Below are positions 1-38,656 of a DNA stretch of 38,656 nucleotides, piece after piece. Origin of the DNA: Acidithiobacillus sp. (GTDB lineage Bacteria > Pseudomonadota > Gammaproteobacteria > Acidithiobacillales > Acidithiobacillaceae); NCBI RefSeq assembly GCF_023256195.1, contig NZ_JAGDWX010000008.1, forward strand, positions 1 through 38,656, written 5' to 3'. The notes beneath the pieces are model-generated. The model did no database searches, had not been told where the DNA came from, and saw nothing but the letters and a program-made list of their open reading frames with translations. Made by a program: the position numbers and the translations under genes. Numbering within the stretch: the first letter of the stretch is position 1; the number at the start of each line of letters is the position of its first letter.

Positions 1-2537
1 AATTGATAGAGCAGCTCCAAGGCTGCGCGCGGGCTCAAGGTATCGGGGTCCAGATCCCGCAGGCGCTGCAGCGCAGGGTGCGGGCTTTCCGCAAAGAGCG
101 ACAGCTGGTTTTGGCGACCAGCATCGGCGGCCGGCGAGGGACGGGTAGGGTCCTCCAATTCCGCCAGATGGCGTCGGGCAGCTTCCAGTACTGTTTCCGG
201 TAGCCCCGCCAGGCGGGCCACGGCGATGCCGAAGCTCTGGGTGGCAGGGCCGGGCTCTACCCGGTGCAGAAAGACGATGTCCTGCTGCTGCGGCAGGGCG
301 CTCAGGTGGGCGTTGCGCACACCCGGCAGGTGCAGCTCCGTCAACTCGAAGTAGTGCGTGGCGAAGAGGGTGAGACAGCGTTTTGCCGCAAGGCTCTCGA
401 GGCAGGCCCAGGCGATGGCCAGGCCATCGTAGGTGGAGGTGCCGCGACCGATTTCGTCCAGCAGGATGAGGCTGCGGTCCGTGGCCAGGGTCAGGATTCT
501 GGCGGTCTCCTGCATTTCCACCAGAAAGGTCGAGCGTCCTCCGGCAAGATCATCGCTGGCGCCGATGCGGGTGAAGATCCGATCGATGGGCCCGAAACGC
601 GCCCGGCGCGCGGGAACCCAGCTGCCCACGTGGGCCAGCAGGACGATGATGGCCGTCTGCCGCATGTAGGTGGATTTACCGCCCATGTTCGGGCCGGTGA
701 TGAGCATAAGCCGCTGCGCTTCGTCGAAGTGCAGGTCGTTGGGGACGAAGCCTGCGCCCAGCTGCATCTCTACCACCGGGTGCCTGCCTTCTTCAATCTC
801 CAGCACGGGCTCGTCGCAAAAACTGGGGGCGGACCAGCGCAGGGCCAAGGCGCGCTCGGCCAGATTGGCGCTGACGTCCCACTGCGCCACGCGCTGACAC
901 AAGCATTGCAGCTCCGTAATGCGCTGCGCAAGTTGTGTGAGAATATCGCCAAAGCGTTCCCGCTCCAGAGTCTTGGCACGACTCTCGGCGGCCAGGCTCT
1001 GCGTCTCCAGCTCTTTCAGGCGTGGATTGCTGAAACGTTCGGCATGCTTGGTGCTCTGCCGACGCTGATAATCCGCGGGCAAGGGTCCGGCGTAGCTGCG
1101 CGGGATCTCGATGAAGAGTCCGTGCACGCGGTTGTACTGCAGCCGCAGTTGCGGGATACCGCTGCGCTCTCGTTCGCTCTGTTCGAGCTCCGCCAGAACC
1201 TGCTGCAGGTTATCGCTCAATTGTCGATAGTGATCGAGATCGGCGTCGAAGCCGGGGCGCAGATAGCCGCCATCGCGCAGGGTCGCCGGCAAATCGTCTT
1301 GCAGAGCTCGCTCCAGAAGGGCGCACTCTGCGGAGAGGTCGGGCCAGGGGAACTCACCCAGTTCGGTATCCGCCTCCAGCAATGACTTCAGTACCCTCTG
1401 CAGCTCGGGCAGTGACTGCAGAAACTGGCGCAGTTGCCCCAGATCCCGTGGACTGGCACTGCCGAGGGCGATGCGGGTGACGATGCGTTCGGCATCGGGT
1501 AGACCCTTCAGTTGCTCCTGCAGGAGCGTGTAGCCGCGCTGGGCGATGAGCGCCGACAGCGCCCGCTGGCGACGCTCCAGGATCGGTCCAGGCCGCAGGG
1601 GCCGCGCCAGTTGCGCACGCAAGAGCCGGGCACCCATGGCGGTACGGCAGTGCTGCAGAATCTGGTAGAGGCACGGGCCACCCTGGCGTCCCTCCAGGAT
1701 CTCCAGAGCAGCGAGGCTCTCGCCGTCGAGGCCGAGCTCCTCCTCATCGTTCTCCGGCAGGATCTGGCGCACCTGATGCAGGGGGCTTTTCAGACGACTT
1801 TCGGCATAGTCCAGCAAGACGGCGGCGGCGCGCAGGGCGAGGGGATGCCGCTCGCCATCGATGATCTGCCCCGGTTGTGGAAAATAGCGCTGTAGGACGG
1901 ACGCAGTCTGTCGGTGCTGGAAGCGTTCCGGCTCCAGGTAGCTGGGGGTTGGCAGACTGCGTGACAAGGCCTGTGGCAGGGAGCAGCCCGCCGGTAACAG
2001 TATCTCTACCACCTGACGCCGCATGAGCGCCTCCAGCAGCCGATCCTCACTGAGGTCACGGATACCGAGGCGTCCCCCGGCGACGTCGAGGCTGGCAAGA
2101 CCCCAGCGGCTTTTCTCCGGCAAGAGGGCCAGGAGCAGGGCCTCTCGGTCGGCGCTGAGGAGCGACGCATCCACCAGTGTCCCCGGCGTGATGACCCGGC
2201 GAATCTCCCGTTCCACCGGCCCCTTGGCGAGACTTGGGTCGCCTACCTGTTCGGCGATGGCGACCCGTTCGCCAGCCTGGATGAGGCGGGCCAGGTAATT
2301 GTCGACGCTGTGCACTGGTACGCCGGCCATGGGCACCGGTGCGCCAGCGCTCTGGCCGCGATGGGTCAGGGCGATACCGAGGATGGCGGCAGCGCGCTCG
2401 GCATCCTCGTAAAAGAGCTCGTAAAAGTCGCCCATGCGGAAGAAGAGCAGGGCATCGGGGTGCTGCGCTTTGAGATCGTGGAATTGCCGCATCACCGGGG
2501 TGTGGGCGGCGGAGGCTTCAGCTTTGACGGTAGGCAT
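1..2537 (-). CDS. mutS: DNA mismatch repair ATPase MutS (3' end outside window)
   Basis: MutS binds mismatched or looped DNA and, with MutL, starts methyl-directed or generic mismatch repair in the cytoplasm. 845 codons are inside the window and the frame is still open at position 1; family members are about 850-870 residues, so only a short tail is missing. Near the N-terminus the mismatch-reading Phe-x-Glu lies in a GDFYELF segment (about residues 36-42). The Walker A loop GPNMGGKST is at residues 615-623, and the last visible residues match the usual DPDxLxPRxALE C-terminal helix. I chose the ATG at 2537 (MPTVKAEA) because it places the FYE motif at the usual distance. No good Shine-Dalgarno sequence precedes it, and an intrinsic terminator ends only about 14 bases upstream, so an own promoter, leaderless initiation or read-through must supply its mRNA. 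Identification is certain; the exact start is likely. Confidence 0.96.
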
Positions 2538-2551
2538 GGAAAAGCATTGTC

Positions 2552-2587
2552 ACAAAAAGACGAAGGGGCAAGGAAGACCCTTGCCCC
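2552..2587 (-). terminator. Intrinsic terminator between the BI-1 gene and mutS
   Basis: On the minus strand a stem GGGGCAAGG / CCTTGCCCC (plus positions 2565-2587, 9 bp, short loop) is followed by a T-rich run (TCTTTTTG, 2552-2560). It lies 22 bases after the stop codon of the Bax-inhibitor gene and about 14 bases before the mutS start codon, so it should end the upstream transcript and largely insulate mutS from it. Confidence 0.82.
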
Positions 2588-2608
2588 CTGGCGTGCGCGG
2601 ATAGTTCG

Positions 2609-3301
2609 CTACTGGCGATTGCCCCCGAAGATTTCCAGCAATGCCATGAACAGGTTGATGATGTCGAGATAGAGTCCGACCACCAGCAGCACGGGTTCCT
2701 GGATGCCACCGTGGATCATCCGCTGGGTATCGAAAATGATCAGTCCACTGAAGACCAGGACCAGCACGCCGGCAATGGCCATCTGCAGCGCCGGAATGTG
2801 CAGCAGGAATATGTTCAGTAAAGAAACCACGATGGCAACGATCAGACCCGTCAGCAGAAAGCCGCCGATGTGGCTGAAATCCCGTCGCGTGCGCATGGCA
2901 TAGAGGGATAGGCCGACGAACATGGCCGCCGTCGTCCCAAGGGCCTCCGCGATGATGGTGGGACCGCCGGGCATCTTGAGGTATACGGCAATGGCCGGCC
3001 CCATCATCATGCCCATGCCCGCGGCAAAGAGGAAGACCAGAGGCACGGCAAAGGGACTGCGGTGGGCGCCGGTATATTGCACGGCAAAGAGCAGCGCAAA
3101 GGAACCGATCATCAAAAGAATGGGGTGTTGGTAGGCAAAGGGGGAGGTCATGCCCACGAGGGACCCGATGGTGGATACCACCAGGGTGGCGGCCAGCAGG
3201 GCATAAGTCTTGCCCATCAGTGCGCCGATGGGCGTTACTGCGTTCTGCCCGGCGGGGTTCATGCCGTCGGGAAACTGGTAGGGATTCTGATTGAAGTCCA
3301 T
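2609..3301 (-). CDS. Bax inhibitor-1 (BI-1/YccA/TMBIM) family membrane protein
   Basis: About 230 residues with six to seven hydrophobic segments running from about residue 28 to the end, the size and layout of the BI-1/UPF0005 family (E. coli YccA/YbhL relatives). Family members are inner-membrane proteins, some with a pH-sensitive Ca2+ leak; YccA modulates FtsH proteolysis. The N-terminal soluble stretch is short and Asn/Pro-rich (MDFNQNPYQF), typical of bacterial members. I chose the ATG at 3301 rather than an in-frame ATG at 3316 because GGGAG sits 7 bases upstream of 3301. The gene is monocistronic-looking: 500 bases without a recognised gene upstream and an intrinsic terminator downstream. 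The family call is firm; the physiological role in this organism cannot be read from sequence. Confidence 0.9.
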   Translation of the reverse strand: MDFNQNPYQFPDGMNPAGQNAVTPIGALMGKTYALLAATLVVSTIGSLVGMTSPFAYQHPILLMIGSFALLFAVQYTGAHRSPFAVPLVFLFAAGMGMMMGPAIAVYLKMPGGPTIIAEALGTTAAMFVGLSLYAMRTRRDFSHIGGFLLTGLIVAIVVSLLNIFLLHIPALQMAIAGVLVLVFSGLIIFDTQRMIHGGIQEPVLLVVGLYLDIINLFMALLEIFGGNRQ

Positions 3302-3829
3302 GAAACGCTCCCGCAATGAAAAACTCTGACTCTACTATGGGGACCCGGACCTGGTTTTGCAAGGCCCCGTTTTTTCAGGACCGAGAGCCTTCGTATCGGG
3401 CCCGCAGTGCTCGTTTCTGTGCTTTTTCCACAACGCTCCTTTTGACCACTCGTGTATGCCGTCGTTCCCCGCGGCGTAGTCCGTGGTCCCGCCTTGGTAC
3501 GCAAGAAGCTTTCCCTTACTCTCAGTCCAAATTGGAAAACGATGGGGGCGAGCGTGGCGATGTGGCGTGGTGCGCTTTTTTGTTGCTGCAGCCCGTGCCC
3601 GGGCCTTGGGTGCGCAGCCATACCGGAGCGCTCGGGCCGTCGAATGCAGTACGCTGGCGACCTTGCAGCTCGTGCCCGCGCTCCACGTTCTCAGGTTTGG
3701 CATCGACGCACCCGCGCGCTGGGCCCAGCTTAGGGCAGGTTCGCCCGGACAGCGTGGCTGCGGATAGTTGCCGCCGACCCGGCGAAGCATTACCCTTCAG
3801 GCCTTGCTCTGGGCGGGGGTTGGGTGTTT
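3302..3829. other. Intergenic stretch of about 530 bases, no gene recognised
   Basis: This lies between two divergent genes (BI-1 protein on minus, exonuclease on plus) and should hold both promoters. Short open frames exist on both strands, but their translations are Arg/Pro/Ala/Ser-rich with no family resemblance and no ribosome-binding site, so I do not call them genes. I looked for tRNA, tmRNA, RNase P, SRP and 6S RNA hallmarks and did not find them. There are T-runs at about 3369-3375 and 3576-3581 and several short GC hairpins, none convincing. Confidence 0.5.
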
Positions 3830-4492
3830 ATGGCGGCTTTGATTTTTGATACGGAAACCACCGGACGGATTGCTCCGGAACTCATCGAGGCTGCCTGGTT
3901 GCGTATCGGCGATCTGCGCACACTTACCGTCGAGGAGGAGTTCGTGCGCCGCTACCGTCCCAACAAGCCCATCGAGATGGGGGCCATGGCCGTGCACCAC
4001 ATCCTCGACGAGGATCTCGAGGCTTGTCCGCCGGCGGCGGAGTTTGCCTTGCCAGCCGACACGGAATACCTCATTGGTCACAGCATCGACTACGACTGGG
4101 AGGTGATCGGCAAACCCGAGGTCAAGCGCATCTGTACCTTTGCCATGAGTCGCAAACTCTGGCCGGAGGTGGACAGTCATTCTCAGTCGGCGCTGCTGTT
4201 CTACTTCAGCAAGGATCGGCGAAAAACTCGGGATAACCTGAAGAATGCCCATTCGGCCCTGGCCGATGTCAAGTTCTGCCGCATCATTCTCAATCGCATC
4301 CTGCTGGCGGTGCGGCCTGCCAATTGGGAGGCACTCTGGGAGTTCAGCGAGCGGGCACGCATCCCCGACACCATGCCCTTTGGCAAGCATCGGGGGGTCC
4401 GCATCATCGATCTGCCCGACGATTATCGCCGCTGGGCGCTCGCCAACCTGACGGAGATCGATCCCTACCTGCGCAAGGCTCTGGAGGGCTGA
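3830..4492 (+). CDS. exoX: DEDDh 3'-5' exonuclease, ExoX-like
   Basis: A protein of about 220 residues with the DnaQ-type exonuclease fold. Exo I is FDTETTG (catalytic D7 and E9), Exo II contains HSIDYDW, and Exo III is HSALAD (His-x4-Asp, the DEDDh class). The C-terminal 60 residues (MPFGKHRGVRIIDLP...YRRWALANL) form the small DUF3820-like domain also present in E. coli exonuclease X, which has the same total length. ExoX degrades single-stranded and duplex DNA from 3' ends and acts in mismatch repair; mutS lies only 1.3 kb away. I prefer the ATG at 3830 (MAALIFDTE) over the in-frame GTG at 3824; a GGGGG run lies about 10 bases upstream. The last 28 bases overlap the convergent aldolase gene. 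The exonuclease class is firm; the exact orthology to ExoX is probable. Confidence 0.85.
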   Translation: MAALIFDTETTGRIAPELIEAAWLRIGDLRTLTVEEEFVRRYRPNKPIEMGAMAVHHILDEDLEACPPAAEFALPADTEYLIGHSIDYDWEVIGKPEVKRICTFAMSRKLWPEVDSHSQSALLFYFSKDRRKTRDNLKNAHSALADVKFCRIILNRILLAVRPANWEALWEFSERARIPDTMPFGKHRGVRIIDLPDDYRRWALANLTEIDPYLRKALEG

Positions 4493-5112
4493 GCCGGGAT
4501 CTCGGCGGCGGCCATGGCCATGGCCCGAAGCAGGGCGCTGCCGGTGCTGGCTGCCGTCGCTCCCACGGCCAGGATGCCGTCCTCGTGGCCGCGCATCTGC
4601 AAGACGCAGGGCAAGGCTGCTGGCGCGACAATAGCGGCAACGGCCTCGGCCATGGCCGGCGTACCGTAGGCAATGTCGGCAGCCGTTGCAGGCAGACCCA
4701 GGTGGGTCGCCGCTCGCCATAACTCCGGCGCATGTACGTGGAAGACCCAGGCTGCCTCGGGGCGACGGTCGTAGGCGGCGGCATGGCTCATGGCCTCGGA
4801 GGAGGGCTGCGCTGGTCCCGTGGCCCAGACCGCATTGGCCGCAAGATCCCAGGATTCTACCCGGCTATAGCCTTCGGGCCCCAACTGTCGCAGGGCTCCG
4901 CTCTGGGTTGCGGTGATCCAGAAGCCCGCACCACTGCGGCGGCTGAGATTGCCGAAGCCTACCCCGCCATAGCGACCCGGCTCCTGCCCCAGCACTCCCA
5001 GGGCCCGGAAACGCCGACGCCAGGATTCGAGCTCGGCAATCTCCGCCGCGCCAGGAGCCGGTCCGGGCCGCCAGTGCAACTGAAATTTGACGACCCCTTC
5101 CACTTCCGTCAT
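4465..5112 (-). CDS. Class II aldolase/adducin family protein
   Basis: 215 residues with the class II aldolase/adducin fold. A GxGNLSxR-type segment (about residues 50-60) and ITATQSGA match the substrate/phosphate-binding N-terminal part. HVHAPELW supplies the HxH zinc ligands, and a later [10 protein letters not shown] carries the third metal-binding His. Family members split or rearrange small phosphorylated sugars (fuculose-1-phosphate aldolase, ribulose-5-phosphate epimerase, methylthioribulose-1-phosphate dehydratase MtnB); the sequence does not let me choose among them. The start codon overlaps the stop of the Smr-domain gene as ATGA, with GGAGGG 5 bases upstream, so translation is coupled to the pantothenate-redox operon. 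Its 3' end runs 28 bases into the convergent exonuclease gene. The family is firm, the substrate unknown. Confidence 0.82.
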
Positions 5113-5498
5113 TTTTGCCCTCCTAGAAATATGCGCTGCAGGATGCGAAACCAGAGCGGGGGCGGCCCCCGATGTTCAAGCTCTGGCCTCGTGGTTGCGC
5201 GTACCGGTGGCGTGACCTCGGGCGGGTAGAGTTCGACCAGGGTGGCACCCCAGGAGCTGCGGTCGGAGGCCAAGCGGAAACCTTTGACGATGGGCTCCCC
5301 GGCCAGAATGGTGTGCACGGTGCGGCGCAGCACGCCCTTGCCTTTGCCGTGGATGATGCGCAGCTGCAGTACGTGTTCATCGCGGCAGGCGCGCAGATAT
5401 TCGCGCACGAGATCCGGCACCTCCCGCGGCGCGAAAGCGTGCAGGTCGAGGACGCCATCCAGCTTCAGCCGCTTGGGAGGTTCCTGATGCGCAGGCAT
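5109..5498 (-). CDS. Smr-domain (MutS2 C-terminal type) nuclease-like protein
   Basis: 129 residues, essentially one Smr domain. The two hallmark motifs are present: LDLHAF (the DLH motif, about residues 16-21) and [11 protein letters not shown] (HGxGxG, about residues 47-57). Stand-alone Smr proteins (E. coli SmrA/SmrB/YdaL type) are endonucleases; SmrB cuts mRNA at collided ribosomes, others nick branched DNA. The C-terminus ends in a basic, aromatic tail (WFRILQRIF). I chose ATG 5498 (MPAHQEP). A longer open frame upstream overlaps the oxidoreductase gene and lacks family similarity. It sits 4 bases after the oxidoreductase stop and overlaps the aldolase start by 4 bases (ATGA), so it is the seventh gene of a tightly coupled operon. 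Family assignment is good, the substrate unknown. Confidence 0.85.
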
Positions 5499-5502
5499 AG
5501 CG

Positions 5503-8500
5503 TCACAGCAGGACGCGCTCGATGCCGCCGCTACGTGCCGCGTCGATGAAGCGCTTCTGCCAATCCTCTCCCAGGTGGTGGCGGGCGATCTCCACGACGA
5601 TATAGTCCGTATCGAGGCCCGTATCCAGGCGGTAGCGTTCCAGACCCTGCTGACAGGCGGGGCAACTGGTGAGGAGCTTGACGTTCCCATCCTGAGCCTT
5701 GTCCGCGCCCGTAAGGGCACGGATCCCTTCGTGCAGCACCTCTTCCTTGCGATAGCGCAGCTGCGTGGCGATGTCCGGACGGCTGGTGGCCAGGGTGCCT
5801 GCCTCGCCGCAGCAACGATCCGAGGCCTGCACCGTCTGTCCCAGCAGCTGGGCGGCCACGTCCAGCGGCTTATAGGTCTTCATGGGGCTATGGCAGGGAT
5901 CGTGGTAGAGATACTGGACGCCCTCGACGCCCTCCAGGGCCACGCCCTTCTCCATCAGGAACTCGTGGATATCCAGCAGGCGGCAACCGGGAAAAATCTG
6001 CTGGAACTGATACTTGAGCAGCTGGTCCATGCAGGTGCCGCAGGACAGGATGACGGTCTGGATGTCCAGATAGTTGAGGGTATTGGCCACGCGGTGAAAG
6101 AGCACCTGATTGCGGACGGAGATCTCCTGTCCTTTGTCGTCCTGTCCAGCGGCGGACTGGGGATAGCCACAGCACAGATAACCGGGCGGCAGGACGGTCT
6201 GCACGCCCACCTCGTAGAGCATGGCCAGGGTAGCGAGGCCAATCTTGCTGAAGAGGCGCTCGCTGCCACAGCCTGGGAAGTAGAATACCGCCTCGCTGTC
6301 TTCCGAGGTTTTCGCCGGATCGCGGATGATCGGCACCGTGCCCGGGTCCACCAGTCCCAGTAGTTGGCGCATGGTCTGCGCGCCCATGTCGGTAGGGAGG
6401 GGTTTGCGCAGGAAGTGGATGACCTCCGCGCGCAGGCTCGATTTGCCCGTGGTGGCCGGGGGCGGGGTCTTGGGGATCAGCGGCTGCGCCAGTTCGCTGG
6501 CCAGTGCCTGCAGTCCGTAAGCCGTCTGCAGCACGCCGCGCCGCAGGAAATGCACGGTCCGCGCATCGGAGGTATTGAGGTAGGCCATGGCAAGCTGGGT
6601 ACCGGGGCTGCTGTGCTTGTCACCGCGGGCGCGAAGAATGTTGCGCATATGCACCGAGACCTCACCGAAGTCGATATCGACGGGGCAGGGGGTCAGACAC
6701 TTGTGGCAGGTGGTGCAGTGCTCCGCCACGTCCTCCAGCGCCGCAAAGTGCTGCTGGGACACACCTCGGCGGGTCTGCTCCTCGTACAGGAAGGCCTCGA
6801 TGAGGAGACCCGTGGCGAGGATCTTGTTGCGTGGCGAGTAGAGCAGATTGGCTCGCGGAATGTGGGTCATGCACACCGGCTTGCACTTGCCGCACCGCAG
6901 GCAGTCCTTGATCTCGCGATTGAGAGCGCCGAGCTCGCTGGCCTCCAGCAGCAGCGCCTCCTGCTCCACCAGTTGCAGCGACGGAGTATAGGCCTGCTCC
7001 AGACCGGAGCCCGCCTGCAGTTTGCCCGGGTTGAAGAAGTCCGTGGGATCCACGCGCTGCTTGTAGGCGGCAAAAGCGGCGACCTTCTCGGGCTCGAGCC
7101 AGCGCATCTTGGTGATGCCGATGCCGTGCTCGCCGGAGATGACCCCACCCAGGTCCTTGGCAATGCCCATGACCCGATCGACTACCCGGTCGGCCTCGCT
7201 GAGCATGGCGCGGTCCGAGGACAGCACGGGGATGTTGGTGTGGACATTGCCGTCGCCGGCGTGCATGTGCAGCGCGACGAAAATCCGGCGACGACGGATC
7301 TCGGCGTGGCGGCGGCGGATCTCTGCCAAGACGCCCGTGAACCTTTCACCGGCGAAAAGCTCCTCCAGAGGTTTGCCCACCGACTCGCGATAGCTGATGC
7401 GCAGATCGCGCTGCAGCAGCAGCTTGAGCAGGCTGTCGTCCAGATCGACACTTTCGGCTTCGGCGTCGGACAGGTGTGTCCGTAGGGCCCGGGTGGGAGC
7501 GTCCAACAGATCCAGGCAGGCCTGCCAGCGGGCGCGAACCGTGTCCAGCAGGTCCAGGGCCGCTTTCCGCTTGGAAGCGACGATGGCCTGCTCCTCGCTG
7601 CTGTCCTCGTAGTCCTTGGCGCGCTTGAGTTCGGGCAGATCCCCCCGGAGGTAATCCACCAAGGCGTCGACGATGGCGATCTTGTTGGCGATGGACTGTT
7701 CGATGTTGATGCGTTCGATGGCGCGGCTATACTCCCCCAGGCGGTCCAGGGGGATGACCACGTCCTCGTTGATCTTGAAAGCGTTGGTGTGGGCGGCGAT
7801 GGCCGCCGTGCGGCTGCGGTCCGCCCAGAAGCGACGGCGTGACTCCGGGGTGGTGGCGATGAAACCCTCGGCGCCGCGGGCGTTGGCCAGGCGGACGATG
7901 GCCGAGGCCATGGCGCCCACGGCATCGCTGTCGTCGCTGGCGATATCCGCCATTAACAGCATCTTGGGACGCTCGCGCCGGGGCGCCTTGTTGCTGTACT
8001 GGATCGCCTTGAGATAACGCTCGTCCAGATGCTCGAGCCCCGTCAGCAGGACTTCTGGGTGAGCCTCCACCTGCTCCTTGACCTCGACGATGGCGGCTAC
8101 GGCCTGATCCAGATCCTTGCCATAGAACTCCAGGCAAACCGTACGCAGGTGTGTGGGCATCCGATGCAGGAGAAAGCGCGCGGAGGTGATGATGCCGTCG
8201 CTGCCTTCTTTCTGGATGCCCGGCAGACCACCCAGAAACTTGTCCGTGACATCCTTGCCGAGCCCTGGATGGCGCAGGCTCTGGCCCGGCATCTCCAGAA
8301 ATTCCGGCGCTCCCAGCAGGGTGTGTCCATCCGCGGCATAACGGCTGAGACGGAAACGTACGGTTTCCTGCTCGTGAATCTTGCCGAGGTTGTGGTCGAT
8401 GCGTTCCACCTCCAGCCAGTCGCCAGCGGCCGTGAACATTCGCCAAGAAAGCAGATTATCCAGAGCCGTGCCCCAGAGCACCGCCTTCTTGCCGCCTGCG

Positions 8501-9336
8501 TTCATGGCGACGTTGCCGCCGATGGTGGAGGCGTCCATGGAGGTGGGATCCACGGCAAAGACCAGGCCCGCGGCCTCGGCGCGCTCGGCCACGGCCTTGG
8601 TCACCACCCCGGCACCCGCCACCACGCTGGGCACGGCGTGGTCGAGACCGGCGGGCACGTATTCCTCGATGGGCGACAGGTACTCGAGCTTCTCGGTGTT
8701 GATGACCGCGCACCGGGGTCGCAACGGAACCGCACCGCCGGTGTAGCCGGTGCCACCCCCCCGCGGAATGACGGACAGGCCGAGCTCTCGGCAGGCCTGG
8801 ACCATGGCGGCGAGTTCCTCCTCCGAGGCCGGATAGAGGACTACGAAAGGCAGCTCCACCCGCCAGTCGGAGGCGTCTGTCACGTGGGCGACGCGGGCAT
8901 AGGGACTGAAGTCCACGTTGTCCTTGGGGCAGACCTTGAGCAGTCGCTTTTCGGCGCGTGCGCGTAGCACCCGCTGCGCGTCGAAATCGGCGATGAAATC
9001 GTGCACGGCCCGCCGGGCCTGTTCCATCAGGCGCTCCACCAGCCGATTGCCCTGGGCGCGGCTGGCGATGTCGTGCAGGCGGTGTTCCAGTGCATCCCAG
9101 AGGGCATGGCGGCGCTTGGGATGCAGAGCCAGATCCTCCTGGATGTAGGGGTTGCGGGAAACGACCCAGAGATCGCCCAACACCTCGAAGAGCATGCGCG
9201 CCGAGCGACCCGTGACCCGCTGCTCGCGCAGATCTTCCAGGATGCGCCAGGCTTCGCGTCCCAGTAGCCGCTGGACGATTTCGCCATCGGAAAAAGAGGT
9301 GTAGTTGTAAGGGATTTCCCGCACGTTAGCTGCCAT
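5503..9336 (-). CDS. Giant FAD-linked oxidase / Fe-S oxidoreductase fusion (DUF3683, GlcD-GlcF type)
   Basis: A polypeptide of about 1277 residues fusing three modules. (1) An N-terminal DUF3683-type helical region, about residues 1-150. (2) A GlcD/lactate-dehydrogenase-like flavin module, about 160-760, with PCMH FAD motif [11 protein letters not shown] (about 192-202), [12 protein letters not shown] (about 690) and SGEHGIGI (about 732). (3) A GlcF-like part with two ferredoxin motifs, [11 protein letters not shown] (about 810) and [12 protein letters not shown] (about 874), then two CCG cysteine-rich domains (CGSERLF/CCGYP about 1022-1050; HDPCH/CCGEAG about 1150-1175). Relatives oxidise D-2-hydroxyacids (glycolate, D-lactate, D-2-hydroxyglutarate) and pass electrons to quinone; the substrate here is not evident. 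ATG 9336 is preferred (GGGG 7 bases upstream); an in-frame GTG at 9342 would overlap the panC stop as GTGA. Coupled to panC upstream and the Smr gene downstream. Confidence 0.9.
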
Positions 9337-9338
9337 GA

Positions 9339-10166
9339 TCACACCCCGACGTTGTCGATGAGGCGGGTATTGCCAAGACGCGCCGCGATGAACCAGCGAC
9401 CGCCTGCCTGCACATGCTCCAGCGCGCGCAGATCTTCCTCGGCCCGAAACTCCAGGTAGTCTAGCGAGAAGCCCGCGTTTTCCAGATCTTTCCGGGCTGC
9501 TGCCGCGAGGTTTGCCGCGACTGCCCCGCGCTGCCCTGCGAGTTCGCGCAGGGTGGCAAAGATCCGAGGCGCCAGCTGCCGCTCTTGCGGCGTGAGATAG
9601 CGGTTGCGCGAACTCAGGGCCAGGCCATCCTCGGCTCGCTGGGTGGGGCCAGCCACGACCTGGACCGGCAGATCGAGGTCCGCCGCCATGCGCTGCAGTA
9701 CCCGGTACTGCTGATAGTCCTTTTCACCCAGCACCAGAAGTTGCGGCTGGGCCATGTGCAGCAGCTTGGCGACGACGGTACAGACCCCGGCAAAGTGGCC
9801 GGGCCGGTGGGCGCCGCAGAGGACCTTGCTGAGGCTATGGGCGGGCATGACGAGACTGAGGTCGCGTTTGCCCCGCGGGTACATGACGGCGTCATCCGGA
9901 GTGAAGACGGCGGTGCAGCCGGCCTCCTGGAGTCTGGCCAAGTCCTGGTCCAGGGTGCGTGGGTAACCGGCAAAATCCTCGCCCCGACCGAACTGCAGTG
10001 GGTTTACGTAGATGCTGACCAGAACCTGGTCGGCCCGGGTCTGGGCCAGGCGGACGAGGGAAAGGTGTCCGTCGTGCAGGTTGCCCATGGTGGGTACCAG
10101 GGCCAGCGAGCCCCGTAGACCCTGGCGCCAGTGGCGCAGGGCGGCGAGATCGCGAAAAACGGCCAT
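9339..10166 (-). CDS. panC: Pantothenate synthetase
   Basis: PanC condenses pantoate with beta-alanine using ATP to make pantothenate, the precursor of coenzyme A. The 275-residue protein shows the nucleotidyltransferase core: [13 protein letters not shown] (the HxGH-equivalent HDGH), YVNPLQFG for pantoate binding, VLGEKDYQQ, and the KMSKS-equivalent [10 protein letters not shown]. Length is normal. The start ATG overlaps the panB stop by one base (TGATG), the classic panB-panC coupling. The stop overlaps a possible GTG start of the large oxidoreductase downstream. No panD (aspartate decarboxylase) lies in the window, so beta-alanine must come from elsewhere. Identification is secure. Confidence 0.97.
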
Positions 10167-10957
10167 CAGTCCGTCGCTCCGGCATCGGGCGGGAAGTGCC
10201 CCAGGCGCACGGCGTCGGCATAATTGCGCAGGGCGTCGGTGACGATCTCCGCCCCCTGCATGAAGGCGCGAGCAAAGCGGGGTGTGCGTTCCGAAAGGCC
10301 GAGCACATCGTGCAGGACCAGTACTTGGGCATCGGTGTCCGGACCGGCGCCGATGCCGATCACCGGCACGGGGCTGTTGCGGGTGATACGAGCGGCCAGC
10401 TCCTGCGGTACGGCCTCCAGGAGTAGAAAAGCGGCGCCAGCCTGCGCCAGCCGTGCCGCATCCGCCTCCAGTTGGGCCGCCTCATCCGCCGTCTTGCCGG
10501 CACGCCGGAACCTTCCCCACTGACGTACCCGTTGCGGAGTCAACCCCAGATGCGCGCAGACATTGATGCCCCGTTGGGCGCAGAAGGCAACACTGTCGGC
10601 CATTTCCGCACCGCCTTCCAGCTTGACGACGTCGGCTCCCGCCTTGAGCAGGGCCACCGAGGACTCCCAGGCCTGGGTCGGACTTCCTTCGTAACTGCCC
10701 AAGGGCAGATCCGCAAACACCAGACAATCGCCAGCCGCGCGCGCTACCATGGCCGTGTGGTAACACATGGTGTGCAGATCGACGCCCACGGTATCGGCCT
10801 GTCCCTGCACTACCATGGCCAGGGAGTCGCCCACCAGCAGGCCGTCCAAGCCCGCCTGCGCCGCCAAGTGTGCAAAGGCGTAGTCGTAGGCCGTCACCAA
10901 GGAAAGCTTCCTGCCCTCGGCTTTGTATCGCCGCCACACATCCAGTTTCTTGCTCAC
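10166..10957 (-). CDS. panB: Ketopantoate hydroxymethyltransferase
   Basis: PanB transfers a hydroxymethyl group from 5,10-methylenetetrahydrofolate to alpha-ketoisovalerate, the first committed step to pantothenate. The 263-residue TIM-barrel protein has the family blocks: [19 protein letters not shown] (Mg2+-binding GDS), KLEGG, and LLLEAVP with the catalytic Glu. Its GTG start overlaps the stop of the upstream deoxynucleoside kinase (GTGA) and its stop overlaps panC (TGATG). It uses a folate cofactor and stands two genes after folK, a functional link often seen in proteobacteria. Identification is secure. Confidence 0.97.
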
Positions 10958-11562
10958 CAGTCCCCGCCTAATTCCGAGATTCTATTCTTGACCATTTCAG
11001 TCAGGATTTTAGCATGTTCGCCATCGGCCACAAAGTCACCCTCCAGGCCGGACAGATCGAGGATCGGCCCCGGATAGTGCTGCAACCATTGCCGGTAGGC
11101 TTCCTGTACACGCAGCAGATAGGCCCGTTGTATCTCGGTTTCCCAGGGATCTCGACGGGCGCGGATGCGCTCCAGGAGCAGATCCACCGGGCGATCCAGA
11201 TAGATCAGCAGCAGCACCGGCGGAGGATTATACGATAATGCGGCGCGAATCTCCCGAAATAGCCGCAAGGTCTCGGCTTCCAGGGTCAGCGGCGTGAAGA
11301 TCCGATCCTTTTCCGGGCCGTGATCGGCAATGTAGAGACGACCGCCCTCCAGATGGTCGAAGATCTGCCGCCGCTGGAGCAGGAATTGCAGTTCCGTAGC
11401 CAGGACGTGCTGCTGGTGGCGGTAAAAATCGCCGAGAAAGGGATTGTCGGCGGGCCGTTCCAGCAGAGCCGGGATATCCAGGGCCGTGCTCAGGAGACGC
11501 GCGAGACTGGTCTTGCCCGCGCCCATGGGTCCTTCCACCACGATGAGTCCCGCCGTCGTCAC
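10954..11562 (-). CDS. Deoxynucleoside kinase (dAK/dGK family)
   Basis: About 202 residues of the deoxynucleoside kinase family, which phosphorylates deoxyadenosine/deoxyguanosine or related nucleosides for salvage. P-loop EGPMGAGKTS lies at residues 10-19. A DHG-P-EKDRIF segment (about 78-88) corresponds to the D/E-R-S catalytic motif but differs from the classic ERS. The arginine-rich lid is RARRDPWETEIQRAYL, followed by YRQWL as in the family. I chose the GTG at 11562, which overlaps the folK stop as GTGA and puts the P-loop at the N-terminus; a longer frame starting at 12048 runs through folK in another frame and is an artefact. The gene is sandwiched between folK and panB with 4-base overlaps on both sides. 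The exact nucleoside preference cannot be told. Confidence 0.85.
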   Translation of the reverse strand: MTTAGLIVVEGPMGAGKTSLARLLSTALDIPALLERPADNPFLGDFYRHQQHVLATELQFLLQRRQIFDHLEGGRLYIADHGPEKDRIFTPLTLEAETLRLFREIRAALSYNPPPVLLLIYLDRPVDLLLERIRARRDPWETEIQRAYLLRVQEAYRQWLQHYPGPILDLSGLEGDFVADGEHAKILTEMVKNRISELGGDW

Positions 11563-12119
11563 CGTTCCGCATCCCCACAGGGTGCGCGCAGACGGATGCC
11601 CGCAAGATCCCGATCGTCCCCGGGACGGAGGCGCAGAATCGGCTGATCCGCCACCTCCGGCAGAAAATGCGACAAGGGGCCCTTGCCTGGGATATTCCAG
11701 TCGGGGTCGTATTCGCTGAGGGGCAGGAGCACGAAGGCGCGTTCGTGTAGACGAGGGTGGGGGAGGGTGAGATCGGGACGCGCGAGCTCCCGCGCACCGT
11801 GGCTCAGCAGATCCAGATCGAGGATACGCGGTCCCCAATACGATTCCTCGGCGCGTCGGCGTCCGGCATTGTGTTCCAAGGTATGCAGACTGGCGAGGAG
11901 TTCCTCGGCAGCAAGCCGGGTCCATAGAGCGGCCACGGCATTGATGAATGGCGGCTGTGCCACGCCGCCGACGGGTGCGCTGAGATACAGGGACGATTGC
12001 CAGATCAGGCGACAGGCCGGCAATTGCGCCAGGGCACCGAGAGCACACTCCACCTGCCGTCTGGGGTTGTGAAGATTGCTGCCCAGCGCGACGAAGGCAA
12101 GGACTGCGCCCGGGTGCAT
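11559..12119 (-). CDS. folK: HPPK, 6-hydroxymethyl-dihydropterin pyrophosphokinase
   Basis: FolK transfers pyrophosphate from ATP to 6-hydroxymethyl-7,8-dihydropterin in folate synthesis. Visible features: FVALGSNLHNP at the N-terminus, PFINAVAAL, and the signature WGPRILDLDLL carrying the two Mg2+-binding Asp residues, then LPHPRLHERAFVL. With ATG 12119 (MHPGAVL) it is 186 residues, close to the family norm. An upstream in-frame ATG at 12227 would add 36 unrelated residues; neither start has a strong Shine-Dalgarno sequence, so the start is less certain than the identity. It lies after pcnB, as in many gamma-proteobacteria, and overlaps the next gene by 4 bases. Confidence 0.93.
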   Translation of the reverse strand: MHPGAVLAFVALGSNLHNPRRQVECALGALAQLPACRLIWQSSLYLSAPVGGVAQPPFINAVAALWTRLAAEELLASLHTLEHNAGRRRAEESYWGPRILDLDLLSHGARELARPDLTLPHPRLHERAFVLLPLSEYDPDWNIPGKGPLSHFLPEVADQPILRLRPGDDRDLAGIRLRAPCGDAER

Positions 12120-12261
12120 GGCGTTGCGTGGGGCGGTGGCCCGCCGCCGGACACCCTCCGGGCCGACTTCATTCTCCGACTCCGACGGCAGGAGATGGGC
12201 AGACTGCTCAGTGAACGCGGCGGGCATGAGCGGTGGACGTGGGGATGACGCTGCTTCGCAA

Positions 12262-13758
12262 CTAGCCCGTGGTTCCGTTTCCGGAATCGTCGTCCGCAGC
12301 GTGGCTACGCGTCAGTCGCGAGGGCTTGCGCCGTCGCCGACGCGGACGACGGCGAAGACCGTTGCTGGGCAGAGGCCCCAAGGCGGTCTCGGGCGCGGCG
12401 TCTTCGCTGCGGGCCCGTTCCATGAGGGTTTTGCGTCCCTCACTGTCGGCTTCCTGGAACTCCGTCCACCAGGTACCGAGCCCGGCCAGCTGCGGGTCGT
12501 TCGCGAACTCACCGGACTGCTGGCGCAGCAGAAGAAAATCGAAAGCGGCGCGAAAGCGCGGATGAGCCAAGAGCGCGTAGGGCCGACGCCCACCGCGGCG
12601 GGTAAAGCGCGGCTGCAGGTCCCAGATTTCGCGCATGGGCAGGGCAAAGCGCCGTGGTATGGCGACGCGTCCGCGGCTCTCTTCCAAAAGCTCTGCGGCC
12701 GCCTGCTGCTGGGCCACCGCCGACGGCTTGCCCTGTGCTTCCAGTTGCTGCCGTTGCGCCTGCAGCGCCGGCCAGAGAAGTGCCGCAAAGAGGAAGGCCG
12801 GGGTGACGGATTTGCCTTGGGCCACTCGCTGATCCGTTCCATCCAGGGCCAGACGCAGGAGTTCGCGTGCGCTCTCGGCGTCGGCGGCGTTGAGGACGCT
12901 ATCCAGCTGCGGGAAGAGCGCTGCGAACAGGCCCGTGCGCCGCAGCAGGTCGTAACTGGACTGGGCGAAGCCGGCGAGAAAGAGCTTGATGGTCTCTTCG
13001 AAGAGGCGGGCAGAGGGAACCTCCAGCAAGAGCTCGCGGCAAGGAGCGATGGCCGCCTCCACAGCAGGATCCATCTGGAATCCGAGCTTGGCCGCAAAGC
13101 GCACGGCTCGCAGCATGCGCACTGGGTCTTCGCGATAGCGCTGCTCGGGGTCGCCGATCATGCGCAGTCGTCCGGCCTGCAGATCGCTCAGGCCGTCGGC
13201 AAAATCCAGGATGCTCCGGTCGGCGATGTTGTAGTAGAGAGCGTTGGCCGTAAAGTCACGTCGCCCCGCGTCCTCCTCGAGGGTGCCGTAGACGTTATCG
13301 GCGAGTATGCGGCCGCTGGCGCTGCGTTCACTGGCCTCTTCGGCAGATTCGCCCGGTCCGCGGAAGGTTGCCACCTCGACGATCTCTTGACCGAACTGTA
13401 CGTGCACCAGGATGAAGCGCCTACCGATCAGGCGAGCATTGCGGCGGAACAGTTTGCGTACCTGCTCCGGGCGTGCGTCGGTGGCCACATCGTAGTCCTT
13501 GGGCTCGCGTCCCAGCAGAAGATCGCGCACGCTGCCACCTACCAGATAGGCCTGATGTCCCGCCTGGTGCAGGGTATTGAGCACCTGCAGCGCGCCGCTG
13601 CTGATCTGCCGGCGGGACAGACAATGTTCGCTCCGCGGCACGCAGCGCGCCCCCGCGGGCACGGACTGTGTGGGTGTCGCGGTGGGTGCAGGATCGCGTT
13701 GCGGCGTCTCGATGGGAGACTGCAGAACCTCGTCCGTGAAGCGCTTCAAAGAAACCAA
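12262..13758 (-). CDS. pcnB: Poly(A) polymerase I
   Basis: PcnB adds 3' poly(A) tails to RNAs and so speeds their decay. The 498-residue protein has the class II nucleotidyltransferase head: LVGGSVRDLLLG, then DYDV with the catalytic aspartates (about residues 85-110), the RRDFTANALYYN block and the RYREDPVRMLRAVRFAAKLG block that separates poly(A) polymerases and CCA enzymes from other families. The N-terminal FTDEVLQSP and the basic C-terminal tail (about 465-490, RRRPRRRRRK) match E. coli PcnB rather than a CCA-adding enzyme. The best start is TTG 13758 with GAGAAG upstream. It is divergently transcribed from guaB over a 209-base gap and is the first gene of the folK-pan operon. Confidence 0.94.
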   Translation of the reverse strand: MVSLKRFTDEVLQSPIETPQRDPAPTATPTQSVPAGARCVPRSEHCLSRRQISSGALQVLNTLHQAGHQAYLVGGSVRDLLLGREPKDYDVATDARPEQVRKLFRRNARLIGRRFILVHVQFGQEIVEVATFRGPGESAEEASERSASGRILADNVYGTLEEDAGRRDFTANALYYNIADRSILDFADGLSDLQAGRLRMIGDPEQRYREDPVRMLRAVRFAAKLGFQMDPAVEAAIAPCRELLLEVPSARLFEETIKLFLAGFAQSSYDLLRRTGLFAALFPQLDSVLNAADAESARELLRLALDGTDQRVAQGKSVTPAFLFAALLWPALQAQRQQLEAQGKPSAVAQQQAAAELLEESRGRVAIPRRFALPMREIWDLQPRFTRRGGRRPYALLAHPRFRAAFDFLLLRQQSGEFANDPQLAGLGTWWTEFQEADSEGRKTLMERARSEDAAPETALGPLPSNGLRRRPRRRRRKPSRLTRSHAADDDSGNGTTG

Positions 13759-13918
13759 GGATCTTCTCGTGTAGATGCGGAGCGAATGGGCGCTAGTCTA
13801 ACCGAAAGTCCTACCACATTGCAGCCAAAATTGCCGCCGATGTCTGATTCCATCCATTTTGCGGATGACTGGTCAGGCCGCGCACTTGCAGTTATCATTG
13901 GGGATGCCTTCATGAGAC

Positions 13919-13948
13919 GGGGCTGGGCGGCTTTCCCGGCCCCTTTTT
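13919..13948 (+). terminator. Terminator-like hairpin in the guaB 5' leader (possible attenuator)
   Basis: A 9-bp stem (13919-13927 with 13935-13943, GGGGCTGGG/CCCGGCCCC, one G-U pair, 7-base loop) is followed at once by TTTTTG (13944-13949). It has the form of an intrinsic terminator on the plus strand but stands only 20 bases before the guaB start codon, with no plus-strand gene upstream. That position is where an attenuator would act; I cannot see an alternative anti-terminator helix with confidence. Confidence 0.6.
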
Positions 13949-13955
13949 GCTTTGA

Positions 13956-15434
<1,479 letters not shown>

Positions 15435-15443
15435 GCTCCCTGC

Positions 15444-16985
15444 ATGTCTGAACGTATCCTGATCCTGGATTTTGGCTCTCAGTTCACCCAACTCATCGCC
15501 CGGCGCATTCGCGAGGCCCAGGTATACTGTGAGATTCATCCCTATAACCTGAGCCTGGCGGCCATTCGGGCCTGGCAGCCCAGCGGCATCGTTCTCTCCG
15601 GTGGGCCGAGCTCTGTGGCGGAGCCCGATGCACCACAGGTGGATGCGGAGCTTTTTGACATGGGCGTACCGGTGCTGGGCATTTGCTACGGCTTACAGCT
15701 CATGACCCACCTCTTGGGCGGTCGGGTGGGCAAGGCCGAGCATCGGGAGTATGGGCGCGCCCGCCTGGAGATCCTGCACGCCGTGGGTCCGTTTCAGTCT
15801 CTGGTCGCCGGTGGCAGCGAGGACGTGTGGATGAGTCACGGCGACCGTATCGAAGCCCTGCCTGAGGGCTTCGAGGCCATCGGTCGCAGCCCCGGATCGC
15901 CCTTGGCCGCCATTGCCGACCGGCGCCGCCAACTTTATGGCGTGCAGTTTCACCTGGAGGTGGTCCACACCCCTTCTGGCGCGCAGATGTTGACGGATTT
16001 TGTTCGTGGCGTCTGCCATTGCAGCGGCCAGTGGACCATGCATTCCTACTCTGAGACGGCCATCGCCGCCGTGCGAGCCCAAGTAGGAAGTGGGCGGGTC
16101 ATCTCTGCTCTTTCCGGGGGGGTGGATTCCGCCGTGGCTTCGATACTGGTGCACCGTGCCGTGGGAGAACAGCTGCACTGTATCTTTGTGGACAACGGTC
16201 TGCTGCGTTTTGGTGAGGTGGAGCAGGTCAGTCAGGTCTTTCGCCAATACTTTCACATCCCCTTGCAGGTGGTGGATGCGCGAGAGCGTTTCCTCGAGGC
16301 TTTGGCGGGCGTCACCGATCCGGAACGTAAACGCAAGATCATCGGCAATCTCTTCATCGAGGTTTTCGATGAGGAAGCCAAGGCCCTGGGTGGCGCGGAT
16401 TTTCTGGTACAGGGCACGCTCTATCCCGATGTGATCGAGTCCGTCTCATTCAAAGGCCCCAGTGCCACCATCAAATCCCACCACAATGTCGGCGGTCTGC
16501 CGGAGCGTATGCGTCTGCAACTGGTAGAACCCCTGCGTGAGCTCTTCAAGGACGAAGTCCGCGAGCTGGGACGCGAGCTCGGCATGCCCGAGGAAATCAT
16601 CCGGCGTCAGCCCTTTCCCGGGCCAGGGCTTGCCATCCGCTGCCTGGGTGAGGTCACCGCGCCCCGACTCGATGTTCTGCGCCGCGCCGATCGCATCGTT
16701 CAGGAAGAGATCCGCGAGGCCGGGTACTATGACCGCGTGTGGCAGGCCTTTGCCGTGCTGCTGCCCGTGCGCAGCGTGGGCGTGATGGGGGACAGCCGCA
16801 CCTACGAAGAAACCATCGCCATCCGCGCGGTCGAGTCCAGCGACGGCATGACCGCCGACTGGGCGCACTTGCCACACGAACTCCTCGCCCGTATGTCCAC
16901 CCGCATCATCAACGAGGTCTCGGGCGTCAACCGGGTGGTCTACGATATCTCCAGCAAACCGCCAGCGACCATCGAGTGGGAGTGA
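15444..16985 (+). CDS. guaA: GMP synthase (glutamine-hydrolysing)
   Basis: GuaA converts XMP to GMP using ATP and glutamine-derived ammonia. The 513-residue protein has an N-terminal class I amidotransferase domain (oxyanion/nucleophile GICYGLQ with the catalytic Cys at about residue 80; His-Glu in [10 protein letters not shown] at about 172-174). It continues with the ATP-pyrophosphatase P-loop SGGVDSAVA (about 228-236) and the GMPS dimerisation domain ([13 protein letters not shown] and the C-terminal [14 protein letters not shown]). The usual FHPEV triad segment reads FHLEV, with the Pro replaced but the catalytic His and Glu kept. It lies directly after guaB. Identification is secure. Confidence 0.98.
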
Positions 16986-17118
16986 TCAGCCAGCGCCGTC
17001 ACCGCGAAGTGTGCTCCGTGAAGGTGTCCTGACGATTACGAGCTCGGTCAACATCAAGAACTGCTTTCGTCTTCGGAACTTTACCACGCACGCGCAAATC
17101 CGTTCGCCTGCGAAAAGA

Positions 17119-18564
17119 TTATCGCTTATCCACTACGGCGCACGGTTTCTCCGTCAGGTATCGTTGATATAAGTTCTCGGGTATCCCCTGGCCAGCGCGT
17201 GTCAAGGGCAAAGTAAAATAGCTGTCGGTCAGAAAATGCCGCCGCAGCAGATAGGCGGAGGTGGCGGCAAGCAGGGTAGGCAGTACCAGGCCAAAGTTGC
17301 CGGTGATCTCCAGTACCATCGCAGCAGCGCTCAGGGTTCCGCCAGATGTCGCCGCTATCAGCCCCGCCATGGCGCAGAGAGAAGCGAGTGCACCGAGGTG
17401 TAGGCTAGGGTCCAAGATCTGGACCAGCGTTGCCACCAGGCTACCCAAAGCCGCGCCGACGAAAAGCGCGGGAGAAAAAATCCCGCCCGATCCGCCGCTG
17501 CCCAAGGTGAGGGCAGTAGCGGCGATCTTCAGGATCAGTAGGGTACATAGCAGCACGACACCGTGTATCTGTCCCTGCAGTAAAGCCGAGGAGCCGGCAT
17601 AGCTCCCTGCCACCAGATAGTAGTGGCCGCTCCAGTGGTAGGTCGTGATGAGAATCACGCCCAGCAGCAGCATGGCCAGCACGTGACCTTGCCAGGCTCG
17701 AGGGGTGAGCGCCCGGATAAGCCGTTCGACCCAAGCGATGCTGTGGATGAAGAGCAAGGCCGTGGCACCGGCAAGGGCGCCTACCAACAACGCGATGGGT
17801 ACCCAGTGGGGCCAGGAGGCCAGCGGGGTATGGGGAGACACCAGTAGAGGGGCGCTACCGTCGAGAGACGCTGCACACCAGCTTCCAGCCGCCACCGCCA
17901 TGAGCGTGACCAAAGCCGCCCGCAGCCGCCATGGCCACAGCAAGAGCTCCAGAACCAGTAGCCAGGCACCAATGGGCGCGTGAAACATGGCACCAATTCC
18001 GGCACCGGATCCGCAGGCCATGAGGAGTGTTCGATGCTGCGAAAAATCTGCACGCCGACCCAGCACCGAGGCCATCGCAGCGCCAAACTGCATGGCGGGG
18101 CCTTCGTCTCCCGCCGAACCGCCCGTGCCCAGGGTAATGGCCGTCGCCAGAGGGCGCCAGAAGGCAAGGCGTGGACGGATCCGGGATTGGTGACCGAAGA
18201 TCTCCTCAAGAACCTCCGTTACACCGCCGCCCACGGCCGCCGGTTCGGAGCGACCGATGACTCGACCCACCAACAATGCGCCGAGTGCCGGAACCAGCAC
18301 GATTCCCCAGCCCCATGGCGATGGCGGACCAAAGCGTGTATTGCTCCAGTGCCACGAGAGTCTGCCGTAGAAGCTCAGGTTGTGGACCAGAGCGATGAGG
18401 TAGGTGAAGGCGACGGCACCCGCTCCTGCAAGCACTCCCACGAGCAGAGCGAGGACGAGGAGCCCTGGGGTGAGGCGAAGCTCGGTGGATGGATCGCCGG
18501 AGCCCGTCCCTGCCAAGGCGCGCATCCTTCCGGGTATCATGGACAGAGCGCGAGTACGAGCCAT
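17119..18564 (-). CDS. CLC-family anion channel/transporter with altered key residues
   Basis: A 481-residue CLC protein with many hydrophobic helices. The gating-glutamate region reads GDEGP (residues 152-156), so Glu148 of E. coli ClC is kept but the preceding Arg is Asp. The first anion-binding motif (GSGIP in E. coli) reads GGGVT (112-116), without the Ser107 equivalent. The GSGGIFSP motif is normal. The inner proton glutamate (E. coli Glu203) aligns with Leu207, while Glu206 matches Glu202. CLC antiporters usually keep the inner Glu; channels and fluoride-type CLCs do not. So this may be a channel, or a transporter for another anion such as fluoride. It follows acs by 27 bases on the same strand and may be its operon partner. 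The family is firm, the ion and mechanism open. Confidence 0.88.
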   Translation of the reverse strand: MARTRALSMIPGRMRALAGTGSGDPSTELRLTPGLLVLALLVGVLAGAGAVAFTYLIALVHNLSFYGRLSWHWSNTRFGPPSPWGWGIVLVPALGALLVGRVIGRSEPAAVGGGVTEVLEEIFGHQSRIRPRLAFWRPLATAITLGTGGSAGDEGPAMQFGAAMASVLGRRADFSQHRTLLMACGSGAGIGAMFHAPIGAWLLVLELLLWPWRLRAALVTLMAVAAGSWCAASLDGSAPLLVSPHTPLASWPHWVPIALLVGALAGATALLFIHSIAWVERLIRALTPRAWQGHVLAMLLLGVILITTYHWSGHYYLVAGSYAGSSALLQGQIHGVVLLCTLLILKIAATALTLGSGGSGGIFSPALFVGAALGSLVATLVQILDPSLHLGALASLCAMAGLIAATSGGTLSAAAMVLEITGNFGLVLPTLLAATSAYLLRRHFLTDSYFTLPLTRAGQGIPENLYQRYLTEKPCAVVDKR

Positions 18565-18591
18565 CGCCGAGCGAGTACCATCTCGGGGATC

Positions 18592-20559
18592 CTACTGGCT
18601 GGAGCGCAGCGTATCGATGCCGCTCTCGTCCTCCAGTGTGCTGATGTCCTGGGTAATTTCCTCGCCCCGGGCGATGGCGCGTAGAATGCGGCGCATGATC
18701 TTGCCGGAGCGGGTCTTCGGTAGCGCATCGATGAAATGGATGTCGTCCGGGCGGGCGATGGGGCCGATGAGCTCCGTCACTTGGGCGCGCAGCGCAGATC
18801 CCAGTTCATCGCGGTCGTCGCCCGCGTGTTGGTGCTTGAGGATGACGAAGGCGCAGACGGCCTCGCCCTTGATATCGTGGGGTATCCCCACCACGGCCGC
18901 CTCGGCGACGGCCGGATGGGCCACGAGCGCCGACTCGATCTCGGCCGTACCCAGACGGTGGCCAGAGACATTGAGGACATCGTCGATGCGGCCCATGACC
19001 CAGAAATAGCCATCGGCATCGCGGCGGGCACTGTCGCCGGCGATGTAGTAGCGTTCGCCAAACTTCTGCCAATAGGCGCTGCGATAACGTTCGGGATTGC
19101 CCCAGACGCCGCGGAGCATGCCGGGCCAGGGCTGGTCGATGACCAGATATCCGCCTTGATCCGGAGTCTGGATCTCGTTGCCCTGCTCGTCGACGATGCG
19201 CGCCGAAATACCCGGCAGGGGTAGAGCGCACGAGCCGGGTTTGTTGGCGGTGACGCCGGGGAGTGGCACGATCATGTGCCCGCCCGTTTCCGTCTGCCAC
19301 CAGGTATCGGCAATGGGACAGCGGCCGCCGCCGATTTTCTCTCGATACCAGACCCAGGCCTCCGGGTTCAGGGGCTCGCCGACGCTGCCCAGCAGACGCA
19401 GGCTGGACAGATCGTGGCGGGCCGGCCACTCATCGCCCATCTTCATGAAGGCGCGTACTGCTGTAGGGGCGGTGTAGAGCACGCTGATGCCGTGTCGAGC
19501 AATCATTTCCCAGAAGCGGTCGGGGCGGGGATACATGGGCGCTCCCTCGTAGAGGAAAACCGTGGCACCGCAGGCGAGGGGCCCATAGACCACGTAGCTA
19601 TGACCCGTGATCCAGCCCACATCGGCGGTACACCAGTAGACGTCCTCGGGCTTGAGATCGAAACTCCAGAGCGTCGTCAGTTTGGCCCAGAGCAGGTAGC
19701 CGGCGCTGGAGTGGACGATGCCCTTGGGTTTGCCCGTGCTGCCGGAGGTATAGAGGATGAAGAGGGTTTGCTCTGCCGGAAAGGGTTCGGCAGGGCAGTC
19801 TGCCGACTGATCCGCGATGGCGTCCTCCCAGCGGATGTCGCGGCCGTCCTGCATGTCCACGTCCTCGCCGGTGCGCGTCAGGACGATGACCCGGCGGACC
19901 TGGTGTTCGTGCTCCCGCAGCAGGGCCTGATCGGCGTGACGCTTGAGGGGAACGAGCTTGCCGCCGCGCCAGGCGCCGTCGGCGGTGATAAGGAGTACAG
20001 CGCCGGTATCCTCGAGCCGATCCTTGAGCGCTTCGGCAGAAAAACCGCCGAAGACGACGCTGTGGATGGCGCCGATACGGGCGCAGGCGAGCATGGCGAC
20101 GACGGTCTCGGGCACCATGGGCATGTAGATGGCGACGCGATCGCCGGCGCGCACGCCCTGATGTTTCAGGGTGTTGGCAAAGACCGATACGGCACGGTGG
20201 AGCTGGGCATAGGTAAGGGTGCGGATCTCGCCCTTTTCGCCTTCAAAGATCAGGGCGGCCTTGTGCCGCTGCGGGCCGTGCAGGTGCACGTCCAGGCAGT
20301 TGGCGCTGACATTCAGTGTGCCATCGGCAAACCAGCGATAGAAGGGCGCCTCGGAGTCGTCCAGGCCCTGTGAAAAGGGGGTCGACCAATGCAGGTGCTC
20401 CCGCGCAAGCCGCATCCAGAAGCCTTCGCGGTCCTGCTCCGCCTCTCGCTTCAGGGCCGCAAAGCGCGCCTCGTCGATGTTGGCTTGAGCGGCGAATTCC
20501 GCCGGGACCGGAAAGGTTCGATTTTCGAGGAGGTGAGAATCGATGGATGAAGAGGACAT
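18592..20559 (-). CDS. acs: Acetyl-CoA synthetase (AMP-forming)
   Basis: Acs activates acetate to acetyl-CoA through acetyl-AMP. The 655-residue protein has the ANL-family core: YTSGSTGKPKG phosphate loop (about residue 265), DVGWITGHSY, WWQTETGG (about 410), the hinge/adenine motif GDSARRDADGYFWVMGR, and the C-terminal PKTRSGKIMRR with the lysine that is acetylated in regulated Acs enzymes. I chose ATG 20559 (MSSSSIDSH) because GGGAG lies 6 bases upstream; an in-frame ATG 33 bases earlier lacks one. A TAATAT hexamer at 20599-20604 (minus orientation) could be a -10 element in the 69-base gap after the phosphorylase gene. It is the last enzyme of the glycolysis/acetyl-CoA block. Confidence 0.97.
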   Translation of the reverse strand: MSSSSIDSHLLENRTFPVPAEFAAQANIDEARFAALKREAEQDREGFWMRLAREHLHWSTPFSQGLDDSEAPFYRWFADGTLNVSANCLDVHLHGPQRHKAALIFEGEKGEIRTLTYAQLHRAVSVFANTLKHQGVRAGDRVAIYMPMVPETVVAMLACARIGAIHSVVFGGFSAEALKDRLEDTGAVLLITADGAWRGGKLVPLKRHADQALLREHEHQVRRVIVLTRTGEDVDMQDGRDIRWEDAIADQSADCPAEPFPAEQTLFILYTSGSTGKPKGIVHSSAGYLLWAKLTTLWSFDLKPEDVYWCTADVGWITGHSYVVYGPLACGATVFLYEGAPMYPRPDRFWEMIARHGISVLYTAPTAVRAFMKMGDEWPARHDLSSLRLLGSVGEPLNPEAWVWYREKIGGGRCPIADTWWQTETGGHMIVPLPGVTANKPGSCALPLPGISARIVDEQGNEIQTPDQGGYLVIDQPWPGMLRGVWGNPERYRSAYWQKFGERYYIAGDSARRDADGYFWVMGRIDDVLNVSGHRLGTAEIESALVAHPAVAEAAVVGIPHDIKGEAVCAFVILKHQHAGDDRDELGSALRAQVTELIGPIARPDDIHFIDALPKTRSGKIMRRILRAIARGEEITQDISTLEDESGIDTLRSSQ

Positions 20560-20628
20560 GTCGGCTCCCTGGCGATGGTATCGGATGTGCAAGGGGTCAT
20601 ATTACAAAAAGCCGCCATTCCCCGCACC

Positions 20629-23154
20629 TCATCGGTACCAGAGTATCTGCTGATTCTCCAGCGGCACGCGCACCAGAGGGTGCCTGGGGATGATTCGGGG
20701 CGTGTAGTCCTCGGCGGGACGCCGACTTGTCACATCGCAGAAATAGGTGAAACTGTTGATGGCGCCGGTCAGCGCTTCGCCCCGTTCCATGGCGTGGATT
20801 TCCGGATCGGCGGTGCCATCGCCATTGGCAAAGAGCTGCACCTCGATGGAATCGGCCTCCAGATCGTCCAAGTAGATGTGCACCTGAAAGTGGTGGACAC
20901 CATCCCGAGACTGGTAGTGCAGCTCACCAAAACGTAGACCTTGCCAATGGGCGGCGATCTGGTCTTGCCAGCGGCAGATGCTCTCCGTCCGATCCCGCGC
21001 CTGGCGCGTCTTGAGGTATTCCGCGGCGGGCAGATAGAGCCTCTCGACGTATTCCTGCAGCATGCGGTTACTGCTGAAACGGGGCGAGAGCTGGGCCATG
21101 CTTTGGCGCATGCGCGCGACCCAGCCACAGGGGCAGCCGCTGTCGTCACGCCCGTGGTAAAAGAGCGGAACGATCTCCTCTTCCAGAAGGCGGTAAAGCT
21201 CCTCGGCCTCGCGTCGGTCCCATTCCGGATCGCTGTCGTGTTCGTTGCGATCTCCCAGGGCCCAGCCCACCTCCGGCGTGTAGGCCTCGGCCCACCAACC
21301 GTCCAGTTCCGACAGGTTGAGCCCGCCGTTGACCAGTACCTTCATGCCGCTGGTACCGCTGGCCTCCCAGGGGCGACGCGGGGTATTGATCCACAGATCC
21401 ACACCCTGAACCAGGTGGCCGGCCACCAGCATGTCGTAGTCGGCAATGAAAATGACCCGGCCGAAGAGGTCCGGGTGCTGGCGCAGAAAGCGGGTCCACT
21501 CCTGAATCATGGCTTTACCGGCGCCATCGCGGGGGTGGGCCTTGCCTGCGATGAGGAGCTGCACGGGATAGCGGGGATTGCGCAGGATGCGATACAGGCG
21601 ATCGGGATCCGTCAGCAGAAGATTGGGGCGCTTGTAGGCGGTAAAGCGGCGGGCGAAGCCCAGGGTCAAGGTATTGGGATCCAAGGCGGTACGCGCCGCC
21701 TGATACTCTTCGGCAGGCCGGTGGGCGGCCGCCAACTGCCGTTGCAGGGCTTCGCGGGCAAAGTGGATCACCCGCTGACGGGCGACGCTGCGCAGCTGCC
21801 ACAGCTCGGCATCCGAGGCTTGCTGGAAACGCTCCGGCAGGTCGCCCAGATCACCGCGCCAACGGTTCTTGCCGCATTGCCGGGTCCATAGGGCATCTGC
21901 CTCCGCGGAATCCCAAGAGGGCACGTGCACCCCGTTGGTAACGTGGGTCACGGGCACCTCCGCCTCCGGCCAGCGAGGGAACAGCGGTTGAAAAAGGCGA
22001 CGGCTCACGGCGCCGTGCAGGGCGCTGACTCCGTTCACCAGAATGCTGCCGCGAATGGCGAGCCAGGCCATGTTGAAGGGCTCGTGCGGATCCTCAGGCT
22101 GCTCCCGTCCCAGCGCCAGGATGGTCTGGAGATCGATACCAAAGGCCTCCGGCGCACCCTCCACGTAGCGCGCCAGCAGTTCTGGAGCAAAACGGTCGAA
22201 TCCTGCGGCCACCGGGGTGTGGGTGGTGAAGACATTGCCGGCGCGAGTGGCGTTCAGGGCGCAACGAAAATCGGTGCCGTGATCGTGCATATGACTGTAG
22301 GCGCGGGCGAGGATGGCAAAGGCCGCGTGCCCTTCGTTGAGGTGGCAGATCTCCGGCTGTATCCCGAGCCGACGTAACAGAAACCAGCCGCCCACACCCA
22401 GACAGATCTCCTGCTCCAGGCGCATCTCGGCGCCGCCGCCGTAGAGCTCGGCGGTGATGCCGCGGTCTGCCGGACTGTTGAGGGGATCGTTGCTGTCCAG
22501 CAGATACAGGGTCACTCGTCCTACCTGGGCCTGCCAGGCCCGCAGGATCACGCGCCGACCGGGGAAGGGCAGATCCAGACGCAACCACTCGCCATCGGCA
22601 TCGCGCACGGGCGTCACCGGCAGTTGGGTCGGATCGTTGTAGGGATACAGTTCCAACTGCTGGCCACAGTCGTCGAGACTCTGACGAAAATAGCCCTGTT
22701 GCCAGAGCATGCCGATACCCACCATGGGTACACCCAAGTCGCTCGCGGTTTTCAGGCAGTCCCCGGCAAGGATGCCGAGCCCACCGGAGTAGATGGGCAG
22801 GGCCTCGGAAAGTCCGAATTCCATGCTGAAATAGGCGACCTTCTGGAACGGGGCCCTGGGATATTTCTGATCAAACCAGCTGGGGGCCGTCAGCTCTTCG
22901 CGGTGGCGCTGCAGATATCCTTCCAGCAGCGCCAGAAAAGCAGGATCCTGGGCCAGGTTCTGCAAGGTCTCGCCAGAGATGTTCTGCAGGATCAGCCAGG
23001 GATTACGCGTACGTGTCCACAGCTCCGGAGCCACTTTTTGCCAGACCACATCGGCGGCATAGCTCCAGGACCAGCGCAGGTCCAGTGCCAGTTCGGCAAG
23101 ACCGGCCAGGGATTCCGGCAACTGCGGCAAGAGATAGCAGGGGGCGATGCTCAT
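20629..23154 (-). CDS. glgP: Alpha-glucan (glycogen/maltodextrin) phosphorylase
   Basis: A GT35 enzyme releasing glucose-1-phosphate from alpha-1,4-glucans, so it mobilises glycogen. The 841-residue protein begins with the N-terminal helical region (DUF3417-like) of the shorter bacterial type, then YFSMEFGLSEALPIYSGGLG, the nucleotide/substrate segment TRAGNVFTTHTPV, and the PLP-lysine motif EASGTSGMK (about residue 615) followed by VNGGLNLSELDGWW. It starts 15 bases after enolase with a GAGG Shine-Dalgarno sequence. Its place downstream of pfkB, fba, pyk and eno suggests these genes run stored glucan through glycolysis. Identification is secure; glycogen versus maltodextrin preference is not determined. 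Confidence 0.95.
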   Translation of the reverse strand: MSIAPCYLLPQLPESLAGLAELALDLRWSWSYAADVVWQKVAPELWTRTRNPWLILQNISGETLQNLAQDPAFLALLEGYLQRHREELTAPSWFDQKYPRAPFQKVAYFSMEFGLSEALPIYSGGLGILAGDCLKTASDLGVPMVGIGMLWQQGYFRQSLDDCGQQLELYPYNDPTQLPVTPVRDADGEWLRLDLPFPGRRVILRAWQAQVGRVTLYLLDSNDPLNSPADRGITAELYGGGAEMRLEQEICLGVGGWFLLRRLGIQPEICHLNEGHAAFAILARAYSHMHDHGTDFRCALNATRAGNVFTTHTPVAAGFDRFAPELLARYVEGAPEAFGIDLQTILALGREQPEDPHEPFNMAWLAIRGSILVNGVSALHGAVSRRLFQPLFPRWPEAEVPVTHVTNGVHVPSWDSAEADALWTRQCGKNRWRGDLGDLPERFQQASDAELWQLRSVARQRVIHFAREALQRQLAAAHRPAEEYQAARTALDPNTLTLGFARRFTAYKRPNLLLTDPDRLYRILRNPRYPVQLLIAGKAHPRDGAGKAMIQEWTRFLRQHPDLFGRVIFIADYDMLVAGHLVQGVDLWINTPRRPWEASGTSGMKVLVNGGLNLSELDGWWAEAYTPEVGWALGDRNEHDSDPEWDRREAEELYRLLEEEIVPLFYHGRDDSGCPCGWVARMRQSMAQLSPRFSSNRMLQEYVERLYLPAAEYLKTRQARDRTESICRWQDQIAAHWQGLRFGELHYQSRDGVHHFQVHIYLDDLEADSIEVQLFANGDGTADPEIHAMERGEALTGAINSFTYFCDVTSRRPAEDYTPRIIPRHPLVRVPLENQQILWYR

Positions 23155-23164
23155 GGATACCTCG

Positions 23165-23186
23165 GCTCGTCAGTGGCTCGTCAGTG
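23165..23186. repeat. Perfect 11-bp tandem repeat across the enolase stop codon
   Basis: GCTCGTCAGTG occurs twice head to tail (23165-23175 and 23176-23186). The enolase stop codon (23170-23172) lies in the copy nearest the phosphorylase gene. The unit is not a multiple of three, so loss or gain of one copy would change the enolase C-terminus and stop position. Confidence 0.85.
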
Positions 23187-24468
23187 GCCGGCGAAAACCG
23201 CCCGCCCCCGCAAAGGTGGCGGCCGTACCCAGATCTTCCTCAATGCGCAGCAGTTGATTGTACTTGGCCAGTCGTTCGCCACGACAGGGTGCGCCCGCCT
23301 TGAGGTGGCCGCTGTCCAGGGCGACGGCGAGATCGGCAATGAAATCGTCGCAGGTCTCACCGGAGCGATGCGACACGAAGGCACCCCAGCCGTGGAACTG
23401 GGCCAGGCGTGCCGCCTCCAGGGTTTCGCTGACGGTGCCGATCTGGTTGAGCTTGATCAGGGCCGCATTGGCAATATCTTCGTGGATGGCGCGGGCAATG
23501 ATCTTGGGATTGGTGCAGAAGATATCGTCGCCCACGATCTCGATCCGGGATCCCAAACGCGCGTTGAGTTCCTTCCAATGCGACCAGTCGTCCTGAGCGA
23601 GTCCATCCTCGAGGAGCAGGATGGGATAGTGCCGCAGCAGGTCCTCGTGCTCTGCGATCATCTGCTCGCTGCTGAGAACCCGATGTTCGCAGCGCAGGTG
23701 ATAGCTTCCGTCGCGATAGAACTCGGAAGACGCACAATCGATGGCGATGGCGCAGTCCCGCCCCGGTTCGAAACCGGCCATTCGGATGGCTTCCAGGAGG
23801 AGGTCCAGGGGCTCCCGGTTGGACTGTACCGTGGGCGCAAAGCCGCCCTCGTCGCCCACACCGACGGTGAGATGCCTATCCAGCAGCACCTGCTGCAGGG
23901 CGTGATAGATTTCGGCCCCCCAGCGCAGGGCCTCGCGGAAGCTGTCGGCGGCGAAGGGAATGAGCATGTACTCCTGAAAATCGGCACCTTGTCCGTGTGC
24001 GTGCACGCCACCGTTGAGCACATTGAAGCAGGGCACCGGCAGTCGGGTGGCCGCTGGGCCTCCCAGATAGGCATACAGAGGCAGATCCGCTGCTTCAGCG
24101 GCGGCGCGGGCGCAGGCCATGGATACCGCAAGCATGGCATTGGCCCCCAGTCGACTCTTGTTGTCGGTGCCATCCAAGCGGATGAGGATGTCGTCGATGG
24201 TGCGCTGTTCACGGGCATCCAGATCTTCCAGATCCGCGGCGATGCGCTCCTCGATGTGCTGGATGGCCTGGCGTACGCCTTTGCCGCCATAGCGTTTGGC
24301 GTCGCCATCGCGCAGCTCCAGGGCCTCGCGACTGCCGGTGGAGGCCCCGGAGGGGACGCTTGCGCGGGCGTGGCTGCCATCGCTGAGATACACCTCCACC
24401 TCTACGGTAGGGTTCCCGCGGGAGTCCAGAATTTCTCTGGCAACGATATCTTCAATCAAGGCGTTCAT
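23170..24468 (-). CDS. eno: Enolase (phosphopyruvate hydratase), divergent active-site loop
   Basis: Enolase interconverts 2-phosphoglycerate and phosphoenolpyruvate. The 432-residue protein keeps the start ILDSRGNPTVEVEV, GVGDEGGFAP (catalytic Glu), the Mg2+ ligands in IDCASSEFY, LEDGL and VGDDIFCTN, the catalytic Lys in LIKLNQIGT, and SHRSGET. The loop carrying the His near the substrate reads GGVHAHGQGADFQE instead of the common GGxHADNNVDFQE: one residue longer and lacking the DNN. The late motif is GAPCRGER rather than the usual CRSER. It is probably functional, but a non-standard subtype or second isozyme. It overlaps pyk by 17 bases upstream and is followed 15 bases later by glgP. A perfect 11-bp tandem repeat covers its stop codon. 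Confidence 0.93.
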   Translation of the reverse strand: MNALIEDIVAREILDSRGNPTVEVEVYLSDGSHARASVPSGASTGSREALELRDGDAKRYGGKGVRQAIQHIEERIAADLEDLDAREQRTIDDILIRLDGTDNKSRLGANAMLAVSMACARAAAEAADLPLYAYLGGPAATRLPVPCFNVLNGGVHAHGQGADFQEYMLIPFAADSFREALRWGAEIYHALQQVLLDRHLTVGVGDEGGFAPTVQSNREPLDLLLEAIRMAGFEPGRDCAIAIDCASSEFYRDGSYHLRCEHRVLSSEQMIAEHEDLLRHYPILLLEDGLAQDDWSHWKELNARLGSRIEIVGDDIFCTNPKIIARAIHEDIANAALIKLNQIGTVSETLEAARLAQFHGWGAFVSHRSGETCDDFIADLAVALDSGHLKAGAPCRGERLAKYNQLLRIEEDLGTAATFAGAGGFRRPLTSH

Positions 24469-25963
24469 GAGGAGCTCCGGGTAGATCTAGTGCGGTGGAT
24501 TCGAGGTCGATGATCTCCAGACGATTGGTGCCGCCCGGATGCCCCCGACTGGGTCCCTGGGTGAGCAGCATGCGCCCCCGGGTCTTGCCCTGCTGCTGCA
24601 GCCAGCTGCGTGCCGCCCGCTCCCAGCCGCCGCTGGGGGAAGGCATGTGCACCGCGTGGACGCCGTAGCTGAAGGCCAGCTCCTGGCAGACTTTTTCGTG
24701 TGGACTGAGAGCGATGACCCAGGGCCGCAGACGGTAGCGGGCGACGCGACGGGCGCTTGCCCCCGATTCCGTCGGCGTGACGATGCACAGAGGTTTCAAG
24801 GCTCGCGCCGAATTGGCGGCCTGTAGGGCGATCACCGACTCCACCTCCGGCGCCGTGGGCAAATCTTCGCGGTCCCCCGAGCCATAGAGCGCCCGAGTAT
24901 CCTCCACGGCCTGGGCGATGCGTGCCAGCATGCGTACGGCGAGTACCGGGTGATCGCCCATGGCCGACTCCTCGGAGAGCATGACTGCGTCGGTGCCGTC
25001 GAGGATGGCATTGGCGACATCGGTGGCTTCGGCGCGGGTGGGACGGGGTTGCTGCACCATGGATTCCAGCATCTGCGTTGCCGTGATCACCGGCTTGCCG
25101 CGGGCACGGGCTTTGCGGATGAGGCGCTTCTGCAGGATGGCGATACCTTCGATGGGCGTCTCCACCCCAAGATCCCCCCGCGCTACCATGATGGCGTCGG
25201 CGGCCTCGAGAATCTCGTCGATGTGCCGGCAGGCCCGCTCCCGCTCGATCTTGGCAACGATGAAGGGATCGTGCCCCAGTTGCCGACAATAGCTGCGCGC
25301 GGCGTCGATATCCTCCCGCTTTTCCACGAAGGAAAGGCTCAGGGCATCCACCCCGGCCGCCAGAGCAAAGGCCGCCAGGTCGCGATCGTGGGGAGTGAAG
25401 GCGCCATCTTGCAGATGCACGGCGGGAAGATTGACCCCCTTGTGCGACAGCAGCACACCACCATTCTGTACCCGGCAGAGCCAATATCCGTTCTGTGCCG
25501 ACTCTACCGTTAGAACGATGAAGCCGTCGCTGAGAAATACGCTGTCGCCGCGACGCAATGGGCGTGCCAGCGGCGGCAACTCGAGGGGGACGTGCAGCGG
25601 GGCGCCGCTGCCTGCTCCTTGGGCGGTGGTGGCGGCGTCACGGTCGTCGCCGTTGTCCAAACGAAGCTCAGGTGGCGCCAGCAGGACCCGATCGCCGCGC
25701 TTCAGGCGCATGGGTTCGGGCAGCACGCCGATCCGGATCTTGGGACCAGGCAGATCGGCGAGGATGGCCAGGCGACAGGACTCGGCGGCTGCAGCCCGAC
25801 GAATGCGTTGGATACGCGCCCCATGTTCATCCGTCGTGCCGTGGGCGAGATTGATCCGCGCCACCCGCATGCCTGCCTGGATCATCTTGCGCAAAGTCGA
25901 CTCCTTGTCCGAGGCGGGACCGATGGTGCAGACGATCTTGCTGCGACAGCCGGCCCAGCGCAT
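24452..25963 (-). CDS. pyk: Pyruvate kinase
   Basis: Pyruvate kinase makes pyruvate and ATP from phosphoenolpyruvate and ADP. The protein of about 503 residues shows KIVCTIGPAS and RINLAHG at the N-terminus, DLPGPKIR, the catalytic Lys/Mg2+ region IVAKIERERAC with MVARGDLGVE, and the signature segment TATQMLESM. The B domain (about 95-175) is an irregular insertion rich in Asp, Gly and Ala. The C-terminal domain (about 365-475) ends with QGPSRGHPGGTNRLEI, in keeping with allosteric pyruvate kinases. The start is ATG 25963, overlapping the aldolase stop by one base (TGATG); an in-frame GTG at 25966 is the alternative. It overlaps eno by 17 bases. Identification is secure. Confidence 0.96.
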   Translation of the reverse strand: MRWAGCRSKIVCTIGPASDKESTLRKMIQAGMRVARINLAHGTTDEHGARIQRIRRAAAAESCRLAILADLPGPKIRIGVLPEPMRLKRGDRVLLAPPELRLDNGDDRDAATTAQGAGSGAPLHVPLELPPLARPLRRGDSVFLSDGFIVLTVESAQNGYWLCRVQNGGVLLSHKGVNLPAVHLQDGAFTPHDRDLAAFALAAGVDALSLSFVEKREDIDAARSYCRQLGHDPFIVAKIERERACRHIDEILEAADAIMVARGDLGVETPIEGIAILQKRLIRKARARGKPVITATQMLESMVQQPRPTRAEATDVANAILDGTDAVMLSEESAMGDHPVLAVRMLARIAQAVEDTRALYGSGDREDLPTAPEVESVIALQAANSARALKPLCIVTPTESGASARRVARYRLRPWVIALSPHEKVCQELAFSYGVHAVHMPSPSGGWERAARSWLQQQGKTRGRMLLTQGPSRGHPGGTNRLEIIDLESTALDLPGAPHERLD

Positions 25964-26886
25964 CACGCGGAGTGAACCAGCAGCTTCACCGCACTGTCCA
26001 CGTCCTGATTGCCGACGACGATGGCGTGGATGGCTTTGCAGAAGGCCACGGCCTCGGGCTGACTGCGCTGGTGGACGTTGCGCCCCGTCGCACAGCCGGC
26101 GGTGTTGCCGTCGTGGATCTGCCCATACAGGCGCGTGAGAAACTCCTCGGCGGAGGTCTCGGCACCGCCGGCACAGACGACCTGGGTGCGTCCCGCCGCA
26201 GCCACCGCCTCACCCAACAGTCTGGGATCCTGCACGCCCTGGCTGTCGCGAGGTGGGTTGATCTTGACGAAATCGGCGCCCAGACAGGCAGCGAGCCCCG
26301 TAGCGCCGGCGGTGAGGTGCGGATCGTGCTCGCGGTCGCCCACCGCCTGGCCCCGGGGATAGGCCCAGATGACGGCGAGCAGGCCCAAGGCGTGGGCATC
26401 GGTGACGAGCCGCGCCGCCTCTGCCAGCATCTGCGGCTCGTGGCGCGAGCCCGGGTAGATGGTGTAGCCCACCCCCACCACGTCCAGGCCGGAGTAGCGG
26501 ATGAAGTCGGCAACCTGATCCATGGTCTGCCATTGCCTGCTCAGAGGATCGTGCTCGGGGCCTTTGAGCAGGTGGGTCTTGCTGTTGAGCTTGATGAGGT
26601 AGGGCACCTCCGGATAGTCGGTGCCATAGCGCGCGAGCAGACCCATTTGTGTTGCAAAACAGCCCACAGGGGCGGCGCTGGCAATGCGGAAGAGGTGCTC
26701 CGGATCGGCATCGTCGCTAGCAACATGGCCGCCGACGAAGTCGTCGTTGAGGTGCTCCACCTTCTGGTCACCGGCCATGAGGAACAGTCGACCACTCCCT
26801 TGGGTGACACGTTCGTAGTGGGCTTGCCAGCGTTTGGCGCTCTCGGCGGAAATGCCCGCCGGGGCAGAGGGTTTACTGGGATGCAT
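25963..26886 (-). CDS. Class I fructose-bisphosphate aldolase, archaeal/DhnA type
   Basis: 307 residues of the DeoC/LacD/DhnA aldolase family (archaeal-type class I FBP aldolase, FbaB-like). It would cleave fructose-1,6-bisphosphate to two triose phosphates by a Schiff base. The probable Schiff-base lysine is K208 in ADFVKINPP. AGDQKVEHLN near the N-terminus (about residues 38-47), GVGYTIYPGS (about 138-147) and VCAGGAE match the barrel strands and phosphate-binding loop. I chose ATG 26886 (MHPSKPSAP) because GGAG sits 6 bases upstream; the longer frame from 26940 lies within the preceding gene. It overlaps that gene by 14 bases and pyk by one, consistent with an operon. Related family members act on other sugar phosphates, so the FBP assignment rests partly on context. 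Confidence 0.85.
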   Translation of the reverse strand: MHPSKPSAPAGISAESAKRWQAHYERVTQGSGRLFLMAGDQKVEHLNDDFVGGHVASDDADPEHLFRIASAAPVGCFATQMGLLARYGTDYPEVPYLIKLNSKTHLLKGPEHDPLSRQWQTMDQVADFIRYSGLDVVGVGYTIYPGSRHEPQMLAEAARLVTDAHALGLLAVIWAYPRGQAVGDREHDPHLTAGATGLAACLGADFVKINPPRDSQGVQDPRLLGEAVAAAGRTQVVCAGGAETSAEEFLTRLYGQIHDGNTAGCATGRNVHQRSQPEAVAFCKAIHAIVVGNQDVDSAVKLLVHSA

Positions 26887-28276
26887 GGGAATCTCCAGGA
26901 AGGCAGGGATGTTGATGGGCATAGTGCCGGCGCAAGGCATCGCCCGTTGCCGCCACCATGGGATGCAGAGAGGGGGTCAGGCGCGGTTGGCTGCCGAACT
27001 GCATGCTGGCCAGGTCCGGTGCCGTCGCATGCATCTGGATGGCAAGGCCCATGGTGTTGAGGAGCTCGCCGGTGGTAGCGCCACCCAGCACCTGCGCGCC
27101 CAGTAGCTGCAGGGTGTTGGCGGAGAATATGAGGCGACAGTAGACCTCGGTGGTGTCGGGCATGGCCGCCGGATGGTGGTCCGGCATGCGTGCCTCGCCC
27201 ACCAGAATGGGAAAGCCTTCGGCACTTGCCTGCGCCTGCGTCAGCCCCGCCACGCCAAAGGCCAGACCGTCGATCTCACTGGCATAGATGCTGACGGAGC
27301 CGGCGTTGTAGCGCAGCTCGCGCAGGCCATAGAGGTTCATCCCAGCAATACGGCCTTCGGCGGCGGCCTGCGAGGCAATCATGGCGTGGTTGGCCTTGCG
27401 GGTGAAATAGTCCTGCTTGTGAGCGCAATCGCCCACGGCAAAGATGGCCGGGTCTTCCCGACTGCGCTGGAAGGCATCGACCCACACGCCGCCGGAGCGA
27501 CTCAGGGTCAGCCCCATGTCCTTGGCCAGGGCGACATTCGGACGCACGCCGATGGCAATGAGTACGGCATCCACCGCCAGAGGCTCCTGGCCCGAGATCT
27601 GCACCTGTCCCACCCGCTGCCCGTCCGGCCCTGCGAGCAAAGCTTCCACCCGAGCCCCGGTGTGGATGTGCACACCGTGGTTGCGCAGCTGTTTTTCCAC
27701 GGCCTCGCAGGCATCGAGGTCAAAGGCTGCCTGCATGAGGTGGGGGAGCATCTCCACGATGTGCACCTCGATTCCGCGTTTGCGAATCTCGTCGGCGAAT
27801 TCCACGCCGATGAAACCGCCGCCGATGATGGCAAGACGATGGACGTCGGGGATGACCTGACTGAAGAGCTGGTCGAGGTAGTCGTAGTCCTTGCGGATCG
27901 TGAAAACACCCTGGAGATCGGTGCCCGGAATGGGAGGGATGAAGTTTTCTCCGCCGGTGGCCAGCACCAGGCGTTCCCAGGTAATGCTGCGGCCATCCTG
28001 AAGCTGGGCCTGCCGCCGGTCCCGATCGACACTCTGGACGAAGCCGTGGACGAGCTTGCCGCCGGCCGCGAGCAGGGGCGCGCGACCGGCCATGTCTTCC
28101 TCGGTGCCGCCCAGGGTGCCAAAAATATACGGGATGCCGCAGGGGATGACCGCATCCGTTTCCGGGCGCAGCACGGTGACTTCCTTGTGGGGCCAGAACT
28201 GGGCTGCGGTGATGCCCGTCATCATCCCCGCGGGACCCCCGCCGATGATGAGAATATCGGTCTTGCTGCTGTCCAT
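26873..28276 (-). CDS. FAD-dependent NADH oxidase / CoA-disulfide or polysulfide reductase-like
   Basis: A 467-residue pyridine-nucleotide disulfide oxidoreductase of the single-cysteine subgroup. FAD motif ILIIGGGPAG lies at residues 8-17, the redox cysteine C46 is in IPCGIPY, NAD(P)-binding IIGGGFIGVEFA at about 150-161, and a second FAD motif FAVGDCAH at about 290. The C-terminal dimer domain follows. Relatives include CoA-disulfide reductase, NADH oxidase and NADH:sulfur/polysulfide reductase. In a glycolytic operon it could reoxidise NADH with oxygen, CoA-disulfide or sulfur compounds; this is inference. ATG 28276 has GAGGG 6 bases upstream. It starts 43 bases after pfkB and overlaps the aldolase gene. 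The subfamily is firm, the acceptor unknown. Confidence 0.85.
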   Translation of the reverse strand: MDSSKTDILIIGGGPAGMMTGITAAQFWPHKEVTVLRPETDAVIPCGIPYIFGTLGGTEEDMAGRAPLLAAGGKLVHGFVQSVDRDRRQAQLQDGRSITWERLVLATGGENFIPPIPGTDLQGVFTIRKDYDYLDQLFSQVIPDVHRLAIIGGGFIGVEFADEIRKRGIEVHIVEMLPHLMQAAFDLDACEAVEKQLRNHGVHIHTGARVEALLAGPDGQRVGQVQISGQEPLAVDAVLIAIGVRPNVALAKDMGLTLSRSGGVWVDAFQRSREDPAIFAVGDCAHKQDYFTRKANHAMIASQAAAEGRIAGMNLYGLRELRYNAGSVSIYASEIDGLAFGVAGLTQAQASAEGFPILVGEARMPDHHPAAMPDTTEVYCRLIFSANTLQLLGAQVLGGATTGELLNTMGLAIQMHATAPDLASMQFGSQPRLTPSLHPMVAATGDALRRHYAHQHPCLPGDSHASQ

Positions 28277-28319
28277 GATCTACCCTCGTGACCCAAGCGT
28301 GTTCTCAGTATAGACGGAT

Positions 28320-29288
28320 TCAGATATCCAGAAGCGTGACCTCTGTCTGGCGCAGAAGTTCGTTCAGCGCGTTGTAGGAAAATAGGGCCGTGCCCGGTTG
28401 TGTTGCGGTGCCCGAGCCGCAGGCAACGGCGAGGCGCAAGGCCTCTTCCGGTCGCTGGCCGCGGGCAAAGGCGGCGACCAGCCCCGCGACCATGGAATCG
28501 CCGGAGCCTACCGTCGAGCGCACGGTAATGGCCGGAGCGCGGGCATAGAAGCTCCCCGTAGGACCCACCAGAAGCGCGCCGTCACCACCCAGGGACACGC
28601 AGACATACTCCACGCCCTGGCGCTGCAGTCTCCGGCCTTCCTGCGCCACGTCTTCCAAGCGCGGCAACTCACGTCCGCAGAGGAGCCCCAGTTCGTAACG
28701 GTTGGGTTTGATGAGAAAGGGTCGCTCGGCTATGGCCAGGTGCAGGAGCGGGCCATGGGCATCGACCACACCAAAGCCGCCCTGGGCGCGAATCTGCCGT
28801 AGAAGATCGGCATAGATGTGTTCTTCCACTCCGGGTGGCACCGAACCCGTTAGTACCCCGAAGCCGTCCTTGCACAGGCCGAGAAAGCGCTCGCGGATGG
28901 CGGCCAGGGCCAGCGACGATACCCGTGGCCCGATACCCGTCACTTCGTACTGCACCGCCGGTTCGGATTGGAGGATGGTGGCATTGATGCGCGTTTCTCC
29001 CTCCACATCGATACAGTGTGGGTCGTCCAGGTGATGCTGCAGCAGACGCTGCAGCAGTGCGCCCACATTACCCGCCACGATACAGCAGCTGTGTGCACAG
29101 ACCATGAGTTCCTTGAGCGCCCGCGCCACATTGATACCGTTGCCGCCGGGATCGTAGCGAGTGACTCGGGCGTGGGTTTTCTGATCGGCCACCAGCCGAT
29201 CCACCTCATAAGCGATATCCACCGCCGGATTGAGGGTCAGGGTGGCGATGGGCTGGCAGTGGCCGTCGGTGCCGGTAGTCTCAGGCAT
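28320..29288 (-). CDS. pfkB: PfkB-family phosphofructokinase
   Basis: 322 residues of the ribokinase/PfkB family, 1-phosphofructokinase subgroup. The N-terminal LTLNPAVDIAYEVD and PGGNGINVARAL match phosphofructokinase-2/FruK/LacC. The C-terminal anion hole and catalytic base are in TVGSGDSMVAGLVAAF (the usual GAGD reads GSGD). In a block with FBP aldolase, pyruvate kinase and enolase, 6-phosphofructokinase activity is the simplest role, giving an ATP-dependent glycolytic entry; tagatose-6-phosphate or fructose-1-phosphate kinase remain possible. The start ATG 29288 overlaps the upstream phosphotransacylase gene by 8 bases. Confidence 0.87.
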   Translation of the reverse strand: MPETTGTDGHCQPIATLTLNPAVDIAYEVDRLVADQKTHARVTRYDPGGNGINVARALKELMVCAHSCCIVAGNVGALLQRLLQHHLDDPHCIDVEGETRINATILQSEPAVQYEVTGIGPRVSSLALAAIRERFLGLCKDGFGVLTGSVPPGVEEHIYADLLRQIRAQGGFGVVDAHGPLLHLAIAERPFLIKPNRYELGLLCGRELPRLEDVAQEGRRLQRQGVEYVCVSLGGDGALLVGPTGSFYARAPAITVRSTVGSGDSMVAGLVAAFARGQRPEEALRLAVACGSGTATQPGTALFSYNALNELLRQTEVTLLDI

Positions 29289-30204
29289 GGTCCGATTCCT
29301 GGGAGTGATGCACCAAGGCCGCCAAGGCAGCGGAGACCAGACGGGCTCGGGCCGGGTCGGCGCGCGAGGTGAGTATGATGGGCACCCTCGCGCCGTAGAC
29401 GATACCGCCTAGCGTGGCGCCGCCCAGATACTCCAGATCCTTGGCCAGGATATTGCCGGAGACGAGGTCAGGCACCAGCAGGATATCGACGTCGCCGGAC
29501 ACCGAACTGCGAATCCCCTTGATACGCGCCGATTCCGCCGATATGGCATTGTCGAAGGCCAGCGGACCGTCCACGAGGACACCTGCTATCTGGCCGCGAT
29601 CGGCCATTTTGGCAAGACAAGCCGCGTCCACCGTCGATGGAATGGCGGGGTTCACCACTTCCACAGCCGACAGGGCCGCCACTTTGGGCGTCTCTACCTC
29701 CAGAATACGGGCGATGGCCGCGGCGTTATCGATGATCGCGGCCTTGGTCATCAGATCGGGCGTGATATTGATGGCGGCGTCGGTGATGAGCAGAAGCTTG
29801 TGATAGGACTGCAACTCACAGACAAAGATGTGGGAGAGGCGACCCGGGCCGCGCAGTTTGGCCAAGATGGGGTGGAGAAAGGCGTCGCTGTGGATATGCC
29901 CTTTCATCAGCGCTACGGCTTCGCCCTGGAGCGCGAGATCCACGCCTTTTTCTGCGGAGGCGTCGGCGCTGTCACAGTGGATGATCCGAAAGCTCGGGCA
30001 CTGCCCGGAGTCCGCGCCCAGGGCGCGCAAGAGACTGCGGATCTGCTCGCCGTCGCCGATGAGGATCGGATCGATGATGTTGCGGGACTTGGCCTCACAG
30101 GCGCCGCGCAGAACAAACTCTTCGCCGGCATCCACCACGGCTACGGGAATGGCACCCAACGGCTCCACACGTTGCAGTAGTTCTTCGAAATGAGCAAAAG
30201 CCAT
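29281..30204 (-). CDS. Phosphate acetyl/butyryltransferase family protein
   Basis: 307 residues of the PTA/PTB fold, closest in size and layout to phosphotransbutyrylase and short phosphotransacetylases. These convert acyl-CoA plus phosphate to acyl-phosphate plus CoA. Recognisable blocks are SRNIIDPILIGDG near the N-terminus, ALMKGHIHSD (about residue 97), TDAAINITPDL (about 145), DGPLAFDNAIS (about 210) and LVPDLVSGNILAK (about 245). I chose ATG 30204 (MAFAHFEEL) with GAGGAGAGGAAG directly upstream; the frame upstream of it (to 30429) is unrelated to the family. It is first in a block of seven to nine minus-strand genes. No acetate or butyrate kinase is in the window, so the fate of the acyl-phosphate is unclear. 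Acetyl versus longer acyl specificity is unknown. Confidence 0.85.
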   Translation of the reverse strand: MAFAHFEELLQRVEPLGAIPVAVVDAGEEFVLRGACEAKSRNIIDPILIGDGEQIRSLLRALGADSGQCPSFRIIHCDSADASAEKGVDLALQGEAVALMKGHIHSDAFLHPILAKLRGPGRLSHIFVCELQSYHKLLLITDAAINITPDLMTKAAIIDNAAAIARILEVETPKVAALSAVEVVNPAIPSTVDAACLAKMADRGQIAGVLVDGPLAFDNAISAESARIKGIRSSVSGDVDILLVPDLVSGNILAKDLEYLGGATLGGIVYGARVPIILTSRADPARARLVSAALAALVHHSQESDHA

Positions 30205-30231
30205 CTTCCTCTCCTCGGAGGCGCACGGGGT

Positions 30232-30267
30232 CACTGTCAGTGTAGGCAAGCCCCCGGGGTCTCGCCA
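30232..30267 (-). promoter_or_regulatory. Weak candidate promoter with palindromic operator for the glycolysis block
   Basis: On the minus strand TGGCGA (30262-30267) and TACACT (30239-30244) are 17 bp apart, a weak sigma70 match. An 11-base palindrome CACTG-T-CAGTG (30232-30242) overlaps the -10 and could bind a regulator. It stands about 30 bases before the phosphotransacylase start codon. Read by eye only. Confidence 0.35.
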
Positions 30268-30333
30268 GGACGACGCCAGCTCTGCGGGTCCGTTCAAGCT
30301 CGGTGCGGACAGCACGGACAGGTGCTCTGAGGT

Positions 30334-30362
30334 TTGACAGCGCCCCGGCCGCATGTTAGGTT
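30334..30362 (+). promoter_or_regulatory. Candidate sigma70 promoter for the porin-CorA operon
   Basis: TTGACA (30334-30339, perfect -35) is followed after 17 bases by TAGGTT (30357-30362, 3 of 6 match to TATAAT). If used, transcription would start near 30369, giving a 5' leader of about 350 nt before the porin gene. A GAACTTGGAC 10-mer occurs twice in that leader (30394-30403 and 30552-30561). Confidence 0.5.
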
Positions 30363-30568
30363 CTGGCCACCTAAATTGGCGGGAGGTTCTACCGAACTTG
30401 GACAGTAGCCCTGGTTCAGCGCTCATCATCTGACTGGGTGTCCTTCGGCAGCCTTTGCCTCGGTCACCCGGTCCTCGGGTGGTCGCCTTTACTTCCTGTT
30501 ATCGCAGTTTGATCGTTCGCTGCACGAACTTGTGTCCGTTTCGGTTGGCCGGAACTTGGACGTGAGCT

Positions 30569-30667
30569 ATGCAGCGTGTGGAGAGAATGTCGGTGGATCC
30601 TGATCCGGAACCGGAACCGGTAGTGGTCGCATTTGCGGCCGCGGTTCCTTTGGTCAACGTTATGTAG
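30569..30667 (+). CDS. Candidate leader peptide with acidic/proline DPDPEPEP tract
   Basis: A 32-codon frame (ATG 30569, TAG 30665-30667) in the leader of the porin-CorA operon. It is too short for ordinary gene callers. The likely start is the internal ATG at 30587, preceded by GGAGAGA, giving a 26-residue peptide MSVDPDPEPEP followed by a hydrophobic tail VVVAFAAAVPLVNVM. The tract of alternating Asp/Glu and Pro lies at residues 4-11. Enterobacterial MgtL, the leader peptide of mgtA, starts MEPDPTP. Such acidic/proline N-termini are known to destabilise translating ribosomes at low Mg2+ and so report Mg2+ availability. The stop codon touches the 5' arm of a strong hairpin ending 3 bases before the porin Shine-Dalgarno sequence. 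Translation and function are inferred, not shown; a chance repeat (GATCC/GGAACC units) is the main alternative. Confidence 0.5.
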   Translation: MQRVERMSVDPDPEPEPVVVAFAAAVPLVNVM

Positions 30668-30706
30668 CCCCATCGGCGGCTCGCGACCGCGCATGCCGAT
30701 GGGGGC
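30667..30706 (+). promoter_or_regulatory. Strong leader hairpin between the leader ORF and the porin gene
   Basis: A 10-bp perfect stem (30668-30677 CCCCATCGGC with 30695-30704 GCCGATGGGG) has an inner GCG/CGC helix (83-85 with 90-92 of the 306xx block) closed by an ACCG tetraloop. It has no T-run, so it is not an intrinsic terminator. A ribosome stopping at the leader TAG (30665-30667) would cover and open its 5' arm. The porin Shine-Dalgarno GAGGAGG (30709-30715) follows directly. This suits translational or Rho-type control that depends on leader translation. Confidence 0.6.
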
Positions 30707-30719
30707 GTGAGGAGGCACG

Positions 30720-31844
30720 ATGCGCGGGTACGGTTGGGTACTGAGCTGGGTTCTGTTCTACGCCACGCTGTCACCGGCAGCCGCGGCAGCGAGCTTCTGG
30801 GGGGCATTTACCCCCCATGCGCACTTCGAGGGCGAATTCGTCGGCAACTTTGCCGGTGGGCTTGCGCGCGGCGGCACGGGAACGGCCTATTTCGAGGGCG
30901 GTTTCGATTGGGACAGTGAGGTCGCCGGCGCTTATCCCGGCGGCAAGGTCGTCGCCCGTTATCTGGCCGTGGACACGGGCCAGCCCGACCAGCTCTATGT
31001 GGGCGACGCGCAGGGGGTGAGCAATCTCACCACCGATTACAACATCAGTCGCCTGTACAAGCTCTATTACCGACAGAGCCTGGGTTCGTTCACCGCCCGC
31101 GTGGGGCTGCTCAATGCCAACGATTATTTCGACACGGTCGACACGGCCAGCTATCTGCTCTGCCCGTCCTATGGCATCTTTCCGGTTTGGAGCAGCAACC
31201 TGCCGGGCTCCAGCACCTATCCCTTTTCAAGCCTCGGCGCCATGGTGGCCATCGGCGGCGATCACCACCTGCTGGAGGCTGGGGTGTTCGGTGCCGATGC
31301 CATGCACCCCTACCGTCGGCCCCTCACTCACGGTGCGCTGATGCTGTTGCAATATACCCAGGCCGGCACACTCGGGGCCGGGGACTATACCGTCAAGCTG
31401 GGTGCCTTTCGCAACCGCCAGACCGCGGCATTGGCGGCCCAGCTCGGACCGCAGACCAGCGGCTTCTTTGGCGCGACGGAGTACCGCTTCCACGCCCTCG
31501 GTCTCGACTGGGGTGCCTTTCTGGTGGGCGGTGGTGCGCCCAAATCGGTCAATGCCGTACCCTGGTACGCGGGTGGAGGTCTACGTCTGAAGCACTGGTT
31601 TCCGGGCCGTCCCGAGGACGTGCTCTCCGCGGGTTTTTCCCGGGTGAGCCTGCGTGGTTTGCCCCACGCCGAAACCAACTACGAACTCACCGGTATCTTC
31701 GCGATCGGCCCAGGGGTGACCCTGCAGCCGGACATGCAGGTGATCGTCCACCCCGGTGGCAAACTGCCCACCGCTCTGGTGGGTATCCTACGGCTGGACA
31801 TCGACCTGGTTTCATTGGTCAAAAGCCAAGGAGTGGCCTTATGA
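30720..31844 (+). CDS. OprB-type outer-membrane porin
   Basis: 374 residues with a signal peptide (hydrophobic run residues 7-24, AAAAA just before the likely cleavage site). The mature part looks like the carbohydrate-selective porin OprB family: FEGEFVGNFAGGLARGG near the start of the mature chain, FDWD..VAGAYPGG, VGDAQGVSN, RLYKLYYRQ, FTARVGLLNANDYFD and a repeated pattern of short amphipathic strands to the C-terminus. It should form a beta-barrel in the outer membrane. ATG 30720 has GAGGAGG 4 bases upstream. Its stop overlaps the start of the first CorA gene (ATGA), so porin and CorA proteins are translationally coupled. A carbohydrate role would be odd here; a pore for metal ions or their complexes is the simplest reading of the context. 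Good family call, open substrate. Confidence 0.82.
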   Translation: MRGYGWVLSWVLFYATLSPAAAAASFWGAFTPHAHFEGEFVGNFAGGLARGGTGTAYFEGGFDWDSEVAGAYPGGKVVARYLAVDTGQPDQLYVGDAQGVSNLTTDYNISRLYKLYYRQSLGSFTARVGLLNANDYFDTVDTASYLLCPSYGIFPVWSSNLPGSSTYPFSSLGAMVAIGGDHHLLEAGVFGADAMHPYRRPLTHGALMLLQYTQAGTLGAGDYTVKLGAFRNRQTAALAAQLGPQTSGFFGATEYRFHALGLDWGAFLVGGGAPKSVNAVPWYAGGGLRLKHWFPGRPEDVLSAGFSRVSLRGLPHAETNYELTGIFAIGPGVTLQPDMQVIVHPGGKLPTALVGILRLDIDLVSLVKSQGVAL

Positions 31845-32776
31845 GCACCGTGCTGAAGGATACGCCACAAGCCCTTCCCATCGGTCCGCAGCGTCTTATG
31901 GCGGCGGGCTGGATCTGGCTCTACCAGCCCGATGCTGCCAGCCTCCAGAAGCTTGCGGCCGAGCTGGACGTGGATGAGGATTTTCTCTTCGACATCCTGG
32001 ACCCTGACGAGAATCCTCGCCTGCAGCGGGAGGATGACCACCTTCTGGGAATCCTGCCGGTCCCGGTCCGCCGTGACGACGACGATGGCTGGCTACTCCG
32101 CCCCCTGGGTTTCGTCCTGCAAGGGGAGACTCTGGTGACCATCAGCACCGTACAATGGACCTTCCTCCACGAGCTTTTTGCCACGGCGGGCAAGGATACA
32201 GCGTCCGCAGGGGCACAACGGCGCAACCTGCTGCGTATCGTCCAGGCTATCACCGAAATTTACGAGCAGGCCCTGGACGATCTGGTCCAGCGCATGGTGC
32301 GGCTGGAGGAGCTGCTGGACAGCACCCAGAGCAACGACGATATGTTCCGCTTGCTGGAGGTGGGCAAGGCGGCCCTGCAGATGCACGCCGCCCTGGCGGG
32401 GAACGTGGCCGTCGTTTTCAAGCTGTCGCGCCACCGCCAGTTGGCCTGGGAAAAAGATGAAAAGCGTCGTCTGAATCTCCTGGTGGCCGACCTGCAGGCC
32501 GTACACGAGCGTGCCGAGGTGCTCTCGCGCACCATGAACAGCACCATGGACGCTTACGGTGGTATGGTGCAGAACAATATCAACCATGGCCTGAAGGTGC
32601 TGACGACTTTGGCGTTGGTCCTCTACATCCCGGCCTTGTTGGCTACACTCTACGGTGTCAATCCGCCCATTCCCTTGCAGGACAAGCCCTGGATTTTCTG
32701 GGTCATTGTGATCGGCAGCTTCAGCCTGTCCGGTCTCATGGCGGCCGTCTTCCGCTACCGTCTCCGCTGGATCTGA
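31841..32776 (+). CDS. CorA-family protein 1 of 5 (filter triplet GVN)
   Basis: 311 residues with the CorA layout: soluble alpha/beta N-terminal domain (about 1-130), long helical stalk (about 130-250), two C-terminal transmembrane helices (about 253-271 and 286-305) and a basic C-terminus (RYRLRWI). The stalk-to-membrane junction keeps MDAYGGMVQNNINHGLK, typical of CorA. The selectivity-filter triplet, GMN in CorA, is GVN at 272-274 (YGVNPPIPLQD); ZntB-type members also vary at the middle residue. CorA proteins are pentameric Mg2+ (also Co2+/Ni2+) channels and ZntB a zinc transporter; the ion here is unknown. It starts inside the porin stop codon (ATGA). An apparent longer frame from 31187 is a shadow of the porin gene. 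Confidence 0.87.
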   Translation: MSTVLKDTPQALPIGPQRLMAAGWIWLYQPDAASLQKLAAELDVDEDFLFDILDPDENPRLQREDDHLLGILPVPVRRDDDDGWLLRPLGFVLQGETLVTISTVQWTFLHELFATAGKDTASAGAQRRNLLRIVQAITEIYEQALDDLVQRMVRLEELLDSTQSNDDMFRLLEVGKAALQMHAALAGNVAVVFKLSRHRQLAWEKDEKRRLNLLVADLQAVHERAEVLSRTMNSTMDAYGGMVQNNINHGLKVLTTLALVLYIPALLATLYGVNPPIPLQDKPWIFWVIVIGSFSLSGLMAAVFRYRLRWI

Positions 32777-32794
32777 ACCACGGGAGGAACTCGT

Positions 32795-33727
32795 ATGTCG
32801 GAATCCCTCAAACTCGTCGTCAGCCGCAGCGGCAGCGCCGACCCCTGCGCCACTTGGCAGCACCGGACCGTGGCCGACGATGCCGCGCTCGCCGCCACGG
32901 CCAGCGAGATGGGCCTGAGTGAAGCATTCCTGCGCCAATGTCTGGACCCCGATGAGATTCCCCACATCGATCGTGAGGGCGAGCAGATCCTGCTGCTGCT
33001 CCAGGCGCCATGGACGCACGAGGAGGCCACGGCCCCGCTTTTCATGGACACGGTTCCTCTGGGAATCCTCTTACGTCCGGCGGGGGTCGTCACCATCAGC
33101 GCCAAGCCCCTGCCGCTGTGGGATCGTCTGCACCGGGAGCTGTGCGGGGAGGGCGCCCGTAGCCTGCAGCGGGAAGCCTTTCTCGCGCGATTCTTCACGG
33201 AGCTCGCGCATGATTTCCTGGGCGCCATCGATCGCCTGGAGGCACAATTGGAAGTCGCCAAGGAGCAACTGCGTCGCTCCCAGAGCAATGCCGAGTTCTT
33301 TCGCCTGCTCTCCCTGCAGAAGAGCCTGATCTATCTGACAGCGGCACTGCGCGGCAATCTAGCCACGGGCGAGCGCTTGCTGCACTCGCCGCGCTGGCAG
33401 GGCAATGCCGAGGAACAGGAGCAATTGCGCGATGCCTTGGAGGATCTGCGTCAGGCTCGGGATACCGCCGAACTCATGACCAGCACCACCACCAACGCCA
33501 TGGACGCCTTTGCCGGCACCTTGCAGAACAATATCACCGTCGCCATCCGCGTCGTCACGGCCTGGACCGTGGTCATCACCGTTCCCATCGCCGTGATTTC
33601 CATCATGGCCATGAACACACCCCTGCCGCTGCACGACTGGCCTTATGCCTGGCCGGTACTCATGGGCGGCTCATTCGTGGCATCGGGGCTGCTCTATCTG
33701 GCCCTGCGTCGCAGTCAATGGTTGTGA
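32795..33727 (+). CDS. CorA-family protein 2 of 5 (filter triplet AMN)
   Basis: 310 residues, CorA architecture: N-terminal domain with CLDPDEIPHIDREGEQILLLLQAP (a standard CorA DPxExPx(I/L) segment), stalk helices, AMDAFAGTLQNNITVAIR at the membrane junction, and two transmembrane helices (about 255-272 and 286-303) ending RRSQWL. The filter triplet is AMN at 272-274 (MAMNTPLPLHD), so the first Gly of GMN is Ala while Asn is kept. The C-terminal 130 residues look closest to protein 3 of the array. It begins 18 bases after protein 1, with GGGAGGAA upstream of ATG 32795. Likely an inner-membrane divalent-cation channel subunit; the substrate is not deducible. Confidence 0.87.
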   Translation: MSESLKLVVSRSGSADPCATWQHRTVADDAALAATASEMGLSEAFLRQCLDPDEIPHIDREGEQILLLLQAPWTHEEATAPLFMDTVPLGILLRPAGVVTISAKPLPLWDRLHRELCGEGARSLQREAFLARFFTELAHDFLGAIDRLEAQLEVAKEQLRRSQSNAEFFRLLSLQKSLIYLTAALRGNLATGERLLHSPRWQGNAEEQEQLRDALEDLRQARDTAELMTSTTTNAMDAFAGTLQNNITVAIRVVTAWTVVITVPIAVISIMAMNTPLPLHDWPYAWPVLMGGSFVASGLLYLALRRSQWL

Positions 33728-33752
33728 GTGAAGCCATTCTGGAGCGCGATAT

Positions 33753-34700
33753 ATGAAAGAAGCAATGCTCGAAGGCCTCGGCGCCGGCGCCGAAATTCCG
33801 CTCAGCCCCGATCCGCAAGGCAAGGAACGGCGTTGGCTCAGCATCCCGCAGATGGAACCGGCGGAGCTTCCTTCGCTCGGTCGGCAGTTGGGGGTAGATC
33901 CCGGTTTCCTGGGCGACGCCCTGGATCGACACGAACGCCCCAGCCTGCACCGGGAGGGTGAGACCACCATCATCCTGCTGCGCGTACCGCTGCTTTCGGC
34001 CGAGCAGCCTGGCCCTTCCTGGGTAACGGTGCCGCTGGGCATCCTCCTGCAAAAGTGGCAACTGGTGACCATCGAGACCCAAGCCTTCGGCTTTCTCGAG
34101 CAGCTGCGGGCCCGGCTCGGCAAGCGGGCCCGGCGCATCCGCCTGCGCGAGGCGCTGGCAGAGCTGCTGCAGGCCATGGCACAGGAATACCTGCGCTCGC
34201 TGCGCCAGGTAAAGAAGGAAATGGACGCGGTGGAACACGATCTGCGCGCATCGCAGAACAACGACGATTTCTACCGCATGGTGTCCCTGCAGAATACCCT
34301 GACGCATTTTGCCGCCGCCCTGCGCGGCAACATCGGTGTGCTGCAGCGGCTCCTGCAAATGCCCGTCTTCCTCGACGACAAGGAGGATCTCGAGGACGTT
34401 GCCGACGCCCTCGTGGATCTGCAGCAGGCGCGGGAAATGGCGGAGCTCTATGCCGCTACCCTGACGGATCTGCTGGACGCCTATGTGGGTGTGCTGCAGA
34501 ACAACATCGCCAATCGCGTCAAGAAACTCACGGCCTGGACGGTGGTATTGGCGGTATCGCTGATGTCCACGAGTCTCTATGGCATGAACGTCCCTTTGCC
34601 CTGGCAACACTGGCGGTACATCACTCCCACCCTGGTGGGCGGCGGTTTCCTCATCGCGGCGGCGATCTACGTCTACTTCCGTCGGCACGACTGGATCTGA
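33753..34700 (+). CDS. CorA-family protein 3 of 5 (canonical GMN)
   Basis: 315 residues and the only one of the five with the canonical CorA triplet, GMN at 277-279 in SLYGMNVPLPWQHW. An N-terminal domain with ALDRHERPSLHREGETTIILLRVP, a stalk with QNNDDFYRMVSLQNTL, the junction LLDAYVGVLQNNIANRVKK, two transmembrane helices and the C-terminal YFRRHDWI all fit CorA. The usual acidic MPE after GMN is replaced by PLPWQHW, so the periplasmic loop lacks the acidic residues thought to attract cations. It lies 25 bases after protein 2, with GGAG 8 bases before ATG 33753. It is the best candidate for a conducting Mg2+ channel subunit in the set. Confidence 0.9.
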   Translation: MKEAMLEGLGAGAEIPLSPDPQGKERRWLSIPQMEPAELPSLGRQLGVDPGFLGDALDRHERPSLHREGETTIILLRVPLLSAEQPGPSWVTVPLGILLQKWQLVTIETQAFGFLEQLRARLGKRARRIRLREALAELLQAMAQEYLRSLRQVKKEMDAVEHDLRASQNNDDFYRMVSLQNTLTHFAAALRGNIGVLQRLLQMPVFLDDKEDLEDVADALVDLQQAREMAELYAATLTDLLDAYVGVLQNNIANRVKKLTAWTVVLAVSLMSTSLYGMNVPLPWQHWRYITPTLVGGGFLIAAAIYVYFRRHDWI

Positions 34701-34711
34701 GGAGGACGGTC

Positions 34712-35653
34712 ATGAGCGCGTGGTTCTTCAAGAACGATCAAGGCTGGCTGGATGTCGACCACTACGCGGGCCCGGGCATCTATCTGCTCGAGCCTGCCGA
34801 CACCGGCATGGTCGCCGCCCTGGACGCCGCCCTCGGCGCTCAGCTGCCGCAACTGGCCTTGCCGGCACAAGCGCCACGGCAGATACCGCGCCTGGTCTTG
34901 GATGCCAATGGTGTGCTGGCATTGCGCCTCAATGTCGTCGTTCCGCGGCGCGAGCCGGAACTGCGGCGCAGCGAGGAGGAGCTGCTGCAGGCGCGCCTGA
35001 TCTGGGCGCGAGACCATCTGATTCTGGTAGCCCCGCAGCAGCACTGGCGGCGCATCGTTCGCGACAGCCTCGAACTGGATCCCCATGCGCCCCAGGACAA
35101 AATCCTGCAGCGCATTCTGCTGACGGCCATCTACAGCCACGAGAGTGCGACCCAGCGCATCGTCGCGGAACTACGCGAACTGCGCAGTGCCCTGCGTAGC
35201 TCACTCAATAACCGAGAGATGCGTCGCATCGTGGTCCTGAACCGTCGCCTTGGCGAGCTCGTGGTATCCATTCGCGATCTCGGCCTCACCCTGCGCAGTC
35301 TGCGCGCCGAATTGGACGACGATGACCCCCTGCGCAATCGTATCGACGAGATCTACGACGAGCAAAGGCGCATCGAGGAGATTCTGACCCTGATCTGGGA
35401 TCGTTATCTTGGCGTGACCAACGCCTACGCCGGCATCATCCAGAACAACGCCCACACCATCATGAAGGTCATGACCGCCTACCTGGCCTTTCTCATGGTA
35501 CCCATAGCCTTGATCATGCCCTTTCACATGAACACCGTCTTGCCCATGCAGCACTTCCACTACGCCTGGTATGTGCTCCTGCTCTACAGCTTCGGTACCT
35601 CGGGCTGGTTCTTTTTCCAGTGGGGACGCAAGCGCGGTTTTTTTCACCTTTGA
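34712..35653 (+). CDS. CorA-family protein 4 of 5 (filter triplet HMN)
   Basis: 313 residues. The N-terminal domain is recognisably CorA-like but diverged from proteins 1-3: the DPxExP segment is absent or altered and RLVLDANGVLALRLNVVVP takes the central-strand place. The stalk carries SLNNREMRRIVVLNRRL and a DDDDP acidic turn (202-206). The membrane junction NAYAGIIQNNAHTIMK is conserved. The filter triplet is HMN at 272-274 (PFHMNTVLPMQHFHY), with three more His/aromatic residues in the loop, which could favour a transition metal or respond to pH. The C-terminus is GRKRGFFHL. It starts 11 bases after protein 3 with GAGGAGG; the longer frame from 34055 is a shadow of protein 3. The family is sound, the substrate unknown. 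Confidence 0.85.
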   Translation: MSAWFFKNDQGWLDVDHYAGPGIYLLEPADTGMVAALDAALGAQLPQLALPAQAPRQIPRLVLDANGVLALRLNVVVPRREPELRRSEEELLQARLIWARDHLILVAPQQHWRRIVRDSLELDPHAPQDKILQRILLTAIYSHESATQRIVAELRELRSALRSSLNNREMRRIVVLNRRLGELVVSIRDLGLTLRSLRAELDDDDPLRNRIDEIYDEQRRIEEILTLIWDRYLGVTNAYAGIIQNNAHTIMKVMTAYLAFLMVPIALIMPFHMNTVLPMQHFHYAWYVLLLYSFGTSGWFFFQWGRKRGFFHL

Positions 35654-35663
35654 GGAGGGGGAT

Positions 35664-36581
35664 ATGCTGCAGATCATTCGCAATGCTTTTCTGACGGGCA
35701 ACGATCGGGCGCGCGACTGGATGAAAATCGCGGCACCCTCGCCCATGGAGCTCAGCCAGGCCGCCACCACCATCCAGGCGGAAGAAAGTTTCCTCCGTCG
35801 CCGTCTCCAGGGCGGACCGGTGCGCCCCGTGGTGGAGGACTCCGGTTTTTTGACCTTTCAGATGTTGGTGCCGACCCATCAGGCCAAGGCGGGGCAGGTG
35901 GATTTTCACCTCGTCCCTCTCAATATCTTTCTGGTGCCTCACTATTTCGTGACCCTGAGCGCGGAACCTCTGGGCTTTCTCGACACCATTATCCGCCCCG
36001 AAGCGCCCATCCGCCGTTGGGAGCTGATTCTACGCATCGCCAAGGAGATCGCGCTGCGCTACGTGCACATGGCCAGGGACGTGGCCAAGGAGACAGAGAG
36101 CATCGAGGCGGAGCTCAAGGTGGCTCAGCGCCACCACGTCATCTATCGGGCGCTGGAAATCAACGACCGTCTGTTGCAGCTGGATATGGGGCTGCTGCAG
36201 CTGGAATACGTCATCGACGAGATGCGCGAACGTATGCCCAAGGATTCACCGAGCTTCATGGAGGAGTTCACGGATGCCCGCATCGAGATCCGTCAGGCGC
36301 GGGAGCAGGTGGATCTGGAGCAGCAGACCCTCAACGAGATCATGGATGCCTATACCTACATCATCCACAACAACGTCAACCACATCTTCAAATTCATGGC
36401 GGCCTTGATCATCCTGGCGTCCATCCCCATCATCGTCTGCGATTCGGCCTCCATGAACGTCCCGTTGGGCGCCTTTCGGACCTCGCCCTGGGGTTTCCCC
36501 CTGGATGTGGGCTTCCTGCTGGTGGTAGAGGCCGTCACCGCCTGGGTTTTTTATCGCAAGGGATGGCTCACCCTCGGCTGA
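35664..36581 (+). CDS. CorA-family protein 5 of 5 (filter triplet SMN)
   Basis: 305 residues, the most diverged of the set. It has a shorter N-terminal domain (FLTFQMLVP, FHLVPLNIFLVPHYFVTLS) and a stalk rich in Glu/Arg heptads (about 120-225). The junction IMDAYTYIIHNNVNHIFK is clearly CorA-type, followed by transmembrane helices at about 244-262 and 280-297 and a basic tail (YRKGWLTLG). The filter triplet is SMN at 263-265 (DSASMNVPLGAFRTSPWG); the following loop lacks the PLP-aromatic pattern of the other four, and an Asp (D260) sits just before the triplet. ATG 35664 has GAGGAGGGGG upstream and lies 10 bases after protein 4. It ends the operon, 21 bases from the convergent NRAMP-like gene. 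Confidence 0.83.
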   Translation: MLQIIRNAFLTGNDRARDWMKIAAPSPMELSQAATTIQAEESFLRRRLQGGPVRPVVEDSGFLTFQMLVPTHQAKAGQVDFHLVPLNIFLVPHYFVTLSAEPLGFLDTIIRPEAPIRRWELILRIAKEIALRYVHMARDVAKETESIEAELKVAQRHHVIYRALEINDRLLQLDMGLLQLEYVIDEMRERMPKDSPSFMEEFTDARIEIRQAREQVDLEQQTLNEIMDAYTYIIHNNVNHIFKFMAALIILASIPIIVCDSASMNVPLGAFRTSPWGFPLDVGFLLVVEAVTAWVFYRKGWLTLG

Positions 36582-36602
36582 GCGAGCTGAGCTGCAGCGC
36601 CT

Positions 36603-37862
36603 TCACCAGCCGGGAACGCTGGTAATGCCGCCGTAGACGCCGAGGCCCGCGGTGAGAAGGCTGACCCCGACTACCAGCCAGAGGTACCAGCCCCGCAAGC
36701 GGTGCTCGGGCGGCAGGGCGTGGATGGCCAGAGCCACCAGAAAACCCAGCACCAGAGGCAGCAGCAGCGCGTTCATCACCTCCACGGCAATATCCAGGGC
36801 GACCAGATTGGGGATCAGGGCAACGGCCAGGGCACCCGCAAGGACGATGAAGGTGTAGGTCCCGTAGAACCAAGGCGCCTCACGCGGATGATACTCCAGC
36901 GAATGGCGAAACCCCGTTACCTCACCCCAGCCCCAGGCACCGGCCAGAGAGGCGACGATGGCCGCCACCATGCCGGCGCCCACAATGCCTACGGAAAAGA
37001 TCAAATAGCCCCAGGTGCTGCCCAGGAAAGGAACGATGGCCTCCGATAGTTGCTGCACGGTATTGAGGGGAGCGTTGGGATTGCGCAGGGCGATGGTGGC
37101 GGCAACGGCCACGAGCACCGCGGCCATGATGGACTGGGTGACGATGGCGCCAAAAGCGGTGTCCCAGCGCGCCTCTCGATACTGTTCCGGCTGCAGACCC
37201 TTATCGGCGACGGCCGACTGTTGGTAGAAGACCATCCAGGGCATGATCACGGCACCGATGTTGGCTGCCACCAACATCATATAATGGCGATTGCCTACCG
37301 GGATCTCGAGGAAATCCCGCCCCATCTGGCCGAGATTGGGATGGCTGACGATGGCAATAGCGAAGAAGACCAGTTCAAAGAGACCCAGGATGAGCGCGAT
37401 GCGCTCCACCCGTCGGTAGGAGCCGGTCCACACGATGAGCAGCAGCGCCGCTGCTGCCAGGGCAATGCCCACGCCTCGCGGTAAACCGTAGAGCTCGCTG
37501 ACGCCGGCCATACCCGAGAACTCCGTGAGCAGTGCACCGGTGGTGGCGATGCTCAGCCCAGCCACGGAAAGATAGGCCCAGCCGCCGCCGAAACGCTCCC
37601 GGATCAATTCTCCGTGACCCTTTCCCGTGAAAATGCCCAGACGTACCGTCAGTTCCTGGACGATGAACAAGATCGGCATGAGGATGAACTGCAGCAGCAA
37701 TAGCCGATATCCCCACTGGGCCCCGCTCTGCGCCGCTGTGATGATGCTGCCGACGTCGGTATCGGCGAGCATGACCACAAGACCTGGACCGAGCACGGCC
37801 AGAAAGGTTTTCCAGTGCCGACGGGGCAGGGAGCTTGTGGGGTGTTTGGCGGCAAGAACCAT
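36603..37862 (-). CDS. Atypical NRAMP-superfamily metal transporter
   Basis: 419 residues with 11 or so hydrophobic helices and the NRAMP fold signature. The TM1 metal motif, DPGN in MntH, reads DVGS (36-39, in LADTDVGSIITAAQ), so the Asp and Gly are kept but Pro and Asn are lost. The TM6 MPH motif reads MPW (207-209), keeping Met but not His. These changes set it apart from MntH-type Mn/Fe transporters and suggest a separate clade with other selectivity; Mg2+ is one possibility, since NRAMP-related Mg2+ transporters exist. ATG 37862 lacks a strong Shine-Dalgarno sequence. It has a good promoter with a Fur-box-like operator and lies between the CorA array and an MgtC gene. The superfamily is firm, the ion unknown. 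Confidence 0.85.
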   Translation of the reverse strand: MVLAAKHPTSSLPRRHWKTFLAVLGPGLVVMLADTDVGSIITAAQSGAQWGYRLLLLQFILMPILFIVQELTVRLGIFTGKGHGELIRERFGGGWAYLSVAGLSIATTGALLTEFSGMAGVSELYGLPRGVGIALAAAALLLIVWTGSYRRVERIALILGLFELVFFAIAIVSHPNLGQMGRDFLEIPVGNRHYMMLVAANIGAVIMPWMVFYQQSAVADKGLQPEQYREARWDTAFGAIVTQSIMAAVLVAVAATIALRNPNAPLNTVQQLSEAIVPFLGSTWGYLIFSVGIVGAGMVAAIVASLAGAWGWGEVTGFRHSLEYHPREAPWFYGTYTFIVLAGALAVALIPNLVALDIAVEVMNALLLPLVLGFLVALAIHALPPEHRLRGWYLWLVVGVSLLTAGLGVYGGITSVPGW

Positions 37863-37886
37863 GGGCTGGGGCTCGAATGAGTCAGA

Positions 37887-37906
37887 TGAGAATGCGAATG
37901 ATTAAC
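37887..37906 (-). promoter_or_regulatory. Fur-box-like operator over the NRAMP-like gene promoter
   Basis: Plus-strand TGAGAATGCGAATGATTAAC matches 15 of 20 positions of the Fur consensus TGATAATGATAATCATTATC. It covers the -10 region and start site. CGAATGA also occurs three times (37874-37880, 37895-37901, 37906-37912), spaced 21 and 11 bases, close to whole helical turns. Repression by a Fur-family protein (Fur, Mur or Zur) when metal is plentiful is likely but inferred. Confidence 0.6.
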
Positions 37907-37926
37907 GAATGAGCGTGCGCTGTCAA
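37899..37926 (-). promoter_or_regulatory. Sigma70 promoter of the NRAMP-like gene
   Basis: On the minus strand a perfect -35 TTGACA (37921-37926) and TAATCA (37899-37904) are 16 bp apart. The expected start near 37892 leaves a leader of only about 30 nt before the ATG at 37862. Two small inverted repeats (37934-37951 and 37958-37976) lie just upstream of the -35. Confidence 0.7.
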
Positions 37927-38062
37927 GCCGCGACCACCCGGATTCTGGTGGAGATACCTGCCGGGTCGACGGGCAGCGCATGCCTTTCCTCCGCACATGG
38001 GATACACCGGGCATGGAAGGGTGGGAAGGCCGCCGCGAGATAGGGACCGCAAGGTGACTGAA

Positions 38063-38656
38063 TCATCCGCCGCCAGGATTCTGATTCCAGAAAATCTGCT
38101 GCACGCCGGGGATCTGCTCCAGGGCATGGATGGCTCGATCCAGTTCCTCTTCCGAAATGTGGCTGGGCAGCAGGGTGGCCCGCATTTCCGTCTCCACCGA
38201 ACCGAAGGGGCGCATGCTGAATTCGCGCACCGGGTAGCCCGCGGCATCCAGGATGTCCGAGGCTTGCTCCTGGATACCGCCCTCCAGACCCCGGCGAACG
38301 ATAAGAAAGACCGTGGCTGTGGTTTCGGTACTGTCACCCGTGGGTAGACGATTGATCTGGTTGGCGACGGGGCGCAAAAGAGTATTGGCCGCAAGGACGA
38401 AAGCTGCGGCGATGATGGCCGGCGCCCATTGCCCCGAGCCAGCGCAGGCACCCACCGCCGCCGAACCCCAGATGGTGGCGGCAGTATTCAGGCCGCGCAC
38501 ATTCACCCCCTCCTTCATGATGGTGCCCGCGCCCAGGAAGCCGATGCCTGAGATGACATAAGCGACGATGCGCGCAAGCTCCGGATCGCCACCGATTCGC
38601 CAACCCAAATTCACGAATATGGCAGCGCCAACGGCTACCAGAGTGTTGGTGCGCAA
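38063..38656 (-). CDS. MgtC/SapB family protein (N-terminus outside window)
   Basis: 197 residues are visible and the frame is open at the right edge. The first codons read LRTNTLVAVGAA, an internal MgtC motif that normally follows about 40-50 residues of membrane segment, so the true start lies beyond the window. YVISGIGFLGAGTIMKEG and VRGLNTAATIW are the family hallmarks. The C-terminal part (about 115-195 of the visible chain) is an ACT-like cytoplasmic domain. MgtC proteins help survival at low Mg2+ and in acid and modulate ATP synthase or phosphate uptake in pathogens; others have unclear roles. Its place beside the CorA array and NRAMP-like gene strengthens a divalent-metal theme. Its stop is 200 bases from the NRAMP start, so co-transcription is possible but not needed. 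Confidence 0.9.
   Translation of the reverse strand: MRTNTLVAVGAAIFVNLGWRIGGDPELARIVAYVISGIGFLGAGTIMKEGVNVRGLNTAATIWGSAAVGACAGSGQWAPAIIAAAFVLAANTLLRPVANQINRLPTGDSTETTATVFLIVRRGLEGGIQEQASDILDAAGYPVREFSMRPFGSVETEMRATLLPSHISEEELDRAIHALEQIPGVQQIFWNQNPGGG

Follow-up and report, generated by a model that had tools for sequence, protein, structure and literature searches.

Does the short open reading frame (ORF) in the leader of a predicted porin–CorA operon couple Mg2+ uptake to the stability of the translating ribosome? To our knowledge, Mg2+ sensing by ribosome destabilization on an acidic/proline peptide is known only from enterobacterial leaders. In MgtL, the sequence EPDP at residues 2–5 makes ribosomes drop off when Mg2+ is low, which leads to mgtA transcription (excerpt of PMC11282234), and in MgtQ, Asp2 and Glu5 promote mgtB translation via ribosome destabilization (excerpt of PMC8092293). 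For CorL, efficient translation lowers corA expression, and in both mgtA and corA the upstream ORF is placed inside a three-way junction (excerpt of PMC11552253). The region examined here is contig 23 of a 1.98-Mb genome that is 99.99% complete; "the window" denotes the whole stretch of DNA analyzed, 38.7 kb in length.

The genes downstream of the leader ORF encode predicted Mg2+ transporters, one porin and five CorA proteins by their Pfam families, in agreement with the first-pass annotation of the locus.

30710..30715, + strand: Shine-Dalgarno sequence of oprB, AGGAGG, from the sequence
30720..31844, + strand: oprB, OprB-family porin (PF04966, E = 4.9e-16)
31838..32776, + strand: corA1 (PF01544, E = 6e-43)
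32795..33727, + strand: corA2 (PF01544, E = 2.9e-42)
33753..34700, + strand: corA3, with the canonical GMN motif (PF01544, E = 5e-44, and motif)
34718..35653, + strand: corA4 (PF01544, E = 2.2e-18)
35661..36581, + strand: corA5 (PF01544, E = 4.6e-22)

The genome has no CorA genes besides these five, MgtE is found in neither this genome (G000) nor its congener G001, and matches to the Mg P-type ATPase MgtA occur in both only below cut-off. On these grounds, oprB-corA1-5 appears to be the genome's main operon dedicated to Mg2+ uptake, and the location of the sole CorA genes in it fits Mg2+ as the signal. The CorA signature tripeptides are, in gene order, GVN, AMN, GMN, HMN and SMN, and the order is the same in G001. 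The GMN motif matters for Mg2+ in CorA; because four of the five proteins deviate from its canonical form, Mg2+ is not certain as the substrate of all five. CorA is a pentamer, so a heteropentamer of the five adjacent paralogues (31838–36581, + strand) is conceivable.

Beyond corA5, a gene on the − strand (36603–37862) encodes an Nramp-family protein whose metal site, judged by eye, reads DxxS (TDVGS) and AxxM, with Trp in place of His (MPWM). This differs both from the classical site and from the NRMT motif, given as DxxG-TxxA/T in an excerpt of PMC8806188. Upstream of the Nramp gene, an MgtC-family gene (38063–38656, − strand; match below the curated cut-off) runs past the window, and its position beside the Nramp gene suggests that the locus is a divalent-metal island. 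Outside the genus, the nearest homologue of OprB (59% identity; L007, G026:C47, 1–1053 and 1411–2556) also follows an Nramp gene, which suggests that this type of porin accompanies metal transporters elsewhere too.

The coding features of the leader are as follows.

30580..30583, + strand: GGAG, a Shine-Dalgarno-like element for the leader ORF, spaced 3 nt from ATG 30587 and 9 nt from GTG 30593; kept in G001
30587..30667, + strand: leader ORF of 26 codons, translated as MSVDPDPEPEPVVVAFAAAVPLVNVM and then stop; the G001 counterpart is MAVDPDPEPEPMAVAVAAGVPVVNIL and then stop
30596..30619, + strand: DPDPEPEP tract, residues 4–11 from ATG 30587; G001 has 3 substitutions in these 24 nt, each at the third position of a proline codon

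The stop codon of the leader ORF, TAG, occupies 30665–30667, and the oprB ATG at 30720 comes 52 nt later. Translation and coordinates thus agree with the earlier description of an acidic/proline-alternating ORF 52 nt before the porin, and the intervening stop codon rules out an N-terminal extension of oprB. That description had allowed for 26 to 32 codons. The 26-codon version is conserved; the longer in-frame version (30569–30667, MQRVERMSVDPDPEPEPVVVAFAAAVPLVNVM and then stop), to which ATG 30569 adds six codons, is not, since this ATG is TTG in G001. ATG 30587, conserved in G001, is directly abutted by GGAGAGA and places the tract from residue 4, as had been noted. GTG 30593 is conserved in G001 as well and represents a further possible start; from the sequence, either codon could be used. 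Initiation at ATG 30587 may be weak because of the short spacing of only 3 nt to GGAG. With GTG 30593 as the start, the tract would comprise residues 2–9 and begin at the same position as EPDP of MgtL.

The alternation of acidic and proline residues close to the N-terminus exceeds what chance predicts. The 354-nt leader was shuffled 100,000 times with its dinucleotide composition preserved, and the shuffles were scored for tandem [DE]P starting at codons 2–8 after a start codon. Two tandem units occurred in 192 shuffles and three or four in none; the real leader has four. Across both strands of the 38.7-kb window, no other ORF of at most 60 amino acids carries two or more tandem [DE]P units in this position.

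Functional relevance of the ORF was assessed by a comparison of two sequences, those of this genome and of the single congener G001, in which the operon is syntenic and the leader matches at 75%. Identity is distributed unevenly along the leader: 84% in the promoter, 84% in a 5' block (30364–30485), 51% in the spacer that follows (30486–30574), and 87% from the Shine-Dalgarno sequence to the start codon; the ORF has 81%, and the first 18 nt past the stop have 61%. The ORF alignment contains no indels, and the reading frame, start and stop are kept. The two species differ at 15 of 78 nt in the ORF (6 first, 2 second and 7 third codon positions); all three substitutions in the tract are synonymous, and the four acidic residues are identical. 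An alignment with relatives was the check that the first-pass annotation had suggested, and in G001 its outcome supports the ORF: frame and acidic/proline residues persist, and no indel shifts the frame.

Scored by frame, the substitutions give +7 in the sense frame, the only positive value; the other five frames range from −5 to −23. Antisense frames score −5 to −19, which rules out an antisense gene as the cause of the conservation. When the same 15 substitutions were placed at random 200,000 times, a BLOSUM score at least as high as that observed was reached in 0.26% of placements, and in 0.053% together with an unchanged tract; plain peptide identity, 18 of 26, is unremarkable and was found in 29.5% of placements. 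Given the frame score, the BLOSUM simulation and the unchanged tract, the leader peptide appears to be under selection in this comparison of only two sequences, and the ORF is very likely functional. It would be surprising if the ORF were non-functional and its similarity simply left over from a common ancestor in a leader rich in G+C. Such a reading would accommodate the restriction to two genomes, the status of the peptide as a prediction and the poor GGAG spacing; against it, the adjoining spacer has drifted to 51% identity versus 81% in the ORF, and only the sense frame is conservative. We consider it very improbable.

Selection on the peptide could also reflect a product that acts in trans. 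The C-terminal half is hydrophobic in both species, which would be unnecessary for a peptide acting purely as an N-terminal destabilizer of ribosomes and counts against such a role. The substitutions outside codon 2 all exchange hydrophobic or small residues (V, A, F, L, M, G, I) among themselves, so the peptide past the tract seems constrained. A functional small hydrophobic peptide acting on the porin or the CorA proteins, in the manner of the small peptides MgtS and MgtR, would account for this. However, the hydrophobic stretch, VVVAFAAAVPLVNVM, has only 15 residues, Pro and Asn among them, and the 26-residue peptide is devoid of basic residues. Furthermore, every change stays hydrophobic in 2.5% of random placements, and a hairpin within the ORF can supply part of the constraint. 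Trans action by the peptide is thus improbable, if less so than a non-functional ORF.

Predicted features of the leader RNA include this hairpin and several elements outside the ORF.

30334..30362, + strand: predicted promoter, TTGACA, 17 nt, extended −10 TGTTAGGTT (TGnTAGGTT), read from the sequence
30364..30485, + strand: 5' block with a possible structure, conserved in G001 at 102 of 122 positions
30461..30485, + strand: hairpin GGTCACCCG..CGGGTGGTC, competing with pairings of the 5' block; terminator-like scan match with a weak T tail
30613..30648, + strand: hairpin within the ORF (GGAACC..GGTTCC); one compensatory pair change in G001
30668..30704, + strand: intercistronic hairpin directly after the stop and before the oprB Shine-Dalgarno sequence; −29.6 kcal/mol, z −2.82

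The promoter, which reads TTGACA-17-TGCTAGGTT in G001, was missed by a generic scan, and its −10 hexamer fits at 3 of 6 positions. From its position we infer a transcription start near 30369. The 5' block that follows may fold into a multi-helix domain. Its RNAalifold structure has 35 pairs, all of them kept in both species, 6 via one-sided G-U changes and none by a double change. Single-sequence folds have z-scores of −1.35 and −1.54, and their shapes differ between the species. The hairpin at 30461..30485 also appears in the predicted fold of G001, where its tail is not T-rich. Because the folds differ, the z-scores are weak and the 3' hairpin competes, the structure of the 5' block is treated here as a lead rather than a finding.

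These data bear on the idea that the leader is in essence a structured RNA regulator, with a riboswitch-like 5' block and hairpins, in which the ORF is incidental or minor. A 5' block as well conserved as the ORF, with all predicted pairs kept and competing hairpins, is what such a regulator would show. The lack of double changes among its pairs and the weak, divergent single-sequence folds argue against it, and it leaves the codon-wise pattern of the ORF and its kept start and stop unexplained; we judge it improbable, marginally more so than a peptide acting in trans. By Rfam covariance models, the leader is not recognized as an M-box or another catalogued riboswitch: there was no match at gathering scores in the window, two unrelated hits far under their gathering scores at 30340–30730 with E up to 10, and two unrelated hits under gathering scores for L003.

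How the leader ORF might communicate with oprB was considered at the level of the intercistronic RNA. The fold of the ORF itself has z-scores of only −0.99 and −0.38. G001 rebuilds an equivalent intercistronic hairpin with a partly different 5' arm (−25.6 kcal/mol, z −1.21). In the window, the modeled accessibility of the oprB Shine-Dalgarno sequence rises from 0.14 to 0.42 upon placement of a ribosome at the stop codon; in G001 it falls from 0.11 to 0.05. A simple translational switch at oprB common to both species is rejected because the modeled changes go in opposite directions. No intrinsic terminator common to both species was recognized in a scan of the window and an inspection by eye of the G001 tail, nor was a shared C-rich, Rho-like stretch evident from C/G ratios.

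Based on these results, a model can be formulated in which the leader ORF is a cis-acting, lineage-specific and probably convergent MgtL-like regulator of oprB-corA1-5, with ribosome destabilization at low Mg2+ relieving attenuation; we give this model about an even chance of being correct. With ample cytosolic Mg2+, ribosomes would pass DPDPEPEP and complete the ORF, and downstream expression would stay low. Under Mg2+ scarcity, the acidic/proline nascent N-terminus would destabilize the 70S ribosome, which would drop off before it had read more than ~11 codons. Refolding of the leader RNA would then allow the porin and CorA channels to be expressed, through a coupling step that could act on transcription, by way of Rho or pausing, or on translation. 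That the ORF is translated, that ribosomes are destabilized on it, that Mg2+ is the signal and in which direction the operon responds are inferred from the analogous MgtL and MgtQ; that low Mg2+ should abort the leader ORF and release the operon follows from the same analogy, extended to CorL. A more ambitious version would see an independently evolved Mg2+ sensor, in which an eight-residue, perfectly alternating peptide, together with a new conserved 5' RNA block, would sense Mg2+ through 70S stability and govern the main dedicated Mg2+ uptake of the cell, from the porin in the outer membrane to the five CorA subunits in the inner membrane, perhaps a heteropentamer. We regard this version as less likely than not.

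Alternatively, a translated cis-regulatory leader could respond to a signal other than Mg2+, such as ATP via EttA, proline-tRNA charging, EF-P or ribosome stress. A Pro-Pro pair is the usual EF-P dependency, and the leader peptide contains none, although four Pro codons lie in the tract. Pausing at acidic residues early in a peptide, those of MgtL among them, is relieved by EttA (excerpt of PMC11282234), and the Salmonella leader ORFs mgtM and mgtP respond to ATP and charged tRNA-Pro (excerpt of PMC8092293). However, the genes downstream are a porin and CorA rather than biosynthetic genes, which also rules out a generic amino-acid attenuator, and all four acidic residues are identical in the two species. 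A different signal is hence unlikely, while being the most credible of the alternatives to the MgtL-like model.

The distribution of the leader is narrow. Its DNA was matched in G000 and G001 only, among 57 relatives, and no match was found in plasmid records. An OprB search of genome contigs returned 42 pattern stretches and no confirmed relatives. The leader peptide is convincing in 2 of 29 family genomes and missing from the 27 others; weak matches in G011 (E = 0.109) and G027 (E = 0.136) are surrounded by unrelated frames and were attributed to chance. The covariance model of the 5' block likewise finds 2 of the 29, and a scan of both strands for the motif ORF at 30 OprB and 30 CorA loci gave 4 hits, all in G000 or G001. 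Related corA genes are matched more widely, in 22 of the 29 genomes including G000 and G001 and with other genera among them. In eight stretches upstream of corA in other genera, no such leader was found (the L073 stretch ends before the gene start; the both-strand scan covers L073); in L077, two D/E/P-rich frames, one very long and one of 35 codons, are not alternating. Arrays of corA are also present in further genera of this family (L067–L084), and the arrangement of a porin with a long leader is absent from the upstream stretches read.

Since peptide, 5' block and motif ORF were found only in G000 and G001, the leader represents a genus-level innovation as far as the 29 family genomes show. 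The word "independent", which had been applied to its relation to MgtL, holds in the sense that nothing similar occurs in the 27 other family genomes and that the resemblance is limited to the D/E-P tract. By reading, this tract is presumably all that the leader peptide has in common with MgtL.

Broader pattern searches place the ORF in context. Three tandem [DE]P units are hit in 26 of 29 family genomes; 30 loci inspected (L035–L064) are mostly long frames or simple repeats, with some short frames among those listed (e.g., L044, L045, L049, L052, L056 and L059), and nine further hits in G000 and G001 show nothing leader-like. In 369 genomes of the class, the pattern GGAG-ATG-xx-[DE]P[DE]P hits 10 genomes and yields three ORFs of fewer than 30 codons: the leader ORF described here, the 7-codon L111 and the 19-codon L113. 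The last of these (G044:C10, 1513; MSSEPEPASQASAVWFLGK and then stop) lies in another genome of the class, ends 3 nt before a gene that by eye resembles argB, and is possibly another acidic/proline leader ORF. In genome contigs, the pattern ATG-xx-([DE]P)4 has at least 126 matches at at least 119 loci, with at least 39 frames of 70 amino acids or fewer (one a 1-amino-acid artefact); among the matches listed, with spacing fixed at two residues, there is no convincing Shine-Dalgarno-led leader ORF. Among the titles and abstracts listed from the open-access literature on Acidithiobacillus Mg transport and CorA, on Acidithiobacillus leader peptides and on ribosome destabilization by acidic residues, none describes such a leader outside enterobacteria.

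If the MgtL-like model is correct, the locus would represent a second origin, outside enterobacteria, of Mg2+ sensing via ribosome destabilization. It would show that the mechanism evolves readily, and would link a porin of the outer membrane to the stability of the ribosome. A short ORF with a Shine-Dalgarno sequence and tandem [DE]P at codons 2–8 provides a rule by which others may be sought.

The leader relates to known systems as follows. M-box RNAs provide leader regulation of Mg2+-transport genes, relatives of corA and Nramp included (excerpt of PMC4072509); the present leader likewise precedes predicted Mg2+-transport genes, but it has no Rfam match at gathering scores. With CorL, which acts on corA in Salmonella and E. 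coli, it shares the position of a leader ORF upstream of corA, whereas acidic and proline residues are sparse in CorL (excerpt of PMC11552253), and the present leader has a strong tract and is followed first by a porin gene. MgtQ, located between mgtC and mgtB in Salmonella, resembles it in having acidic codons in a short ORF just upstream of a Mg2+-transporter gene; in contrast, MgtQ is an intergenic ORF of 8 codons that frees a sequestered ribosome-binding site, and no species-shared switch was found here. From MgtL, the leader ORF differs in its 26 codons, its eight alternating residues versus EPDP, its hydrophobic tail and its location after a possibly structured 5' block instead of inside it, as well as in the porin and five CorA proteins downstream in place of a P-type ATPase and in the bacterial lineage. 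With the same system, acting on mgtA in Salmonella and E. coli, it has in common a short leader ORF, a Mg2+-uptake gene under its control or predicted control, and the N-terminal alternation of acidic residues and proline.

Follow-up and report, generated by a model that had tools for sequence, protein, structure and literature searches.

An ordered cluster of four or five divergent CorA-family genes in acidithiobacilli: a candidate mixed channel

Textbooks present CorA as a symmetric homopentamer; the way in which this symmetry is broken when the channel opens is still an open question. In the stretch of DNA analysed here (the window, 38,656 nucleotides), five CorA-family genes with five different filter triplets follow one another between positions 31841 and 36581. 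Do such genes encode separate channels, or subunits of a mixed one? The sequence comparisons described below suggest that these ordered, position-specific paralogues with altered filters work together.

The cluster itself has already been reported. The accessible text of a 2017 genome comparison mentions a 'cor cluster' of acidithiobacilli that shows conserved synteny and comprises four corA genes, or five in the case of A. caldus, and places it in one sentence under metal resistance (Mn2+/Zn2+) (PMC5468388). The first-pass annotation, which knew of no described tandem five-gene CorA system, is therefore not supported on this point. The genes are the same, and the conserved order of linked corA-like genes is matched here. 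Filters, position clades and assembly are not analysed in the accessible text of that paper. With respect to that text, five points are new: that each position forms a clade, the series of filters, the missing filter Asn at position 4, the all-or-none pattern of occurrence and the heteromer hypothesis.

Organisation of the cluster

The five CorA-family open reading frames are intact and lie on the same strand, with intergenic gaps of 18, 25, 11 and 10 bases from gene 1 to gene 5 (Table 1). Each gene encodes two C-terminal hydrophobic segments and a basic end. The stalk-TM1 junctions read, in gene order, MDAY..NN, MDAF..NN, LDAY..NN, TNAY..NN and MDAY..NN. Open reading frames and Pfam matches thus agree with the first description of the locus, which had listed five co-directional CorA genes with the triplets GVN, AMN, GMN, HMN and SMN, stalk junctions, helices and basic tails. 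Pairwise identity among the five proteins is 17-37%. All Pfam CorA matches (67-151 bits; E-values from 5e-44 to 2e-18) are far above the cut-off of 27 bits, showing that the CorA assignment of the five is not due to chance. The best window score against the NCBI magnesium/cobalt transporter CorA equivalog TIGR00383 is 86.2 bits, below the cut-off of 200.75 bits. The ZntB model NF007092 (cut-off 292 bits) is matched by position 1 alone, at 32.1 bits.

Table 1. Features of the window in and around the CorA-family cluster
Feature	Positions	Strand	Remarks
OprB-family porin	30720-31844	+	Pfam OprB E 4.9e-16
CorA position 1, filter GVN, 311 aa	31841-32776	+	Pfam CorA E 5.9e-43
CorA extra copy, filter AMN, 310 aa	32795-33727	+	Pfam CorA E 2.9e-42
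CorA position 3, filter GMN, 315 aa	33753-34700	+	Pfam CorA E 5e-44
CorA position 4, filter HMN, 313 aa	34712-35653	+	Pfam CorA E 2.3e-18
CorA position 5, filter SMN, 305 aa	35664-36581	+	Pfam CorA E 4.6e-22
NRAMP-family protein	36603-37862	-	scores below all but distant NCBI cut-offs
MgtC-family gene	38063-38656	-	adjoins NRAMP gene

The window genome (1.98 Mb, 99.99% complete) has these five CorA genes only. Neither MgtE nor an MgtA or other P-type Mg2+ ATPase scoring over cut-off was found in it. Because the cluster is the only CorA source in such a genome, some of its products should conduct. Upstream of the operon, the search for a Mg2+ riboswitch returned only two weak, unrelated Rfam matches at E <= 1. 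A consensus scan for promoters and terminators gave no more sites than shuffled sequence.

In the window's genus the cluster is preceded by a porin and followed by NRAMP-family and MgtC genes. The porin stop overlaps CorA gene 1 by 4 bases, as it does in the congeneric locus L036. An OprB-type porin adjoins the cluster in this genus only and not in the other genera; it may serve the uptake system as an outer-membrane partner. In Acidithiobacillus the flanks carry methyltransferase, GidA-like, ParA/ParB-like and iron-sulphur (glycolate-oxidase-like) genes, the names GidA, ParA/ParB and glycolate oxidase being assigned by eye from the sequences. In Igneacidithiobacillus a photolyase-related gene is found. 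As the flanks vary between genera while the cluster stays whole, the conserved unit is the CorA cluster itself.

Distribution and descent of the positions

A congeneric genome with a chromosome of 2,777,717 bases, which we take to be Acidithiobacillus caldus ATCC 51756, carries the same five CorA genes as the window. In the sister genera Acidithiobacillus and Igneacidithiobacillus, four genes are found (GVN, GMN, HMx and A/SMN). The four-gene Acidithiobacillus include A. ferrivorans, ferrianus, sulfurivorans, concretivorus, marinus, montserratensis, ferruginosus and ferriphilus. The number of exactly five genes, from which the first-pass annotation had argued, is thus limited to the window's genus.

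The order of the genes is conserved. All 19 sister-genus clusters that are not cut before position 3 share one gene order. A profile of position 4 finds 22 genomes, all within the family and the same ones that hold the other positions. Twenty-one of these 22 show the core order 1-3-4-5, including the two five-gene clusters of the window's genus and that of genome G028, whose position 1 is truncated where the contig stops. In the 22nd, positions 4 and 5 only are visible, on a contig that starts inside position 4. The recurring order looked for at the outset is therefore found in 21 clusters of the family. In seven family genomes without the cluster, some of them incomplete, no part of it was found.

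Positions 4 and 5 appear confined to this family. Among 84,980 species, 15 position-5 loci were detected, 14 in Acidithiobacillus or Igneacidithiobacillus and one in a proteobacterial MAG consistent with family member G028. Among 185 genomes of the class, the position-4 profile matches one, the window's own. Hence neither type was found outside the family in these sets (84,980 species for position 5, 185 class genomes for position 4); the weak position-5 matches elsewhere are ordinary CorA. No tandem CorA cluster was seen among the matches listed for 249 genomes of the phylum. In another gammaproteobacterium, two canonical CorA genes lie next to each other with about 120 bases between the matches (L009, G044:C10:374512-376370), showing that tandem CorA pairs exist elsewhere.

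Across all genera, spacing between the cluster genes ranges from -10 to 30 bases; such short gaps and overlaps fit coupled translation. In Igneacidithiobacillus (L038, L040, L043, L045), the first CorA gene runs 4 bases into the second, stop on start, which packs the two more tightly than in the other genera.

The descent of each position was followed in a maximum-likelihood tree built from 75 CorA proteins. Support is 100/99 for position 1, 99/88 for position 3 together with the AMN copy, and 100/100 for each of positions 4 and 5. Each core position thus forms its own clade, as a system of fixed positions had led one to expect. Trees uniting the genes of one genus are rejected (p-AU 4e-5 for the window's genus and 4e-4 for Acidithiobacillus), so that recent within-genus duplication, which had been named as a possible refutation of the idea, does not account for the cluster. 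The data would also allow a single origin for all the genes of the cluster (p-AU 0.52). The mutual placement of positions 4 and 5 is unsure because of their long branches.

The AMN extra copy falls inside the position-3 clade and occurs in the window's genus only. This placement makes it a paralogue of the GMN gene. In the window's genus, the grouping of AMN with GMN as a genus-specific pair is not rejected (p-AU 0.34), and the duplication may have occurred before or after the split of the genera. The ancestral cluster may accordingly have had four genes or five.

Of the sequences compared, those that come nearest to the cluster from outside belong to single CorA genes found in Clostridia and Bacteroidia. 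These proteins, annotated as 'magnesium transporter CorA family protein', are the closest by subfamily and have a GMNVP.P-type loop without the MPEL motif. Each locus examined has one such gene, with a G-x-N filter in every case. A single long-branched CorA of this type, with the loop GMNVKLPF, is also present in a small proteobacterial genome of 0.9 Mb (G499; L106/L121), where it was perhaps acquired horizontally.

Some sister-genus genomes have a further, unlinked canonical CorA of GMNFKYMPEL type or with GMNIDGIPLL (L022 and L026 in Acidithiobacillus, L014 and L016 in Igneacidithiobacillus); it is absent from the other Acidithiobacillus genomes and from the window's genus. As a candidate fifth subunit this protein was rejected, for it groups with canonical CorA, far from the cluster.

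Altered filters and the case for a mixed channel

The filter triplet is GVN in all 20 orthologues of position 1 and GMN in all 20 of position 3. At position 4, HMM is found in 14 of 21 orthologues, HME in 4 and HMN in 3, HME being the Igneacidithiobacillus form. Position 5 has AMN in 19 cases, which is the triplet of the genera other than the window's, and SMN in 2. The extra copy has AMN in both genomes. A GxN triplet is therefore present at positions 1 and 3 and absent from the AMN copy and from positions 4 and 5. The filter Asn had been described as invariant; this is true within the window, but in the family 18 of the 21 position-4 proteins carry HMM or HME.

The acidic LD..E.P motif of the cytosolic domain is kept by genes 1-3 and missing from genes 4 and 5 when the window genes are aligned to MjCorA. 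Throughout the family, positions 4 and 5 are the only members of the four-gene core to have lost the filter Gly and the acidic motif. They are also the two most divergent proteins. The AF2 model of position 4 has a pLDDT of 74.8 with TmCorA as best PDB matches; that of position 5 has a pLDDT of 81.5 with MjCorA (4ev6) as best match. Both positions are thus predicted to keep the whole CorA fold, with the alpha-beta-alpha domain, the stalk helix running into TM1 and a C-terminal TM2. Omega lies between 0.01 and 0.18 in all cluster genes and pairs. This purifying selection shows that no gene of the cluster is decaying, position 4 being the fastest evolving in most pairs.

From these comparisons, the best-supported reading, to which we give about even odds, is that the products co-assemble, in some stoichiometry, into a mixed CorA channel, the operon encoding one multi-subunit system. 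It continues the looser idea of the first-pass annotation, in which the subunits either assemble together or serve to regulate a conducting one. The reasons are joint ordered retention, likely coupled translation, fixed position identities, and the retention of proteins whose filter should fail in a five-copy ring. Indeed, the GMN motif is described as essential for permeation (PMC11919701). On the other hand, CorA-family members share broad substrates in transport assays (PMC6972854), so that a pore with an unusual triplet is not necessarily inactive. In yeast, Alr1 and Alr2 hetero-oligomerise (PMC12720413), which shows that mixed CorA-family oligomers exist in nature.

In such a system, the cluster would be the operon of one CorA-type divalent-cation channel, with Mg2+ as its most likely main substrate. 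The carbonyl and Asn ligands of the filter would come from position 1 (GVN) and from position 3 (GMN) together with its AMN copy. Positions 4 and 5 would dilute or break both the filter ring and the metal-sensor ring, and could thereby adjust conductance, selectivity or gating in acid surroundings rich in metals. Where the cluster has four genes, one type of subunit would have to occur at least twice in the ring; the doubling of the GMN position in the window's genus would permit, without proving, one subunit of each kind.

Several points speak against co-assembly. Order and joint retention are also expected of separate channels that are functionally linked, and joint absence follows when a single operon is lost or when assemblies are incomplete. 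Position 4 evolves faster, as would a part under looser constraint. Moreover, the four genes of two genera do not map one-to-one onto a pentamer. The one-of-each heteropentamer put forward by the first-pass annotation therefore cannot be the general rule. Its restricted form, an obligate one-of-each heteropentamer with an asymmetric filter in the window's genus, where doubling of GMN would have added the fifth gene to an older 2:1:1:1 channel and so provided a separate gene for every place in the ring, seems unlikely.

The main rival of the mixed channel is a set of four or five separate homopentamers with differing ion preference, co-expressed so as to equip the cell for metal uptake in acid, metal-rich habitats. 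We consider this possible, if rather less than probable. All the proteins are full-length CorA under purifying selection, and every position is marked by a triplet of its own, which does not vary at positions 1 and 3. Even the HME ring of Igneacidithiobacillus, with its five acidic residues, would be a conceivable divalent-ion site. However, separate channels could be lost one by one, and no genome retains only some of the positions. Position 4 is always retained despite the loss of a motif described as permeation-essential, and its triplet shifted between genera whereas those of positions 1 and 3 did not.

Alternatively, positions 1 and 3 could form ordinary channels, with positions 4 and 5 acting outside the pore as regulatory or assembly factors, for instance as brakes made in low amount. 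The loss of filter Gly and acidic sensor motif in just these two members of the four-gene core would agree with such a role, and yeast Lpe10p modulates Mrs2p according to a title cited in PMC9276622. Nevertheless, this arrangement appears unlikely: the predicted fold retains the stalk and both membrane helices, and the ribosome-binding sites of positions 4 and 5 are good and lie within the same operon, which argues against a much lower dosage. Export of metals (Mn2+ or Zn2+ resistance), as stated in the accessible text of the 2017 comparison (PMC5468388), is very improbable: the statement is there based on annotation, those CorA, ZntB and Mrs2 proteins that have been characterised import divalent cations (PMC6972854, PMC11919701), and the window genome lacks any further CorA as well as MgtE and an MgtA over cut-off.

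Relation to known systems and neighbouring metal genes

The cluster proteins share with the CorA homopentamers of known structure (TmCorA, 4i0u and 3jcf; MjCorA, 4ev6) the fold, the two membrane helices, the place of the GxN loop and a short basic C-terminus. TmCorA and MjCorA are each made from one gene as five identical GMN subunits, whereas four or five unlike subunits are encoded here, and three of the five window triplets are without Gly. The yeast pairs Alr1/Alr2 and Mrs2/Lpe10 are likewise unlike CorA-family paralogues, which associate with or modulate each other. However, each consists of two eukaryotic paralogues, whereas the present system comprises four or five linked bacterial genes whose products may associate.

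We know of no heteromeric CorA channel in bacteria, and a literature search for bacterial CorA heteropentamers gave nothing relevant. If the mixed channel is real, it would be the first known of its kind in bacteria. It would also be a ready-made tool, in which one subunit can be altered without five-fold repetition, and it might explain how divalent-cation entry is controlled in some extreme acidophiles. Even if the channels are separate, the clusters offer a natural series of filter variants (GVN, GMN, AMN, SMN, HMN, HMM and HME).

The NRAMP and MgtC genes lie side by side in both genomes of the window's genus, forming a small divalent-metal neighbourhood. Mg2+-transporting NRMTs carry the motifs DxxG/TxxA (PMC8806188). 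By eye, the metal-site motifs of the window NRAMP protein are DVGS and AVIM-PW, which differ both from the classical DxxN/AxxM and from the NRMT set.
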